A stretch of DNA of 39,757 bases, taken from NCBI GenBank assembly GCA_014190275.1, contig BJGE01000012.1:1-39757 (forward strand), given 5' to 3'. Both the position numbers and the translations under genes were made by a program. The notes under the pieces were generated by a model. The model worked only from the letters and a program-made list of their open reading frames with translations, made no database searches and had not been told where the DNA came from. The DNA is from Actinomycetes bacterium. GTDB lineage: Bacteria; Actinomycetota; Actinomycetes; S36-B12. Below are positions 1 to 39,757 of this stretch, one piece after another (the stretch's first letter is position 1; each line of letters begins with the position of its first letter).

Positions 1-1132
1 AAGAGATGGTGCTGCCGGAGTCGACGACCAGCCCTGGCTCCTGCGGGGCGGTTAGCACTTCGACGGTGACCTGGCCCCGGTTGCGAAATGCCGAACCTTG
101 CACGAGCGACACTTCAAAATCCGTCGCGGACGTTGCCGCCGCCGCCCCAGCCAGATAGGTATCGAACCACTTGGCAATTTCTCCTAGCAGGCGTTCGCTT
201 TCGTCAATGCCGCCATCGTGTCCTTGGCCATGCCAGATTACTTTCACCGGGGTCTTGGGATTGGCCTGCATGATTTGCTGGGCATTGGCATTTACCTGTT
301 GCAACGGGAAGAGCGAGTCTGATTGACCGCCACCCAACAGCGTTGGCGCGGTGATTTTGGCGGTGATGGATTTAGGTGACGACGCTGCCATGAGTGCGCG
401 CGACCCGGGTGTCAAGACCCCTTGCGCGGCAGCTTCGGAGTAGGCGGCGCACCAGCTTGCAGTGAAGCGACCGCAGGTTGTCACGCGGCCGTCAGTTGTC
501 TGCAGACCGGCGCTGAAGAACAGTCCCGACCACAGCTCCTTGAACACCCCGGTGGTTTTGGGAGGCAGGGTCGACTGCGCGAAGAGGGCAGCCTCTAGGT
601 CGTTCCAGGTGATGTCGGCGGAGATCGCATCGACGCGGGGGTCGTTCCCGGCAACCATCAGTGCCAGTGCACCTCCGTAGGAACCGCCGGCGAACCCGAC
701 CACCGGATCACCGGTTGCCTCTTGCCGCACATAATTCTGCGCGGCCAGATAGTCGATGATCTTCGAGGCGTCGGCGACTTCGAACTCCGGGGCGTTCATG
801 GAGATAGCGCCGGTTGACCGGCCGAATCCGCGAGCGGAGTAGGCCACGACGACGAACCCGCGCTCAACCAAGAACTGCGCCTCTTGGGTAACCGCATCCT
901 TGCTGCCCCCAAAGCCGTGGGCCAAGACAACCGCCGGCGCGGGTGACCGCGTAGGCCGATAGATATCCATCTCGAGTTGGACCGGCGTGCGGTCGAGCCC
1001 GCTCATCGGTGCGCCTGGGAGGGTGAGAGTCACACCGGTGGCCGCCGCCGAAGTCGCCCCGGTTAAAAAGGTGCTGCTTGCCCAGACTCCGATCGCCAAG
1101 AGGATCAGGCCCAAGGGGATTATTCGCCGCAC
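1..1132 (-). CDS. Secreted S15/CocE-like alpha/beta hydrolase, C-terminus cut by window edge
   Basis: An open frame of 377 codons starts at a GTG at 1132 and leaves the window at its left edge, so the C-terminus is missing. The N-terminus (about residues 1-31, VRRIIPLGLILLAIGVW onward) is a signal peptide or signal anchor. The alpha/beta hydrolase core follows: an HGFGGSKD oxyanion-type loop near 72-79, the nucleophile elbow GGSYGG with Ser151, a candidate acid Asp272 in GGGQSDSLF, and a candidate His305 in WHGQGHDGG. This pattern fits X-Pro dipeptidyl-peptidase/CocE (peptidase S15) and related acyl hydrolases, and the region after the His begins the usual C-terminal beta domain. The gene is last in the minus-strand operon that begins at 5047, 81 bases after the lipoprotein gene. 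An upstream in-frame TTG at 1171 is possible, but the GTG gives the cleaner signal peptide. The substrate is unknown. Confidence 0.85.
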   Translation of the reverse strand, partial: MRRIIPLGLILLAIGVWASSTFLTGATSAAATGVTLTLPGAPMSGLDRTPVQLEMDIYRPTRSPAPAVVLAHGFGGSKDAVTQEAQFLVERGFVVVAYSARGFGRSTGAISMNAPEFEVADASKIIDYLAAQNYVRQEATGDPVVGFAGGSYGGALALMVAGNDPRVDAISADITWNDLEAALFAQSTLPPKTTGVFKELWSGLFFSAGLQTTDGRVTTCGRFTASWCAAYSEAAAQGVLTPGSRALMAASSPKSITAKITAPTLLGGGQSDSLFPLQQVNANAQQIMQANPKTPVKVIWHGQGHDGGIDESERLLGEIAKWFDTYLAGAAAATSATDFEVSLVQGSAFRNRGQVTVEVLTAPQEPGLVVDSGSTIS

Positions 1133-1213
1133 CTCGTGAGGATATGCGGCTTTGCAAAATGCGCAATACAAGTGGTGCCTTTATTTACGTTTATCGGCTT
1201 CGGCCGTGAGCGA

Positions 1214-1939
1214 CTACGGCGCTTTAACGCTGGTGCGCAGCAGCACGGTGTTATCGAGCTCGAGGTCACTACCCCAGACAAGTTTGGCTGCGGGATTCCA
1301 ATTGATCATCTCGTACCCTTCTTTAACACCAACTTGCTCCGGGGTGTACACAGTCGCATTCGTCCAGCCCTTGGTCGAGGCACCGGACTTGGACCAGTCT
1401 GCTGGTGCAGTGATCGTCGATGATTTGCAATCCACGGTGGGGTTGCTCGAGGTGACGCAGGACGGGTTGAGTGGCGCCTTGCTGAGCACAAGTGCCTGCC
1501 AGGAACCATTCGTCACCGTGATGGTTTTGCCGGTTTTGTTGTCGCGGACTTGGGCGATGATGCCGCCGTCACCAATTTGCTGACGAGCCGTGCCGATGTA
1601 CTCCAGTCCGGAGGCATTTTCGGTGTAGTCCTTTGCCATCAAGCCGATGGTTATCGGGTAGCTAGCGGTGAAAGTGATCGTCTCTGAGTTAAACGAGCGT
1701 TCGGTTGTGATGGGTACCGAATCCTCGCCGACCTTCTTGCCGTTTATGTAGAGGGCGAACCAGTTGTCCGCCCATACCTCGGCAGTGAACGTGGGCGTTT
1801 TCGCAACCGGTTGTCCGGCCTCAGCGGATGTACTAGTCGATAGGCATGCGCTAGAAGTTGCTGCTATCAGCGCAAGGCCCAAGGCAATTGCGTATTTAGG
1901 CTTTGGCGAGTGGTTTGTCCGCTTCGAGAAGGTAAACAT
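1214..1939 (-). CDS. Putative secreted lipoprotein of a YHYH/PEBP operon
   Basis: The 241-aa product has a basic N-terminus, a hydrophobic stretch (residues 16-30) and a candidate lipobox ending at Cys32 (SSAC), so it is probably a lipid-anchored exported protein. The mature part contains AEVWADNWFALYINGKKVGED, a pattern typical of galactose-binding-like beta-sandwiches in which Trp and Tyr residues and an 'N-G' turn recur, and it ends with a conserved-looking WNPAAKLVWGSDLELDN segment. I do not recognise a named family with certainty. The ATG at 1939 lies one base after the YHYH stop codon and has AAAGG six bases upstream, which indicates translational coupling. Co-transcription with YHYH and PEBP genes suggests a shared extracytoplasmic role, possibly ligand or metal binding. 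No catalytic motif is visible. Confidence 0.75.
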   Translation of the reverse strand: MFTFSKRTNHSPKPKYAIALGLALIAATSSACLSTSTSAEAGQPVAKTPTFTAEVWADNWFALYINGKKVGEDSVPITTERSFNSETITFTASYPITIGLMAKDYTENASGLEYIGTARQQIGDGGIIAQVRDNKTGKTITVTNGSWQALVLSKAPLNPSCVTSSNPTVDCKSSTITAPADWSKSGASTKGWTNATVYTPEQVGVKEGYEMINWNPAAKLVWGSDLELDNTVLLRTSVKAP

Positions 1940-1940
1940 C

Positions 1941-2936
1941 TCAGGCCTTTCGCGCGTAGGTCTGGGTGGATTCGCTGCCGCTTGGGTCGACGAAGGTCAT
2001 AGTTACCGACTGCAAGGTAGCGGTGTAGTCGATGCGGTAGCGGCCACCACCTAATGTGTAGGCGAGGGAAAACTTTGAGGTGCCGCTTCGTGCGAACTCG
2101 GTGATCTTCGCCCCGCGTAGTGGTTCGCCGGCCGGGCGGAAGGGATTAGCTACCGGTTGGGGGTCGACCTGACCGTCCTTGACGGTTACGACACCTCGCA
2201 TCCCGCCGTTGGCGTATGGGTAGGTGGTCGTACCGTGGTAGTGGTACATGCCTTTGTAAATGTGGCCGTTGTACTCGTCCAACTTTGCAACCGGCTTGCC
2301 ATTTGGTTCGAGAGATCCGTACAGCGGGTAGCCATCAAGTGCATAGGCGATAGGCGTGGTGGCACCGACTGTTTTGGACAGGTGTAGCGGAGCGGTGTGA
2401 TAGTGGTAGTCGTCAGCCCGCCCGCAATGGCCGCCCCAATCATCGAGCTCGCCGATGAGATAAGAGTCCTCACCCCGATTATTAAGTGCGTTGAAGATGG
2501 GGACACCGTCGACAGCCAGGGCGATGGCGCCTCGAAAGAGGTCGGTTTTCGCCGAGATGGGAGTGGCTGCCAATTTTGGCGTGACGGGGATCTGCCACGA
2601 ATTTGACCCCGTGTAGGGCTGCTGCACGGGCACCTGCTGCTGCCAGTTCGTAATCCCCACCATCATGTTGTGCGGTGGAAGCCCGGTGCTTTCCACCAAG
2701 TAGTACTTACCCGACTTCAAGGTCTTGACCGAGGACGCGAAGGCAGTAAACCCGGGGAGCTTGACAACAGATCCGGCCGCAGCCGCTTCCTCGGCTGTGA
2801 CGAGTGAACCGGTAACGGCGGCACCGAACCCGAGTGCCATGCCCTGCAGCAGGGTGCGCCGGCTAAGACCCCGATGGTGCACCGGTTCGTGCGGATGCAC
2901 ATGATCGTGCGAAGCATTAGCGCTGGTAGGTGACAT
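1941..2936 (-). CDS. Tat-exported YHYH domain protein
   Basis: The 331-aa protein begins with a His-rich leader (HDHVHPHEPVHH, residues 10-21) followed by a twin-arginine signal (SRRTLLQGMALGFGAAV, about 25-41). It is therefore likely exported folded by Tat, perhaps with a bound metal. Two YHYH tetrads are present, at residues 177-180 (DDYHYHTAPLHL) and 231-234 (MYHYHGTTTYPYANGG), and these define the YHYH family, whose biochemical function is not established. The start chosen is the ATG at 2936, with AAGGCGG six bases upstream; a TTG one codon earlier is less likely. The first 20 bases overlap the end of the PEBP gene, and the lipoprotein gene follows after one base, so the three are translationally linked. 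The many His residues suggest copper or other metal binding, which is an inference. Confidence 0.85.
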   Translation of the reverse strand: MSPTSANASHDHVHPHEPVHHRGLSRRTLLQGMALGFGAAVTGSLVTAEEAAAAGSVVKLPGFTAFASSVKTLKSGKYYLVESTGLPPHNMMVGITNWQQQVPVQQPYTGSNSWQIPVTPKLAATPISAKTDLFRGAIALAVDGVPIFNALNNRGEDSYLIGELDDWGGHCGRADDYHYHTAPLHLSKTVGATTPIAYALDGYPLYGSLEPNGKPVAKLDEYNGHIYKGMYHYHGTTTYPYANGGMRGVVTVKDGQVDPQPVANPFRPAGEPLRGAKITEFARSGTSKFSLAYTLGGGRYRIDYTATLQSVTMTFVDPSGSESTQTYARKA

Positions 2937-3477
2937 CAAGCACCGCCTTTTCTAAAGTGATGCCGGAAATCGCCGCGAGTAATGAATCCCTAGTGACCGC
3001 GGCTGATGATTTCTTCGGCAGCTTCGGTGTACCCGAGAGCGCGTAGACGGTGATCGTGTAAGTCTTCGTACCCGGACCTTGGGAGCAGGGCGGGGCATAC
3101 CCGATGTTCGGGTTCACGCTGTTGCCCCCGAGCAAACCGATCTTCGTGACGTTAGTCGGCAGGGCCCGAGTGTTCGCGGGGATACCCCACATTAGCCAGT
3201 ACCAGTGATGGCCACCATCTGGTGGCACGTGATCCATCACTACGGCGTACCCCTTTGTTCCTTTGCGCGATGCAGTCCAGGTGATAGGCGGGCTCGTACC
3301 CGCACCATCGCAGGTGTAAGCGGCTGGAAGCGCCCCCCGTGAAGTTACCACCGGGCTCGTCAACGTGAAGGTTGCGGCCGCATATGCAAGGTGGCTGAGC
3401 CCGAAGCTAGCGCCGGGGCCCACCCAGGCGAGAGCGGTGGCTAGGACAAGACTTAAGGCGATAACTAGTCGGCGCAT
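2917..3477 (-). CDS. Exported PEBP family (YbhB/YbcL-like) protein
   Basis: The 186-aa protein has a signal peptide (MRRLVIALSLVLATALAWV onward, about residues 1-34) and a phosphatidylethanolamine-binding-protein fold signature: AAYTCDGAGTSPPITW near 52-67, and GGHHWYWLMWGIPANT near 88-103, where an HW...IP pattern is typical of bacterial YbhB/YbcL proteins. PEBP proteins bind small anionic ligands; the role of the bacterial secreted forms is poorly known. The ATG at 3477 was preferred over a longer frame starting at 3543, because the longer frame would add a non-hydrophobic extension overlapping the upstream FAD-enzyme gene. No clear ribosome-binding site precedes the ATG, but TATTCT lies six bases upstream, so either coupling to the upstream gene (26-base gap) or a leaderless message is possible. 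The gene overlaps the YHYH gene by 20 bases. Confidence 0.85.
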   Translation of the reverse strand: MRRLVIALSLVLATALAWVGPGASFGLSHLAYAAATFTLTSPVVTSRGALPAAYTCDGAGTSPPITWTASRKGTKGYAVVMDHVPPDGGHHWYWLMWGIPANTRALPTNVTKIGLLGGNSVNPNIGYAPPCSQGPGTKTYTITVYALSGTPKLPKKSSAAVTRDSLLAAISGITLEKAVLDVTYQR

Positions 3478-3502
3478 GAGTGCAGAATAGGTGCGGATGA
3501 AG

Positions 3503-5047
3503 CTAGGTGAGGATCTGGGCAACCATGGCCCCGCTGGCGCCACTTACTCCACCACCGGGCCAGGTTCCAGCCCCGCAGAGATAAAGGTCCTTAACCGGGG
3601 ATCGGTGCCGGCCCCAACCTGGTACCGGGCGCAGGAAAAAGAATTGCGAAGGGTGATGGCTGCCACCGAGTGAATCACCATTAATCAGGTTGACGTTGTA
3701 ACTCTCAAGATCGGCTGGGCTCAACACGGCGCGTGCGATTACCAATTGCGCGAGTCCGGGTGCGTAGGTCTCGATCTTTCGCATAACCAAGTCCGCGTAT
3801 CCCTCGGCGACGCCATCCCAACTGGATCCATCAACTAATTCCAAAGGCAGCATGCGCACCTGGACCCAGAGCACGTGTTTGCCTTCGGGTGCTCTTGATG
3901 GGTCGCTGACGGTTGGCTGCCCGATTACTAAAGTCGGAGACTTTGGTAGTAGGCCCGCAGCCGCATCGGTATAGGTCTGAGCCATGTCGGCGAGGTAGGG
4001 GCCAATGTGGACGTAGTTATATTCCCGCGCTTCGCGGGCCGTCCAAGGCGGTAAGTCAGTCAAGGCAAGGTGAATCATCATGGTCGCAAGTCCCGATTGG
4101 AACTTCTCGACCCGCTTAACACTTGGTTTGGCTGCAACGTGGTCAGGGAGAAGCGCCGGCATTAGGCGCGGATTGACGTTACTCACAACGGCTCGATGCG
4201 CCAAAATGCTGTCGCCGGAAGCAAGCCTCACTCCGGTCGCACGCTTGCTATCCACAGTTATCTCTGTTACCCGTGAATTGCATCGGACTTCGCCGCCATT
4301 GGCTTCGATTACCCCGACCAGTGCGGTCACGAGCGAAGCTGCACCACCCTGGCCAATCACCATGCCGAAGAGCTGGGCACCGATCGTCTCTAAGAAAGAA
4401 AAGAGTGCGCCACCTGAGATATCAGGAGCGAAATCCAAATGCATTCCCCAGGTCGCCATGAGGGCCTTGGTTTTCGGTGAAGTAAAGTTGTCATCGGTGA
4501 ATGATCGCGTTGACTGCAGGGCCAGCTTGGTGATCTCAAAAAGACCTACGGTGCCGAGCGCTCGGTGGGCTTTCCAAAGTGTCTTCACCGCGTCAAAACT
4601 TGGTAGCTCAGCGTTGAGTATTCCTATCAGGAATGGGGCCCAGACGCCCAGCTTGGCGGTTAGTTCCTCCCACGCTGCGACGTCTTGTGGTGCGATGGCT
4701 GCCAAATTTTTGACGGTAGCGGCGGGATCGGCTTCAACGCCGATCATGGTGCCATCGGGGAAGACCGAGCAGAATGGCTTGGTTGACGGGACGAGGTTGA
4801 ACCCGCGTGCCGAGAGTTCACCACCAAGTTTGGCCATCACGGCCCCACCGGCGAAGAGTCCCAAGTTCATTGCGAATAGGTCGTGGCTAAATCCCGGAGC
4901 GGTGATTTGCTCGGTTCGAATAGCCCCACCCGGCGAACCGTTGGATTCCAGCACTAACACTTTTTTGCCGGAGGACGCCAATAGCGCAGCAGCACTTAAG
5001 CCATTGATTCCGGAACCTATGACTATGACATCGTGGGCTGCACTCAT
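3503..5047 (-). CDS. FAD-dependent oxidoreductase, PYROXD2/phytoene desaturase-like
   Basis: The 514-aa protein opens with a Rossmann FAD-binding site, VIGSGINGLSAAALLASSG, followed by the acidic LVLES end of strand 2 and a GGAIRTE loop. It closes with LYLCGAGTWPGGGVSGASG, the C-terminal FAD loop of the phytoene desaturase/PYROXD2 (amine oxidase-like) group. Full length for the family is about 500-540 residues, so the gene is complete. The ATG at 5047 has GGGAG eight bases upstream. No signal peptide is present, so the enzyme is cytoplasmic, unlike the exported proteins encoded downstream. It is divergent from a second enzyme of the same family at 5151, and together they form a paralogous pair. 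No phytoene synthase or other carotenoid gene is nearby, so a carotenoid substrate should not be assumed. Confidence 0.85.
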   Translation of the reverse strand: MSAAHDVIVIGSGINGLSAAALLASSGKKVLVLESNGSPGGAIRTEQITAPGFSHDLFAMNLGLFAGGAVMAKLGGELSARGFNLVPSTKPFCSVFPDGTMIGVEADPAATVKNLAAIAPQDVAAWEELTAKLGVWAPFLIGILNAELPSFDAVKTLWKAHRALGTVGLFEITKLALQSTRSFTDDNFTSPKTKALMATWGMHLDFAPDISGGALFSFLETIGAQLFGMVIGQGGAASLVTALVGVIEANGGEVRCNSRVTEITVDSKRATGVRLASGDSILAHRAVVSNVNPRLMPALLPDHVAAKPSVKRVEKFQSGLATMMIHLALTDLPPWTAREAREYNYVHIGPYLADMAQTYTDAAAGLLPKSPTLVIGQPTVSDPSRAPEGKHVLWVQVRMLPLELVDGSSWDGVAEGYADLVMRKIETYAPGLAQLVIARAVLSPADLESYNVNLINGDSLGGSHHPSQFFFLRPVPGWGRHRSPVKDLYLCGAGTWPGGGVSGASGAMVAQILT

Positions 5048-5150
5048 CTGCGGGGCTCCCTAATCAGGTATTTATCTGACGATCGCCATCTTTGCGCTAT
5101 ACCATCGGCTATGCAACCAATCGCGGGATAACAAGTGACAGGAACGGCGG
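5048..5150. promoter_or_regulatory. Divergent promoter region between two FAD oxidoreductase genes
   Basis: The 103 bases separate two divergently transcribed paralogues, so both promoters must lie here or inside the genes. A TATACC box at about 5099 is a candidate -10 element for the plus strand, but no good -35 match is visible. Ribosome-binding sites are present on each side: AGGA six bases before 5151, and GGGAG before 5047 on the other strand. Confidence 0.5.
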
Positions 5151-6719
5151 ATGGCAAACCAATTTGATGCTGTCATCATCGGCAGCGGCATCAACTCTTT
5201 GGTCTCCGGAGCGATGCTGGCCAAAAAGGGTTGGCGGGTGGCGGTCATTGAGCGTAATGACCGCTTAGGTGGTGCGATTGCCACCCGTACCGACATTTTC
5301 CCCGGTTACACGGTTGAGCTGCTTTCTAGCTGGCATCCGTTGTTCATTGGCGGCCCGGCCTATGCGGAACTCGCGGGTGACCTAATCCGCCTCGGGGTGG
5401 AGTACCTGAACACTGAGGATCCAACTGGTGTGGTCTGTGACGCTGGTTCTGCAATTTTGTCAACCAATGCCGCTCGCAATGAGGCGCAATTTCGCGAACT
5501 TGGCGATCTTGATGCTTGGAATGCCGTGATGAGTGATTTTGGCGGCCGGGCGGAGTTAGCCTTTGGCCTACTGGGTACCGATTTTTGGCGCCCCGGTGCT
5601 GCCAAATTCGGATGGAAGGCCTGGCGGAAACTTGGCAGGAGAGGGCTGCTGGCCAGCGGCGCGGAATTATTAGAGCCTGCTGCACCTTGGGTAGACCGCA
5701 CTTTTCAGTCGCCGGTGACCAAGGCGCTGTTAGCGCCTTGGGCTTTGCATAACGGGCTTGGTCCTGACGACGCCGCAAGTGCGTTTATTACAAAAGTAAT
5801 TGCCGCCGCGATTTCGATGGGGGGTATGCCGATCCCGGTTGGTGGTGGGGTAAAACTAGTGGAAGCTCTCTGCACGGTCATAGCTGAAGCTGGTGGTGAG
5901 TTAGTCACGAACGCCGAGGCGGTGAGCATTGAGGTAGTGGGAGGTAAGGCCAAGAGTGTTAAGACGGCCGCGGGAGATACCTACTTTGCCCGTAAAGCAA
6001 TCCTTGCCTCGGTAACTCCACAGGCTTTGTATCTTAATTTACTAGACCCGGCGATTGTGCCCGCACAGTTTTCGGCAGCGGCCTTGAGTTTTCGGTATGG
6101 CCGTGCTGGGATGCAAATCCACTTGGCTATGTCCGAGCCGCCGAACTGGACCACCCCGGGGATGGAGAAGGTGGCATTGGTCCATGTTCTCGACTCAATG
6201 GACTCGTTATCGGAGTCGGTGAATGCTGCCAATCGCGGATTCCTCCCGCGCCGGCCCACGATTGTGGTGGGTCAACCGGTGGCGATTGATCCTTCGCGGG
6301 CTCCGGTTGGTGCCGGGCTACTGTGGATACAACTGCAAGAAGTCCCCAGCGAAATAAGGGGTGACCTCGCGGGCGAGATCGACCACACTGGGAGTTGGAC
6401 TACCGACGTTCGCGATCGGTACGCCGACCGGGTCATTAGCCAGCTGAAGAAACATATTTCAAATATTGACTCCCAGGTGACCGCTAAGAAAGTCCTCGGA
6501 CCGGCCGACCTAGCCCAGCTGGATGTCAACCTCGTCGGGGGTGACCCGTACGCCGGCGATTGCCGGGTCGATCAGTATGCGGTGTGGCGGCCGCTAAGTC
6601 TGGCCAATGGTCACAACACGGGGATCAAGGGTTTGTGGCATATTGGTGCTTCAACCCACCCGGGCCCCGGGCTCGGCGCTGGCTCCGGGTACCTAGTTGC
6701 AAAAAGGTTGCTCGATTGA
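5151..6719 (+). CDS. FAD-dependent oxidoreductase, PYROXD2/phytoene desaturase-like (paralogue)
   Basis: The 522-aa cytoplasmic protein has the FAD dinucleotide fold at its start (VIIGSGINSLVSGAMLAKKG), then AVIERNDRLGGAIATR, and the C-terminal flavin loop LWHIGASTHPGPGLGAGSG. It aligns throughout with the product of 3503-5047, including the shared pattern GQP(T/V)..DPSRAP near residue 380, so the two are ancient paralogues. Family members oxidise C-C or C-N bonds with FAD; the substrate here is unknown. AGGA lies six bases before the ATG. The iorAB genes follow on the same strand after 123 bases that hold a palindrome and a hairpin, so transcriptional linkage to iorAB is uncertain. Confidence 0.85.
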   Translation: MANQFDAVIIGSGINSLVSGAMLAKKGWRVAVIERNDRLGGAIATRTDIFPGYTVELLSSWHPLFIGGPAYAELAGDLIRLGVEYLNTEDPTGVVCDAGSAILSTNAARNEAQFRELGDLDAWNAVMSDFGGRAELAFGLLGTDFWRPGAAKFGWKAWRKLGRRGLLASGAELLEPAAPWVDRTFQSPVTKALLAPWALHNGLGPDDAASAFITKVIAAAISMGGMPIPVGGGVKLVEALCTVIAEAGGELVTNAEAVSIEVVGGKAKSVKTAAGDTYFARKAILASVTPQALYLNLLDPAIVPAQFSAAALSFRYGRAGMQIHLAMSEPPNWTTPGMEKVALVHVLDSMDSLSESVNAANRGFLPRRPTIVVGQPVAIDPSRAPVGAGLLWIQLQEVPSEIRGDLAGEIDHTGSWTTDVRDRYADRVISQLKKHISNIDSQVTAKKVLGPADLAQLDVNLVGGDPYAGDCRVDQYAVWRPLSLANGHNTGIKGLWHIGASTHPGPGLGAGSGYLVAKRLLD

Positions 6720-6751
6720 CAGGAATAGTACATGCTGTCCATGTGACGGTC

Positions 6752-6774
6752 GTCAAAATAACGTCATTTTTGAC
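6752..6774. promoter_or_regulatory. Palindrome GTCAAAA-N9-TTTTGAC, candidate operator
   Basis: A 23-base inverted repeat with perfect 7-base arms lies 69 bases before iorA. Nearby half-sites (TGACG at 6744-6748 and CGTCA at 6762-6766) add a second, overlapping dyad. The arrangement resembles the operator of a dimeric repressor or activator. The regulator cannot be named from the sequence. Confidence 0.4.
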
Positions 6775-6804
6775 CACGGTCCTGTCGCCAGGCAGGAGCC
6801 GTGG
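6774..6804 (+). promoter_or_regulatory. Hairpin in the iorA leader
   Basis: CCACGG-TCCTG pairs with CAGGA-G-CCGTGG across an 8-base loop, giving an 11-bp GC-rich stem with one bulged G. No T-tract follows (the next bases are TTAAGTCAGG), so it is a poor intrinsic terminator. It could end transcription of the FAD gene inefficiently or act as an iorA leader structure. Confidence 0.4.
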
Positions 6805-6842
6805 TTAAGTCAGGGCATTAGTAAGCGGAAGGGAAGTCACCA

Positions 6843-9011
6843 ATGGCGGAACGCTCCTTTGCCAATGAGGTCAAAGAACTTCGTCTGGGGGCGGGCGCTG
6901 AATTTCGCGGTGAAGGAATTCTCGCGGTAACCAAAGGGTTATTGCAATCCGGTGTTGCATATGTTGGCGGCTACCAGGGTGCGCCGATCTCGCACCTAAT
7001 GGATGTATTGAGCGACGCGAGTGAAATCCTTGCGGAACTTGACGTCTATTTCGAAAACAGTGCCTCTGAGGCAACCGCGGCTGCAATGTTGGCTGCGTCG
7101 GTTCATTACCCTTTGCGTGGTGCTGTTACTTTCAAATCCACCGTGGGCACCAATGTGGCTTCGGATGCGTTGGCCAATTTAGCCTCGGGCGGTGTGCTCG
7201 GCGGTGCGCTCATCATCGTGGGTGAGGATTACGGTGAAGGCTCGAGTATCATGCAAGAGCGCTCCCACGCCTTTGCCATGAAATCACAAATGTGGCTTCT
7301 GGATCCGCGCCCAAATCTCACCGCCATTGTCGATTTCGTGGAGAAAGGCTTCGAACTCTCCGAAGCAAGCAGCACGCCGGTTATGCTGGAATTACGTCTG
7401 CGCTCGTGCCATCTGCATGGTTCATTCATCGCTAAAGACAATAAGCGCCCGTCTTTCACTTTGCGGGAGGCAATCGAGAATCCGCAACGGGACACCAACC
7501 GGGTGGTCCTACCGCCAGCGAGTTTCATGCATGAGCAGGAAAAGGTCAAGGAACGTTGGCCCGCAGCGGTGCGATTTATTCAAGAGCATGAATTGAATGA
7601 GTTTATCGCTGAAAAGCGAGAAAACGTCGGGATCATTCTCCAGGGCGGCCTGTTCAACAATGTTAACCGCGCCCTCGAGTTACTCGGCTTGTCGGATCCT
7701 TACGGAAATAGCGAAATACCGCTGTACGTACTAAATGTTACCTATCCGATTATCGACCAAGAAGTGCTTCGTTTTTGCGAGGGCAAGGATGCGGTGCTCT
7801 TGGTTGAAGAGGGTCAGCCTGATTACATCGAGCAAAATCTCAATACGGTCTTGCGTCGGGCCGGCGATCTAACGTTGCTGCATGGCAAGGATTTACTGCC
7901 GGTAGCGGGGGAGTACACACCGGCGGCAGTAACAAAAGGTATCCATGCATTTTTGCAGAAGTACTTGCCGGCGCGAATTGATCCGCACACTTTGCCAGCG
8001 GTCGTCCTTGAGAACGACGACCCTAGAAGTCCGTTTGCGCCGCGAATCGCCCCGGAACTTGTCCAGGGTCGACCACCGAGCTTTTGCACTGGTTGCCCGG
8101 AGCGACCAATTTTTGCTGCGCTCAAACTGGCCGAGCGTGAACTTGGCTCGCACATCGTCAGTGCCGACATTGGCTGTCACCTGTTCTCCATTAACGCACC
8201 ATTTAATATCGGCGCTACCACTATGGGTTACGGCCTTGGCTCGGCCAGCGGTTCTGCTTTTAATGCAAAAGATGCCGATAAAAGAACAATCGCATTTATG
8301 GGGGATGGTGGCTTCTGGCATAACGGCCTCACCAGCGGTGTTGGTAATGCGGTCTTCAATGAAAACGATCAACTCTTGGTCGTGGTGGATAACGCCTACA
8401 GCGCGGCAACCGGCGGGCAGGATTTACTGTCATCTCGGTCCGAAAGCCCAAGTCGTTCGACAAACCACCCCATCGAGCGGGCGGTGCGCGGGATTGGTGT
8501 CAAGTGGGCGCGAACGATGACCGATACCTTCAAAGTTGCCGAAATGCGAGACCTCTTCAAGGAAGCATTAACGACTAAAGAAAAAGGGCCCAAAGTAATT
8601 GTCGCCCAAAGTGAGTGCACCTTGAATCGCGAGCGCCGCGAGAAACCAGCGCGAGCGAAGAAGATCAAGGAGGGTAAGCGGGTGGTGCGCGAACGGTATG
8701 GGGTGGATCCGGAAACGTGCACCGGTGATCACTCTTGCATCAGAATTTCCGGGTGCCCATCCCTTACCATTGGCCCCAATCCTGATCCCCTGCGCCAAGA
8801 CCCAATCGCGGTTGTGTTGGAGACCTGCGTGGGTTGCGGACTTTGCGGCGAGAACGCGCACGCGGCCGCCTTATGCCCCTCCTTCTACCGTACTGAAGTT
8901 ATCTATAACCCGAGTTGGTGGGATAAGTCCAAACTCTGGGTTCGTAACCGTTACATCGGCTGGTTGCAAAAGGGGATTGAAAAGCAGCGGTTTGGAATAG
9001 ACGCCGTATGA
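6843..9011 (+). CDS. iorA: Indolepyruvate:ferredoxin oxidoreductase-like alpha subunit
   Basis: The 722-aa thiamine-diphosphate enzyme subunit belongs to the 2-oxoacid:ferredoxin oxidoreductase superfamily. The N-terminal pyrimidine-binding domain contains GYQGAPISHL and the ENSASEATAAAMLAAS region. The TPP-binding domain has FCTGCPERPIF and MGDGGFWHNGLTSG with DNAYSAATGGQD. The C-terminus holds cysteine motifs for two Fe-S clusters, CTGDHSCIRISGCP and CVGCGLCGENAHAAALCP. This layout fits IorA, which converts aryl pyruvates to aryl-acetyl-CoA with ferredoxin. The length of 722 matches the larger aerobic-type IorA better than archaeal forms of about 640. The stop overlaps the iorB start by four bases (ATGA). 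The true substrate could be another 2-oxo acid. Confidence 0.85.
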   Translation: MAERSFANEVKELRLGAGAEFRGEGILAVTKGLLQSGVAYVGGYQGAPISHLMDVLSDASEILAELDVYFENSASEATAAAMLAASVHYPLRGAVTFKSTVGTNVASDALANLASGGVLGGALIIVGEDYGEGSSIMQERSHAFAMKSQMWLLDPRPNLTAIVDFVEKGFELSEASSTPVMLELRLRSCHLHGSFIAKDNKRPSFTLREAIENPQRDTNRVVLPPASFMHEQEKVKERWPAAVRFIQEHELNEFIAEKRENVGIILQGGLFNNVNRALELLGLSDPYGNSEIPLYVLNVTYPIIDQEVLRFCEGKDAVLLVEEGQPDYIEQNLNTVLRRAGDLTLLHGKDLLPVAGEYTPAAVTKGIHAFLQKYLPARIDPHTLPAVVLENDDPRSPFAPRIAPELVQGRPPSFCTGCPERPIFAALKLAERELGSHIVSADIGCHLFSINAPFNIGATTMGYGLGSASGSAFNAKDADKRTIAFMGDGGFWHNGLTSGVGNAVFNENDQLLVVVDNAYSAATGGQDLLSSRSESPSRSTNHPIERAVRGIGVKWARTMTDTFKVAEMRDLFKEALTTKEKGPKVIVAQSECTLNRERREKPARAKKIKEGKRVVRERYGVDPETCTGDHSCIRISGCPSLTIGPNPDPLRQDPIAVVLETCVGCGLCGENAHAAALCPSFYRTEVIYNPSWWDKSKLWVRNRYIGWLQKGIEKQRFGIDAV

Positions 9012-10600
9012 CACCTGTCGATATTGAGGCGCACACAGCAGCGCCAGGAGTTACCCGCCCGATCACCATGGCAATTTTGGCAATGGGTGGTGAGGGTGGT
9101 GGGGTACTCGCTGACTGGGTTGTCGCGGTGGCCGAGCGCAATGGTTATTTCGCCCAGAACACTTCGGTGGCCGGGGTGGCGCAACGCACGGGCACAACGG
9201 TCTATTACGTCGAAATGCTGCGCAAAATTAGCGATGATCCGAACCAGCCAGAGCCAATTCTCAGCACCATGCCGACACCCGGTGAGGTTGATATCGCCGT
9301 GGCCTCGGAATTGATGGAGTCGGGCAGAGCGATCCAAAGAGGTTTTTGCACACCTGATCGCACGACGTTGATTGCCTCGACCAACCGGGTTTATTCCATG
9401 CCTGAGCGCACCGCGATGGGTGACGGCCGCATTGAGTCACAGGGACTCATCGATGCTGCGAAGCTGTCTTCCAGGCGATTTATCTGTGCGGACTTCAATA
9501 AATTGGCCCTCGACAATGGCAGCGTAATCAGTTCATGCCTATTCGGGGCCATCACTGCCGCGCAGGTGATTCCGTTCTCACGTGCGCAATGCGAGGACGT
9601 AATCCGCTCCGGCGGGAAGGGTATTGCCGAGAGCCTGGCGGCCTTCGACGCCGGGTTCAAGGCGGCTCTCGCGGCGGAACGACCGGTCGTCGAAATCACT
9701 ATCGGCACAAGGCCTCCGCAGGCCCAAGACCAGGGGCCAGACCCGGCGGTAATAGAGCAAGCCATTAAGGACCCGAGTTCACTTGTTGGTGCGAAACTGA
9801 CCGATTGCGCGCTGCGAATCAAATCGGGTTTTCCTGAGCCAGCCCGCTATGTGCTGGTAGAAGGGATTAAACGCACCGCGGAGTATCAAGATGTGAAATA
9901 CGCGGAACAGCTACTTGATCGTGTCGGTCGAGTCACAGCGGTCGACACCACTCGAAATAGTAAGTTAACAACTGAAGTAGCTCGCTATACGGCCCTGTGG
10001 ATGACCTATGAAGACACGATTCGAGTTGCCTTCCACAAGACCCGAAAAGTTCGTTTCGATAGAGTCCGTGAAGAATCGCGGGTAACAGACGTGGAAATGA
10101 TCCAAGTGCGTGAATTTCTTCATCCTCAGATCGAGGAGATCACCGATACGCTACCGACAAGACTTGGGCGCCTGCTTTTGGGATCAAAGCCATTCCAATG
10201 GCTGGTTTTCAAGATCACGAATAAAGGCATAAAGATCCAAACTTCTTCGGTCTGGGGATTCACGGTCTTGTATCTGCTAGCCAAGCTTCGTCCCATGCGC
10301 CGTCGGTCGCTCCGATATGGAATTGAGCAACAGCGCATTGATGCTTGGCTCAATACGGTGGTGGGTTTAACGGCGACGAACCCGGAATTGGCTTATGAGG
10401 TGTGCTTGTGTCAGCAATTGATCAAAGGCTACGGTGATACCCACGCCAACGGGATGCGCAATTTCACGTCAATCATGGATTACCTGCCAAAGGTCGTTAC
10501 TACCCCCGATGCGGCTGCCAAAGTTAAGGAACTTCGGAGCGCAGCTCTGTCGGATGAGTCCGGCGGAGCGCTGAAACTCGCACTCTCGCGAAATAGGTAA
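9008..10600 (+). CDS. iorB: Indolepyruvate oxidoreductase-like beta/gamma subunit with C-terminal extension
   Basis: The 530-aa protein begins with a pyruvate ferredoxin oxidoreductase gamma/beta-type domain (MAILAMGGEGGGVLADWVV, then NTSVAGVAQRTGTTVYYVEM), the partner of the TPP subunit encoded just upstream. Canonical archaeal IorB is only about 200 residues. Here roughly 300 extra residues follow, as in the large fused IorAB proteins of proteobacteria, where the equivalent region is annotated as a domain of unknown function (DUF6537-like; recalled, not tested). The ATGA overlap with iorA implies coupled translation and a stoichiometric complex. The gene faces the minus-strand cyclase gene tail to tail across 43 bases. 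Confidence 0.82.
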   Translation: MTPVDIEAHTAAPGVTRPITMAILAMGGEGGGVLADWVVAVAERNGYFAQNTSVAGVAQRTGTTVYYVEMLRKISDDPNQPEPILSTMPTPGEVDIAVASELMESGRAIQRGFCTPDRTTLIASTNRVYSMPERTAMGDGRIESQGLIDAAKLSSRRFICADFNKLALDNGSVISSCLFGAITAAQVIPFSRAQCEDVIRSGGKGIAESLAAFDAGFKAALAAERPVVEITIGTRPPQAQDQGPDPAVIEQAIKDPSSLVGAKLTDCALRIKSGFPEPARYVLVEGIKRTAEYQDVKYAEQLLDRVGRVTAVDTTRNSKLTTEVARYTALWMTYEDTIRVAFHKTRKVRFDRVREESRVTDVEMIQVREFLHPQIEEITDTLPTRLGRLLLGSKPFQWLVFKITNKGIKIQTSSVWGFTVLYLLAKLRPMRRRSLRYGIEQQRIDAWLNTVVGLTATNPELAYEVCLCQQLIKGYGDTHANGMRNFTSIMDYLPKVVTTPDAAAKVKELRSAALSDESGGALKLALSRNR

Positions 10601-10643
10601 TCAGCGATCCCCGATCGAACCCAACAAGCGGCTGCAAGCACTC

Positions 10644-11414
10644 CTACTTCTGAACCAACGCAAGGACCCGGCACGGACTCCCCGAGCCCTTGACAATTGG
10701 CAGCGGTGCAACAACAACAACCGCACCCGTGGTGGGCAACTTGTCGAGGTTGCGCAATTGAGTGACACCGCACTTATTGGCGCCCATGAACATGTTGTGG
10801 CAGGGGAAGGGCGGGTCGAATCCCATCGCGCCACCAGCGTCGGTGCCAACGGTCTCTACGCCCCATCCGAGAATCTGGGTTTCCGAAAGGTATTTCGCAG
10901 CTTCCGGTGTCACGCCTGGTGTGTGCGGCCCGTTCTCATCAGCGTTAGCGAAAGCCGCTGGATCGTCACCGTACTTTGACCATCCGGTACGGAACAGAAA
11001 CCAAGAGTTGGCGGGGATCGCCCCGTTCTCGGCCTCCCACGCTTTAACGTCATCCAGGGTTAGGCAGTAGTCAGGGTTTGCTGCGACCTCAGCGGTCTTA
11101 TCAATGACTATCGCGGGTCCGACGAGGCGCTGCGCGGGGATCTGGCTGACGTCATCTTTATCTTGCCCGGTTACCCAGTGAATCGGAGCATCCAGATGGG
11201 TCCCGGTGTGCTCACCGGTATGGATGTTGTTCCAGTACCAGGCAGGTCCACGATCGTCATATCGACTTATCTCTTCGAGCTGAAAGATGGCGGTCTGGCC
11301 GAAGTCGGGCGGCAAGGCAAGTACCGGAGTACCTGAGTGCAGGGGGCTGGTGAGGTCGATAACTTCAATGGTGCCCGTAGCGATCGCGGTGCCCAATTCC
11401 TTGAGATCTGTCAT
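10644..11414 (-). CDS. Cyclase-family metal-dependent hydrolase (kynurenine formamidase/isatin hydrolase type)
   Basis: The 256-aa product carries the family signature HTGEHTGTHLDAPIHW, whose H-x-GTH-x-D-x-P-x-H ligands bind Zn or Mn. A conserved FLFRTGWSKY segment and GVETVGTDAGG follow. Characterised relatives hydrolyse cyclic or formyl amides: kynurenine formamidase, isatin hydrolase and cyclic-imide-type enzymes. The ATG at 11414 has AAGGA eight bases upstream. It is the last gene of the LIV-type transporter run, 71 bases after the permease, and it converges on iorAB. The context suggests ring opening of an imported compound; the substrate is not determined by sequence alone. Confidence 0.85.
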   Translation of the reverse strand: MTDLKELGTAIATGTIEVIDLTSPLHSGTPVLALPPDFGQTAIFQLEEISRYDDRGPAWYWNNIHTGEHTGTHLDAPIHWVTGQDKDDVSQIPAQRLVGPAIVIDKTAEVAANPDYCLTLDDVKAWEAENGAIPANSWFLFRTGWSKYGDDPAAFANADENGPHTPGVTPEAAKYLSETQILGWGVETVGTDAGGAMGFDPPFPCHNMFMGANKCGVTQLRNLDKLPTTGAVVVVAPLPIVKGSGSPCRVLALVQK

Positions 11415-11485
11415 AGCGTTGATCCTTCCGATATTCGTTGTTAGGGAATGATTTCAGTTTTGGCGTCCTTCAAACTGGCCTAAGG

Positions 11486-12547
11486 CTAACCGGGGGCGGC
11501 TGATCGCGTCTTTAGGAACGGTAGCTTGAATTCCTTTCCGCCGGTGACGCCCTTGGGCCGCCAGATCAAAATGACCACCAAGGCTGCCGCGATGACCAGA
11601 CCTCTAACACCGTTGGGCAGGGTGATTTCAACGGAACCGAAGTTGACTCCACCCTCGAGGACCAAGAGCACCTGACCGATGGCGGTTACCAAAATGGTCC
11701 CCACCACGGCACCCCACAAGCTTGTCGCGCCGCCAATTATCAGCATCGCCAAAGTTATGAACGTGAATCCTAGGTAGAAATCACGGGCGGTCACGGCCCC
11801 AGCATGGTGCGCGTACATCGCGCCGCTGAGTGCCGCTATGCCTCCAGAAATCGTAAAGAACAGCACGCGTAGGTGCCAGACGCTGGCCCCGAGCGCCCGT
11901 GCCGCCAGGGCATCTTCGCGAGTGGCGCGTAGTAAACGACCCCGCCGGGAAATACCAAGTAGGTAGACAACGACAATCACGATGACGGTCAGCGCAAGTG
12001 ACTCGTCAACAAAGGCGAATTTTGGTACCTGCGGCATCACTTGTGGGCCGGGACCAATTAGCTTCCAGTTGAAAAACACATTGTCTGCAACCATGAGGAG
12101 TGCAAAGGTGGCAATACCGGCCGCAAGCCCGCTCAAGCGCATCAACAGCAGGCCCGTGATGAAGGCGAATAAAGCCCCCACCAGCACTGCGATGAGCAGG
12201 CTAGGCCAGATGCCCATGTTGACGGCTTTGAGTGGCTCCCATAGTCCGTCGAGGACATTTTCCTTGATCTTGATGGGTGCCGTTAGCAGTCCGGACGCGA
12301 ACCCGCCGACCATGGCAAAGGCCGCCTGCCCAAATGGCAACACGCCACTGTTCCCAATAAAGACCTGCAGGCCGAGCACCATGACCAATAGTGCGAGTGT
12401 CCCCTCGGTTAGGTAACTGAACGATGCTGACACCCCGCTGGTGAGATAAGTCAAGGCGATCACAACGATTATCGGGCCTAAGAGTTGCTGCCACTGAAAG
12501 CGAGTCACCCCAGGTAGTTGGCGCGATGGAAGAAATTCACTAGCCAT
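11486..12547 (-). CDS. livM: Branched-chain amino acid-type ABC transporter permease (LivM family)
   Basis: The 353-aa multi-spanning membrane protein contains the BPD_transp_2 core: GNSGVLPFGQAAFAMVGG near the start (the LivM/LivH 'G..S.G..AF...G' region) and EDALAARALGASVWHLRVL, the cytoplasmic loop contacting the ATPase. The C-terminal VVILIWRPKGVTGG is typical of LivM. It overlaps livH by one base (TGATG), so the two permeases are translationally coupled. It pairs with LivH to form the channel of a HAAT-type importer. HAAT systems take up branched-chain amino acids but also aromatic acids, amides and urea. Confidence 0.9.
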   Translation of the reverse strand: MASEFLPSRQLPGVTRFQWQQLLGPIIVVIALTYLTSGVSASFSYLTEGTLALLVMVLGLQVFIGNSGVLPFGQAAFAMVGGFASGLLTAPIKIKENVLDGLWEPLKAVNMGIWPSLLIAVLVGALFAFITGLLLMRLSGLAAGIATFALLMVADNVFFNWKLIGPGPQVMPQVPKFAFVDESLALTVIVIVVVYLLGISRRGRLLRATREDALAARALGASVWHLRVLFFTISGGIAALSGAMYAHHAGAVTARDFYLGFTFITLAMLIIGGATSLWGAVVGTILVTAIGQVLLVLEGGVNFGSVEITLPNGVRGLVIAAALVVILIWRPKGVTGGKEFKLPFLKTRSAAPG

Positions 12548-13419
12548 CAGGCGCGCTCCTTGAAGGCCTTATTGGAAATCAACCCACTCGGTTTAATTAG
12601 GAGCACGATAATGACGAGGATGAAGAGCCAGGTGTAGGTGTATACCCGGTAGTTGCCCAGGAATGAATTCAACAGGCTAATGGTCATACCGACCGCAAAA
12701 CCGCCTAAGGCAGCACCTTGGAGGCTGCCGAGACCGCCGATTACGGTGCCGACCAGGGCCAAGATCGTGATGTTCACCCCGAATAACGGATCGACAGAGC
12801 CGCGTTGAGTAACCAGCACGAATGCCACCGCTGCGGCGAGCACCCCGCTGAATACAAAGGCAGCACCAATGACGTAGTTGGAGCGCACGCCCAGGAGTCT
12901 TGCCGTTTGAAAGTCACTTGATGCTGCGCGAATCTGCAATCCCAAAGTCGTGTTCTCGATCAAGAAACGCATACCGGCTAACAGGGCTAATGCCAAGACT
13001 ATGGTGAGAATGCTTCCACGGGTGATCGTGGTATTGCCAAATTCTATGACCCCTGACATCCATGGAGCAATCTGACCCGACAATGGAAGGGCACCGAAGA
13101 TGATTTCGTAGAGCCGCTGGAGAAAAATACTCACTCCAAAAGAGGCAATAAGTAATACCGATGGCCCTGCCAACCTAAGTCGTTTGAAAACACTCAACTC
13201 CATGAGCAGCGCTAGTATTGCAGTTCCAGTGACTGCGATGAGGATACTGATTGGTAAACCAAGGTCGACGGTGATGATGAATAGGTAGGCACCGATTGCG
13301 ATGAGTTCACCATGGGCAAAGTTCACCAGGCGCATGACGCCAAAGACCAAGCCAATACCAAGAGCGGCCAACCCATACAAGCCGCCGTAGCTAAGTGCGT
13401 CGAGAATTGTTTGAATCAT
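12547..13419 (-). CDS. livH: Branched-chain amino acid-type ABC transporter permease (LivH family)
   Basis: The 290-aa integral membrane protein opens with GGLYGLAALGIGLVFGVMRLVNFAHGEL, cut here to its key pattern G-x-x-x-(V/L)-x-N-x-A-x-G-E, which is diagnostic of LivH. The ATPase-facing loop QTARLLGVRSNYV is present near residue 170, and the C-terminus IVLLIKPSGL matches the family. The start overlaps the stop of livF by four bases and its own stop overlaps livM by one. Its length is normal for LivH. Confidence 0.9.
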   Translation of the reverse strand: MIQTILDALSYGGLYGLAALGIGLVFGVMRLVNFAHGELIAIGAYLFIITVDLGLPISILIAVTGTAILALLMELSVFKRLRLAGPSVLLIASFGVSIFLQRLYEIIFGALPLSGQIAPWMSGVIEFGNTTITRGSILTIVLALALLAGMRFLIENTTLGLQIRAASSDFQTARLLGVRSNYVIGAAFVFSGVLAAAVAFVLVTQRGSVDPLFGVNITILALVGTVIGGLGSLQGAALGGFAVGMTISLLNSFLGNYRVYTYTWLFILVIIVLLIKPSGLISNKAFKERA

Positions 13420-14141
13420 TCGCTGTCCGAACCGGTGCCAAAGTATGCCGCTGCCAGTTTTGTCTCGTCTTTCGCGTCCTCGCGAGTAAGGGTTGCGCGC
13501 ACTTGACCCTCGCGCATTACCAACGTGCGCGAAGCAATGCTCATGATTAGGTGCGCGCGTTGTTCAACAACAATAATTGCTGTTCCTAGTTCCTGGATCT
13601 TGTTTAGAACGCTAAAGACGTCTTGGATCACCGTCGGAGAAAGGCCCAAGCTAGGTTCATCCAACATCAAAAGTTTCGGCTCGCAGACTAGTGCTCGGGC
13701 AATGGCGAGCTGTTGCTGTTGCCCACCGCTGAGTAACCCAGCCTGTTGGTCCCGATGAGTGCTTAGCACAGGGAATAACTCGGTGGCTTCGGCCAGCGCC
13801 TTCGCTGACCCTGATTTATCACGCCGGCCGGTGAGGCCGAGGAGTAAGTTCTCATTAACGGTTAGGTCGGTGAAGATGGCCCGACCCTCGGGTACGAGGG
13901 CGAGGCCCAGACGAACAATGTCCTCAGGCTTCTTGCCCCGGATGGAGACACCCTCGAATTCAATGCATCCACTTGATGGTTTAACGGACCCGGCCATGGC
14001 GCCTAGGAACGTGGACTTACCGGCACCGTTTGGACCAACAATGCCTACGAGTTCACCGGGCTCTACTTCGATATGTCCATTGAATAATACTTCTACTTTT
14101 CCGTAGCCGGCTTGGAGGTCACGGACGCTAAGAAGGCTCAT
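13416..14141 (-). CDS. livF: ABC transporter ATP-binding protein (LivF family)
   Basis: The 241-aa ATPase has Walker A GPNGAGKSTF (about residues 36-45), the Q-loop region, the signature LLSGGQQQQLAIARAL, Walker B LLMLDEPSLGLSP and the H-loop-like EQRAHLIM. The SLGLSP and VEQ patterns and the short length assign it to LivF rather than LivG. It overlaps livG by four bases upstream and livH by four bases downstream. It energises the importer with LivG. Confidence 0.9.
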   Translation of the reverse strand: MSLLSVRDLQAGYGKVEVLFNGHIEVEPGELVGIVGPNGAGKSTFLGAMAGSVKPSSGCIEFEGVSIRGKKPEDIVRLGLALVPEGRAIFTDLTVNENLLLGLTGRRDKSGSAKALAEATELFPVLSTHRDQQAGLLSGGQQQQLAIARALVCEPKLLMLDEPSLGLSPTVIQDVFSVLNKIQELGTAIIVVEQRAHLIMSIASRTLVMREGQVRATLTREDAKDETKLAAAYFGTGSDSE

Positions 14142-14884
14142 GAAACACCACCGGGTAAACCCATGGTGGCATCACCCAAGTAGGCGGATAAGACACCTTC
14201 ATCCTGTAAAGCTTCCTCGGGTGGTCCTTCAAAAAGTAGTTCGCCTGAGGCCAGTACGAAGACTCTTGAACAGGCATCTGCCACGAGCCCGACATTGTGT
14301 TCGATGAGCAGCATGCCGCAGCCCAACTCGCGTTGAATGATTTCCAGGGCTGCGAGCAGGGCTGGGGTCTCGTGGTTATTGAGTCCAGCGGCGGGTTCGT
14401 CCATGATCAGGTACTTCGGGTTTGCCGTGAGTGCTCGAGCAAGTCCTACTAGCCGCGATAGTCCATGGGAAAGACCGGCGGCTGGTTGCGCCATCACCGC
14501 TGTGAGCCCGAGCATTTCCAGTGCATCTAAGGCTCGCCGATTGGCTAATTTGATCGAGGCACCGGAGCCGATGGCCCCAAGGACAACGTTTTCGGTGACT
14601 GACAATTCAGGGAAAAGCCTCCCAGATTGAAAAGTTCTGGCTAGGCCAGCTTTGGTTCTCGCTTCTGGCGCCAAACCGTCAATGCAGCTTCCATCAAGTG
14701 AAACGGTCCCTAAGTTTTGGGTTTCATAGCCGGCCATGATGTTGAGTAGGGTGGTTTTGCCGGCTCCATTAGGGCCGAGGAGGCCAACGATCTCACCCCT
14801 GAGCACCGTGAGGGTAACGTCTTCGAGTACCCGGATTGCACCGAATGACTTAACAATCGACACAGCCTCAAGCATCTGTGTCAC
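14138..14884 (-). CDS. livG: ABC transporter ATP-binding protein (LivG family)
   Basis: The 248-aa ATPase has Walker A GPNGAGKTTLLN, ARTFQSGRLFPELSVTENV, a degenerate signature (LSHGLSRLVGLARAL where LSYGQQRRLEIARAL is usual), Walker B YLIMDEPAAGLNNHE and IEHNVGLV. LivG-type features are the RTFQ segment, AAGLN and IEHN. The signature LSHGLSR lacks the usual Gln, so hydrolysis kinetics may differ; the remaining nucleotide-binding residues look intact. It follows the binding-protein gene after 130 bases containing a strong hairpin, which probably lets the binding protein be made in excess. Confidence 0.88.
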   Translation of the reverse strand: MTQMLEAVSIVKSFGAIRVLEDVTLTVLRGEIVGLLGPNGAGKTTLLNIMAGYETQNLGTVSLDGSCIDGLAPEARTKAGLARTFQSGRLFPELSVTENVVLGAIGSGASIKLANRRALDALEMLGLTAVMAQPAAGLSHGLSRLVGLARALTANPKYLIMDEPAAGLNNHETPALLAALEIIQRELGCGMLLIEHNVGLVADACSRVFVLASGELLFEGPPEEALQDEGVLSAYLGDATMGLPGGVS

Positions 14885-14953
14885 GAATGTCTCCTGGACG
14901 AGTGACTTTCATTAGTGATAATCACGGGATGGACTTTACCGAGTTAAGCGCCA

Positions 14954-14986
14954 GGCTGTGGAGATAAAAGTGATATCTCCACAGCC
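14954..14986 (-). promoter_or_regulatory. Strong hairpin after the binding-protein gene (attenuator or mRNA stabiliser)
   Basis: GGCTGTGGAGATA pairs perfectly with TATCTCCACAGCC, a 13-bp stem with a 7-base loop, between the binding-protein stop (15015) and livG (14884). On the transcribed strand no U-run follows. It is more likely an RNA 3' stabiliser or partial attenuator that raises binding-protein expression over the rest of the operon than a full terminator. Confidence 0.6.
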
Positions 14987-15014
14987 CGGCGGTACCAACT
15001 AGTTGAGGATGCTA

Positions 15015-16301
15015 TTAGTTGAGGATGGGCTGTTGTGCAGCCCGATACTCGATGAATGCGTGCTTGCCTTTCTGTATTTCCATGACCGCCATCGGCCGGG
15101 TCACGTTCACGTGCAACTCGGGCGAGAAGCTAGTTGGTCCAGCCGTCAGATCAACTTCGCTAAATGCCTCCAACGCAGCGGCAAGGGCGGCTCCATCGGT
15201 GGAACCTGCTTGCTCGGCAGCGAGCTTGAACGCCTCAATGCTTGATGCGCCCGTGACCAAGCCACTGGTTGCTGCATCGCTGCCCGTAAGTTCTTTGTAG
15301 GCAGCGAGCAAGGCAGCGACCTTGGGGTTGGGGTCATCGCCGAAGACGGATGCGTATGTCACGAAGTAGAAGTCCGAAAGATCCGGAACCGCTCCGAGCC
15401 AGAACGCCCCATCCATACCGAAGCCAGAAATTACCGGTGCGCCAACACCGCCGGCACGAAGTGCAGCCGCAGCTTCAGCGCCACCGCCGGGGTAAGAGCA
15501 CAAGGCGACAACGTCTGGCTTTGATTCCTTGATTTCCTTCACCTGTGCGGTGACCGGAGAGGCAAGTGAGCCTTCGGGTGTTTGGCTGAACTCAGGTGCG
15601 GCCACAATCTTGCCGCCCAACTGGGTCCAGCGCTCTTCGAACACCTTGCACTGATTTTGGGTGTATTTGATTGACATGTCCTTGAAGAGGGCAGCGTTGG
15701 GGCCGAATTTCTCAAATGCGTACTCAGCCATGATTGCTGCTTCACCCGGGACGGCGGAGCCAAGGGAGAAGCCCAAGGTCAATCCGGCGTCAGGGCCCAT
15801 GATTGTGTCTCCGACGCAGGGGGCGATTACGAGCACACCGGCATCTTGGGCAACCTGCGAAGCCTTAGCGTTGATGTCATAGTCACAAGTAACTAAGAGC
15901 ATTTTTGCGCCTTGGGAAATCAGGTCGGTAGCAATCTGCGCGCCCTTGTCGGGATTAGTCTCGCCATCGACTGCGACGAGTTCGAGCTGGCAGCCGAGCA
16001 CGCCACCTTCAGCATTCGCCTTTTCGATTGCAATTCGGGCGGTGTCCAAAGCTGGCACATCAAACGGTGACATGAAGCCGGTTTGTGCCATTGCCGAACC
16101 GATGATGATGGGTTCTGTGCACTCAGCCGCTGCTGATGGGGCTGCGGCTGATGGGGCCGCTTCAGCCGGTGCCGCTGCTGATGGGGCCGCTGCCGAAGCG
16201 GCGGGTGCCTCCGAAGAGGTCGAGGTCGAGGCACAGCCAGCGATGACCAGGCTCAGGCTTGCCGCTACCGCCAGAATTCCAGCGGCTTTGGTTCTCTTCA
16301 T
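15015..16301 (-). CDS. LIV-type periplasmic/lipoprotein solute-binding protein
   Basis: The 428-aa lipoprotein has a signal sequence with lipobox VIAGC (Cys23), a disordered Ala/Ser/Pro linker (about residues 27-60) and a Peripla_BP_6-type domain beginning IIIGSAMAQTGFMSPFDVPAL. GGVLGCQLELVAVDGETNPDKGAQIATDL is the family's first-lobe pattern, shown here as its anchor points G-G-(V/I)-x-G and D-x-x-x-x-P. It heads the transporter operon, with GAGGAGA four bases before the ATG at 16301, and is divergent from the LLM monooxygenase. The final codons and stop are duplicated: CATCCTCAACTA occurs twice 16 bases apart (15000-15011 and 15016-15027 on the complement). Ligand identity is unknown. Confidence 0.88.
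   Translation of the reverse strand: MKRTKAAGILAVAASLSLVIAGCASTSTSSEAPAASAAAPSAAAPAEAAPSAAAPSAAAECTEPIIIGSAMAQTGFMSPFDVPALDTARIAIEKANAEGGVLGCQLELVAVDGETNPDKGAQIATDLISQGAKMLLVTCDYDINAKASQVAQDAGVLVIAPCVGDTIMGPDAGLTLGFSLGSAVPGEAAIMAEYAFEKFGPNAALFKDMSIKYTQNQCKVFEERWTQLGGKIVAAPEFSQTPEGSLASPVTAQVKEIKESKPDVVALCSYPGGGAEAAAALRAGGVGAPVISGFGMDGAFWLGAVPDLSDFYFVTYASVFGDDPNPKVAALLAAYKELTGSDAATSGLVTGASSIEAFKLAAEQAGSTDGAALAAALEAFSEVDLTAGPTSFSPELHVNVTRPMAVMEIQKGKHAFIEYRAAQQPILN
16126..16210. repeat. Low-complexity repeat encoding an Ala/Ser/Pro linker
   Basis: GCTGATGGGG recurs three times within a GC-rich stretch that encodes the PSAAAP-type linker just after the lipid-anchored Cys of the solute-binding protein. 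It is a coding microsatellite likely to vary in length between strains and to act as a flexible tether. Confidence 0.7.
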
Positions 16302-16575
16302 GTGTTCTCCTCACAATGGGCGAATTAACTGTCAGGTGCTAACAAGCAGGTAGCCAACTATGCCGGTATTCTGCCGTACGTAAATAAACCGCTATAAAAT
16401 GTGTTCATAGTGTTACCTAATCCCTGTGATTTTGTGGTGATATGCAAAAAATTGTCGAAAATAGGTCAGCTGGGGGCAAACCGGATCAATCGCAGCGCTA
16501 TTTGGATAGACCGGCGGGTGCCTGAGGTCCAATCTGGAACTAGGTCCAGCGCGCAAATCAGATGGGGAGATCGCC
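16302..16575. promoter_or_regulatory. Divergent control region, LIV operon versus LLM monooxygenase
   Basis: These 274 bases contain no plausible gene. They hold promoters for both directions. TATAAA at about 16393-16398 is a -10 candidate for the plus strand, and an AT-rich segment with TTTACG-N16-CATAGT is a -35/-10 candidate for the minus strand. The AraC-type regulator encoded at 17776 is the natural candidate to bind here. I could not define a direct-repeat operator with confidence. Confidence 0.5.
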
Positions 16576-17676
16576 ATGATGAAGCCACTGCTTGACGGTA
16601 AAGATTTCAAATTAGGCCTCTTCTCGGCCAACTGTTCCGGGGGTATGGCCGTCTCCAAGGCTCCTGATCGCTGGAGCGCGAGTTGGGATGACAATCTGCG
16701 GTTAGCAAAGATTGCGGACGAAGTCGGGATCGACTTCCTATTACCGATCGCCCGCTGGATCGGCTACGGCGGTGAGACTAACTTCCACGGCTCGGTTTTG
16801 GACCCAACGGTTTGGGCGGCGAGCATTCTTGCCAACACCAATCGGATCTCAGTATTTGCGACAATCCACACGGCTTATACCCACCCGATAGTGGCTGCAA
16901 AGCAAATGGCGACGGTGGATCAGGTCGGGAAAGGTCGTGCAGGTCTAAATGTCGTGGCGGGATGGAATAAGCCCGAATACGACACTTTTGGCATTGACCT
17001 GCCCCAAGATCATGATGACCGGTATGCCTACGCGCAAGAGTGGTTCGACATAGTTAAGAAGATCTGGACCACCGAGGGCATCTTCGATTGGGATGGCAAG
17101 TTCTTTCAATTGGAACATGTGGAGAGCCTGCCTAAGCCCTTTGACGGGATGATTCCGGTACTAAATGCCGGATCGTCCAAGCAGGGTCGAGAGTTTGCTG
17201 CCCGCAACGCCAATTTTGTCTTCACAATTGTTGGTGGGCCTGATGATGGCATTGAGGTGGTAAAAACTGTGACCAAGCAGGCGAACGATGAGTACCACCG
17301 GGATGCGGGCGTATTCACCCTGGGGTACTGCGTCGTTCGCCCCACCGAAAAAGAGGCGAAGGATTTCTTGCACTACTACGCTGAAGAGAATGCGGACTGG
17401 GGCGCGGTAGACAACCTAATGACCCTCCAAGGCATGCATGCCCAATCATTCACCCCAGAAATGTTGTCGATGTTCCGGGAGCGATTTGCGGGGGGCCATG
17501 GGTCGTGCCCGATCATTGGATCGCCTGACCAGGTGGCTGATGAAATCGAGAGGTTTGCTAATTCCGGATTTGGTGGGATGACCCTTTCCTTCTTCGATTA
17601 CGCGGTGGAACTGCCATATTTTGCGCAAGAAGTATTACCGCGCCTTCAAGCCAAGGGAGTGCGTCTTCCGCGATAA
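16576..17676 (+). CDS. LLM-class flavin-dependent monooxygenase (RutA/SfnG-like)
   Basis: The 366-aa protein is a luciferase-like TIM-barrel flavoenzyme. Indicators are FSANCSGGMAVSKAPDRW near the start, AKIADEVGIDFLLPIARWIGYGG, the HTAYTHPIVAAKQMATVDQVGKGRAGLNVVAGWN region (read here as its key elements H-P-x-x-A-K and G-R-x-x-L-N-V-V-x-G-W) and the C-terminal IIGSPDQVADEIERF. These fit the RutA (pyrimidine monooxygenase), SfnG (dimethylsulfone monooxygenase) and DszA subgroup, which uses FMNH2 from a separate reductase. GGGGAG lies six bases before the first ATG. No flavin reductase gene is nearby. It probably oxygenates the compound imported by the adjacent transporter. Confidence 0.85.
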   Translation: MMKPLLDGKDFKLGLFSANCSGGMAVSKAPDRWSASWDDNLRLAKIADEVGIDFLLPIARWIGYGGETNFHGSVLDPTVWAASILANTNRISVFATIHTAYTHPIVAAKQMATVDQVGKGRAGLNVVAGWNKPEYDTFGIDLPQDHDDRYAYAQEWFDIVKKIWTTEGIFDWDGKFFQLEHVESLPKPFDGMIPVLNAGSSKQGREFAARNANFVFTIVGGPDDGIEVVKTVTKQANDEYHRDAGVFTLGYCVVRPTEKEAKDFLHYYAEENADWGAVDNLMTLQGMHAQSFTPEMLSMFRERFAGGHGSCPIIGSPDQVADEIERFANSGFGGMTLSFFDYAVELPYFAQEVLPRLQAKGVRLPR

Positions 17677-17775
17677 GTCGTTCTAGGGCAAAACCCCCAA
17701 TTGGAAGACCTCCCTATCGGGCAGCGCATAGAGTGTTGGGTCAACTCTTAGCCTGCTGCAAGGGGGTCGTCCGCG

Positions 17776-18756
17776 GTGCTTAGTAGTGAAGAAAGGCCAA
17801 CCGCTAACCCACCAAGTCCGGTTTTTACACTGACGAGTATCCACGCTCATGTCCTACGTGATGAAGTTGCCGAACGAACAACCCCGCACGAGGTTTTTAC
17901 CAAAGAAGCTTCACTCAAAGGCAAGGTCGGCATGATCACCATGCCATCGTCACGATTCGTTTTCGTCAGATACGGTGGGAATGTAATAGTCGAGGCGCCG
18001 CCAACGGGAGATAGAGTCGTCGCCACTATTCCCTTAGGGCCAATGGGCGTTAGCAACGACTATCACGTAAAACCGACTGATCTAACCTCCGGATTCTTGC
18101 TTTCATCCAGCAATGTCACGGTGATGCATCCTGATCCTTGGGCTGGGGCGCTTGTCATCGCGAGTGATCCAGAGAATCTGCAAAGGCAGCGCAAAAAGGT
18201 CGGGGGTGATTCGGTCAAATCAACTATTGGGTTCGGGGAAGTATCGCAAGGCGGTACGCGGTGGCTCACGCATACTTGTCGAAGTTTGTGGAATTTTGCC
18301 TCAACAATGCCGCCCGAGACCCCTATTCAGGTCGTCAGCAAATTCTTGGAAGTCATGCAAGACAACCTTCTTAATGCCTTGATTTTGGCTACCGAAGAGT
18401 CGCCCGCGACGCACAGTGTTGAGTCAAGTAGAGCCCGAATGATCATTGAGTGGATCGAGGCACATCACGGTGAGGCACTGACGGTAGCCGATCTAGCTGC
18501 GGCGGTGGGATTAAGTGTTCGTCAACTTCAGGTATCAGTCCAACGGCATTTCTCAATGAGTCCCGTTGAGCTACTTCGCGACATCAGGCTGACGAAACTT
18601 CACTCACTCTTGCGTTCGGCGGATAAAGAGCAGTACACCGTTGCTGCCCTGACCTACAATGTTGGCTTCACGCATCTGAGTAGGACCGCTCAGTTTTATC
18701 GAGCCAAATACGGTGAATGCCCCGCGCAAACACTGAAGCGAAGCATGCATGGGTAG
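17776..18756 (+). CDS. AraC-family transcriptional regulator
   Basis: The 326-aa regulator has an N-terminal ligand-sensing half (about residues 1-210, AraC_binding_2-like, with RFVFVRYGGNVIVEAPP) and a C-terminal double helix-turn-helix: LTVADLAAAVGLSVRQLQVSVQRHF (first HTH) and VAALTYNVGFTHLSRTAQFYRAKYGECPAQTLK (second HTH, with the conserved GF..LSRF..YR...G..P pattern). The start is a GTG at 17776 with GGGGG about ten bases upstream. It lies 99 bases after the monooxygenase gene on the same strand and probably activates that gene and the divergent transporter operon in response to the substrate. Confidence 0.88.
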   Translation: MLSSEERPTANPPSPVFTLTSIHAHVLRDEVAERTTPHEVFTKEASLKGKVGMITMPSSRFVFVRYGGNVIVEAPPTGDRVVATIPLGPMGVSNDYHVKPTDLTSGFLLSSSNVTVMHPDPWAGALVIASDPENLQRQRKKVGGDSVKSTIGFGEVSQGGTRWLTHTCRSLWNFASTMPPETPIQVVSKFLEVMQDNLLNALILATEESPATHSVESSRARMIIEWIEAHHGEALTVADLAAAVGLSVRQLQVSVQRHFSMSPVELLRDIRLTKLHSLLRSADKEQYTVAALTYNVGFTHLSRTAQFYRAKYGECPAQTLKRSMHG

Positions 18757-18791
18757 AGCCAACAGTCACCGACCTGCCGGCGAGCACCACG

Positions 18792-18980
18792 ATGGCCATC
18801 AAGGAGGCCACCCGGGCAGTTCAGACGTCAGTAATTGCTTTCGCGATGATCACTCTTGGCGTAATTGCACGCACTGGCGCGATTATCGCCTTGATCGTCA
18901 TCGGCCGGCGACGTGTCGTGCGAAACTTTGAGGGCGACGAAGTTACGAAAAGCTCATGCGAACCAACCCGATCACGGTAA
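18792..18980 (+). CDS. Doubtful small membrane ORF in the AraC-to-paralogue gap
   Basis: The 290-base gap after the AraC gene contains a 62-codon frame with one long hydrophobic stretch (SVIAFAMITLGVIARTGAII onward) followed by basic residues (GRRRVVRNFEG), like a membrane-protein end. There is no convincing ribosome-binding site. It may be a real small membrane protein or the tail of a decayed transporter. The rest of 18757-19047 shows nothing recognisable except AGAAGGAG at 19034-19041, the ribosome-binding site of the broken hydrolase gene that follows. Confidence 0.25.
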   Translation: MAIKEATRAVQTSVIAFAMITLGVIARTGAIIALIVIGRRRVVRNFEGDEVTKSSCEPTRSR

Positions 18981-19047
18981 TGATGACGAGCCGGGCTAAG
19001 TATTCGGGACTAGGGATGTGGGGCCGAAAGGCTAGAAGGAGTGGGAT

Positions 19048-19119
19048 TTGATCCGCGATTACCTCACGATGCGCGATGGGGTGTTGATATTTTCCTCTCC
19101 AAATGTTGCTGGAGGTTGA
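19048..19119 (+). pseudogene. 5' remnant of a CocE/NonD hydrolase gene
   Basis: A TTG start with AGAAGGAG upstream opens a frame reading IRDYLTMRDGVL for its first 13 codons, which closely matches the first codons of the intact CocE-type gene at 21892 (IRDYVTVRDGVC). Homology stops at about 19086, where sequence shared with the leader of the 36631 gene begins, and the frame ends at TGA 19117-19119. The remnant differs from the intact gene at several bases, including synonymous ones, so it derives from a different CocE paralogue or is old. It marks a recombination or insertion junction. Confidence 0.6.
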
Positions 19120-19275
19120 TACTCTTTGCGGCATGCAACTGCGACTGGTGGCTCTTGCCCTAGGGCTGGCCTTGACAATCCCAATGGCTCCGGCCGCTAT
19201 GGCCGGGTCTGGTGCAGATGCCCCCCGCGCGCAGGTCCACGTGCAACCGCGTGCGGCGGTTGCCGGTGCGGGCAC
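19076..19275 (+). repeat. Direct repeat, left copy (leader plus signal-peptide coding)
   Basis: About 190-200 bases here are nearly identical to 36604-36803, with roughly seven differences. They cover the untranslated leader, signal peptide and linker codons of the two large paralogues, including synonymous positions. Identity drops sharply beyond 19275, although the proteins remain similar. The leader contains GGAGG 17 bases, and TACTCT seven bases, before the internal ATG at 19133. Confidence 0.85.
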
Positions 19276-21847
19276 ACCAGCTGAGATCTTGGCGACGATT
19301 CCCGCGGTTTCACCACTACGTGTCGGCTTCAAGCCGGGGCTGTTTCCGTCCTTGACCTCCAAGACCAAGGACAAGCGCGGGTGCACCCTGCGCAACCAGA
19401 TGCTGATCAAACTTGCCACGAAGAAGCCGCGGGTCGGGGCTGGGTGCAAACTCAGCGGCGGCACATGGTCACTTGATTTCGGGGCGAGTACCACCAATCA
19501 AGCGGCTAAGGTCAAACTCGGGAAGCTACTGCCCGACCTTTATGTGTACGGGCAGGGCGCCTACCTTTGGACGCCGGCTCAGCGCGCGGCATACACGACC
19601 TCGGTGGTCACCGTCGGAACAAGCAAGAAGGCGAGATCGAAGCCCGCAACAATTGGTTCACTACGGCGCTACGATCGGATCTCAAACGTTCAATCCATGT
19701 CGCTCCTCGGCTGGATCGCGAATATCAACATCAGTCGGATCATCTCAAACCCCGAACTGAACGCCGTCGAACTTGACGCCCTGAAGCGGAAGTACCCGAC
19801 ATTCTTCGATTCGTGGACGGTTGCCACCTTATTGAATGCCAAATCGTGGGGGCTGAGTTTGTCGCCAGCGGTATTCGCTAACTTTCAAGTTACGATTTCG
19901 TCCTGCGTGAGCGAGCCATCACCGGTACAGGCAATCTGTTCGAATAGCTACTCCGTCCCGAATCAAGCAGCCCAGTATGACGTGGTCGCGGTTCCGCAAA
20001 TTGCATCTGAAGTTGCAGTGGCCAGCCCAACGATCCTAACTTCATACAGCGCGCCAACTAGTCCGGCCGTGGGTCGCGATTTATTCGGTATCCACGCACC
20101 AGCCGATTGGTTCAGCGATGTTGCCAGCGGCACCGAAGGGCCAACCGATCCGGCCACTATCCCGAGTGTGCCCGTTGGCTATGTGCGCTTGTGGGATACC
20201 GAAACCAAGTGGCGAGATCTTGAGCCCACTAAGGGCACTTTCGTCTGGCGCAAACTTCAAAAGCAGATCGAGACGGCGCAGGTATTGAACGCCAAAGTGA
20301 TGATGGTGCTTGGCGGTACCCCGGCCTGGGCCGGCAGCGGGGGTGTCACCGACAACCCGACGAACATCGCTGACTGGCGTAGCTACGTGCGCGAAGTCTC
20401 GTGCAGGTACGGGCCTTCGATCACCGCTTATGAAGTATGGAACGAGGCGAATCTACCCACGTTCTATGGCGGTACCCCGGCACAGATGGCCGATCTCACC
20501 CTTGCCGCATTCGAGGAGATACGTAAGTGCAATCCGAGTGCACTCGTGGTAGCAGCCAACACCACCTCGCGGGCGACCGGGTCCTTCGGGACTTTCTTCC
20601 CGGAGTATCTCGCTGAATTAAAGAAGCGAAATTGGCCAGCCGATGCCTATTCAGTGCACTCGTACCCGACCGCCTCGGGTGGGGCTGATGATCGCATCAA
20701 GGGTATTGGTCAGTTCCGCACGATGCTGGCACTGGCGGGAGCACCATTTACCACGGTCTTTGACTCAGAAGTGAACTACGGTCTGGCTGGCCTCGGTGAA
20801 GGCAAGGTCGATCTTTGGGGTGACAAGTCAATGGCCCTCATTTCGCGAACCTACATTGATTCGGTGCGATATGGCTTTGGGTCAACGTTCTGGTACGCAT
20901 GGACCAAGAGGGCCGACGGCGTATTCGGCATTCAGCTAACCCCGAGCGCCGTTGAGGAACAGCAGGCTTGGCGTGCCACCTACGATTGGCTCATCGGTGC
21001 GCAACTGCAGAAATGCGCTTCACCGCAAACCGATCTAGTTGTGTGCCAGTTCTCAAGGGGTGCCGACAACTTCTCCCTGGTTTGGTACGGCGACATCAGC
21101 AGCCCCAAAGCTTTGACCTCAGGATCCGGATACTTCGGCGCATTAGGTTCGATCTGCCAAACCTTGAGGGGTGCTGACTGCGCCGGCATCCTGTCGGGGA
21201 CTGCACCACTTAGCTACAGTCCGGTTCGCATATCTGGCCCACCGACTGCAGCGGCGAGTGTGCCCGCGAAAATAACGATTACACCCAACGTTTTGATCTT
21301 GGGTGCTGATGCAACTAGCCCACTGACAATCACCGTGCTCGATGCCAACGATAAGCCGATCTTCGATCAAGAAGTTCGGGTCTCGGCGACCGGCACCGCG
21401 CGCTTCGTCGGTGGCAATACCATCACGAATGGCCGTACCAACTCGGCCGGCCAATTGGTCGTCAACGTAACCGTGGTTGGTGTCGGCGGCGGTGCCATCG
21501 TCGCAATTCCAGATACTGGACAAGCGGGCTTAAAGGCTACGGCGATGGTAAGCAGTGCGGGTGTCGCCCAACGCACTATCGCAATCGAGGGTGAGCGAGT
21601 AGGGGAAGAGCTGCTAGTTAAGGGCTCCACTGTCGGATTTACCCAAGGTCCCACTGTCAAGGCGTGGGTGAGGTTCCCGGGGCAAACCGAGTACTTCGAG
21701 AGCTCCGTGTTAGTCATTGTTGAGCCCTCGGGCAATTTCACCTGGCGCCGAAAGACTCAAAAAAAGATGTATATCTACTTCAGGTCCGTGGATGGGACGG
21801 TTTCGTCAAACAAAATTATCTTTCAGGCAATTGAGTATGATCGTTGA
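19103..21847 (+). CDS. Secreted multidomain protein: degenerate HNH-like domain, GH-A glycosidase, Ig-like domain
   Basis: The 914-aa protein has a signal peptide (residues 11-34; the ATG at 19133 is an equally good start). Residues 91-268 resemble actinobacterial DUF1524 HNH-nuclease domains: RGCTLRNQMLI, AGC, W-(S)-LDFG, then VKLGKLLP...LWTPAQRAAY, and WGLS...C at the end. However, the catalytic D-x-D-H position reads KLGK (Lys141 where His is expected). Residues 325-640 look like a clan GH-A (GH5/GH39-like) barrel with candidate acid/base Glu448 (YEVWNEAN) and nucleophile Glu556 (VFDSEVNYG). Residues 720-817 are a Big_1-like Ig domain. The tail (825-914) is a beta-rich module ending NFTWRRKTQKKMYIYF. 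It is collinear with the 36631 product up to about residue 817. Substrate and anchoring mode are unknown. Confidence 0.8.
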   Translation: MLLEVDTLCGMQLRLVALALGLALTIPMAPAAMAGSGADAPRAQVHVQPRAAVAGAGTPAEILATIPAVSPLRVGFKPGLFPSLTSKTKDKRGCTLRNQMLIKLATKKPRVGAGCKLSGGTWSLDFGASTTNQAAKVKLGKLLPDLYVYGQGAYLWTPAQRAAYTTSVVTVGTSKKARSKPATIGSLRRYDRISNVQSMSLLGWIANINISRIISNPELNAVELDALKRKYPTFFDSWTVATLLNAKSWGLSLSPAVFANFQVTISSCVSEPSPVQAICSNSYSVPNQAAQYDVVAVPQIASEVAVASPTILTSYSAPTSPAVGRDLFGIHAPADWFSDVASGTEGPTDPATIPSVPVGYVRLWDTETKWRDLEPTKGTFVWRKLQKQIETAQVLNAKVMMVLGGTPAWAGSGGVTDNPTNIADWRSYVREVSCRYGPSITAYEVWNEANLPTFYGGTPAQMADLTLAAFEEIRKCNPSALVVAANTTSRATGSFGTFFPEYLAELKKRNWPADAYSVHSYPTASGGADDRIKGIGQFRTMLALAGAPFTTVFDSEVNYGLAGLGEGKVDLWGDKSMALISRTYIDSVRYGFGSTFWYAWTKRADGVFGIQLTPSAVEEQQAWRATYDWLIGAQLQKCASPQTDLVVCQFSRGADNFSLVWYGDISSPKALTSGSGYFGALGSICQTLRGADCAGILSGTAPLSYSPVRISGPPTAAASVPAKITITPNVLILGADATSPLTITVLDANDKPIFDQEVRVSATGTARFVGGNTITNGRTNSAGQLVVNVTVVGVGGGAIVAIPDTGQAGLKATAMVSSAGVAQRTIAIEGERVGEELLVKGSTVGFTQGPTVKAWVRFPGQTEYFESSVLVIVEPSGNFTWRRKTQKKMYIYFRSVDGTVSSNKIIFQAIEYDR

Positions 21848-21891
21848 AGCCGAGCTGTTTGTGAACTCGCAACGTACTTAGGAGATCGGCC

Positions 21892-23733
21892 TTGATTCGC
21901 GATTACGTCACTGTGCGTGATGGTGTTTGTCTATCGGTCACTCTTTTCTTGCCTGCGAAACAGCCGGCACCTTGTATTCTTGAAGCTCTGCCATATCGCA
22001 AGGACGACATGACTTCAGGCTGGCGACCCGAGTATGAGCGATTCGCCAACGAGTTTGGGTATGCCGTGGCGCGGGTCGACGTAAGGGGCACTGGCAGTAG
22101 CGGCGGATTTGCCACTGATGAATACCCGATCGCGGAGCAAAGCGATCTAGCCGAGGTAATCACTTGGTTGGCCAAGCAGCCTTGGTGCACCGGCAATATC
22201 GGAATGTTCGGCACTTCCTATGGTGGCTTCAATTCCTTCCAGTTGGCTTGCGAACGGCCGGCGCACCTGAAGGCCATCGTGCCTATCTACGCAACCGATG
22301 ATCGATTCACCGACGATGTGCACCAGATGGGCGGTGCGCGCAAGTGGCTAGACATCGTCGACTACTGCCACTACATGGCTCCGATGAATCTGCTGCCACC
22401 GGTGCCCGAGGTCTGGGGTGAGTCATGGCGCGAGGAGTGGGTGCGCCGGATTGAATCAAATGAACCGTGGCTTTTCACCTGGCTCTCGCATCCGAGTGAT
22501 GATTCGTATTGGCGGCACGGTTCGGTGCGCCCCGAATATGAACGCATCGATATTCCGACGATGATCATCGCTGGCTGGGCTGACGGCTACCGCAATACAT
22601 CCTTTCGTACCGTTGCTGCCATCGGTGCACCGACCCGACTGCTGGCTGGCCCGTGGGCGCATGCTGCGCCCACCTCGAGCGCACCGGGCCCCCGCATTGA
22701 TCACATTGTCGAGATGGTGGCTTTCTTCGATGAGCACTTGCGCGGGGGTGCACCTACTTGGCAGTCACCGCACACCTGGTACTGCCGTTTTTCGCACGCC
22801 CCTGATCCGGTTCTCGATACGGTGCCGGGGCAGTGGCGCTCTGATACTTGGCCATCTGCTCGCTCAAGTGAACTCGCAATCGCGTTATCCGACCAGCCAA
22901 CTTATGTGGTCCGCCCGGATATCGGCACCGCCGCGTGGATCTCCGGCGCGGGCCACCTGCCCTATGGCCAGCCCGATGATCAGCGCTTCGATGACGCTGC
23001 GTCACTTACCTGGGATATCCCGATCATCACGCCACTGGAGATCGCCGGTAACGCACACCTGCGCGCCGATGTCACCGCCACCAGCCCGCATCCGATCATT
23101 GCCGTGCGCCTATGCGATGTCGCACCCGACGGCACCTCGACCCTAGTAACCCGCGGCACGCTTTTGATCGGCCCGGTCGGTGACGTGGATGTCGAACTTG
23201 AGGCGACGGCCTGGCAGTGGCAGACCGGTCGTACCCTGCGCGTTAGCGTCGCGGGAGCGGATTGGCCAAATGTGGTGGCGCCGGCTGGCCCCGGGACCCT
23301 AACCCTGCGCGCGGCCACTTTGGTCCTACCTGTCTATGAAGCCGATCCAACTTTGCCGGTTCCGCAATTCGCCCCGGGTAATCCGGTGTCAAGTGAGGAT
23401 AGTGAGGGTGTCACCTGGCGCATCGAGCAAGATGTCGTGAGCCACCGAACGCGGTGCGTGGTGGGCTCCCGATCGGATTACGAAACCCCTTTTGGGTCGG
23501 CGAGTGAGCGTTATGACGGGTGGGTGAGTGTAGATACCCGCACCTTCGAGCAGCGTGCTCATTCCGACGTGGAGTTCACCCTGCGCTTTGCCGAGGTGAC
23601 AGCGACCGTACGATCCGTGATGGACATTGTGACGACTGGGGATACCTACGAAGTAACGATGGTGATCACCGTGCACGATGGAGCCGAGCCAATAGCCGAG
23701 CGCCGGTGGCAGCGGTCCTTTCCGCGGGCTTAG
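21892..23733 (+). CDS. CocE/NonD family hydrolase (peptidase S15-like)
   Basis: The 613-aa cytoplasmic enzyme starts at a TTG with AGGAGA seven bases upstream. It has the S15 catalytic domain: MIRDYVTVRDGV at the start, VRGTGSSGGF, the nucleophile motif GMFGTSYGGF (Ser109), a tryptophan-rich lid, and the C-terminal jelly-roll domain (from about residue 330) seen in cocaine esterase and X-Pro dipeptidyl-peptidases. It lacks a signal peptide, so it acts inside the cell. It starts the plus-strand module leading to the Rieske oxygenase after 16 bases. Family members cleave acyl esters, amides or X-Pro bonds. Here it may release an N-methylated compound from a conjugate, which is an inference from context. 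Confidence 0.88.
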   Translation: MIRDYVTVRDGVCLSVTLFLPAKQPAPCILEALPYRKDDMTSGWRPEYERFANEFGYAVARVDVRGTGSSGGFATDEYPIAEQSDLAEVITWLAKQPWCTGNIGMFGTSYGGFNSFQLACERPAHLKAIVPIYATDDRFTDDVHQMGGARKWLDIVDYCHYMAPMNLLPPVPEVWGESWREEWVRRIESNEPWLFTWLSHPSDDSYWRHGSVRPEYERIDIPTMIIAGWADGYRNTSFRTVAAIGAPTRLLAGPWAHAAPTSSAPGPRIDHIVEMVAFFDEHLRGGAPTWQSPHTWYCRFSHAPDPVLDTVPGQWRSDTWPSARSSELAIALSDQPTYVVRPDIGTAAWISGAGHLPYGQPDDQRFDDAASLTWDIPIITPLEIAGNAHLRADVTATSPHPIIAVRLCDVAPDGTSTLVTRGTLLIGPVGDVDVELEATAWQWQTGRTLRVSVAGADWPNVVAPAGPGTLTLRAATLVLPVYEADPTLPVPQFAPGNPVSSEDSEGVTWRIEQDVVSHRTRCVVGSRSDYETPFGSASERYDGWVSVDTRTFEQRAHSDVEFTLRFAEVTATVRSVMDIVTTGDTYEVTMVITVHDGAEPIAERRWQRSFPRA

Positions 23734-23749
23734 CGGGCATACTTGGCCC

Positions 23750-24808
23750 ATGGAAGCCGCCCTACCGCGTGAGTATTACGTAGATTCGGAGCACTTTGTC
23801 CGCGAACTCGACATGTTGCGCGGGCAGTGGACCTGCGTCGGGCGCCTCGATGAACTCGGCCTGACCCAGGCTGGACGCGTAGCTGTGGTCGACTTCTACG
23901 GTGAGTCGATAGTTGTCACGAATGACGGCATCTTGCATGCGCACGCCAATGTGTGCCGTCATCGCGGTTCGCAGATCTTGCCGGCTGATAGTCCACCCTG
24001 CGAAATGAAGGCACTGCGCTGCCCGTATCACTCTTGGACATATGCCTTGGATGGATCACTCTTACATGCACCGCATACCGAAGACGTCAACCCGGCCGAC
24101 TTTGCATTGACTTCGCTGGCGGTTGACAGTTGGGGCGGTTGGCTCTGGCTGGCCGAAGATCCAAGTGGCCCACTACTCGGGCAACTGGGTGAAGTCCCCG
24201 GGCGAATAAAGCGTTATCCGCTGGCCAAACTCGTCGTGGGCCTGCGCTTCACCTATGACGTTCAGGCCAATTGGAAAGTAATCGCCGAGAATTACAACGA
24301 GTGCTACCACTGCGGGCCGGTGCATCCTGAACTATGCCGGCTCGTGCCCGCCTTTGGAGGCGGTGGCATTGATATCCCGTGGGAGAACGGAGTCCCGCAC
24401 CGCGAAGGTGCTTGGACTTTCACGATGACCGGAACTACTGATCGCGCACCATTCCCAGATCTTGACGAGCATGAGCGGGCCAAGCACAAGGGCGAGTTGG
24501 TATACCCCAACTTAATGTTGAGCCTGTCGGCCGACCACGCGGCCTCTTACAGATTGGTGCCGCTTACGGCCAATAGCGCCCGCGTGGTCTGCGAACTGCT
24601 CTTTGCCCCCGATGAGGCCGCGAAGCCAACCTTTAACCCGGCCGATGCCGGAGATCTCTGGGATCTAGTGAATTTGCAGGATTGGGCCATCTGCGAGTCG
24701 GTACAGCGGGGCATGAATTCCCGATATTTCCGTGGGGGCTGGTACGCGCCAATGGAGAATAGTTCATTGGATATTAGGCGTTGGCTCCTTCCGCGGCTCG
24801 GGGAGTGA
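23750..24808 (+). CDS. Rieske-type ring-hydroxylating/N-demethylating oxygenase alpha subunit
   Basis: The 352-aa protein has a Rieske [2Fe-2S] site, C69-R-H71 with C91-P-Y-H94 (NVCRHRGSQ and LRCPYHSWTY), and a mononuclear iron site in NYNECYHCGPVHPEL (His187, His192; the Asp ligand lies further downstream). The ENYNECYHC-x-x-VHPEL pattern is characteristic of the choline/carnitine monooxygenase, glycine-betaine (GbcA) and stachydrine demethylase branch of Rieske oxygenases rather than of aromatic dioxygenases. Length is slightly short for the branch (about 380-430). No beta subunit and no reductase gene are present in the window. It lies 16 bases after the CocE gene. Confidence 0.87.
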   Translation: MEAALPREYYVDSEHFVRELDMLRGQWTCVGRLDELGLTQAGRVAVVDFYGESIVVTNDGILHAHANVCRHRGSQILPADSPPCEMKALRCPYHSWTYALDGSLLHAPHTEDVNPADFALTSLAVDSWGGWLWLAEDPSGPLLGQLGEVPGRIKRYPLAKLVVGLRFTYDVQANWKVIAENYNECYHCGPVHPELCRLVPAFGGGGIDIPWENGVPHREGAWTFTMTGTTDRAPFPDLDEHERAKHKGELVYPNLMLSLSADHAASYRLVPLTANSARVVCELLFAPDEAAKPTFNPADAGDLWDLVNLQDWAICESVQRGMNSRYFRGGWYAPMENSSLDIRRWLLPRLGE

Positions 24809-24861
24809 TAGAAAAGTACTTAGTTGGTTAGCCAGAAGCAACTTATTCAATTGGAGTGAAG

Positions 24862-26772
24862 ATGTCGAGGATTCGCCTGCTCGGTGCCGCCTTTTTGACA
24901 ATAGCGATAAGTCTGCCTTTTGCGGGGGCAACTTCTGCCGCCGCCGATGAGCCCGTGGTGCTAACAATCGGGGTTGGCGAAGACCTCGACTCCGCGAACC
25001 CCTTCACCGGGCTGTCCTCTCTCGCTTATGAGACTTTCACCCTGCAATACCCGACACTGACGCAGTACGCGGCCGATGATTTCTCGATTGTCCCGGGGCT
25101 TGCCGAATCATGGGAGGAGTCGGCCGACAAGAAGTCCTGGACCTACAAGCTACGCCCCGGGATGAAGTGGAGTGATGACGTACCGATCACCGCCGAAGAT
25201 GTGGCCTACACCTTCAACCGGATTATCGACGGCAAGTATGAGAAGACCAATTTCGGTTCGTATGTCACGAGCATGGTGCGCGCCGAAGCGGTTGATGAAT
25301 TAACGGTCAAGATTGAGATATCCAAGCGGAATCCGGTGATGGACCACCTCTTCGTATTCATCCTCCCCAAGCACATTTGGGAGTCAATTGACGGTAAGGA
25401 GGTGCGCAAGTACACCAATATCGGCACCCCTGAGTCACCCACGGTGGGCTCGGGTCCTTATGTCATGGTGGAGCACCGGCCGGGCCAATTCACTAGGTTC
25501 CAGGCGAATCAAAACTGGTACGGCGGTAAGCGGCCGGTCGACGAAATTATTTTCAAAGTCTTTAACAACCCTGATGCACTTGGGCAGGCACTGAAATCAG
25601 GTGAGATCGACCTCGCCCATGGTTTGGATCTCGGTGTGTACGAATCCCTGCAGGGGATCCCCGAAATCACCACGGTCTCCTCAACCCCGGCAAGTTACAG
25701 TGAGGTCGCCTTCAACACCGGTGCGGCACTTGCCGATGGCACCCCGATTGGCGACGGCAATCCGCTGCTGAAGAACAAGGCGATCCGTCAGGCTTTGAGC
25801 TGGGCGATTGACAGGCAGGCGATCGTCGACAAAGTCTTGGGTGGTCAAGGTCAACCGGGCACCACGGTTATGCCGCCGCTTTATCCGCAGTGGCATCTAG
25901 ACCCGGCTAACCCATTCGGATACGACCCGGCCAAGGCCGGGCAGTTACTCGACGCGGCCGGGTTCCCGGTGGGCGATGATGGCGTCCGCGCTGACGCCGA
26001 CGGCAACAGGTTGAGCCTACGCCTGCTCTATCGCACCGAGTCCGAGGACTCCAGTTCGCAGAAGTCATCGGAGTTCGTACAGGCCTACTTCAAAGACATC
26101 GGTGTTGAGGTAAAGCTCAAAGGTGTCACCGAGGATGCACTCTACGAAATCGTCGGCCAGGGCAACTATGACATGTTCGAGTGGAGCTGGGGCGTTGAGC
26201 CCGATCCTAATTACATGCTTTCCACTTTTACCTGCGCAAACAGATCCTATGAAGATGGCGGGTCGATCTATGCCAACTTGTCAGACTCCTTCTACTGCAA
26301 CCCGGAGTATGACAAACTCTTTGATCAGCAGGCACAGGAGACCGACTTCACCGCGCGTCAGGAGATCGTCAAGCGCATGGAGCAAATGCTCTACGACGAC
26401 GCGGTCTACATGATCACCTACTACGCCAATGGCCTTGAGGCCTATCGCAATGATCGATTCACCGGTTGGGTGAAGCAACCAAAGGACACGGGTACCTTGA
26501 TCTATCAGTGGGGCACGTGGTCGTTCTTTGACGTGGAGCCGGTTTCGGCTGCAGGTGCCGCGGAATCAGCCACCGCAAGTACCGAGCCGGGGGCTACTGC
26601 CGCACCGAGTACGCCTGCGGGTGGCACCGATGCTGCAGCGCAACCAGCGGCCGCATCCGGTGGCATCAGCACCGGACTGATCATCGGACTGCTGGTTGCC
26701 CTGGTGATAGTCATCCTCGTGGTGCTGTTGCTACGGATGCGGCGGTCTTCGACCAACGAAGACCGCGAATAG
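24862..26772 (+). CDS. Family-5 (peptide/nickel-type) solute-binding protein with C-terminal membrane anchor
   Basis: The 636-aa protein has an N-terminal signal peptide without a lipobox (MSRIRLLGAAFLTIAISL, cleavage near SAAADEP), an SBP_bac_5 domain (PGLAESWEESADKKSWTYKL; MKWSDDVPITAEDVAYTFNR region read as its W-S-D-x-x-x-x-x-A-x-D-V pattern; RQALSWAIDRQAIV), an Ala/Thr/Pro linker of about 40 residues, and a C-terminal transmembrane helix (GLIIGLLVALVIVILVVLLL) with a basic cytoplasmic tail. This anchor replaces the usual lipid anchor of Gram-positive binding proteins. The ATG at 24862 was chosen because GGAG lies five bases upstream; a GTG at 24856 overlaps that site. Its partners are the Dpp-type permeases and ATPases encoded on the other strand at 30031-33894. 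Confidence 0.87.
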   Translation: MSRIRLLGAAFLTIAISLPFAGATSAAADEPVVLTIGVGEDLDSANPFTGLSSLAYETFTLQYPTLTQYAADDFSIVPGLAESWEESADKKSWTYKLRPGMKWSDDVPITAEDVAYTFNRIIDGKYEKTNFGSYVTSMVRAEAVDELTVKIEISKRNPVMDHLFVFILPKHIWESIDGKEVRKYTNIGTPESPTVGSGPYVMVEHRPGQFTRFQANQNWYGGKRPVDEIIFKVFNNPDALGQALKSGEIDLAHGLDLGVYESLQGIPEITTVSSTPASYSEVAFNTGAALADGTPIGDGNPLLKNKAIRQALSWAIDRQAIVDKVLGGQGQPGTTVMPPLYPQWHLDPANPFGYDPAKAGQLLDAAGFPVGDDGVRADADGNRLSLRLLYRTESEDSSSQKSSEFVQAYFKDIGVEVKLKGVTEDALYEIVGQGNYDMFEWSWGVEPDPNYMLSTFTCANRSYEDGGSIYANLSDSFYCNPEYDKLFDQQAQETDFTARQEIVKRMEQMLYDDAVYMITYYANGLEAYRNDRFTGWVKQPKDTGTLIYQWGTWSFFDVEPVSAAGAAESATASTEPGATAAPSTPAGGTDAAAQPAAASGGISTGLIIGLLVALVIVILVVLLLRMRRSSTNEDRE

Positions 26773-26775
26773 CCG

Positions 26776-27597
26776 ATGGGGCAGTTTCTCGAGGGCCGCT
26801 CCGCACGCATTCACTACAAGCAGGTTGGCGATGGGCCTGACATCGTCTGGGTTTCAGGAGCCGGTGGGACCATCGGTTCTTGGGACGCATACCAAGTGCC
26901 TTATTTCGAAAGCGAGTTTCGTAACACGACTTTCGATTGTCGCGGGGTCGGCCAAACCACTTCAGGTCAGCCGCAACCTTGGACGGTCGAGGACTTCTCG
27001 GCAGATGTCATCGACCTGATTGAGGCGGTCTGCACCCCACCGGTTGCGATCATTGGGTTGTCGTTCGGTGGCGGCATAGTGCAGCAGGTGGCAATTGATC
27101 GCCCCGATCTAATCGCCTGCGTAATCAGCATGGGCACCGGTGCGGTTAGTCGGGGCTGGACCTGGGATTACCAGATGGCTGAAATCCAGTGGCGTCGTGC
27201 GGGTAACCGCCTAGACGGCATGATGGCGGTCATTCACTACGCCGCGATGTATTACCCAGCGCGGGTCCTCGGCGACCCGGTGCTTTGGCCGAAGCTGCGC
27301 GATGAACTTCTTGAGTACTACGAAACCGACACCGCGGAGGATTCACTAATAGCGCAGTGGGAGCCTTGTGTGCTCTTCGACCAGCGAGAGCAATTGAAAA
27401 CCTGCACGGTTCCGATGCATGTGATCGCCTTCGATCAAGATGTGCAGGCGGTGCCCCAAGACGGCGAAGAAGTTGCGGCACTTGCGCCCGGAGCAATGTT
27501 CCACCTCTTTGAGGGCATGGGCCACTGCTCGATCTACGGCCATACCCAAGACATCATGAATCCCTTTATTAGGGACTTAGTCCGTGGCTACTTCTAG
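26776..27597 (+). CDS. Alpha/beta hydrolase
   Basis: The 273-aa protein has the canonical alpha/beta hydrolase order: an oxyanion-loop region WVSGAGGTIGSWDAY, DCRGVGQT, the nucleophile elbow IIGLSFGGG (Ser96), an acid in HVIAFDQDVQAVP and the catalytic His in EGMGHCSIYG. It has no signal peptide. It follows the binding-protein gene by three bases and is probably co-transcribed and translationally coupled with it, as no separate ribosome-binding site is obvious. Its stop codon interlocks with that of the convergent dehydrogenase gene in a CTAG tetranucleotide (27594-27597). Substrate unknown; likely an ester, lactone or amide of the same pathway. Confidence 0.85.
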   Translation: MGQFLEGRSARIHYKQVGDGPDIVWVSGAGGTIGSWDAYQVPYFESEFRNTTFDCRGVGQTTSGQPQPWTVEDFSADVIDLIEAVCTPPVAIIGLSFGGGIVQQVAIDRPDLIACVISMGTGAVSRGWTWDYQMAEIQWRRAGNRLDGMMAVIHYAAMYYPARVLGDPVLWPKLRDELLEYYETDTAEDSLIAQWEPCVLFDQREQLKTCTVPMHVIAFDQDVQAVPQDGEEVAALAPGAMFHLFEGMGHCSIYGHTQDIMNPFIRDLVRGYF

Positions 27598-29969
27598 CCG
27601 CGCATCCTCGAGCCGCTGGGGTCGTAAGCCGGCTCAGTGAGGATGCGCGCGGGCTGGCGTTCGCCGATCACCGAGACCTCGACCTCCGCACCGCTTTCGA
27701 CAACCTCAGTTTCGACCAAGGCGAGGGCCAGGCTGCTGCCGACGTGATGGCCGTACGAACCGGATGTAACGAGCCCGACTACGCGATCACCCAGCCAGAC
27801 GGGTTCGTCGCCGACCGCATCGGATTCGGTATCACCAAGATCAAGTGTCACCAATTGTCGTGCTGCACCACGGGCACGTTCGGCGAGTGCAGCCTCGCGC
27901 CCGATGAAGTCGCCCTTATCCCAGTCGATAAAGCGATTAAGGCCGGTCTCACCCGGGGTGTAGGCCTGGGTGAATTCGGCCGACCAGATGCCGAAGCCCT
28001 TTTCAATGCGCAAACTGTCGATGGCGCGGTCACCGATGGGGGTGACATCGAGCGCGGCAAGTCGGCGCCACAGGTCCGCCTGCTTATTGGCCGGGACGGT
28101 TAGCTCGTACCCGAGTTCACCGGCAAGTGACATACGCGCGATGAGCATGTCATCGACAAGGCGGGCGTCCATGAACCTGAAAGTCGACATATCCTGGCCG
28201 GCCAAAGCTGCGACAACTTCACGTGACCTAGGTCCGGACACCGCGAAACCGAGCCAAGCATCGGAGAGGTTCGCAATCGTGACACCCGCAACGAGGTTTT
28301 CAGTGAACCAGCGCTGGTGCCACTCCTGCAGGTAGTAGGAGCCGATGACCCAAAAGCGATCCTCGGCTAGGCGGGTTACCGACAGGTCGCCCATGAGGGT
28401 GCCTTTTGGGTGCAGCATTGGCGTGAGCCCCATCCGGCCGACCGCCGGGATGCGCCCGGCCAGGAGGTTGTCGAGCCAAGCCGCGGCACTAGGTCCGCTG
28501 ATCTCGTATCGCGAGTAGACGCCGGTCTCGTAGGCGCCGACGTCACTGCGCACCGCCGCAACCTCGCGGGCAATATGTGAGAAGGCATTGTCGCGCTGCA
28601 ATGACGGCACATGCTCGAAGTCCAACGGCGCAAAGAACTGCGGCACCTCAAGGCCCCAAGTGGCACCGAATTGCGCGCCGGCGGCCTTCAAATCCGCGTA
28701 AGCAGGTGTTGTATGAAGTGGTCGCCCGGCGGGCAGTTGCTCGTGCGGGTAGGTTGTCAGGAAACGCCGGGCATAGAACTGGTAGGTGGTGGCGAGTAGG
28801 TAATCATCGTTTGCGGCCCAGTCACCAAACCTGGCGACATCCATCGCATAGACGTCATCGCCCGGGTCACCGTCGATGATCCAGTTGGCGATGGCAAGCC
28901 CGACCGCGGCGCCTTGTGAGTAGCCGGCCATGACACCGGCGGCGGCCCAATACCCGGGTAGCCCCCGCACCGGACCAACGAGTGGATTGCCGTCCGGGGT
29001 GATGGCGAAAGCACCGTGCACCCAGCGCTTGATACCTGCGCTCGCAAGGGCCGGGAAGCGTGCGAAACCGATCTCCAACTCGGTGGCGATGCGGTCAATA
29101 TCGGGGGGGAGCAATTTCGCGCCGAAATCCCAAGGCGCACCTTCGGGATGCCAGTGCGCGGGGTTTGATTCGTAGACGCCGAGCACCGCGCCATTTTGTT
29201 CGCGCTGCAGGTAGGTCCAGCCTTCAAGATCGGTTACCGCCGGCATCGCCCAGTCGATCGCCATGATCTCCGGCACGTCCTCGGTGACCAAGTAGTGGTG
29301 CAGGATCGGCGTGACCGGGTGATTGATGCCGACCATATTGCCGACCTTGCGGCCCCACATGCCAGCGGCGTTGACTACGTGCTCGGCCAAGATAGGCCCC
29401 TGTTCAGTGTCTAGCTCCCACCCGGCGCGGGTGCGCTTCATGCCGAGCACTCGGTTATGCGTGATGATGGTGGCGCCGCGCTTTCGGGCGGCGCCTGCAT
29501 AGGCGTACACCGCCCCATTCGGGTCGAGGTTGCCTTCGTCAGGATCAAAGAGGCCACCGGTTAGGCCATCGGGGTTGACGATCGGCACCAGATCGACGAT
29601 TTCATCGACGTCCATCAGGCGCGCGCCCTCGTGGCCCATCATCTCGTGCCAAGCGACCTCGGCTTTGAGCCAGCGCAGGCGCTCGGGCGTACTGGCGAGC
29701 TCAATCCCGCCGGATAGCTTCAGACCGATGTCGACGCCGCTCTCCTCGGCCACTTTTGGATACATCGAAATCGTGTAACTTTGTAGTGCAGCAACCACGG
29801 TGTCATTATTAATAGCATGGAACCCACCGGCAGCGTGCCAGCTTGAGCCAGCGGTCAGCTCGGTGCGTTCGATGAGTGCGATGTCGGTCCAACCCTTAAG
29901 GGCTAGGTGGTAGAGCACGCTGGTACCGGTTATTCCCCCGCCAATGACTACGACGCGAAATGACTGCAC
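27594..29969 (-). CDS. Dimethylglycine/sarcosine dehydrogenase-like FAD-GcvT fusion
   Basis: The 791-aa enzyme has an N-terminal DAO flavin domain (VVVIGGGITGTSVLYHLALK, residues 5-24) with GSSWHAAGGF, whose His is the site of covalent FAD attachment in dimethylglycine dehydrogenase. A central FAO_M region and C-terminal GCV_T/GCV_T_C folate-binding domains follow (SAAAWLDNLLAGRIP; FGIWSAEFTQAYTPGETGL). Such fusions oxidatively demethylate N-methylglycines and pass the one-carbon unit to tetrahydrofolate or release formaldehyde. The GTG at 29969 with GGAAGGA five bases upstream was chosen; a frame extending to 30176 would add 69 implausible residues and overlap the ATPase gene. It is last in the minus-strand run beginning at 36520, 61 bases after dppF. 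Confidence 0.87.
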   Translation of the reverse strand: MQSFRVVVIGGGITGTSVLYHLALKGWTDIALIERTELTAGSSWHAAGGFHAINNDTVVAALQSYTISMYPKVAEESGVDIGLKLSGGIELASTPERLRWLKAEVAWHEMMGHEGARLMDVDEIVDLVPIVNPDGLTGGLFDPDEGNLDPNGAVYAYAGAARKRGATIITHNRVLGMKRTRAGWELDTEQGPILAEHVVNAAGMWGRKVGNMVGINHPVTPILHHYLVTEDVPEIMAIDWAMPAVTDLEGWTYLQREQNGAVLGVYESNPAHWHPEGAPWDFGAKLLPPDIDRIATELEIGFARFPALASAGIKRWVHGAFAITPDGNPLVGPVRGLPGYWAAAGVMAGYSQGAAVGLAIANWIIDGDPGDDVYAMDVARFGDWAANDDYLLATTYQFYARRFLTTYPHEQLPAGRPLHTTPAYADLKAAGAQFGATWGLEVPQFFAPLDFEHVPSLQRDNAFSHIAREVAAVRSDVGAYETGVYSRYEISGPSAAAWLDNLLAGRIPAVGRMGLTPMLHPKGTLMGDLSVTRLAEDRFWVIGSYYLQEWHQRWFTENLVAGVTIANLSDAWLGFAVSGPRSREVVAALAGQDMSTFRFMDARLVDDMLIARMSLAGELGYELTVPANKQADLWRRLAALDVTPIGDRAIDSLRIEKGFGIWSAEFTQAYTPGETGLNRFIDWDKGDFIGREAALAERARGAARQLVTLDLGDTESDAVGDEPVWLGDRVVGLVTSGSYGHHVGSSLALALVETEVVESGAEVEVSVIGERQPARILTEPAYDPSGSRMRG

Positions 29970-30030
29970 TTGATTCCTTCCGAGAATAACGTCCAAAGTA
30001 TTGGATACGAGGTGGGACGCTATCAGTGAA

Positions 30031-30948
30031 TTATTGGGCACGCAGACAGGCGGCGGCATGACCTCTGGACGGGATAAGAATAGGCAAAGGGGTGCTAGAG
30101 CACTGTTCCATAACCTCGGGGCAGCGCGGATGGAATCGGCAACCACTCGGGATGCGAGCTGGATCAGGAGCCTCACCCGTCAGCACGATCGGCTCGGTCC
30201 GTGAGATATCAGGTACGACCGAGAGCAGCGCCCTTGTGTAGGGGTGTTGCGGATCGGTGAGTACCTCTGCCGTCGGGCCACTCTCGACGATGCGCCCGAG
30301 ATACATCACCGCAACCCGGTCGGCGATATTCCACGCAAGGCCGAGGTCATGGGTCACTACTAGCACCGTCAGCCCCAACTCCTCGCGAAGTGAGAGCAAG
30401 AGATTGAGAATCTCACCGCGCACCGATGCATCGAGGCTTGAGACCGGCTCATCGGCGATCAGCACGCGTGGATTAAGTACCAGCGCACCAGCGATTACCA
30501 CGCGCTGCCGTTGGCCTCCTGATAGCTCATGCGGGAATCTCATGAAGAAACGTTCCGGTGGCCTGAGGCCGGCGCGCGAAAGTGCATCCGCAACTAGAGC
30601 AGTTTCGTCTCCGGGTGTTCTCTGCACCCGCAAACCCTCTGCCACCGCGTCGTAGACGGTGTGCCTTGGGTTTAGCGCACCGAGGGGATCTTGCAAGATC
30701 AACTGCACCTGTGATCGGTACTTCTTCAGAGCTTTTGTTGAATACGCAAGTGGTTTCCCTTCGAAGGACACCGTTCCTGAAGTCGGCTTCTCCAAGCCGA
30801 GCAGCGTGCGCGCGAGGGTGGTCTTACCGCATCCGGACTCACCGACAAGTGCGAGGATTTCACCGGCGGGTATGTCAAGATCAACGCCGTCGACTGCCCG
30901 TACCCGGCCGGCGAAGCAAACTGATAAATCATGCGCGGAGATGATCAT
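30031..30948 (-). CDS. dppF: Dipeptide/oligopeptide-type ABC transporter ATPase (DppF/OppF)
   Basis: The 305-aa ATPase has Walker A GESGCGKTTLA (residues 36-46), signature LSGGQRQRVVIAGAL, Walker B VLIADEPVSSLD and the oligo_HPY tail (HPYTRALLSVVPD and CRFHPRCPEVMEQC, whose cysteines may hold an Fe-S cluster as proposed for DppF/DppD types). The start at 30948 overlaps the dppD stop by four bases (ATGA) and is preceded by AAGGTGG; an upstream extension of 31 codons is not supported. With DppD it powers uptake of peptides or, in related systems, nickel, opines or betaines. Confidence 0.88.
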   Translation of the reverse strand: MIISAHDLSVCFAGRVRAVDGVDLDIPAGEILALVGESGCGKTTLARTLLGLEKPTSGTVSFEGKPLAYSTKALKKYRSQVQLILQDPLGALNPRHTVYDAVAEGLRVQRTPGDETALVADALSRAGLRPPERFFMRFPHELSGGQRQRVVIAGALVLNPRVLIADEPVSSLDASVRGEILNLLLSLREELGLTVLVVTHDLGLAWNIADRVAVMYLGRIVESGPTAEVLTDPQHPYTRALLSVVPDISRTEPIVLTGEAPDPARIPSGCRFHPRCPEVMEQCSSTPLPILIPSRGHAAACLRAQ

Positions 30949-31922
30949 TGGTCCACCTTGTAGCAGGCCGCCGTGCGGTGCGGTGCCACTTCGATAAGGG
31001 CCGGTGCGCCCAGTTTGCAGGCCGGGGCGGCGATGGGGCACCGGGGGTGGAATGCGCAGCCGGTGGGCAGGTCACCGGGGTAGGGCGGGTCACCGGGCAA
31101 CCCGGTCGGTGCATATCGGGCCGCTGGGTCACCGATCCGCGGGAATGCAGCCGCTAGGGCTCGAGTGTATGGATGTTTTGGGTTATCGAAGATCTCCAAG
31201 GCCGGGCCAGATTCGATGATCTGCCCCGCGTACATCACCGCAATGCGGTCGCAGGTCGTGCCGAGTACCCCAAGATCATGACTGATGAGAATCATGCCCA
31301 TGCCGCGATCTGGACCGGTGCCGAGATCGCGTACCAACCCGGTCAGCAGGTCAAGGACTTGTGCCTGCACCATGACATCGAGTGCGGTTGTCGGCTCATC
31401 GGCGATGATCAGGGCGGGCTTGCACGCCAACGCCATCGCAATCATGACCCGCTGACGCTGCCCGCCGGAGAGTTGGTGCGGATAAGACTTTGCGCGCGAT
31501 GCGGGTAGGCCGACCTGTGTCAAAAGCTCGCCGACTCTCGCACCTATCTGCTTATCTGGCACGGTCTGATGCAGCCGGATCGGTTCGGCGATCTGATCGC
31601 CGATGCGTTGCACCGGATTAAGCGCGTGCAACGCGCCTTGAAATACGATGGCTGCCTGCGACCAGCGCACCGCGCGCAGCCTGCCCCACTTCATGGTCAA
31701 GGTGTCGACACCGTCAAGTAGTACCTCGCCGCGCACTTGCGCATTTTCGGGCAGCAACCGCAGCACAGCGGACGCCAAGGTGGTCTTGCCGCAGCCAGAC
31801 TCACCTGCGATACCAAGGGTTTCACCGGCCGCGACGTCAAGAGTCACACCGCGGACGGCAGGGACGTTGCCCGCACTCGAGGAGTAGTCGACCCAAAGAT
31901 CACGGAACTGCAGTAGTGTCAT
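30945..31922 (-). CDS. dppD: Dipeptide/oligopeptide-type ABC transporter ATPase (DppD/OppD)
   Basis: The 325-aa ATPase has Walker A GESGCGKTTLASAVL, signature LSGGQRQRVMIAMAL, Walker B LIIADEPTTALDV, LISHDLGVL and a C-terminal HPYTRALAAAFP plus CAFHPRCPIAAPAC oligo_HPY tail. The ATG at 31922 forms an ATGA overlap with the preceding permease stop, and MTLLQFRDL is the expected family N-terminus, so a longer frame to 32027 was dropped. It is the second ATPase of the importer. Confidence 0.88.
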   Translation of the reverse strand: MTLLQFRDLWVDYSSSAGNVPAVRGVTLDVAAGETLGIAGESGCGKTTLASAVLRLLPENAQVRGEVLLDGVDTLTMKWGRLRAVRWSQAAIVFQGALHALNPVQRIGDQIAEPIRLHQTVPDKQIGARVGELLTQVGLPASRAKSYPHQLSGGQRQRVMIAMALACKPALIIADEPTTALDVMVQAQVLDLLTGLVRDLGTGPDRGMGMILISHDLGVLGTTCDRIAVMYAGQIIESGPALEIFDNPKHPYTRALAAAFPRIGDPAARYAPTGLPGDPPYPGDLPTGCAFHPRCPIAAPACKLGAPALIEVAPHRTAACYKVDQ

Positions 31923-32794
31923 GAAGCCCGCCGAGGGTCCACGATGCGCTCCATCGCGCGACCGACGAGGGTGAAGGCAAGGACGACTAGAACTACACAG
32001 ATACCTGGTGGCAGCACGTACCACCAAGCGCCGCGGCTCACCGCGCCTGATGAGAATGCCCGGTCAAGTAAGGCCCCCCACGAAGGCGCTTGGGGATCGC
32101 CTAGCCCAAGGAATGAAAGCGTGGTCTCGGACAAGATGACGATGGCAACCGTCAATGTCGTGTTGGCGAGCACCAACGGAAAGACATTGGGTAATACGTG
32201 ACGCGACATCTGGTACCAGTTGCCTGCGCCGAGAGCCTTTGATCTTTCTAGGTATGGGCGCCCTTCGATGGAGAGGGTTTGCGCGCGGATGAGCCGCGCG
32301 GTGCCCGCCCACGAGGTGATACCGATCACGATGATGAGATTCGTGGTGCTCGGTCCCAAGACCGTCGCCAAGACGATGGCTAGGGGGAGGAACGGAATCA
32401 CGAGGAACCAATCGGTCACTCCGACGAGTGCGTGGCTGCCAACTCCACGAAAGTGGCCGGCGGCGATGCCGAACGCGGTGCCAAGCACCATCGAAATAAT
32501 AGTGGCGGCGATGCCGACGGTGAGTGAGATGCGCGTGCCCCAGGCGAGCAGCAGCAAGACGGAACGTCCGGACTCATCGGTGCCCAGTGGGTAGCTGAGG
32601 GATGGTCCTTCGAACCTGCCGCCGTCGGCCTTGGTGACGTCAAGGGCCGCATCAGGGATGAGAATCGGCGCCAAGATCGCCGTTGCAATGAAGATTGCGA
32701 GGATCACGACCCCGGTCATACCGCTTTGATCATGGCGAAATGAATTCGCGAACCGAGTCAGTGCCAAGCGTCGGCGCGCAGTGGCAACGCTCAT
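31919..32794 (-). CDS. dppC: Dipeptide/oligopeptide-type ABC transporter permease (DppC/OppC)
   Basis: The 291-aa membrane protein starts with a cytoplasmic segment and a first helix (MTGVVILAIFIATAILAPIL), then HPLGTDE-like YPLGTDESGRSV, which is diagnostic of DppC/OppC. The ATPase-coupling EAA loop is RSKALGAGNWYQMSRHVLPN, and the end is LVGRAMERIVDPR. Length is normal. ATGA overlaps at both ends join it to dppB and dppD. Confidence 0.9.
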   Translation of the reverse strand: MSVATARRRLALTRFANSFRHDQSGMTGVVILAIFIATAILAPILIPDAALDVTKADGGRFEGPSLSYPLGTDESGRSVLLLLAWGTRISLTVGIAATIISMVLGTAFGIAAGHFRGVGSHALVGVTDWFLVIPFLPLAIVLATVLGPSTTNLIIVIGITSWAGTARLIRAQTLSIEGRPYLERSKALGAGNWYQMSRHVLPNVFPLVLANTTLTVAIVILSETTLSFLGLGDPQAPSWGALLDRAFSSGAVSRGAWWYVLPPGICVVLVVLAFTLVGRAMERIVDPRRAS

Positions 32795-33894
32795 GAGCGA
32801 ACTCGCGGGTCAAAGATTACGTAGAGCAGCTCGGCAAGGAGGTTGGCGGCGATGACGGCGATTGAGAACATCAAGAAGATCGCTTGCAAAAGCGGAATAT
32901 CCGGCCCGCGCAGTGCCTCGTAGGTGAGTAGACCGAGACCAGGCCAAGAGAAGACCGTTTCAACTGTGATTGCGCCGGTAACCACAAAACCTAAGGATAA
33001 AAAGATCAAGGTGACCGTGGGAAGCAAGGCATTTGGTACTGCATGGCGTTTGCGCACCGAGGTGTCGCGCAGGCCCTTCGCGCGGGCGAGGGTCAGGTAT
33101 TCCTGCTTGCGTTCGTCAATCAGGGAGGCGCGCATGACCAGGGCGTAGTCGGCCAGATAGATAAGCACCAGGGTCGTGCAGGGCAGCACCAGATGCCAGA
33201 GCACATTTAGCCAGCCCATCGGGCTAGAGGTGTCGGCACCTGGGCTGGCAATGCCGCCAACCGGAAACATCCCGGGGATACCAAAGACACCAACCGAGAA
33301 GACGATAAGCAGCATCATGCCGAGCCAGAACTCGGGCATGGAGTAGAGGATCAACGTGGTACCGGTCGACATGCGGTCGAAGCGGCCGCCGGGCTTCCAG
33401 CCAGCGCGGATGCCGACCCAGATGCCGATTAGCGAAGCCAGCAAGATAGCGGTACCGAGCAGTAAGAGCGTTGGCCAGACTCGTTCCCCGATCATCTCCC
33501 AGACCGGCCGAGAGAACCTGGTCGAGTCGATCGTCGAGTCAAACGGGTTTCGGAGATAAGTGAGGAACTGTTCAAGCAGCGGCTTATTCAACGCGCGGCG
33601 TAACTCAACTAATTGCTCCGGGTCCTGATTGCGCCCGCGCGCATAAAGGCCGATGGGGTCACCGGGGAGCATCCGAAAAAGGAAGAAGTTGAAAATGATG
33701 ACGAAGGCGAGCGTGACGAAAGCCCGCAGCACCTTGCTGCCGACGACTTTTAGGGTGGAGCCGGTGACTCGATGAACGCGAATCGGGTCGGGCTCACCTA
33801 CCGCGACTTCCTGCAGGATCGAGATGACCCACTCCCTTCGCCTACCACGGGCACTATGAATACCGTGCCTATATCTACTACAGGTACCCCCCAA
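32791..33894 (-). CDS. dppB: Dipeptide/oligopeptide-type ABC transporter permease (DppB/OppB)
   Basis: The protein has the DppB first helix with FNFFLFRMLPGDPIGLYARG, the conserved LR.LPGDP pattern. The large external loop and five further helices follow, with the coupling loop LTLARAKGLRDTSVRKRHAVPN and the end LAELLYVIFDPRVRS. The start is uncertain. The frame opens at a TTG (33894), but the first ~45 residues are basic and unlike a permease; the only later in-frame canonical start before the first helix is a GTG at about 33732. Neither has a clear ribosome-binding site. It is 39 bases after the DUF4287-like gene and overlaps dppC by four bases. Confidence 0.85.
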   Translation of the reverse strand: MGGTCSRYRHGIHSARGRRREWVISILQEVAVGEPDPIRVHRVTGSTLKVVGSKVLRAFVTLAFVIIFNFFLFRMLPGDPIGLYARGRNQDPEQLVELRRALNKPLLEQFLTYLRNPFDSTIDSTRFSRPVWEMIGERVWPTLLLLGTAILLASLIGIWVGIRAGWKPGGRFDRMSTGTTLILYSMPEFWLGMMLLIVFSVGVFGIPGMFPVGGIASPGADTSSPMGWLNVLWHLVLPCTTLVLIYLADYALVMRASLIDERKQEYLTLARAKGLRDTSVRKRHAVPNALLPTVTLIFLSLGFVVTGAITVETVFSWPGLGLLTYEALRGPDIPLLQAIFLMFSIAVIAANLLAELLYVIFDPRVRS

Positions 33895-33933
33895 TATGGT
33901 GCTGGTTGAGGTTATTGCCGCGGGCGGTCAATT

Positions 33934-34554
33934 TCACTCAGCGAGTCGCGCTGCTGCGAGGTCCTGCAGGAGTTTCGAATCCACTTCCCAATCCACCGGC
34001 ACCTTGAAGGTCTTCTTGTTCATTTCATATGCGACGAGTCTTGACTTGAACTCTTCAAGCACCTCGGCGCTGCACGGGGCGATCAAGATGTGGTGGTTAT
34101 GGACGGAGAGCCCCAAGATGTATTTACTCTCCATTTTGAGCATCGGCTGATTCCAAGCCAGCACCAATTCCATCTTGGGGTACTTGTCGGTTATCGCTTT
34201 GAAGATCCACGTAGCGGTTTTGCGTTTGGTCTCGTCGAATTGGGCGAGGTAGTTCGCCACGGATCCATAGCGACTGGAGCTCTTAGACCCCCGGCAATAG
34301 AGCACGAGAGCATTGGCGTGAGTCTGGCTAAATCCATGCTCCTTACGGAGAAACGCGATTTGTTCCGCGTACTTAAAGTCGGAGATCTTCCGCATCTGCT
34401 TGAACCAGTAGGACATGGGCCGCCCGTGCTTGGCCTCAATCGCCGGAAAGTAGGAATCTCGTTCAGGATTTTTCGTCGCCACCGGAGAATCGTACTTTGC
34501 CGCTTTGGTGCGCACGACAGATAAGTCCTGTTGGAGCGCCGCGAGGAAACGCAC
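33934..34554 (-). CDS. DUF4287/DUF1801-like small soluble protein
   Basis: The 206-aa product contains SYFPAIEAKHGRPMSYWF followed by KYAEQIAFLRKEHGFSQTHANALV, which I recognise as the DUF4287 pattern. The second half (WIFKAITDKYPKMELVLAWNQPMLKM) resembles the YdhG/DUF1801-like fold. Function is unknown; some DUF1801 proteins are linked to iron delivery, which would suit a neighbourhood rich in iron enzymes, but that is only a suggestion. Two starts are possible: GTG 34554, with no ribosome-binding site, or GTG 34515, with AGGA about ten bases upstream and an N-terminus closer to what homologues would be expected to have. It sits between the MBL gene and the Dpp transporter, all on one strand. 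Confidence 0.75.
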   Translation of the reverse strand: MRFLAALQQDLSVVRTKAAKYDSPVATKNPERDSYFPAIEAKHGRPMSYWFKQMRKISDFKYAEQIAFLRKEHGFSQTHANALVLYCRGSKSSSRYGSVANYLAQFDETKRKTATWIFKAITDKYPKMELVLAWNQPMLKMESKYILGLSVHNHHILIAPCSAEVLEEFKSRLVAYEMNKKTFKVPVDWEVDSKLLQDLAAARLAE

Positions 34555-34583
34555 TTACGATGCAGGGGAGTGAAATGTCGCGC

Positions 34584-35210
34584 TTAGTGTCCGCGTGCTA
34601 CCCATGCCTGATAATCCTTTGCCTCATCGCCAACCGTGGTCGCACCGCCGTGCCCGGGAAGCACTTTGGTGTCACCCGGAAGGGTAAGAATTCTCTCGCG
34701 GATGGAGTCCAGGATCGTTCTGAAGTCACTAAATGACCTCCCGGTCGCACCAGGGCCACCTTGAAACAAGGTATCGCCGGAGATCAAGACCCCAAGGTCT
34801 GGTAGGTACAGGCAAACCCCGCCGGGTGAATGGCCAGGGGTGTGCAGCACCCTCGCTGTAAGGCTTGCGGCGCCTAGCACCTCGCCGTCACTGAGTTCGG
34901 AAGGCACGACACCCGGATGTACGACATCCCAAAGCATCAGGTCGCCTGGGTGCATCCGGATAGGTGCGCCGGTCTGCTCTGAGATGACCACGGCCTGCCC
35001 AATGTGGTCATCGTGGCCGTGCGTGCAAATGACCCCGACGACCTTTCGACCGCCGATCGCATCGAGGATTGCCTTGTGGTCATGAGCGGGATCGATGACC
35101 AACACTTCAGAATCGTCGCCTATCAGATAAACGTTGTTGTCCACTTCCCAGGTTCCACCGTCGAGCGAGAACGTTCCGCTCGTAACTATTGTTTGGATGC
35201 TAGGTGGCAT
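34584..35210 (-). CDS. MBL-fold metallo-hydrolase paired with mscR (putative S-formylmycothiol hydrolase role)
   Basis: The 208-aa metallo-beta-lactamase-fold protein has the metal motif CTHGHDDHIG (H-x-H-x-D-H), a second His in HTPGHSPGG, an Asp in ISGDTLFQGG and a final His in VLPGHGG, the glyoxalase II-type ligand set. It begins within the mscR stop codon (TAATG, one-base overlap). The same pairing occurs in mycobacteria, where Rv2260 lies next to mscR (Rv2259), and a role in hydrolysing or oxidising the S-formylmycothiol product has been considered. That function is an inference from context; the fold and metal sites are seen directly. Confidence 0.85.
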   Translation of the reverse strand: MPPSIQTIVTSGTFSLDGGTWEVDNNVYLIGDDSEVLVIDPAHDHKAILDAIGGRKVVGVICTHGHDDHIGQAVVISEQTGAPIRMHPGDLMLWDVVHPGVVPSELSDGEVLGAASLTARVLHTPGHSPGGVCLYLPDLGVLISGDTLFQGGPGATGRSFSDFRTILDSIRERILTLPGDTKVLPGHGGATTVGDEAKDYQAWVARGH

Positions 35211-36295
35211 TAAAGTACGACCACCGAGCGAAGCACTTCGCCGCGATGCATTTTCGCGAAAGCCTCTTCCACTTGATCAAGTGCAATCTCCTCTGAGACG
35301 AACCGATCCAAAGGCAGTCGACCCTGAAGATAAAGATCAATTAACATCGGGAAGTCTCGAGTTGGTAGGCAATCTCCATACCAACTTGATTTAAGTGAAC
35401 CCCCGCGCCCAAAGACGTCGATAAGTGGCAGATCCAGCCGCATCGTCGGATCAGGAACGCCGACAAGTACGACTGTGCCGGCGAGATCGCGCCCGTAAAA
35501 CGCAGCCTCGTAGGTCTCTGGACGCCCGACGGCATCTATCACCACATCTGCACCAAAACCTCCGGTGAATTCTTGGATGCCTTCTACGGCGTCGCGGCTA
35601 CGGGAGTTAACCGTGTGTGTTGCCCCGAACTCGCGAGCAAGTTCTAGTTTTCGGTCATCAATGTCAACCGCGATGATGGTGCTCGCCCCGGCCAATCGAG
35701 CTCCGGCGATAGCGGCATCACCTACGCCGCCGCATCCGATAACCGCCACGGTATCGCCGCGAGTTATGTTTGCGGTGTTGATCGCCGCGCCGAGCCCGGC
35801 CATCACACCGCAACCCAGCAATCCAGCAACTTGAGCCGGGGCCCGGCGATCCACCTTCGTGCATTGCCCTGCTGCCACCAGAGTTTTTTCGGCAAATGCA
35901 CCGATACCCAGTGCCGGGCTCAACTCGGTGCCGTCCTCAAGAGTCATCTTGGCTTCGGCGTTATAGGTGTTGAAGCAGTACCACGGCCGGCCGCGTCGGC
36001 AGGCCCGACAATCGCCACAGACTGCGCGCCAGTTCAAGATCACGTAGTCACCGGGCTGCACCCCGGTAACGCCCGCACCCACGGCATCGACAAAGCCGGC
36101 TGCCTCATGCCCGAGCAGAAAGGGGAACTGGTCATTGATTGCACCTTCCCGGTAGTGCAGGTCCGTGTGGCACACCCCGCATGCGGCGATTTTCACCTTC
36201 ACTTCGCCTGGCCCTGGATCGGGAATCACAATATTTTCTAGTGAAACGGGCGCGCCCTTCGACTTGGCGATAACGCCCCGAACGATCTCAGAAAT
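35210..36295 (-). CDS. mscR: S-(hydroxymethyl)mycothiol dehydrogenase (NAD-dependent formaldehyde dehydrogenase), ATT start
   Basis: The zinc-dependent medium-chain dehydrogenase oxidises the formaldehyde-mycothiol adduct. Seen: [14 protein letters not shown] (catalytic Cys), [14 protein letters not shown], the structural-zinc segment [32 protein letters not shown], and the NAD site [28 protein letters not shown] is typical of MscR. With a start at ATT 36295 the protein is 361 aa and its N-terminus ([20 protein letters not shown]) aligns with known MscR proteins at residue 1. AGGGAAGGG ends six bases upstream. No ATG, GTG or TTG occurs in frame between the preceding stop (36347-36349) and the ATT, and the first internal GTG (36229) would delete 22 conserved residues and has no ribosome-binding site. 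It is coupled to the MBL gene. Confidence 0.88.
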
Positions 36296-36301
36296 CGTAT
36301 G

Positions 36302-36310
36302 CCCTTCCCT
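36302..36310 (-). promoter_or_regulatory. Ribosome-binding site fixing the ATT start of mscR
   Basis: On the minus strand AGGGAAGGG ends six bases before ATT 36295, an ideal spacing. No other start codon lies in range, so this site supports initiation at ATT. Confidence 0.65.
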
Positions 36311-36346
36311 CGCTCTAACCGGACACGCCTTAGATCCGTGGGCTAA

Positions 36347-36520
36347 TTATTCCTCAGCACCTTCGAAGCAGAAGCCACCGTTGATTACGGACTTGACTGA
36401 GTACGACGGCTGTAGGCCGAGACCGATGCCATGGGCGCCGGGACGCACCCACGCCACAGCCATAGTCAACCGGTCAACCGGTGCAGAATTTGCTGGTGAA
36501 GCCACGTTATTCATTGGCAT
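36347..36520 (-). CDS. 57-aa small protein upstream of mscR
   Basis: A 57-codon frame begins at ATG 36520 with a perfect AGGAGG six bases upstream and ends at TAA 36347-36349, 51 bases before the mscR start and in the same frame. The peptide starts MPMNNVASPANSAP and ends NGGFCFEGAEE, with one Cys near the C-terminus and no transmembrane segment. I do not recognise the family. It is probably translated given the site strength, and a promoter lies upstream. It could be a small protein tied to formaldehyde metabolism, a regulatory leader peptide, or a precursor peptide, though no modifying enzyme is encoded nearby. Confidence 0.65.
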   Translation of the reverse strand: MPMNNVASPANSAPVDRLTMAVAWVRPGAHGIGLGLQPSYSVKSVINGGFCFEGAEE

Positions 36521-36568
36521 CTTAAACCTCCTGTAGGCGAATCGAAGTAACTTTTGAAGATGTTCGTC

Positions 36569-36596
36569 ATGGTACGTGTGTTTTCAGTAAATGCAA
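36569..36596 (-). promoter_or_regulatory. Promoter for the small ORF-mscR-dpp-dehydrogenase run
   Basis: On the minus strand TTGCAT and TACCAT are separated by 16 bases, a good sigma-70/SigA-type match. Transcription would start near 36562, giving a leader of about 40 bases before AGGAGG and the ATG at 36520. No other clear promoter or terminator was seen down to 27594, where all nine genes read in one direction. Confidence 0.5.
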
Positions 36597-36603
36597 GGCC
36601 CGC

Positions 36604-36803
36604 GAGGGGTTTTGATACTTTCCTCTCCAAATGTTGCTGGAGGTTGATACTCTTTTCGGCATGCGAGTGCGACTGGTGGCGCTTGCGCTAGGGCTGGCCT
36701 TGACAATCCCAATGGCTCCGGCCGCTATGGCCGGGTCTGGTGCAGATGCCCCCCGCACGCAGGTCCACGTGCAACCGCGTGCGGCGGTTGCCGGTGCGGG
36801 CAC
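36604..36803 (+). repeat. Direct repeat, right copy (leader plus signal-peptide coding)
   Basis: This is the near-identical partner of 19076-19275, in the same orientation. Identity covers GGGGT(N)TTGATA, the TTCCTCTCCAAATG leader, the GGAGG-TTGATACTCTTT segment and about 140 coding bases, then falls abruptly. Confidence 0.85.
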
Positions 36804-39657
36804 GCCTGCGGCGATATTGGCCACGGTGCCAGCGGTCTCACCCCTTCGAGTGGGATACGGACCTGGCCTATTTCCGTCTTTGTCTTCCAAGGCTAAAGAC
36901 AAGCGCGGGTGCACCCTACGCAACCAGATGCTGATCAAGCTGGCCACCAAGAAGCCGCGGGTGGGGGCCGGATGCACGCTTACCGGCGGCCTTTGGACCC
37001 TTGATTTCGGTGCTTCTAAAACCAATCAGGCGTCCAAGGTGAAACTTGGCAAGTTAATGCCTGACCTTTATGTCTATGGCCAGGGTGCCTACCTTTGGAC
37101 ACCACAGCAACGCGCCGCATACACAACTACGGTGGTAAAGGCCGCAACAACCTCTAAAACTCGATCTAAAGCAACAACGATCCATCCCATTATTTGGCTG
37201 CCAAATATCTCAAACTTTCAACCGGTATCTCGCCAAGGCTTTATTATTATGAATTCCCTATTGGACTTACTGATAAGTTTACCGGACCCGGAGATACAAC
37301 TGGAGGCTTTGAAATTAAGGAACCCGCTCTTCTTCGAATCTTGGACTGTGGCGACAGTACTTAACGCCAAAGCGTGGGGCTTGAGTTTCTCGCCGAAGGT
37401 CTTTGCGAATTTTCAGTTGACGATCGATGAATGCGCAAATAACCCATCTCCCTCACAAAATATCTGCTCTAATAGTTATGCCGTCCCCAACGAGGCCCAG
37501 CAATTTAACGTGGTCGCTGTTCCGCAGATTGCCTCCGAGGTGGCGGCACCCGAGCCAGCCATTCTAAATTCGTATAGTGCACCCACTACACCCGCCGTCG
37601 GTCATGACCTATTCGGCATCCATGCTCCGGCTGATTGGTTTAGTGATGTGGCCAGCGGGATAGAAGGGCCAACAAATCCCGCGACGATTCCGAGTGTGCC
37701 CGTTGGCTACCTTCGCCTTTGGGATACCGAAACCAAGTGGCGAGATCTTGAGCCCACCAAGGGCACCTTCATCTGGAGAAAACTACAAAAGCAGATTGAG
37801 ACCGCCCAAGTCCTCAATGCCAAGGTGATGCTGGTCCTAGGTGGCACACCGGCGTGGGCAGGTGGTGGTGGCGTCACGGATAACCCGACCAATATCGCTG
37901 ACTGGCGTAGTTACGTGCGTGAGGTTTCATGTAAATACGGCGCATCAATCAGCGCATATGAGGTTTGGAACGAAGCGAATCTATCTACATTTTACGGCGG
38001 TACCCCGGCGCAGATGGCGGATTTAACCTTGGCGGCATTCGAAGAGATTCGTAAATGCAACCCGAGTGCACTCGTGGTAGCGGCCAATACCACCTCGCGG
38101 GCGACCGGCTCCTTCGGGACTTTCTTCCCGGCCTACTTGGCGGAAATGAAGATACGTAATTGGCCGGCCGATGCTTACTCGGTGCACTCATACCCCACGG
38201 CGTCAGGTGGTGCCGATGATCGGATCAGGGGTATCGGTCAATTCCGCACCATGCTGGCGCTCTCCGGTGCACCACAGACCACCGTCTTTGACACTGAGGT
38301 GAATTACGGCCTTGCCGGGCTTGGAGAAGGCAAAGTCGATATCACCGGCGACAAGGCGATGGCACTGTTATCGCGCACTTACATTGATTCGGTGCGCTAC
38401 GGCTTTGGGTCCACGTTCTGGTATGCATGGACCAAGGCCAGCGATGGCGTCTTCGGTATTCAAATGACCCCGAGTTCGGCAGATGAACAGCAGGCTTGGC
38501 GAGCGACCTACGACTGGTTGATCGGCGCGCAACTGCAAAAGTGCGCCTCGCCAAAGACCGACCTAGTGGTATGCCAGTTCTCCAGAGGGGCCGATAACTT
38601 CTCTCTAGTCTGGTACGGCGATGTGAGCAGCCCAGCCAACTTGGTTTCGCCAAGTCGCTATTTCGGGAATTTAGGTTCGCAGTGCCAGACCTTGCGAGGC
38701 TCTGACTGCGCTGGCATATTAGCCGGCACTGCACCGTTGAGCTACATGCCGGTGCGCATCTTTGGCCCCCCAACTGCCGCGGCGAGTGTCCCTGCCAAGA
38801 TCACTATGGACAAAAGTGTGATGAGTGTGAGCCCCGCAGAAAGTCAGCCAGTCACCATCACAGTTCTCGACGCCAGCGGTAACCCGATATCCGGTCAGCA
38901 GGTTGACCTCATTGCGACCGGGGACACGCGCTTTGGCTTGGGCGATGGCGCTTCAACCCCCGTTACGAATGAGAAAGGCCAATTAGTTGTCACTATCACG
39001 ACGATTGGCTCGGCCACCGGCACCATAACCGCCGTCCCTGTTAACGGCCAAGCCGGCTTGAAAGCCACCGCCACGATAAGTAGTTATCGCCTTGGCGAAC
39101 TTGGTCCAGGAGGTGGCTTAGTGTTCTTGATCGCTAATGGAAAGACTTACGAGATGGCACCAAGGCCCCGAAATGCCGCTGTACCAAATAGTTTGTGCAC
39201 TTCAATTGACGTAGACCCCAATTGCTTTCTACCTGATCCAGAAGCGAGTTGGTGCAACAATGCAAGCTCCGCACTTCCTGGCACCGGTACCGAGGTTGGT
39301 ACTGGTAGGGCGAATACCGCTTTGATGGTGAAAGGCTGCACTAGTGGTGCTAGTCAATTGGCCGCGGACCGCGTAAGTGGCGGGCAGAAAGATTGGTTCT
39401 TGCCAGCTCTTGAAGAGTTGGATGCGATGGGAAGCTACCTAAACAACTGCCCAAGTGGCTGTGTTTTCCATGAGCGATTCGATTTTAACTATACGAAATC
39501 TATGGAATCTTCTTACTGGAGTTCCTCGCAGGACGCTGACATTCGCCCCACCCTCGCCTGGGGTGTGAATATCCGCTATTCGACTTCATCTCTCCTATTC
39601 TTTGTCCAGTTCCAAAAGGACAGCGCGCGACGCGTTCGTCCGATCCGATCTTTCTAA
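36631..39657 (+). CDS. Secreted multidomain protein: degenerate HNH-like domain, GH-A glycosidase, Ig-like domain, Lcl_C/DUF1566-like tail
   Basis: The 1008-aa paralogue of the 19103 product aligns without gaps to about residue 817. It has the same signal peptide, the same HNH-derived segment with KLGK at the catalytic site (138-141), the same glycosidase residues (Glu448 in YEVWNEAN, Glu556 in VFDTEVNYG) and the same Ig-like domain. Residues 166-236 are strongly diverged but equal in length. The tail differs: residues 822-1008 form an Lcl_C/DUF1566-type module (GPGGGLVFLIANGKTYEMAP, QKDWFLPALEEL, SYWSSSQ, VRPIRSF), common at the end of bacterial surface proteins and probably ligand-binding. 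The ATG at 36661 is an alternative start giving a shorter signal peptide. Confidence 0.82.
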   Translation: MLLEVDTLFGMRVRLVALALGLALTIPMAPAAMAGSGADAPRTQVHVQPRAAVAGAGTPAAILATVPAVSPLRVGYGPGLFPSLSSKAKDKRGCTLRNQMLIKLATKKPRVGAGCTLTGGLWTLDFGASKTNQASKVKLGKLMPDLYVYGQGAYLWTPQQRAAYTTTVVKAATTSKTRSKATTIHPIIWLPNISNFQPVSRQGFIIMNSLLDLLISLPDPEIQLEALKLRNPLFFESWTVATVLNAKAWGLSFSPKVFANFQLTIDECANNPSPSQNICSNSYAVPNEAQQFNVVAVPQIASEVAAPEPAILNSYSAPTTPAVGHDLFGIHAPADWFSDVASGIEGPTNPATIPSVPVGYLRLWDTETKWRDLEPTKGTFIWRKLQKQIETAQVLNAKVMLVLGGTPAWAGGGGVTDNPTNIADWRSYVREVSCKYGASISAYEVWNEANLSTFYGGTPAQMADLTLAAFEEIRKCNPSALVVAANTTSRATGSFGTFFPAYLAEMKIRNWPADAYSVHSYPTASGGADDRIRGIGQFRTMLALSGAPQTTVFDTEVNYGLAGLGEGKVDITGDKAMALLSRTYIDSVRYGFGSTFWYAWTKASDGVFGIQMTPSSADEQQAWRATYDWLIGAQLQKCASPKTDLVVCQFSRGADNFSLVWYGDVSSPANLVSPSRYFGNLGSQCQTLRGSDCAGILAGTAPLSYMPVRIFGPPTAAASVPAKITMDKSVMSVSPAESQPVTITVLDASGNPISGQQVDLIATGDTRFGLGDGASTPVTNEKGQLVVTITTIGSATGTITAVPVNGQAGLKATATISSYRLGELGPGGGLVFLIANGKTYEMAPRPRNAAVPNSLCTSIDVDPNCFLPDPEASWCNNASSALPGTGTEVGTGRANTALMVKGCTSGASQLAADRVSGGQKDWFLPALEELDAMGSYLNNCPSGCVFHERFDFNYTKSMESSYWSSSQDADIRPTLAWGVNIRYSTSSLLFFVQFQKDSARRVRPIRSF

Positions 39658-39696
39658 AGGGCCACCCCTTAACCCTCAGAGCATTAGAGTGGAACT

Positions 39697-39757
39697 GTGT
39701 CCAGCCTCTTCGCGCTGCTGTCAAGCCTGACAGGGGGTTCAGCCAGTTTTCTGGGCG
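39697..39757 (+). CDS. Possible start of an EamA/DMT-type transporter gene, cut by window edge
   Basis: A GTG at 39697 opens a frame of 20 codons to the right edge (SSLFALLSSLTGGSASFLG), whose pattern of small and hydrophobic residues resembles the first helix of EamA-family transporters. TAGAGT lies six bases upstream, so the message could be leaderless; a Shine-Dalgarno sequence is weak. The 39 bases between 39657 and this start show only a short AAGGG/CCCTT dyad. Confidence 0.3.
   Translation, partial: MSSLFALLSSLTGGSASFLG

Follow-up and report, generated by a model that had tools for sequence, protein, structure and literature searches.

A 57-residue actinobacterial peptide as a probable member of a dispersed family of cyanobactin-like precursors

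To gain insight into a short open reading frame of a 39,757-nucleotide stretch of DNA from an actinobacterial assembly (hereafter the window), we performed comparative genomic and bioinformatic analyses of the frame, its relatives and the enzymes encoded in the same genome. Our analysis indicates, with a probability that we put at about 0.88, that the 57 amino acid product is a precursor of a cyanobactin-like RiPP pathway served by a PatA/PatG/YcaO locus of that genome. The best reading of the whole is a cyanobactin-like RiPP system with a prochlorosin-like logic in Nanopelagicales-type actinobacteria.

A protein-coding frame in the window

The frame (MPMNNV...GGFCFEGAEE; 57 codons plus TAA, with an ATG start and a single Cys) lies on the minus strand from 36520 to 36347, and the first-pass annotation was correct in describing it with AGGAGG six bases upstream. 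The features of this region are as follows:

36347..36520, minus strand: predicted precursor peptide gene of 57 amino acids, stop codon included; one of about 28 family members in the genome
36404..36520, minus strand: conserved leader, codons 1-39, ending in ...LQPS (alignment A1; leader pN/pS 0.49 in frame)
36368..36403, minus strand: hypervariable core, codons 40-51, YSVKSVINGGFC, last residue Cys (core parsing, A1)
36350..36367, minus strand: conserved C-terminal tail FEGAEE, codons 52-57 (A1; tails of cyanobacterial precursors)
36527..36532, minus strand: Shine-Dalgarno sequence AGGAGG, six bases before the ATG
36315..36326, minus strand: left arm GTGTCCGGTTAG of a hairpin, the apparent remnant of a terminator-like hairpin that is complete in genomes G005 and G007
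35210..36295, minus strand: mscR, S-(hydroxymethyl)mycothiol dehydrogenase, apparent ATT start (TIGR03451); outside the peptide system

Neither the 57 amino acid protein nor its DNA had a match in Pfam, NCBIfam or Rfam at gathering scores. G005, a different species, encodes an intact counterpart that is 77% identical and adjoins the same upstream gene; comparison of this pair gave a pN/pS of 0.35 (37 differences, 20 of them at third positions). Together with purifying selection in frame across the family (described below), this intact counterpart bears out the earlier proposal of a real protein, and it is near certain that the frame is protein-coding and belongs to a gene family. The claim that it lies under the best promoter of the window was not supported by a scan of the interval 36100-36800, which gave no sigma-70-type match on either strand.

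Divergent from the peptide gene, the window encodes a secreted-looking protein of 1008 amino acids (36631-39657, plus strand) with weak, below-cut-off matches to Big_1, cellulase and Lcl_C; it is also found beside the peptide gene in G005 (91% identity over 384 amino acids).

A dispersed family with conserved ends and hypervariable cores

A search of 99 genomes with the 57 amino acid query returned matches in 10/10 genomes of the genus. The window's own genome (G000) holds 28 family places at E <= 10, all of them at 0.1 or better. One of these contains an internal stop, and the window copy is the only one on its contig. At E <= 1e-3, a profile (A1) built from 38 of about 105 copies detected 29 members in G000; 6, 29, 28, 19, 29, 22, 8, 46 and 30 in G001 to G009, respectively; 2 in G012, 2 in G021, 16 in G038 and 1 in G057; none was detected in the remaining 85 genomes. 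Several copies are arranged in tandem (e.g., G008:C22 and G002:C4), and some are cut by contig ends, broken or tail-less; broken and tail-less copies count against our preferred explanation. A transposase-like gene (L060:2552-3421, plus strand; PF00665 integrase core, 35.7 bits) is located inside the precursor array of G002:C4, and mobile elements may contribute to the spread or the breakage of precursor copies.

Complete copies consist of a conserved N-terminal part of about 39 amino acids, a hypervariable stretch of about 6-20 amino acids and a conserved end, mostly CFEGNEE. Tails were parsed from 105 ORF readings, which include a few genes counted twice from overlapping loci (e.g., L004/L063); 86/105 had a parsable complete tail and 19/105 had none, and a few leader/core borders were mis-split. 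The residue before the tail in the 86 parsed copies was Cys (80), Thr (3) or Pro (3). The impression that the C-terminus of the window peptide is constrained is sustained by the family, in which the tail is conserved and mostly reads FEGNEE. The cores diverge widely: no core recurs among the 22 parsed complete copies of the own genome, and 84 distinct cores yielded 8 pairs that are at least 60% identical, one of them a parsing artefact. The window core and that of its G005 counterpart (YSVKSVINGGFC / YSIKSVINGGFC) form a pair at this level. A first split into 76 cores, 3/76 of them mis-split, gave a composition of 18% Gly, 23% Cys+Ser+Thr and 7% charged residues; 30/76 had no Cys other than the last residue, which counts against our preferred explanation. 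Adenine-targeted diversification of the cores was considered and set aside, as core lengths vary.

The synonymous-site bias proposed earlier as a check was found not only in the G000-G005 pair (0.35) but also in the leaders of the family (95 of 103), where pN/pS was 0.49 in frame versus 1.27 and 1.38 when the same strand was read in its two other frames. SD-like sequences precede many family copies. The 90 nt downstream folded with z < -2 relative to shuffles in 43% of 84 copies, versus 11% of 80 upstream controls, and a conserved GGTGTTTAAA-type hairpin element was present within 90 nt downstream in 37/105 copies, a pattern that fits single transcription units. Hairpins common to so many copies, and the tandem arrangements, could also be expected of a dispersed non-coding repeat of the REP or MITE kind whose copies are open by chance. 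However, the frame-specific constraint, with its ratios reversed in the other two frames, rules such a repeat out, and the SD-like sequences, the core length changes that preserve the frame and the conserved tail point the same way, so that practically no weight is left on this explanation.

No family member (0/38 at E <= 0.1) matched the cyanobactin precursor models TIGR03678, NF042906 and TIGR04446, whereas 12/12 cyanobacterial control precursors matched TIGR03678 and NF042906, a result that counts against our preferred explanation. We therefore consider the pathway type to be cyanobactin-like and the precursor family to be new to these libraries. The same 38 members had no match to Nif11 or NHLP leader models, and the few hits that they did give were weak, each in a single member.

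A PatA/PatG/YcaO locus in the same genome

Based on the precursor-like architecture of the family, the own genome was searched for TIGR03895 and YcaO, and the matches to both were located on contig C34 (locus L111), which encodes the following:

L111:862-4100, minus strand: a neighbouring pair of MFS transporter genes that share 93% identity along most of their length, the first with a masked stretch
L111: fused leader-binding/YcaO cyclodehydratase of 788 amino acids (TIGR03604, 249 bits, cut-off 219; TIGR03882, 88.7 bits, cut-off 36.9)
L111:6459-7718, minus strand: sulfotransferase-PqqD fusion of 419 amino acids, with the PqqD-like domain C-terminal (PF00685 and PF05402 over their cut-offs)
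L111:7672-8466, minus strand: conserved gene of 264 amino acids, with no NCBIfam (E <= 1e-5) or Pfam (E <= 0.01) match
L111: ThcOx/SagB-type oxidase of 767 amino acids (TIGR03605, 113 bits, cut-off 78; PF22767 ThcOx, 69 bits, cut-off 27.7)
L111: PatG-like subtilase of 677 amino acids (TIGR03895 over cut-off)
L111: PatA-like subtilase of 631 amino acids (TIGR03895 over cut-off)

The two C34 proteins scored 730 and 450 bits with TIGR03895 (cut-off 421), a model matched over its cut-off in 0/14 control genomes. The locus encodes several features of a cyanobactin cluster, namely PatA/PatG-family proteases, a cyclodehydratase with a leader-binding domain and a cyanobactin-type oxidase (an azoline oxidase is optional in this class), and the gene order from PatA-like to MFS is kept in G001, G003, G004, G006, G008 and G009. 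G001 (96% complete) has the entire enzyme locus yet six peptide copies, which counts against the preferred reading. The sulfotransferase-PqqD fusion suggests a leader-guided sulfation, and we know of no tailoring step of this kind in cyanobactins. The 264 amino acid protein presumably resembles the HPr-kinase-like proteins of lasso clusters. G006 has an additional YcaO gene (G006:C137:2860-3834), which is divergent, with 32% identity to that of the locus.

Linking the peptides to the enzymes

Counting proteases at E <= 1e-30 and peptides by profile A1 at E <= 1e-3, the 99 genomes divide into 12 with peptides and proteases, 2 with peptides only, 2 with proteases only and 83 with neither (Fisher's test, 8.6e-12 by genome and 2.9e-4 by genus, with relatedness not controlled). 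The peptide-only genomes are G002 (79% complete, with a YcaO fragment) and G007 (57% complete); the protease-only genomes G029 and G044 encode PatA/PatG-type proteases, and no peptide was found in them. These four genomes count against the preferred reading. In genus g12, peptides and proteases occur together in two genomes, and neither was found in the remaining three. As a separate observation, loci L166 (G029) and L167 (G044) represent another, distinct PatA/PatG-type locus; it includes a transporter, no YcaO relative was found in the stretch fetched, and no precursor was recognised.

Precursors adjoin the enzymes in three related genera: G012 has six precursor-like ORFs inside the enzyme cluster, G021 has several FADD-tailed family members beside the PatA gene, and G038 has family members on both sides of the proteases. 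Profile comparison of A1 with the G012/G021 precursor set gave a probability of 97.9 (E 4.4e-13). No precursor was found in the enzyme locus of the window's genus (own genome and loci L113-L118), and 0/28 family places of the own genome are on C34; action of the locus in trans is therefore something that we infer. Across genera, the placement of precursors is in-cluster (g4, g13), part-dispersed (g12) or dispersed with none seen in the locus (g1).

In the cyanobacterial precursors encoded near PatA, the leaders share a PVDR-like motif and the tails read, for example, SYEGDDE or FAGDDAE. Since a first, pattern-based choice of these precursors (48) had demanded a tail-like ending, a second choice was made by leader alone, yielding 65 ORFs in 31/67 cyanobacterial loci. 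A comparable tail was present in 49/65 and absent from 16, and the residue before it in the 49 was Cys (39), Pro (8) or Thr (2), the three residues also seen at this place in the window family. Profile A1 compared with 12 cyanobacterial precursors (profile A3, 12 of the 48 chosen by pattern) gave E 1.9e-5 and a probability of 77.5, and the G012/G021 set alone gave 37%.

Genes that are scattered, with none found in the enzyme locus of the window's genus, could encode small peptides of another function (bacteriocins, immunity or signalling) that the PatA/PatG locus leaves unmodified. We consider this improbable, given the co-occurrence of peptide and protease genes, their adjacency in G012, G021 and G038, the restriction of the residue before the tail to Cys, Thr and Pro as in cyanobacterial precursors, and the profile similarity to the latter.

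The junction with mscR

The first-pass annotation had placed the peptide at the head of a formaldehyde operon, as a possible sensor or leader of an AUU-initiated mscR. The local arrangement is as it described: mscR (TIGR03451, 684 bits, cut-off 513) follows in the same frame, with an apparent ATT start 51 nt after the peptide stop. The ATT (36293-36295, minus strand) is peculiar to the window in this comparison, as mscR has ATG at the equivalent place in both G005 and G007, and it corresponds either to a single-base change or to an assembly or consensus error in the window genome.

The direct junction of peptide and mscR is not conserved in these relatives. Downstream of the intact counterpart in G005 come a strong hairpin, an open frame on the opposite strand and then mscR with its ATG; the G007 counterpart is interrupted by two in-frame stops, and a GC-rich hairpin lies between it and mscR, whose ATG is 137 nt after the stop. 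The fold of the 90 nt downstream has a z of +0.9 in the window genome versus -8.5 in G005, and the left hairpin arm alone is left between peptide and mscR, for which reason the peptide-mscR 'operon' looks like the product of a local deletion. (The position of mscR in locus L002 was taken from its frame listing.) In the simplest reading, the peptide gene was probably run into mscR by a deletion in the window genome; an assembly or consensus error is the alternative source of the junction.

A leader peptide or sensor controlling mscR would agree with a frame 51 nt upstream, on the same strand and in the same frame, without a complete hairpin between them. It is nevertheless very unlikely: the two relatives compared do not keep the frame immediately before mscR, a hairpin separating the genes in both G005 and G007 (and also an opposite-strand frame in G005), and the G007 copy carries two stops. 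In addition, the genome has 27 other family matches at E <= 10, and a family dispersed over 28 places, with one alone on the window contig, is not mscR-specific. Control of mscR would also leave the hypervariable core, the conserved tail and the co-occurrence with PatA/PatG without explanation.

The two proteases and the shape of the product

Among the 60 of 156 PDB matches listed, the 631 amino acid protein was closest to solved cyanobactin N-terminal proteases (285-286 bits to 3zxx, 4h6w and 4h6v) and matched the C-terminal domain 4uvq with 273 bits; 4h6w, whose entry title is N-terminal cyanobactin protease, we take to be a PatA-type protease. Among the 60 of 106 PDB matches listed for the 677 amino acid protein, 4h6w (208 bits) was ahead of 4h6x (195.5 bits), a thiazoline oxidase/protease entry that we take to be PagG. 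With the subtilase domains as queries, 68/78 rows without the G motif matched the 631 amino acid protein's domain at least as well. In a tree of 78/131 domains, the 12 window-type G rows form a long branch of their own outside the cyanobacterial G and A clades, a placement that carries a long-branch warning. The motif and domain scores favour PatG, while the best PDB match is of the PatA type and the branch stands apart, so that 'PatG-type' is used here for role and motif, with no claim of orthology. The PatA-type best match, the separate branch and the lack of the macrocyclization insert (see below) count against our preferred explanation.

The aligned Asp-His spacing is 35 residues in 12/12 distinct window-type G rows, as in PatA-type proteins, versus 70-170 in 26/26 other G-motif rows; a cruder pattern count agrees, with 12/41 unmeasured. 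By this spacing, the macrocyclization insert is absent from the PatG-like protein. In PatG, it is this insert that shields the active site from water. The part of PMC4663559 available to us describes the insert as two extra helices and the active site as shielded from water. A PatG-type protease without the insert may release linear products.

Alternatively, the same system could make head-to-tail macrocycles like the patellamides, with the PatG-like protein as transamidase. The 677 amino acid protein shares the motif IIHCAFC with 4h6x and matches domain 4uvq (156 bits, among the 60 of 106 PDB matches listed), its subtilase domain is the better match for 26/26 other G-motif rows, and Cys, Thr or Pro at the cleavage position is the cyanobactin pattern. 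The short Asp-His spacing of all 12 window-type rows and the insert and the water-shielded site, both described for PatG in the portion of PMC4663559 at hand, argue against macrocycles, which we regard as possible but rather doubtful.

Scanning the genome collection with the PatA-like protein gave 289 confirmed relatives, of which the best 80 were kept. Actinomycetota MAGs head this set, followed by numerous Cyanobacteria (about 43-53% identity) and by single records of Actinomadura, Gandjariella, Sphingomonas and Bradyrhizobium; one MAG record among the best 80 is titled Candidatus Nanopelagicales from Lake Baikal, and isolate codes suggest that other related MAGs come from inland waters. The host of the window DNA is an aquatic actinobacterium, probably of fresh water. 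In a tree of 52/84 PatA-type rows, the branch with the protein of the window's genome lies apart from that of the Cyanobacteria. Three MAG records titled Bifidobacterium breve (L171, L176 and L177) group with Nanopelagicales-type MAGs and are probably misnamed.

Proposed pathway

In the pathway that we propose, the cyclodehydratase would bind the leader and turn core Cys (perhaps Ser/Thr) into azolines, from which the oxidase would make azoles. The PatA-like protease would cut after the leader (...LNPS|, after PS in the window copy), a site proposed by analogy with the G(L/V)E(A/P)S given in the available text of PMC10885120. The PatG-like protease would recognise the tail and cut before it (C|FEGNEE), and in the window copy the last core Cys would become an azoline or azole before this C-terminal cleavage. 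The released peptide, linear or macrocyclic and perhaps sulfated, would then be exported. A single enzyme set would act in trans on the dispersed precursors, and the genome would thereby encode a small combinatorial peptide library, with the window copy as the member with core YSVKSVINGGFC, probably placed directly before mscR by deletion.

More tentatively, and at slightly less than even odds, the system may represent a new RiPP subclass of actinobacterial plankton, in which a single locus acts in trans on tens of dispersed precursors, and its PatA protease and insert-less PatG-type protease set free azole-capped peptides that are linear or closed in another way and possibly sulfated. It would be the cyanobactin counterpart of the prochlorosins, and the genera would form a series in dispersal, with precursors inside the cluster in g4 and g13, partly dispersed in g12 and fully dispersed in g1.

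The proposed pathway would place cyanobactin-type chemistry with tens of scattered precursors in Nanopelagicales-type actinobacteria, such libraries being otherwise known mainly from cyanobacteria. If true, it accounts for dozens of easily overlooked small ORFs per genome. The family provides one type of enzyme set with more than 80 natural core sequences, as well as a natural test of how a PatG-type protease acts without the macrocyclization insert, and it would add a second case, of a chemistry other than that of the prochlorosins, to the question of why small-genome plankton keep dispersed peptide libraries.

Comparison with known systems

The closest parallel is to the cyanobactins (PatA, PatD, PatE and PatG; patellamide/microcyclamide). 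The window system shares with them PatA/PatG-family subtilases over the NCBIfam cut-off, a TOMM cyclodehydratase and a ThcOx-type oxidase, and precursors built of leader, core and tail, in which the leader carries a PVDR-like motif and the aromatic-acidic tail is preceded by Cys, Pro or Thr. Unlike them, it belongs to Actinomycetota and has about 28 (up to 46) dispersed precursors that are unmatched by cyanobactin precursor models; its oxidase is separate from the PatG-like protein, which lacks the macrocyclization insert; its locus adds a sulfotransferase-PqqD protein; and its PatA- and PatG-like branches lie apart from the cyanobacterial ones. In the sections of the literature available to us, cyanobactins are described as products of Cyanobacteria (PMC4603692), their clusters as having up to 10 precursor genes (PMC4663559), and cyanobactin-like genes as noted in one Saccharopolyspora (PMC10145562). 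Our searches of open PMC text turned up no account of actinobacteria with a dispersed cyanobactin library.

Nif11/NHLP TOMM systems contrast with the tail logic of PatA and PatG. Large precursor families with hypervariable cores, as described in the accessible part of PMC4603692, are a trait that they share with the window family, whose leaders differ in having no Nif11 or NHLP model match. The linear cyanobactins (aeruginosamides and muscorides) resemble the system in a possible linear product with a heterocycle at or near the C-terminal end; in the muscorides, however, the tail is removed by the YcaO-like MusD and not by a PatG protease, according to the available text of PMC10885120.

Finally, the prochlorosins and synechococsins (ProcA/ProcM and SyncA/SyncM) offer the nearest genomic logic, one promiscuous enzyme set in an aquatic genome (its action in trans being, in our case, deduced) together with tens of precursors with conserved leaders and variable cores, both scattered and in tandem. 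Such libraries comprise 29 ProcA and 79 putative SyncA in the portion of PMC10783134 at hand. Those peptides are lanthipeptides made by a ProcM-type enzyme, whereas the system described here has TOMM/cyanobactin-type enzymes and precursors with a C-terminal tail.
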